Below are positions 1 to 8,836 of a DNA stretch of 8,836 nt, in pieces. A model generated the notes under the pieces. The model made no database searches, was not told the origin of the DNA, and saw nothing but the letters and a program-made list of their open reading frames with translations. Both the position numbers and the translations under genes were made by a program. How positions within the stretch are numbered: position 1 is the stretch's first letter; the number at the start of each line of letters is the position of its first letter. The stretch is from Deltaproteobacteria bacterium (lineage in GTDB: Bacteria > CG2-30-53-67): contig JAADIO010000073.1 in NCBI GenBank assembly GCA_013151235.1, positions 1 through 8,836 on the forward strand, in the 5' to 3' direction.

Positions 1-227
1 GCAAAGGGCGTCCTCCCCGCCGGAAGGGGATTCTTGAAGATCAGAGCGTAGGGACAGCGCACCGAAACGAGGCATTCTTCACAGGACTGTCCCCTCCGCC
101 GACAGACCATCCGCTGAAGCATCTGTCCCATCCCCCCCCGGAGAGTGGACCCCTTGTAGGGAGGAAGGTTCAATCGTTCCCGGGCACGGATCTGAAATGA
201 ATATGCGGAAAAAAAGAACGAATCCAT
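1..227 (-). CDS. cas6: Cas6 pre-crRNA processing endoribonuclease, N-terminal 75 codons (runs off the left edge)
   Basis: An open frame without a stop runs from the ATG at 227 to the left edge, 8 nt after the DHH-protein gene. Residues 19-34 read LNLPPYKGSTLRGGMG, the typical Cas6 entry (usually P-x-[FY]-K-G-S-x-LRGAFG). A cysteine cluster follows at C42, C49, C52 and C58 with CPYALIF (58-64), also typical of the Cas6 variants found with type III systems. The next residues (KNPLPAGRTPF) match the proline-rich stretch after it. Known: Cas6 is a RAMP-fold, metal-independent RNase that cuts CRISPR repeats to give the crRNA 5' handle; its catalytic and glycine-loop regions lie outside this window. 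A run of eight G (coding strand, 132-139) falls in the LRGGM segment and is in frame as given. A CRISPR array or adaptation genes may lie further left. Confidence 0.88.
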   Translation of the reverse strand, partial: MDSFFFSAYSFQIRARERLNLPPYKGSTLRGGMGQMLQRMVCRRRGQSCEECLVSVRCPYALIFKNPLPAGRTPF

Positions 228-232
228 TCGGT

Positions 233-237
233 CTCCT
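233..237 (-). promoter_or_regulatory. Shine-Dalgarno site of cas6
   Basis: AGGAG overlaps the TAG stop of the DHH-protein gene and lies 5 nt before the ATG at 227. It supports this start for the Cas6 frame that runs to the left edge. Confidence 0.75.
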
Positions 238-1033
238 ATAAAGCTTCAAGCCTCCCGGCAAGGAAACGGAGGATCTCCTCCCCTTCCCGGGAATGGCATT
301 CCTTGAACCAGTATCCCCGCTGTGGAAGGGCACCGCCGTACACTCCGCCGGGGAAACGCCTGTCCAGAAGATGGATCCACTCCCCTTCCCCATAAAAGTC
401 CACCTCCGAAGGACAAAGGATGAGAAGGTTCTGGACTCCAGGGCCACCGAGGACGGACTCCATTCGGTCCGTCACCACGGCCGTCTTCGTGTGCGGAAGC
501 CTGGCCAAGGTCAGCGCCCCGCCGGCAAGGGTCGAGGCCTCGGAGACGGCACGTTCCCCAGCCTGTTCCTCTTCCTCCGTGATCCCCTGAGCCTTCCGGT
601 CGGCGGCGCGAACCTGTATGATCTCTTCCTTCGTGGCCCCGATTTCGATCATGGCAGGGATATATCCCCGGTCGTTTTCGGCAACAAGATCGAATTCTCT
701 CGTCCACCGTTCCGGGGGAAGACCGAGTAGGGAGAAAACCTGATGGAGCGACGTCGGACGGTCGGCCCCGGCCTTCTTCCCATGGTGGTCGATCTCAACG
801 ATTTGATCCGGGTCGAGACCGAGATCATTCGGAAGCTCCACCAGCACGGGGGTCCTCCCCTTCTGCAGGGTGCCGGTGATTTCCTCCCTGTAGGCGGAAG
901 CGGAGACCTCCGCTCCCCAGGCAAGCCCCTTGTCAAAGAAAGGGACCCCCTCCCGGCAGAGCAGTTCCGCTATCATCTCCATCTCGAGGTCATGTCCACC
1001 GAGAAAAAAAGTATAAGAAGATTCAACCATCAT
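236..1033 (-). CDS. DHH-motif protein, putative diverged DHH-family phosphoesterase (candidate CRISPR signal-degrading enzyme)
   Basis: A 265-residue cytosolic protein (no signal peptide or TM segment) lies 11 nt after the TIGR03986-like gene. Seen: an N-terminal strand-loop FFLGGHDLEMEMIAELL (9-25) with acidic residues where DHH enzymes bind metal; a strand VLVELPND; the signature VEIDHHG (79-85); then FDLVAENDRGYIPAM (114-128), placed like the post-DHH Asp segment of this superfamily; and near the C-terminus FPGGVYGGALPQRGYWF (227-243), a glycine-rich loop reminiscent of the substrate loop of DHHA1 domains. At 265 residues it is somewhat shorter than the usual 300-plus of DHH-DHHA1 nanoRNases. 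Known: an NrN phosphodiesterase of the DHH/DHHA1 type degrades SAM-AMP in CorA-linked type III-B systems. Inferred: a similar off-switch here. I do not recognise it as Csx19. Two ATGs are adjacent (1033 and 1030); AAGGA at 1037-1041 is better spaced for 1030. The stop overlaps the Cas6 Shine-Dalgarno site. Confidence 0.72.
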   Translation of the reverse strand: MMVESSYTFFLGGHDLEMEMIAELLCREGVPFFDKGLAWGAEVSASAYREEITGTLQKGRTPVLVELPNDLGLDPDQIVEIDHHGKKAGADRPTSLHQVFSLLGLPPERWTREFDLVAENDRGYIPAMIEIGATKEEIIQVRAADRKAQGITEEEEQAGERAVSEASTLAGGALTLARLPHTKTAVVTDRMESVLGGPGVQNLLILCPSEVDFYGEGEWIHLLDRRFPGGVYGGALPQRGYWFKECHSREGEEILRFLAGRLEAL

Positions 1034-1044
1034 CCATCCTTATT

Positions 1045-3522
1045 TCAATACTTTTTCAAAGTTGGAAGATTCGTGCTTGCCCTATTTAATGGCCTGAGAA
1101 AATCATGTCTCCTCTTGTCGTTTTCCACAAACCACTTGAAGGTCTCATCCTCCGGACCCTGCCCCTGGACGAGGGGGGTATGGACAGGCTCGGTTACCTT
1201 TGCAGGATCGCCCAGGAGTTCCAGGGCGGGTCGGATGTCTTCATTCATCTTATCCCGGAATCCCTTGCGGAAAGCATCATAGGTAATGGCACCTGCAACT
1301 TCCGCCTCTGCAACTTCTGCCTCTGCCTCTCTGCCATATCGCCCCGGCCAGTCTTCCGGAGCATCCTCCTTCCGCCAGACCTTTGCATAACGTGGCGAGG
1401 AGAAGATCTCATCCGTCGTATACCGATCTTCACGGTTTACCAGAAAGAGTCCTATCGGATCGATCCGGACCTTCCCGAGGCCGATCGGTTTCCCCGTTCC
1501 GATCTTGTGGCGGAATGCCTCCGTCGGCCGGAGTGCGTAGCAGAGAAGGCCCAGTTCCCTTTTGCTCAGGTTGTCGAAATCGACATGAAAGTAAAAGACC
1601 GCTCCAGCACGGACGGGAGTGACACTTACTTTCTGCTTGCAACGGTCTTTCTCCTCGCAGGGGGTCGGTGGCTGTGGATCCGTCTTCCAGCACTCCTTCT
1701 CTAACTGGTCTGAGCTGTGATGGAGATAGAACTTCCTTCCCTGGGGATGATGACTCCCCGGTTGCAGATCCTTCTTGGCGATGTAGGCCCCCTGCCCGTC
1801 GGACTTCTTGAAGTAGAGGGCCGGGGAGGGGGGCTTGGGGGAGTCGAGGATCTTCAGGACCACGGGATCGAGATAGGGGCTGGCCTCACGACCGATGGGG
1901 GTCTGTCCGTCCTGATCGGTTATTCCCTCGAAGAGGGCGTCGGCAAAGCGAACCCGCCCCGCAAGGGCGCGTGCGGTATCCCGCTCTTTCTCCTTCCCCT
2001 CCTCAACAAAACCGAAGAGCTGTTCGGCGAGGGTGATCTGCTTCCTTTCTCCATTGAAGGGAAGAAGTTCTTTATCGACGGCCCGAAAGAAATCCCGGCC
2101 TCGTGCGCCTTCCATCCTGTTATTTACGATCCATTCGACCCGCCCCCGCCAGATGGAAGAAAGGGAGATCTCTTCAATGGTATTCCAGCGGGGATGCGGC
2201 TTGAAGAAAACGAGGTCTCCCTCCTTGAGACGGAACTTCTTCCCGTCATTGGCTGGATCCATATTCCGTTTAGTATCCTTCGGCTCATAGGGGAGCTTCC
2301 CGTTCTCATCGGCGTCGGTCCTTGCGTCGGCCAGTTCATGGAAGCGATTCACGACATCATCGGGAATCAAGAAGGCCTCCCAAGCTTCCGGTTTCTCCGG
2401 ACAAGGGATAAAGATTTCGTGTTTCTTTGTATTCGGGATGGCCCGGTCGCCCCAGCAGCCGAGGACGCGGATGATCCCGCGGGTGTAGACGCTCCGTTCG
2501 TGATCCGGAATCTCGTCCCAGGGACGGGGAACTGCATCTTCACGCGCCTTCTGTGAAACAAGAAACGAGTTTCTTGTTACATGCAACTGTGCATCGCCAC
2601 ACAATTCATGACTCCCGGTCCAGCTCCGCCTCTGAAGCTTCATTCCGTAATACTTCGGACTATCGGCACGGAAGGTCCGAAAAGTGAAACGTCCCGAATT
2701 TCGAATACTCAATCTATCTCCGATATAGACCTTGAGGTTCGGTTCGGGGAACATATTCTGATATTCTGCGGGAAGGGGGAACCTATCGTTATTATTCTTT
2801 TGCAAGGTAGGAAGGGTAAGAGGAACAAGAAAATATTTATCCTGACCACCTTTTTCTTTCTCAACATGGATCATCCCGATGGCGGAGAGGCTCTTTGTCA
2901 TTTCCTTTCGGTAAGAATAAGGATATTCGGATCTTTCCAACACCCGCAGTGCCGAATTGCTCGCCGCCTCGGCGATACTTGAAATCAACCCTTTAAGGGT
3001 CGTGGCCGGGACGGCGGGCTTCCCTCCTCTTTCGTAGGGGGCGACGCAGGCGGGGCATTCTTGCTTACCCTTCCTCACGCGCTTTGCCCCGACAAAGATC
3101 GGGCTCTCAGACTTTAACCGGCAGACGATCCGGCCGGAATAGCTACCTTCCACATATCGGTCGTGCCTCACATGTCCGTTTTCCTGACTATCGAACTTCT
3201 CAACGCTCAGATCGGCCGGCCTGTTGTCTTTCAGGACCGGAACGAAATGGTAGGGATTATGAAACTGCGGGGCATCGTCCATCCGCCCCCGGCCTTCTCC
3301 CCGCCCCTGGGGGTGCGCCCTCTGACGTAACGGACCCGGCCCGGCTCCATAGTGTCTCGTCTGGAGACCTTGCTTCCTTTTTTTCTTTTTTTTCTTTTGC
3401 TTACCCGGTGACGATCCGCTATCTTTTTTCGACCCTCCCTGGGCCTGTACCGATTTTTCTTCCCTGGGTGCAAGGCCCCGTTTCCTGCGCATCTCTTCCT
3501 GCCATTCCCTCATATCAACCAT
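1045..3522 (-). CDS. Large RAMP subunit, TIGR03986-like (Cas7 with large insertion)
   Basis: The product is 825 residues from the ATG chosen by its Shine-Dalgarno site, overlapping the Cas7-2x end by 8 nt. Residues 1-85 are a low-complexity, strongly basic tail with a lysine run (KQKKKKKKRKQ, about 41-51) and Gly/Arg-rich segments. The family's hallmark FHNPYHFVP follows at 87-95. Next are the RAMP strand and loop SESPIFVGAKR (138-148), CPAC (156-159) and the helix start VPATTLKGLISS (171-182). A long middle region contains SSIWRGRVEW and AEQLFGFVEEG. The glycine loop HKIGTGKPIGLGKV (672-685) then closes the fold. This gives one Cas7 fold split by about 450 residues, as in the III-D 'Cas7-insertion' subunit. 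The Csm3 cleavage Asp is not seen before PATTLKG, so this module is probably not catalytic. Expected role: crRNA/target binding in the effector complex. The C-terminus carries a small EAEVA repeat. Confidence 0.85.
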   Translation of the reverse strand: MVDMREWQEEMRRKRGLAPREEKSVQAQGGSKKDSGSSPGKQKKKKKKRKQGLQTRHYGAGPGPLRQRAHPQGRGEGRGRMDDAPQFHNPYHFVPVLKDNRPADLSVEKFDSQENGHVRHDRYVEGSYSGRIVCRLKSESPIFVGAKRVRKGKQECPACVAPYERGGKPAVPATTLKGLISSIAEAASNSALRVLERSEYPYSYRKEMTKSLSAIGMIHVEKEKGGQDKYFLVPLTLPTLQKNNNDRFPLPAEYQNMFPEPNLKVYIGDRLSIRNSGRFTFRTFRADSPKYYGMKLQRRSWTGSHELCGDAQLHVTRNSFLVSQKAREDAVPRPWDEIPDHERSVYTRGIIRVLGCWGDRAIPNTKKHEIFIPCPEKPEAWEAFLIPDDVVNRFHELADARTDADENGKLPYEPKDTKRNMDPANDGKKFRLKEGDLVFFKPHPRWNTIEEISLSSIWRGRVEWIVNNRMEGARGRDFFRAVDKELLPFNGERKQITLAEQLFGFVEEGKEKERDTARALAGRVRFADALFEGITDQDGQTPIGREASPYLDPVVLKILDSPKPPSPALYFKKSDGQGAYIAKKDLQPGSHHPQGRKFYLHHSSDQLEKECWKTDPQPPTPCEEKDRCKQKVSVTPVRAGAVFYFHVDFDNLSKRELGLLCYALRPTEAFRHKIGTGKPIGLGKVRIDPIGLFLVNREDRYTTDEIFSSPRYAKVWRKEDAPEDWPGRYGREAEAEVAEAEVAGAITYDAFRKGFRDKMNEDIRPALELLGDPAKVTEPVHTPLVQGQGPEDETFKWFVENDKRRHDFLRPLNRASTNLPTLKKY
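1294..1329. repeat. 15-bp tandem repeat inside the TIGR03986-like gene
   Basis: Two 15-bp units (1294-1308 and 1309-1323) differ at one base and are followed by a 6-bp partial unit. They encode EAEVAEAEVA near residues 732-742. The repeat length is a multiple of three, so copy-number change would keep the frame. Confidence 0.75.
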
Positions 3523-4999
3523 GGACCGCCTCCTTTTGCAACTCCGCAATCTTTTGCCGGAATTGTTCTACAACCTCACTAACCTGAGGATTCTCCGCTT
3601 TCCACCAGTCCCCTGTTATCTCCGCCCGGCTGGCCCCGTACCCCTTGGTCGCGCCGAAACCGAAGGTGATGTCTCCCTCAATGAGGTCCCGGAGTGTCAG
3701 GGCAAGGAGGCCCCGCATCCAGGGCTCGGTCCGGGAACAATCGACTGTGATTTTCCCGGTCAGGCGCGGTTCCAGGACCGACAGGGCGTTGAACTTGGCG
3801 CCGTGGGCTCCGCCGCCGGTAAATCGGTCGATGGCAAGGAAATCCTGGAAGAAGCCGCTCGCTTCCTCTTCTGCCTGGACGAAATCGGTCACCTCCAGCG
3901 GAGAGCGCCAGCCGGCGGCTCCGAACAACCTGCAGGCGGGACAAAGCCGGTCCACTTCCTCGGGATAATTGAGCGACCGGCAGCAGGGATCGCTGTCGGA
4001 ATGACAGGCGGCCTTATCCCCTCCGAGGGTCCGGAGGATCCGCTCGGCCTGGCTCCGGAAGGCCCCGCGGAATGAGCGTGAGGGGAGATAGGCCCGGCTG
4101 TTCCGGTCGAGGATCGGCGCGTGATCGGGATGTGTTTCATCGCTTTCCTGCTCCTTGTCCTTCTTTTCCGGGCATCTGCTCGGGTCATTCACCAGGAAGG
4201 GGGAATCGAATGTGAGTGTTACATCAAGGACGATCTTTTCGATCGAAGGCTTGGCCGGAGAGCCGGCCTTTGGCTTCAATTCGTCGATCTCATCTTCCCC
4301 AAGTTCGGCGAAGGGAAAATCTGCCTGATTCTCTTTCTTGATCCATTCCCGGACGGCCTCGCCGGTCGCACGACGGACCTTGCCCAACTTCCATGAGAGC
4401 CTCCCCCACCCGTCTCCCGTGGAGGCGCCGAGGGTGACGGGGTCGTCCGGATCGTTGAATCCCTCCAGGGCATGGAGCAGGATCCCCACCTCCTCCTCGT
4501 CAAGGCCGCTGCCGGTGATCGTAACGGTAAAGGGGACGCCGGGGGGGACAAACTCATAATGTCTCAGCTTCTTCGCGCTCGCCGTCCGGGTCACCCGGTC
4601 GATGGCGACGGAGGCGGCCGCACCGGTATGCCGCACCGCATCCCAGTAGGGAGGTGGATTCGTCAGCTTGACATCCTTGATATAGGCATAATGGAATTCG
4701 GCCTTTCCCCCTACGGCATCTTTCTTCTTCGTGTCTTCGCTTCCAAGGAGTTCATCAAGCTTACCGTTCGCCCAACGCCGCTTCAACCAGGCCCGGAGGT
4801 CTCCCTTGAGGGTCGAGCCCGGGATACAGGCACGATCCTCGTAGTCGGTAATCACCGACGAGATGTCGATTTTCTCCTTTTTGCCGTTTTCGTTCTCTTT
4901 CGTCAGTGCATCCCGTTCCGTGGTGTCGCCGTCCCCGATATGGAGGGGAGAGTCCGTCGTCAGTGTTCCCGTGATCTTCCATCGTACCGGAAAGCTCAT
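3515..4999 (-). CDS. cas7: Double Cas7 backbone subunit (Cas7-2x type, two Csm3-like RAMP domains)
   Basis: This 494-residue protein contains two Cas7/Csm3-type RAMP modules in tandem. Module 1 (about 1-205): SPLHIGDGDT (17-26), CIPGSTLKGDLRAWL (58-72), VAIDRVTRTASAKKL (131-145) and the glycine-rich loop LGASTGDGWGRLSW (190-203). Module 2 (about 255-462): SPFLVNDPS (266-274), LPSRSFRGAFRSQAERILR (305-323), a CPACRLFG segment (353-360), FLAIDRFTGGGAHGAKF (387-403) and FGFGATKGYGASRAEI (446-461). The spacing D-x5-D upstream of the LP/IPG motif in Csm3, whose first Asp cuts target RNA, is matched by Asp292...Asp298 in module 2. In module 1 it is nearly matched by Asp45...Asp52. Two active target-cleavage sites are therefore plausible. 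Known: III-Dv carries a Cas7-2x subunit forming part of the crRNA-binding backbone. The modules are joined by a charged linker (about 208-255). The gene overlaps the fusion gene by 4 nt and the next gene by 8 nt. Confidence 0.9.
   Translation of the reverse strand: MSFPVRWKITGTLTTDSPLHIGDGDTTERDALTKENENGKKEKIDISSVITDYEDRACIPGSTLKGDLRAWLKRRWANGKLDELLGSEDTKKKDAVGGKAEFHYAYIKDVKLTNPPPYWDAVRHTGAAASVAIDRVTRTASAKKLRHYEFVPPGVPFTVTITGSGLDEEEVGILLHALEGFNDPDDPVTLGASTGDGWGRLSWKLGKVRRATGEAVREWIKKENQADFPFAELGEDEIDELKPKAGSPAKPSIEKIVLDVTLTFDSPFLVNDPSRCPEKKDKEQESDETHPDHAPILDRNSRAYLPSRSFRGAFRSQAERILRTLGGDKAACHSDSDPCCRSLNYPEEVDRLCPACRLFGAAGWRSPLEVTDFVQAEEEASGFFQDFLAIDRFTGGGAHGAKFNALSVLEPRLTGKITVDCSRTEPWMRGLLALTLRDLIEGDITFGFGATKGYGASRAEITGDWWKAENPQVSEVVEQFRQKIAELQKEAVHG
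3529..3534 (-). promoter_or_regulatory. Shine-Dalgarno site deciding the start of the TIGR03986-like gene
   Basis: AGGAGG lies 6 nt before the ATG at 3522. This supports the protein start MVDMREW and argues against a TTG start at 3549, which would lie upstream of this site and further inside the Cas7-2x gene. Confidence 0.75.
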
Positions 5000-6833
5000 G
5001 ATGCCCCTCCTTTCTTCGCAAGGTCGATCAGTTTCCCGTCATGGACCGGCAGGTTGACGGCGATCTCGCCGTATCCGTTCTCCGGTATGTAGGGGCAGTT
5101 CGTCCAGTGGTCCCCTTTTTGGCCGTTCCGGGCGTACTTTTTTATCGCCCACGCCGGGAGGGGAAGCCCCTCTTTGAGCCATTTCTCGATCATCCGCTTC
5201 CCGTCCGCTTCCTTGCCGGTCTTCGCCTTGAGGACGAAGACGCTCCCCGCCTCGGTCAGGAGGTAGGGGTTGTAGGGTTTGCCGTCCTGAAAGCGTTTCC
5301 AGAGGTAGAATCCCCCGGCAAGGCTCTGGCGGGCATAGAAATGGGAGAGTTGCAGAGTCCTGTCGGAAAGCTCTTCCCAGATCTCTTCGTAGGCCTTCCT
5401 CAACTCGGCCTCGCCGCTTGTCTCGTCCAACTTCTCCGGATCGAAAAGAATCGCCGGTGTCTGGAGGGTGACGATCCAGAGTCCATTCTCGGCCTCGGCC
5501 TTCGAAGGGAAGTACGACGTGATCGACTCTTGCTTCTTCGGGACCTCCACATCAACGGCCACCTTGGTCTTCCCCATTCCCCGCAGACCGACGGCAAAGA
5601 GCCCGGCAAGCTGTTCGGCCACTTTGGATCGATCCGAATCACCGACCCGGGAGAGATCCACACCTCCGATCCAGCAGCAACCGTCGGGGCGAACCATCTC
5701 GTAGGCGAAGAGCTGTTCATCGGCCGCCTTGCGACGTTTTTTTTCGATGGCGGTCCGCACGCGTAATTCCGTACCAGGCGTCATCCATCCGAAATATTCA
5801 TCCACATCCCCCCGCTCCTTCCAGTCCACATCAAATTTCGGGGCCACGGGAGGACCCTCGGGACAGGCTGCCTCCTCCTTCCGGGCCATATCAGCTAAAT
5901 GGATTTTCTCATTCTCTTTATACTTCACCAGCGAAAGGGGCGGACGGACGGGACGCTTTGCACTCCCCTCCGGGGCGGGAAAGGCGTGGAGAAAACGGAT
6001 CTTCGTGAAATTCCTGCAAAGCTCCGGTCGTGTAGCGTCGAAATCGTTCGTGATGAAACAACTATCCTTCCCCAGAAGATCCGCCCACGTCCGGGCCAGC
6101 GCCCCGGCAAGGGCCGCGCCGGGGATCTCGGTCTTCGATTCGAAGAGATTGTTCCCCACCTTACGGTCGGCAAGACAGAACGGGGACTTGGGCCGGATTA
6201 TAAGTGGGAAAGAGAAATCGGATGGTGGAGTGGTCTTTTGATCCTCGATCTTTCTTGTTGTGAGTTCTATTTTGACACCATCCAGTCTCCCGAAACCGAC
6301 GGTCCGTTCCGCACCAAGGCTCGGGATCCAGCGCAGGCCGGTCTCGCACTGCCCCTTGACTTTTTCAGCATTTTCAGTCGAGGGCGCCATGAAACGGACC
6401 GTACCGGAAAAGGAAACCCTTTCGCCCGGTGCAAAGGGGGCTTCGACAACCTGGTAGGCCCCCTTGTCCACAGCGCCCCGGCATTCGTCGATCCGGATCC
6501 GGAAAGCGATTCCTTCCCTGTCCGCCCCATCGTGTACGAAGTCGTCGAAATGGAGTCGCCCCTGGACAGGCTCCACACCTCCCGGCCCGCTCCCGGATTT
6601 TTTTCCAAGGAGGCTTTTGATTACGGTGTCAGAGATGAAACCGGAATCGGCAAGACACAACTCGTCCCAGGCGCTTCCCGAAGACGCCCCTTCACGAGGG
6701 TGCCGGGCAGATAGTAACGGTCCTGCCGGTCCTTCGCCATGGGGGAATCGATACCGTACGGCCCTGCCGCCGTGGAATGGGTCAGCACCGGGCCTATCAG
6801 TTGCAGCGTGATCTTCATCTCAGCGTCATACAT
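4996..6833 (-). CDS. csx10: Cas7-Cas5 (Csx10-like) fusion RAMP subunit, interrupted by a frameshift
   Basis: Two frames together encode one protein of about 612 residues: frame 1 from 6833 to about 6675, frame 2 from about 6669 to the stop at 4996. The N-terminal module is Cas7/Csm3-like. KITLQLIGPVLT is the first RAMP strand; GIDSPMAKD (27-35) matches the Csm3 segment with the RNA-cleaving Asp, here Asp29; YLPGTLVKGRLR (41-52) is the conserved RAMP helix start. Its glycine-rich loop is SLGAERTVGFGRL (about 173-185). A second RAMP region with the features of Csx10/Cas5 follows: strand SFPLIIRPKSPF, then IPGAALAGALA (about 237-247), a glycine loop GLRGMGK (about 416-422), and a C-terminal part with SLAGGFYLW, AGSVFVL and GYGEIAV. 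Known: Csx10 is the Cas5-type subunit of III-D, which caps the crRNA 5' handle, and III-Dv has a Cas7-5-11 fusion. A separate Cas11 domain cannot be recognised; one charged helical stretch (about 472-502) is the only candidate. The stop overlaps the next start by ATGA. Confidence 0.82.
5006..5011 (-). promoter_or_regulatory. Shine-Dalgarno site of the Cas7-2x gene
   Basis: AGGAGG within AAAGGAGGGG, 6 nt before the ATG at 4999 and inside the end of the upstream gene. Together with the ATGA stop/start overlap it points to coupled translation of the two subunits. Confidence 0.75.
6670..6674 (-). other. Frameshift site inside the Cas7-Cas5 fusion gene
   Basis: On the coding strand, frame 1 reads LVKGRLREA up to the GAA codon ending at 6675, and the conserved continuation WDELCLADSGF starts at the TGG at 6669. 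The five bases between (GCGCC) leave the reading frame one base short or two bases long. Frame 1 runs on without homology to a stop at 6621. No slippery heptamer is present here. It is a sequencing error or a real mutation; the sequence alone cannot tell which. Confidence 0.85.
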
Positions 6834-6841
6834 CCCCATAT

Positions 6842-6847
6842 CCTCCT
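6842..6847 (-). promoter_or_regulatory. Shine-Dalgarno site deciding the start of the Cas7-Cas5 fusion
   Basis: AGGAGG overlaps the cas10 TAG stop. It is only 2 nt from the ATG at 6839 but 8 nt from the in-frame ATG at 6833, so the second ATG (protein start MYDAEMK) is the better choice. The overlap suggests translational coupling of the two genes. Confidence 0.7.
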
Positions 6848-8285
6848 ATTCAACAAGGTAGTCCCACAACAGTGCAAGGTGAAGCCAGCGAAGGACCTCG
6901 CCGCCGAAGGGGTCCTTCAAGTCTTCCAGCGCTTTTTTTGTCTCAAGGTCAAGACTCTTGATGGTCTTCTCGATCACCTTTATCGTTCCGGGATCTCCGC
7001 GGGTCAGCCCCTTCACGATGGCATAAAGCTTCCTGCGGGGGAAATTCTCCCGGAGTACAGCAACCTTATCCAGAGCGCTCCCCATCTTCCCTCCCTCCAG
7101 GATCATATCGTCCGGCGAACAGCCGTTGGGGCAAATCTCACGCCGGTAGCCCATCAGGTCCCGTCCGATATGGTCGAAGGACTCGAGGACCTCATAGGCA
7201 AAGAGGTTTTCCTCACGGCTCTTCTCCTTGGCCAGTTCGGCCAGATCCTTTGCGAGCTTCGTGATCCGGTGGATCGGAGCGTTGTGGTGACAAAAGACGA
7301 TGCCGCCGCCGTGCGTGAGCCGGTTCCCATGAAATTCCCAGCTCTCCGATTCTTCATAGAAGCGTTTCAAAACCCGCCACCCAAGCCAGGCCGGGACAAT
7401 CCAGATGATCTCGTCCCCGCCCCAGAGCAGGGTCTCCAGTCGGTAGTTATCTTTTGCCGAGATCCACTCCTTGCGGTCCTTCATCTCCGACAGCAGGGTC
7501 TTGAGAAATCCCCGACGGTAGTTCTTGATCGTGGTATCAAAATCTTCCTGGAGTTTTCTTGTGTTACAGACATCGCTCTGGAGACCACCGAAGCCGTTCC
7601 CATCGAGGTAGATGACAGCCATCTTGTGATGAAGGTTCCCCCGGGAACGATCCGAGGTAAGCTCGTCGAAATCATTGGCAAAGTTCAGGGGAACCAACTC
7701 CGAAGCTTTCTTTTGATCTACCTTTTTGAGCTTGACCAGTTCTTTCCTGTAAAATTCCTGCTTCTCTTCACGGCCGTATTTCCAGCGTTGCCAGACCGAC
7801 TCGCTGATTTTCTTACCTTTAGGCCCAGCCTTCACGGCAGGCCGTACGCCGTCCAGTTCGCAGGGGACAACATTTTTGACTCGACTGGTCTTTGGAACAG
7901 CCACGGTCGGGGACCGCATCTGCTGGAAACGGTTCTTCGCAAGCAGCGTCTCCCGGACCGTGATAAAGTCATCTTCGGCCCTGAGGAAATCAACGACAAA
8001 GGTGGCGTGTTTGAATCGAGGATCCTTCTTCAGACAATCCATCACAGAGTTGCAAATTTGTCTAGCTTTGGAATCATCAGCGTCACCGTCATCCATCTCA
8101 AAGCGAAAAAGTCCGGAAGAGGCGCCCGTGGTGACCGGTTCCAGCCGGGGTACGCGTTTCTGAACATGACCCACAGCGTCGAGCATCAAGAGACTCCCCC
8201 CCCGGGCCGTGCTCAAATCCTGGGTATCGAAGACAAAGTTCAAGAGGTTTACCCCCTCCATGCGGAGATAGTAGGTTGCCGTCAT
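6846..8285 (-). CDS. cas10: Cas10, type III signal-producing subunit; short, HD-less form with GGDE motif
   Basis: This 479-residue protein is short for Cas10, which is usually well above 600. It begins directly in the first Palm region: NFVFDTQDLSTARGGS (16-31) matches the conserved Cas10 start of Palm1, so there is no N-terminal HD nuclease. FVVDFL (96-101) is a likely Palm1 strand. CELDGVRPA (142-150) matches the conserved linker before Palm2. Palm2 has the first metal-site strand VIYLDGNGFG (224-233, Asp228) and the hairpin WGGDEIIW (288-295). The cyclase motif is therefore GGDE, not GGDD. It continues into THGGGIVFCHHNAP (324-337), the usual Palm2 strand-helix, and a helical C-terminal domain. 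Known: Cas10 Palm2 makes cyclic oligoadenylates or, in CorA-linked systems, SAM-AMP when target RNA is bound. Inferred: this one signals only and does not cut DNA. The start is set by a strong Shine-Dalgarno site. The stop overlaps the Shine-Dalgarno site of the next gene. Confidence 0.9.
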   Translation of the reverse strand: MTATYYLRMEGVNLLNFVFDTQDLSTARGGSLLMLDAVGHVQKRVPRLEPVTTGASSGLFRFEMDDGDADDSKARQICNSVMDCLKKDPRFKHATFVVDFLRAEDDFITVRETLLAKNRFQQMRSPTVAVPKTSRVKNVVPCELDGVRPAVKAGPKGKKISESVWQRWKYGREEKQEFYRKELVKLKKVDQKKASELVPLNFANDFDELTSDRSRGNLHHKMAVIYLDGNGFGGLQSDVCNTRKLQEDFDTTIKNYRRGFLKTLLSEMKDRKEWISAKDNYRLETLLWGGDEIIWIVPAWLGWRVLKRFYEESESWEFHGNRLTHGGGIVFCHHNAPIHRITKLAKDLAELAKEKSREENLFAYEVLESFDHIGRDLMGYRREICPNGCSPDDMILEGGKMGSALDKVAVLRENFPRRKLYAIVKGLTRGDPGTIKVIEKTIKSLDLETKKALEDLKDPFGGEVLRWLHLALLWDYLVE

Positions 8286-8289
8286 GATC

Positions 8290-8295
8290 CCTCCT
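8290..8295 (-). promoter_or_regulatory. Shine-Dalgarno site of cas10
   Basis: AGGAGG inside AAAGGAGGG, ending 4 nt before the ATG at 8285. It lies in the 18-nt gap after the CorA stop codon and fixes the Cas10 start. No promoter or terminator is visible in this gap. Confidence 0.8.
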
Positions 8296-8303
8296 TTCGT
8301 TTA

Positions 8304-8836
8304 TTACTTCTTCTTTGGCTTCTGTCGCGCAAGCCTGTCAAAATACTTGTACAGACGATTGGAACACTTTATAGTCAGGAGCAACAGAAAGGTCGATCCT
8401 GCCATGGTCAATATGAAGACCAGCCACGAATGTTTCTTCCAATCCATTATCCAGATATTCATCCCCAGGAACCCCGTGGCCACGGCCAGGACCATCCCCA
8501 CCGTAGCAACAACGGTCAGGCGTGTGGTCGCCCTGGTCTCCTGCTCCGCCTCCTGGATCTCGAGGTATTCATGGCTGCTGTTGATCTCCTTCTCTACTTC
8601 CTCGAAGAGTTCATCCACATCCATATGCTTCCGAGCAAGAGTATACATCTCGATCGCCTGCTGCTGGTTGGATAGGAGGGGAAACTGATAGAGATTCGCG
8701 AAAAGGGAAAAGTTCCAACGAAGTTTATCGAAGGTTTCATGCCAGTCCTTCTCCCCCTTTTCCCTCGCATCGGCGGAAATCTTGCTAAGCGCCCCGCTGA
8801 ACCGGAAGAGGACCACCCGGATATAAAGGAGAAGAA
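8304..8836 (-). CDS. corA: CorA-like membrane protein, C-terminal part (5' end beyond the right edge); putative CRISPR type III effector
   Basis: The frame stays open to the right edge. A GTG at 8816 could be read as a start, but the upstream codons continue without a stop and only a CorA C-terminal half is present, so the gene is most likely cut by the window. Counting from that GTG, residues 10-97 are a charged, mostly helical stalk. TM1 is about 99-120 and ends in the GMN signature (GFLGMNIW, 115-122). A short loop (IMDWKKH) follows, then TM2 at about 130-151 and a basic tail ending in PKKK. This is the topology of the CorA Mg2+ channel family in the inner membrane. Known: CorA-like proteins are membrane effectors of some type III CRISPR systems and respond to SAM-AMP. 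Inferred: it has that role here, because it lies 18 nt upstream of cas10 on the same strand. The ligand-binding N-terminal domain is not visible. An ordinary metal transporter is possible but unlikely in this context. Confidence 0.85.
   Translation of the reverse strand, partial: LLLYIRVVLFRFSGALSKISADAREKGEKDWHETFDKLRWNFSLFANLYQFPLLSNQQQAIEMYTLARKHMDVDELFEEVEKEINSSHEYLEIQEAEQETRATTRLTVVATVGMVLAVATGFLGMNIWIMDWKKHSWLVFILTMAGSTFLLLLTIKCSNRLYKYFDRLARQKPKKK

What the first reader, a model, noticed from the sequence alone, without database searches (positions are those of the whole stretch)
1..8836. CorA effector and DHH-motif protein bracket a type III-D complex: a possible SAM-AMP signalling circuit outside III-B
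Seen: one operon with a GMN-containing CorA, an HD-less Cas10, fused III-D RAMP subunits, a DHH-motif protein and Cas6, and no HEPN, CARF or other nuclease effector. Known: in type III-B of Bacteroides fragilis, Cas10 makes SAM-AMP, CorA responds to it and an NrN (DHH/DHHA1) phosphodiesterase removes it. Inference: this III-D/III-Dv-like operon uses the same logic, so the signal and membrane effector may have moved between complex types as a cassette.
Basis: partly seen in the sequence, partly recalled or inferred. Interest (0 to 1): 0.85.

Follow-up and report, generated by a model that had tools for sequence, protein, structure and literature searches.

The report
CorA–NrN signalling module in type III-D CRISPR
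A bacterial CRISPR defence operon of the III-D kind carries the membrane-channel effector and the signal-destroying enzyme known from SAM-AMP signalling in the III-B kind, which makes it possible to test directly whether that unusual alarm signal is used outside III-B.

Summary
The window encodes a divergent CRISPR CorA, an HD-less Cas10, three III-D RAMP proteins, a true NrN (40% identical to a PDB chain named NrN) and the start of Cas6. The scaffold continues beyond the window and supplies the CorA sensor domain.

The combination recurs in 15 other III-D loci from Alphaproteobacteria, Nitrosomonas, Acidobacteriota, Planctomycetes, Hydrogenedentes and Bacteroidota, including the isolates Rhodobacter capsulatus DSM 1710 and Nitrosomonas sp. 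Nm51. The 2025 CRISPR classification states that known SAM-AMP-cleaving enzymes are not encoded in III-D loci; these loci contradict that.

NrN and CorA trees split into a III-B and a III-D lineage. One complete cmr1-6 operon (L015) carries the III-D-type pair, so the pair has been exchanged between complex types.

The messenger itself is unresolved. NrN and core CorA residues are conserved. But III-D Cas10s lack both acidic acceptor-site residues linked to SAM-AMP synthesis in III-B, and share an invariant arginine there. One close relative has a cyclic-nucleotide (CARF) membrane sensor beside NrN; another has S-4TM instead of CorA/NrN.

Verdict: new variant of a known kind. SAM-AMP or a close analogue is most likely (about 0.5), not shown.

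The parts
8304..8834 (-). CRISPR-associated CorA effector, C-terminal (transmembrane) part; the N-terminal sensor part continues outside the window at scaffold C73:8861-10051, behind a run of 24 Ns
   Evidence: PADLOC CorA 7e-32, Pfam CorA 29.2 bits over cut-off 27; second CorA piece found beyond the window, read
8457..8465 (-). GMN motif of CorA
   Evidence: read from the translation
6846..8285 (-). Cas10, 479 aa, no HD domain; starts at palm 1
   Evidence: PADLOC Cas10 7e-30; PDB 9wxh_B 3.5e-80; model pLDDT 86.4, nearest fold III-D Cas10 8s9x Z 25.9
7410..7421 (-). Cas10 catalytic motif GGDE (residues 289-292), in place of GGDD
   Evidence: alignment A2: GGDE in 10 of 10; L110 has GGDD, L114 AGDE
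4996..6839 (-). RAMP A (III-D Cas5/Csm4-like); one gene split into 6621-6839 and 4996-6660 by a single-base frameshift
   Evidence: PADLOC III-D Csm4 1.9e-75; PDB 9wxh_C 1.3e-105; frames
3515..4999 (-). RAMP B (two Cas7-like domains, III-D)
   Evidence: PADLOC Cas7_IIId 2.4e-50; PDB 9wxh_D first half 6e-83
1045..3549 (-). RAMP C (TIGR03986 family, III-D)
   Evidence: NCBIfam TIGR03986 287.5 bits, cut-off 161; PDB 9wxh_D second half 9e-92
236..1033 (-). NrN-family DHH phosphodiesterase, predicted messenger-degrading enzyme
   Evidence: PADLOC C3a116 5.7e-72 and DHH_CorA 4.1e-43; PDB 9lq9 'NrN' 3e-30
782..790 (-). DHH motif of NrN (residues 82-84)
   Evidence: D82 and H83 invariant and H84 near-invariant in III-B, III-D and solo NrNs
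3..227 (-). N-terminal 75 residues of Cas6; gene cut by the scaffold end
   Evidence: PADLOC Cas6 3.6e-20; no other Cas6 piece in the genome

Best explanation
A type III-D RNA-targeting CRISPR complex signals through a CorA-NrN module. Shown by sequence: III-D complex, HD-less Cas10 with an intact palm motif (GGDE), CRISPR-type CorA, NrN with its catalytic residues. Inferred: crRNA-guided binding of foreign RNA switches on the Cas10 palms, which join AMP to a small acceptor. The product binds the CorA sensor domain and opens the membrane channel; NrN hydrolyses it. The messenger is most likely SAM-AMP or a very close analogue, made in an acceptor pocket built differently from that of III-B.
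For: NrN is 40% identical to PDB NrN with all motifs kept; 32 of 39 positions conserved in III-B NrNs are the same in III-D NrNs. B. fragilis NrN cut SAM-AMP but not pApA or cA2, cA3, cA4 or cA6 (PMC10600005). CorA: R152 and D219 equivalents (window R226, D298) and the following Arg (R300) are kept across III-B and III-D. 16 III-D loci carry NrN, 13 with CorA in the same locus, including an NrN-CorA fusion (L046) and an NrN-Cas10 fusion (L030, 816 aa). A III-B operon (L015) carries the III-D-type pair, so both complex types can be linked to it.
Against: No conserved acidic residue in III-D Cas10 at the D70 or E151 region, whichever register is chosen; an invariant Arg (R119, 17 of 17) lies there instead. 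Second residues of the mutated CorA pairs differ in the window (Y227, N299). CARF-TM beside NrN in L110. Cas10 of a S-4TM locus (L111) looks the same as CorA-linked ones. NrN relatives also exist in genomes without CRISPR CorA. CorA without NrN in Tistrella and L114.
Confidence: 0.5

Rival explanations
1. The same circuit logic, but the messenger is not SAM-AMP: Cas10 joins AMP to ATP or another small acceptor (for example a linear di-adenylate or a new AMP conjugate), and III-D CorA and NrN have diverged to match.
For: Acidic acceptor-site signature absent, invariant Arg present; III-D CorA and NrN form lineages separate from III-B; second sensor residues changed; GGDE palm.
Against: NrN residues mostly shared with III-B NrN, whose known substrate is SAM-AMP only (PMC10600005); the III-D-type pair also sits in an operon with a III-B complex (L015), whose Cas10 motif GDEI may still hold the D70 Asp (by eye).
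Confidence: 0.25
2. The complex makes cyclic oligoadenylate for CARF-type effectors, and CorA-NrN is a secondary or second-signal branch; the window's own CARF effector lies in the missing sequence beyond Cas6 or elsewhere.
For: L110 has a CARF-TM gene about 130 bp downstream of NrN on the same strand, and its Cas10 has GGDD; a CARF-nuclease match occurs among neighbours of III-D loci (not pinned to one protein with certainty); S-4TM in L111.
Against: No CARF-TM homologue in the window's genome (99% complete) or in 16 of the other 18 genomes searched; most loci show CorA and NrN as the only recognised effector genes.
Confidence: 0.17
3. The window's locus is decaying: RAMP A is frameshifted, so no functional complex is made.
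For: One-base frameshift near 6680; two relatives show deletion junctions in CorA (L010, L021).
Against: Everything else is open and conserved; draft assembly with Ns beside it, so an error is as likely; relatives are intact.
Confidence: 0.08

Closest known systems
CorA-1 type III-B SAM-AMP system of Bacteroides fragilis (Cmr, CorA, NrN; PMC10600005)
   Same: CRISPR CorA with a soluble sensor domain and C-terminal transmembrane part; NrN with the same motifs; cyclase-type Cas10; genes in one operon
   Different: Complex is III-D, not Cmr; CorA and NrN belong to a separate lineage; Cas10 lacks the D70/E151 signature and has GGDE
PDB 9wxh/9wxi/9wxj complex (Cas10, RAMP, fused TIGR03986 RAMP)
   Same: Closest solved relatives of Cas10 (3.5e-80), RAMP A (1.3e-105), RAMP B and C
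   Different: RAMP B and C are fused there; its effector genes and messenger are not known to me and no paper on it was found
III-D CorA systems of Actinomyces with Csm6-2 (PMC11229360)
   Same: CorA in a III-D locus
   Different: Those lack SAM-AMP-degrading enzymes and carry Csm6-2; the window has NrN and no Csm6-2 was seen
PADLOC families C3a116 and DHH_CorA
   Same: The window protein matches both profiles; association with CorA already noted in that library
   Different: The library names give no III-D assignment, substrate or mechanism

Membership tests
Type III-D CRISPR-Cas | III-D Cas5/Csm4-like and multi-Cas7 RAMP proteins | tested here: met
   PADLOC III-D Csm4 1.9e-75, Cas7_IIId 2.4e-50, TIGR03986 over its cut-off
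Type III-D CRISPR-Cas | Cas10 of III-D fold | tested here: met
   Model nearest to 8s9x/8s9t III-D Cas10, Z 25.9, 2.9 A over 422 residues; next Pfu Cmr2 Z 21.3
Type III-D CRISPR-Cas | Linked CRISPR array | tested here: inconclusive
   No array on the 12.6-kb scaffold; no Cas1 in the genome; the R. capsulatus relative L022 has repeats beside its cas genes
CRISPR-associated CorA effector | Matches CRISPR CorA rather than housekeeping transporters | tested here: met
   blastp to CRISPR CorAs down to 1e-114; E. coli CorA no hit, ZntB E 8.9
CRISPR-associated CorA effector | Sensor residues R152/R153 and D219/D220 (needed for immunity in B. fragilis) | tested here: inconclusive
   First residue of each pair kept (R226, D298), second changed (Y227, N299) in the window and nearest relatives
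NrN phosphodiesterase | Homology to NrN with GGxDLEM, DHH, NDxxY and DxxxQG motifs | tested here: met
   PDB NrN E 3e-30, 40% identity; 32 of 39 positions shared
NrN phosphodiesterase | Cleaves SAM-AMP | not testable with these tools
   needs an enzyme assay
SAM-AMP-synthesising Cas10 of CorA-1 type | Conserved acidic D70 and E151 equivalents in the acceptor site | tested here: not met
   III-B set 12/12 D and 12/12 E; III-D set: no column above 10/17 acidic in either region, R119 17/17 (secondary-structure anchoring)
SAM-AMP-synthesising Cas10 of CorA-1 type | Makes SAM-AMP on activation | not testable with these tools
   needs a biochemical assay

The most novel reading that the evidence does not exclude
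The III-D Cas10 clade makes a messenger that is neither a cyclic oligoadenylate nor SAM-AMP, sensed by its own CorA lineage and erased by its own NrN lineage: a third class of type III signal.
Probability: 0.18. Interest if true: 0.9.

Novelty: new variant of a known kind. Interest (0 to 1): 0.62.

Why it matters
The 2025 CRISPR classification (PMC12669027) left open whether CorA in III-D senses SAM-AMP, partly because no SAM-AMP-cleaving enzyme was known in III-D loci. Here 16 III-D loci have NrN, mostly with CorA, including isolates that can be grown or cloned from. That makes the question directly testable. The III-B operon with a III-D-type CorA-NrN pair indicates that sensor and eraser move between complexes as a unit, while the Cas10 acceptor site does not carry the same signature. 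Either SAM-AMP synthesis evolved twice with different pockets, or one effector family serves more than one messenger.

Tried and rejected
Housekeeping CorA: rejected. NrN in the phage and viral collections: none found. Diverged NrN fused to the long Tistrella CorA: some motifs look alike by eye, but shuffled alignments and profile comparison give no support (z -0.9 to 1.4), so not claimed. Known degrading domain in the long CorAs of Tistrella and L114: none by Pfam or PDB sequence search; the first 300 residues of the L114 ORF look like a mis-set start. First idea that the III-B L015 Cas10 lacks D70 (a MAFFT column) was dropped: its motif GDEI probably carries the Asp. Profile-profile alignment of palm 1 between III-B and III-D failed, so only register-independent statements are made. 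The exact locus of the CARF-nuclease match was not pinned down; L034:17302-18135 is the likely bearer by its C-terminal motif. The S-4TM and CorA-free loci show no Cas10 residue that separates them from CorA-linked ones apart from two scattered positions.
Full report
What is there. The window is the first 8836 bases of a 12,602-base scaffold in a 2.62-Mb, 99% complete genome of a small, unnamed phylum (8 genomes held). One minus-strand operon runs CorA, Cas10, RAMP A, RAMP B, RAMP C, NrN, Cas6. Profiles give each gene clearly. The CorA gene is interrupted by 24 Ns; its sensor domain lies beyond the window. Upstream are an FGE-sulfatase gene and an unassigned ORF. The scaffold ends inside Cas6, no other Cas6 piece or Cas1 exists in the assembly, and no array was seen on the scaffold.

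Complex type. RAMP profiles are III-D. The Cas10 model (pLDDT 86) is closest to solved III-D Cas10 (8s9x, Z 25.9). By sequence the closest solved relatives are chains of 9wxh-9wxj, in which RAMP B and C are one chain; no paper on these entries was found. Cas10 starts at palm 1, so it has no HD nuclease. Its palm motif is GGDE.

The DHH protein is NrN. It matches a PDB chain named NrN at 3e-30 and is 40% identical to it. Of 39 positions conserved in III-B NrNs, 32 are the same in III-D NrNs. B. fragilis NrN cleaves SAM-AMP but not pApA or cA2, cA3, cA4 or cA6 (PMC10600005).

CorA is the CRISPR kind. It matches CRISPR CorAs from III-D loci down to 1e-114 and from III-B loci down to 1e-20; E. coli CorA gives no hit. 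Of the sensor residues whose mutation abolished immunity in B. fragilis (R152/R153, D219/D220), the first of each pair is kept in III-B and III-D, the second differs in the window (Y227, N299). The transfer of B. fragilis numbering rests on the motif and spacing in a Bacteroides homologue (L063).

Recurrence. A scan of 84,980 genomes with an NrN alignment returned the best 80 of 112 loci. Neighbourhoods plus later loci show 16 III-D loci with NrN, window included: L004, L010, L011, L013, L016, L018-L023, L025, L030, L034, L046, L110. Thirteen have CorA in the same locus (partial in L034); L010 and L021 have CorA remnants; L011 is cut. L046 has NrN fused to CorA; L030 has NrN fused to Cas10 in one 816-residue frame. 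Because this set was chosen by NrN, it says nothing about frequency. A search led by Cas10 in about 1,170 genomes found, besides already known loci, Tistrella (CorA, no NrN), L109 (CorA, cut), L110 (CorA, NrN), L111 (S-4TM, neither), L112 (neither nearby), L114 (CorA, no NrN) and L113 (cut). CorA is therefore common and NrN frequent but not universal.

Against the literature. The 2025 classification says that CorA occurs in some III-D loci, that it is unclear what it senses there, and that known SAM-AMP-cleaving enzymes are not encoded in III-D loci (PMC12669027). These loci are counter-examples. PADLOC already held both NrN profiles as CorA-associated or CRISPR-associated, so the protein family is not new. 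Earlier surveys saw CorA in three Cas10 clusters (PMC10600005, PMC11229360). One of them mapped subtype and degrading enzyme for each CorA in a figure that could not be read here, so single III-D/NrN cases may already be in it.

Cassette exchange. In the NrN tree all 39 III-B rows fall on one side (SH-aLRT 99) and all III-D rows on the other; the CorA tree agrees. L015, a Planctomycete contig with all six cmr genes, has NrN and CorA in overlapping frames directly behind cmr6, and both group with the III-D lineage; placing them with III-B is rejected for CorA (AU p 0.0002) and more weakly for NrN (p 0.03). The direction of transfer is not known. The group was noticed before the test, so the p values are somewhat optimistic.

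The signal. In B. fragilis Cas10, D70 and E151 sit by the acceptor and the double mutant makes no detectable SAM-AMP (PMC10600005). Twelve III-B homologues here are 12/12 D and 12/12 E at the equivalents (D68, E129 of L063). In 17 III-D Cas10s no column in the matching strand or helix exceeds 10/17 acidic, and R119 is 17/17; conversely D20 (16/16) and D23 (16/17) are acidic where III-B has basic R19/K20. Secondary-structure maps of both models anchor the regions to within about five residues; residue-level superposition was not possible. So the III-B signature is absent, but an alternative acidic site (D20/D23) is conceivable. The Cas10 of CorA-free L111 and L112 looks the same, so no residue marks a SAM-AMP maker in this clade.

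Possible second signals. L110 has a CARF-TM gene about 130 bp behind NrN on the same strand (PADLOC 7e-61) and is the only clade member with GGDD. The window's genome has no such gene. A CARF-nuclease match lies among neighbours of the III-D loci, probably L034:17302-18135. L111 has S-4TM (Pfam 4e-85), and its genome has no NrN.

Conclusion. The operon and its recurrence are well supported; the circuit logic (Cas10 product, CorA effector, NrN eraser) is likely; SAM-AMP as the product is the best single guess, at about one in two, and needs an assay.

Noticed in passing
L031, L033, L036-L041, L044, L047, L048, L053, L065, L073: Stand-alone NrN relatives with all catalytic motifs in small Alphaproteobacteria and Patescibacteria, some with several copies in one locus (L037, L044), no cas genes nearby and no CRISPR CorA in the 13 genomes searched. 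What they degrade is unknown.
   Followed up: partly
L030:9968-12418: NrN fused to the N-terminus of Cas10 in one 816-residue frame (Reyranella MAG).
   Followed up: partly
L016:4116-9989: RAMP A, B and C in a single 1957-residue frame beside a Cas10, a gRAMP-like fusion that keeps Cas10.
   Followed up: no
L111:10567-11496: S-4TM effector, otherwise known from CBASS, directly upstream of a III-D Cas10 of the same clade; no NrN in that genome and no CorA in the locus.
   Followed up: partly
L110:1772-2431: CARF-TM (Cam1-like) gene directly behind NrN in a complete CorA-NrN III-D operon whose Cas10 has GGDD.
   Followed up: partly
window 6621-6839 / 4996-6660: RAMP A is split by a one-base frameshift near 6680; sequencing error or real damage cannot be told apart.
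   Followed up: partly
L010:3068-4237 and L021:3282-5006: In-frame junctions that join CorA to Cas10 (L010) and CorA to RAMP A (L021) with loss of the CorA membrane part; deletion or misassembly.
   Followed up: no
scaffold C73:10243-11187 (outside the window): FGE-sulfatase (SUMF1-like) gene upstream of CorA.
   Followed up: no
G012:C212:4463-5200: A second NrN inside an 830-residue open frame in the Thermoanaerobaculia genome; fusion partner not identified.
   Followed up: no

Follow-up and report, generated by a model that had tools for sequence, protein, structure and literature searches.

The best-described enzyme of the kind considered here is NrN of B. fragilis, which cleaves SAM-AMP, not pApA nor cA2-cA6, and is inactivated by mutation of its DHH motif (PMC10600005). 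Immunity in B. fragilis requires NrN plus CorA (PMC10600005; PMC12255297), the nrn gene lies beside corA, and the complex that NrN serves is of type III-B (Cmr). Two pairs of residues in CorA, R152-R153 and D219-D220, matter for function (PMC10600005), and D70 and E151 are the SAM acceptor residues of Cas10. Among type III-D systems, CorA-associated representatives with Csm6-2 and Crn4 have been described (PMC11229360, PMC12830947); they are without NrN and are thought to signal by cOA. A 2025 classification paper by Makarova et al. (PMC12669027) states that III-D loci encode no enzymes that cleave SAM-AMP.

The DNA analyzed here (the window) is a stretch of 8,836 nucleotides at the start of contig C73 (12,602 bp) in a 2.6-Mb deltaproteobacterial assembly. 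It carries, on one strand, genes in the order CorA, Cas10, Csm4/Cas5-like, double Cas7, TIGR03986, NrN, and Cas6 (Table 1). The nrn homologue is the second-last of these, with a gap of 14 bp separating it from the preceding TIGR03986 RAMP gene and just a few bases from the following cas6, and a sequence-only reading of the window had correctly placed it inside the cas operon, between the RAMP genes and cas6; this differs from B. fragilis, where nrn adjoins corA. The N-terminal part of CorA is encoded farther along contig C73, at 8861 to about 10051, outside the window, and a 24-N scaffold gap (L004 8837-8860) lies within corA just beyond the window end. Upstream of corA (L004 10243-11187) is a gene for a predicted secreted or periplasmic protein that, judged by eye, is like a formylglycine-generating-enzyme-type (sulfatase-modifying) domain.

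Table 1. Features of the window; residue numbers refer to the NrN homologue
Feature	Positions	Strand	Basis or remarks
cas6 start, truncated by contig end	3..227	-	PADLOC Cas6 3.6e-20
nrn homologue, DHH-family phosphodiesterase, 265 aa, ATG start	236..1033	-	PADLOC, PDB sequence match, alignment, predicted fold
GGVYGG loop, residues 229-234, C-terminal DHHA1-like domain	332..349	-	Alignment and model
NDRGY segment, residues 120-124	662..676	-	D121 corresponds to D119 of crystallised NrN (alignment)
DHH motif, residues 82-84	782..790	-	D85/H86/H87 of B. fragilis NrN (alignment)
Motif I GGHDLEM, residues 12-18	980..1000	-	PDB NrN alignment; acidic residues D15 and E17
TIGR03986-family RAMP (Cas7/Csm3-like), III-D-like complex subunit	1045..3549	-	NCBIfam TIGR03986 3.6e-85; PADLOC Csm3 III-A/III-D 4.5e-85; PDB 9wxh_D 9e-92
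Protein with two RAMP (Cas7) domains	3515..4999	-	Pfam RAMPs; PADLOC Cas7_IIId 2.4e-50
Csm4/Cas5-like subunit, III-D type	4996..6839	-	PADLOC Csm4 CAS-III-D 1.9e-75 and 7.2e-8 (two pieces); PDB 9wxh_C 1.3e-105
Small Cas10, 479 aa	6846..8285	-	GGDE cyclase motif 7410-7421; DGN palm motif 7596-7604
CRISPR CorA effector, C-terminal part	8304..8834	-	Pfam CorA 7.4e-7; PADLOC CorA 7.1e-32

The Csm4/Cas5-like gene is cut in two by a single-base frame shift near position 6,670, which could be an assembly error or damage, such that the locus itself may be damaged or misassembled. Together with the failure to find cas1 in an assembly that is 99% complete, this raises the question of whether the locus is decaying and its NrN has no active partner system, an explanation that we regard as scarcely credible. 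Every other gene is open, and with a scaffold gap and cut contig ends an assembly error is equally likely; no second cas6 piece was found in the assembly. Type III loci are, moreover, often without cas1 and use arrays elsewhere.

That the 265-residue protein is an NrN homologue is practically certain. A search of PDB sequences matched only the four NrN entries (9lq9, 9lqa, 9lqb, and 9lqc; E 3e-30 to 4e-29), and the best match spans residues 7 to 218, the whole catalytic part. The best PADLOC profiles are C3a116 (cluster 29 associated; 5.7e-72) and DHH_CorA ("CorA associated"; 4.1e-43), and with matches of this strength to PADLOC and to the PDB NrN the open reading frame is no chance reading frame. 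Pfam gave no family at E values up to 1, DHH and DHHA1 included, and NCBIfam gave no match, so that the protein looks like an orphan to anyone using those two collections. As befits NrN, the gene has as operon partners a CRISPR CorA effector gene and one for a Cas10 with a GGDE motif. It had been taken for a diverged, unassigned DHH protein, and instead belongs to a described family crystallised with SAM-AMP; its branch was already catalogued as type III-associated in PADLOC by 2023, although the C3a116 entry carries no function, messenger, or complex type.

The four motifs reported from the sequence, GGHDLEM, DHH, NDRGY, and GGVYGG, are all where they had been placed, each in a single copy, and G233 and G234 of the last are almost invariant in the family alignment. 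What does not hold is the view of GGHDLEM as an oddity replacing the usual motif I, as GGxDxEM is NrN's own motif I: G12, G13, D15, E17, and M18 are invariant across all three clades of the family (see below) wherever the position is present, and only H14 varies. Alignment with the PDB sequences equates the catalytic E21, D85-H86-H87, and D119 of NrN with E17, D82-H83-H84, and D121 of the window protein. The substitutions in the crystallised variants fall precisely on the glutamate of GGHDLEM and on the aspartate of the ND segment; by their entry titles, 9lqa is NrN E21A with SAM-AMP, 9lqc is NrN D119A with SAH-AMP, and a further entry is E21A with SAH-AMP. The residues that the crystallographers mutated, presumably in order to block catalysis, are thus those of the acidic loop and of the Asp segment that follows DHH.

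The AlphaFold model of the window protein (pLDDT 95.8, pTM 0.91) superimposes on SAM-AMP-bound NrN with Z 30 and 1.7 A over 240 of 265 residues, the C-terminal domain included, whereas PAP phosphatase, RecJ, TM1595, DhhP, and NrnA all score Z 14 or less. The comparison with NrnA and CRISPR NrN that the sequence-only reading had proposed thus returns a predicted DHH fold closest to NrN, and, as far as the predicted model and homology indicate, the acidic residues would be gathered rather than scattered. These data bear on whether the protein could be a general nanoRNase or pApA phosphodiesterase lying in a cas operon by chance. The fold family is common to NrnA, TM1595, DhhP, and GdpP, and Mn-dependent DHH chemistry is shared, yet these four give Z 8.6 to 11 as compared to Z 30 for NrN, Pfam finds neither DHH nor DHHA1, motif I reads D-x-E in place of the D-x-D expected of the Pfam NrnA, nanoRNase A, and DHH-DHHA1 groups, and pApA is not cleaved by NrN (PMC10600005). 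With the recurrent CRISPR linkage and the gene fusions described below, we consider this explanation highly improbable. Length had also been noted as unusual, and the protein is indeed shorter than the NrnA-type nanoRNases among the Foldseek targets (312 to 340 residues); for NrN, however, 265 residues is the usual size, stand-alone members being mostly about 245 to 295 residues.

The window protein and B. fragilis NrN are therefore alike in fold, in GGxDLEM, DHH, and ND segment, in size, and in being partnered by CorA and Cas10, and they differ in that they are about 33 to 40% identical, fall in separate clades, and sit with III-D-like and III-B complexes, respectively. To place the family more broadly, an alignment-based scan of 84,980 genomes yielded 112 relatives, of which 80 were kept, and a maximum-likelihood tree was built from 86 NrN domains. 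It has three clades: one linked to III-B (Cmr) systems (41 rows; support 99/95), one linked mainly to III-D-type systems and containing the window (24 rows; 99/84), and one with no recognised cas or corA gene (19 rows; 100/95). Close to where the III-D-linked and CRISPR-free clades originate, the NrNs of loci L030 and L044 branch off. All three clades (84 to 86 rows) retain G12, G13, D15, E17, M18, D82, H83, H84, N120, D121, and R142, with the sole exception of one row with an altered DHH in the CRISPR-free clade. The suggestion of a separate subfamily is half right: the tree does set the III-D-linked NrNs, with support, in a clade of their own distinct from the III-B-linked members, whereas a difference in substrate specificity is hypothetical. 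Scans of a phage collection and of viral contigs found no NrN relative, and hence no sign of a phage-encoded NrN there; eight genomes of the host's own small phylum held no further copy, and 398 more genomes around Rhodobacter capsulatus gave nothing new of the NrN/III-D kind beyond the R. capsulatus genome itself.

The CRISPR-free clade comes mostly from uncultured Alphaproteobacteria and Patescibacteria-type metagenome-assembled genomes (MAGs) and keeps the catalytic residues (loci L029, L031, L033 to L039, L042, L045, L046, L051, L063, L071, and L075). L035 has two NrN copies and L042 has three, and in L042 one stands behind a KH-domain protein in a single open reading frame (L042:8198-10465), and four members share an upstream gene of ~200 codons (e.g., L063:9292-9897). 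Because this clade exists, an NrN-like sequence alone is no proof of a CRISPR messenger.

The operon of the window is type III-D-like, as judged from sequence and predicted structure, because of its PADLOC assignments, the fold similarity of its Cas10, and its matches to PDB 9wxh. Its Cas5 and Cas7 subunits are of III-D type, the Cas7 proteins being assigned by PADLOC to III-A/III-D or Cas7_IIId, and no HD nuclease domain was recognised in its Cas10, as is characteristic of III-D. The Cas10 model scores Z 25.6 against a solved III-D Cas10 and Z 16.7 to 18.6 against 9lq5-9lq8, the III-B complex whose structures were deposited alongside those of NrN. By sequence, the closest solved complex is 9wxh, 9wxi, and 9wxj (Cas10, RAMP, and TIGR03986 subunits), with 9wxh matching Cas10 (3.5e-80), the Csm4-like protein (1.3e-105), and TIGR03986 (9e-92), and with DGN and GGDE in both.

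NrN accompanies a III-D-type complex in 14 loci besides the window, from Myxococcota, Bacteroidota, Acidobacteriota, Hydrogenedentes, Planctomycetota, Nitrosomonas, and Alphaproteobacteria (e.g., Rhodobacter capsulatus). CorA is present in 13 of the 15, as a separate protein in 11 and as an NrN-CorA fusion in L044 and L019; of the other two, the L009 contig ends before corA, and L008 has a chimaeric open reading frame. In L028, a Reyranella MAG, an 816-residue protein (9968-12415) encoded directly behind corA joins NrN (residues 12 to 246; 3e-69) to Cas10 (residues 271 to 807; 3e-99). The junction is in frame and without unknown bases, although, with one MAG as its only source, an assembly error is conceivable; if real, messenger maker and messenger remover may lie within one protein. 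The 15 loci contradict, through linkage and fusions and in one III-D branch, the 2025 statement cited above, and the association may already be plotted in a 2024 survey (PMC11229360). Two more members of the III-D-linked NrN clade lie beside Cas6-RT-Cas1 and RT-Cas1 genes (L010, L025).

Several of these loci have unusual architectures. In L010 (950-4096), from a Chromatiaceae MAG, a Cas6-reverse transcriptase-Cas1 fusion adjoins the NrN gene. In L014 (4116-9986), a 1957-residue fusion of Csm4-like, double Cas7, and TIGR03986 parts lies beside Cas10, CorA, and NrN and resembles a step toward III-E-like single effectors. A III-D-like locus on the Tistrella mobilis plasmid pTM1 (L088:23007-26354) encodes a CorA of 1115 residues whose N terminus has the look of a degenerate NrN, with LIIANDLGG kept and DHH replaced, although the profile match falls short of significance (E 0.15).

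The partner proteins allow a further comparison with the B. fragilis system. The III-D CorA is homologous to the SAM-AMP-type CorA along nearly its whole length (hhalign 6e-50), and a sequence search found no solved CRISPR CorA structure. The window CorA keeps R224, D296, and R298, that is, the R152 and D219 positions plus the next Arg, and these are retained in nearly all III-D CorA proteins; it reads FRY and ADNR, so that the second Arg (R153) and the second Asp (D220) are replaced. The Cas10 proteins of all intact III-D relatives have GGDE and DGN (13/13), where those of the III-B relatives have GGDD and DGD. We considered whether DGN distinguishes the Cas10 proteins coupled to CorA and rejected this, since the Synechocystis III-D Cas10 (8s9t) has DGN too; GGDE remains. 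D70 and E151 are kept in the III-B relatives (26/26 and 25/26), and no counterpart is visible in III-D Cas10, where L008 was excluded from N-terminal counts because its reading frame is apparently a CorA-Cas10 chimaera. We rejected the interpretation that III-D Cas10 has lost D70 and E151: in profile-profile comparison the III-D and III-B proteins align over the second palm domain only, the first being too diverged to align, and the absence is thus unreadable as loss.

These differences bring up a second possibility, in which the enzyme class is the same and the messenger is not. The III-D Cas10, with a different acceptor pocket, would make an AMP-cofactor or other linear AMP conjugate that CorA senses and the III-D-linked NrN clade cleaves. 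A Cas10 strongly unlike the SAM-AMP-type III-B protein and with GGDE/DGN rather than GGDD/DGD, the replacement of CorA R153 and D220, and the clade-specific NrN sites L64, W110, T184, P208, P237, and W242, mostly in the second half of the protein, all point this way, and Makarova et al. (PMC12669027) call the ligand of III-D CorA open. However, the catalytic and most core residues of NrN are identical between the III-B-linked and III-D-linked clades, the B. fragilis enzyme acts selectively on SAM-AMP, and GGDE, listed among likely active cyclase motifs (PMC11229360), implies no new product. We therefore view a different AMP conjugate as the messenger of CorA-coupled III-D systems as rather unlikely.

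We favor the interpretation that the protein is probably a SAM-AMP phosphodiesterase of the NrN type that serves a type III-D system coupled to CorA, where it would reset or tune the CorA signal. Several observations lead to it: the homology to PDB NrN, the invariant catalytic positions, and the DHH_CorA and C3a116 profiles; the CorA gene beside cas10, the homologous CorA cytosolic domain, the 15 loci, and the fusions of NrN to Cas10 and CorA; and the cleavage of SAM-AMP by B. fragilis NrN. Predicted fold, active-site residues, operon position, and fusions (L028; L019, L044) likewise support the earlier proposal of a DHH phosphodiesterase with a CRISPR role, probably acting on the messenger that its own Cas10 makes. 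Counting against the favored interpretation are the Cas10 without a recognisable D70/E151 pair, an absence that is neutral evidence given the unalignable first palm domain, the frame shift in the Csm4-like gene, the CRISPR-free NrN clade, and locus L044, which is III-D by PADLOC and context and has an NrN outside the main III-D clade.

In the proposed scheme, the effector complex would bind foreign RNA, upon which Cas10 would couple AMP to a small molecule, S-adenosylmethionine being the likeliest acceptor, and the product would open or otherwise activate the membrane protein CorA. NrN, with a putative two-metal site of D15, E17, D82, H83, H84, and D121, would hydrolyse the phosphodiester bond of SAM-AMP to give SAM and AMP, and so end or tune the CorA signal. 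We infer the substrate, the direction of cleavage, and the resetting or tuning role from B. fragilis NrN (PMC10600005); there and here, the enzyme may serve either to reset the signal or to keep CorA responsive.

NrN, CorA, and SAM-AMP are already known, and the window NrN is ordinary by family and uncommon by setting. The III-D loci with NrN supply the enzyme reported missing, so that signalling of the SAM-AMP kind is likely to extend beyond III-B, and they offer a concrete route to the alarm molecule that these systems use, testable with one purified enzyme. Their diverged Cas10 would be a natural second solution, or point to a second messenger, for comparison with B. fragilis, and the CRISPR-free NrN clade hints that AMP conjugates may exist elsewhere.
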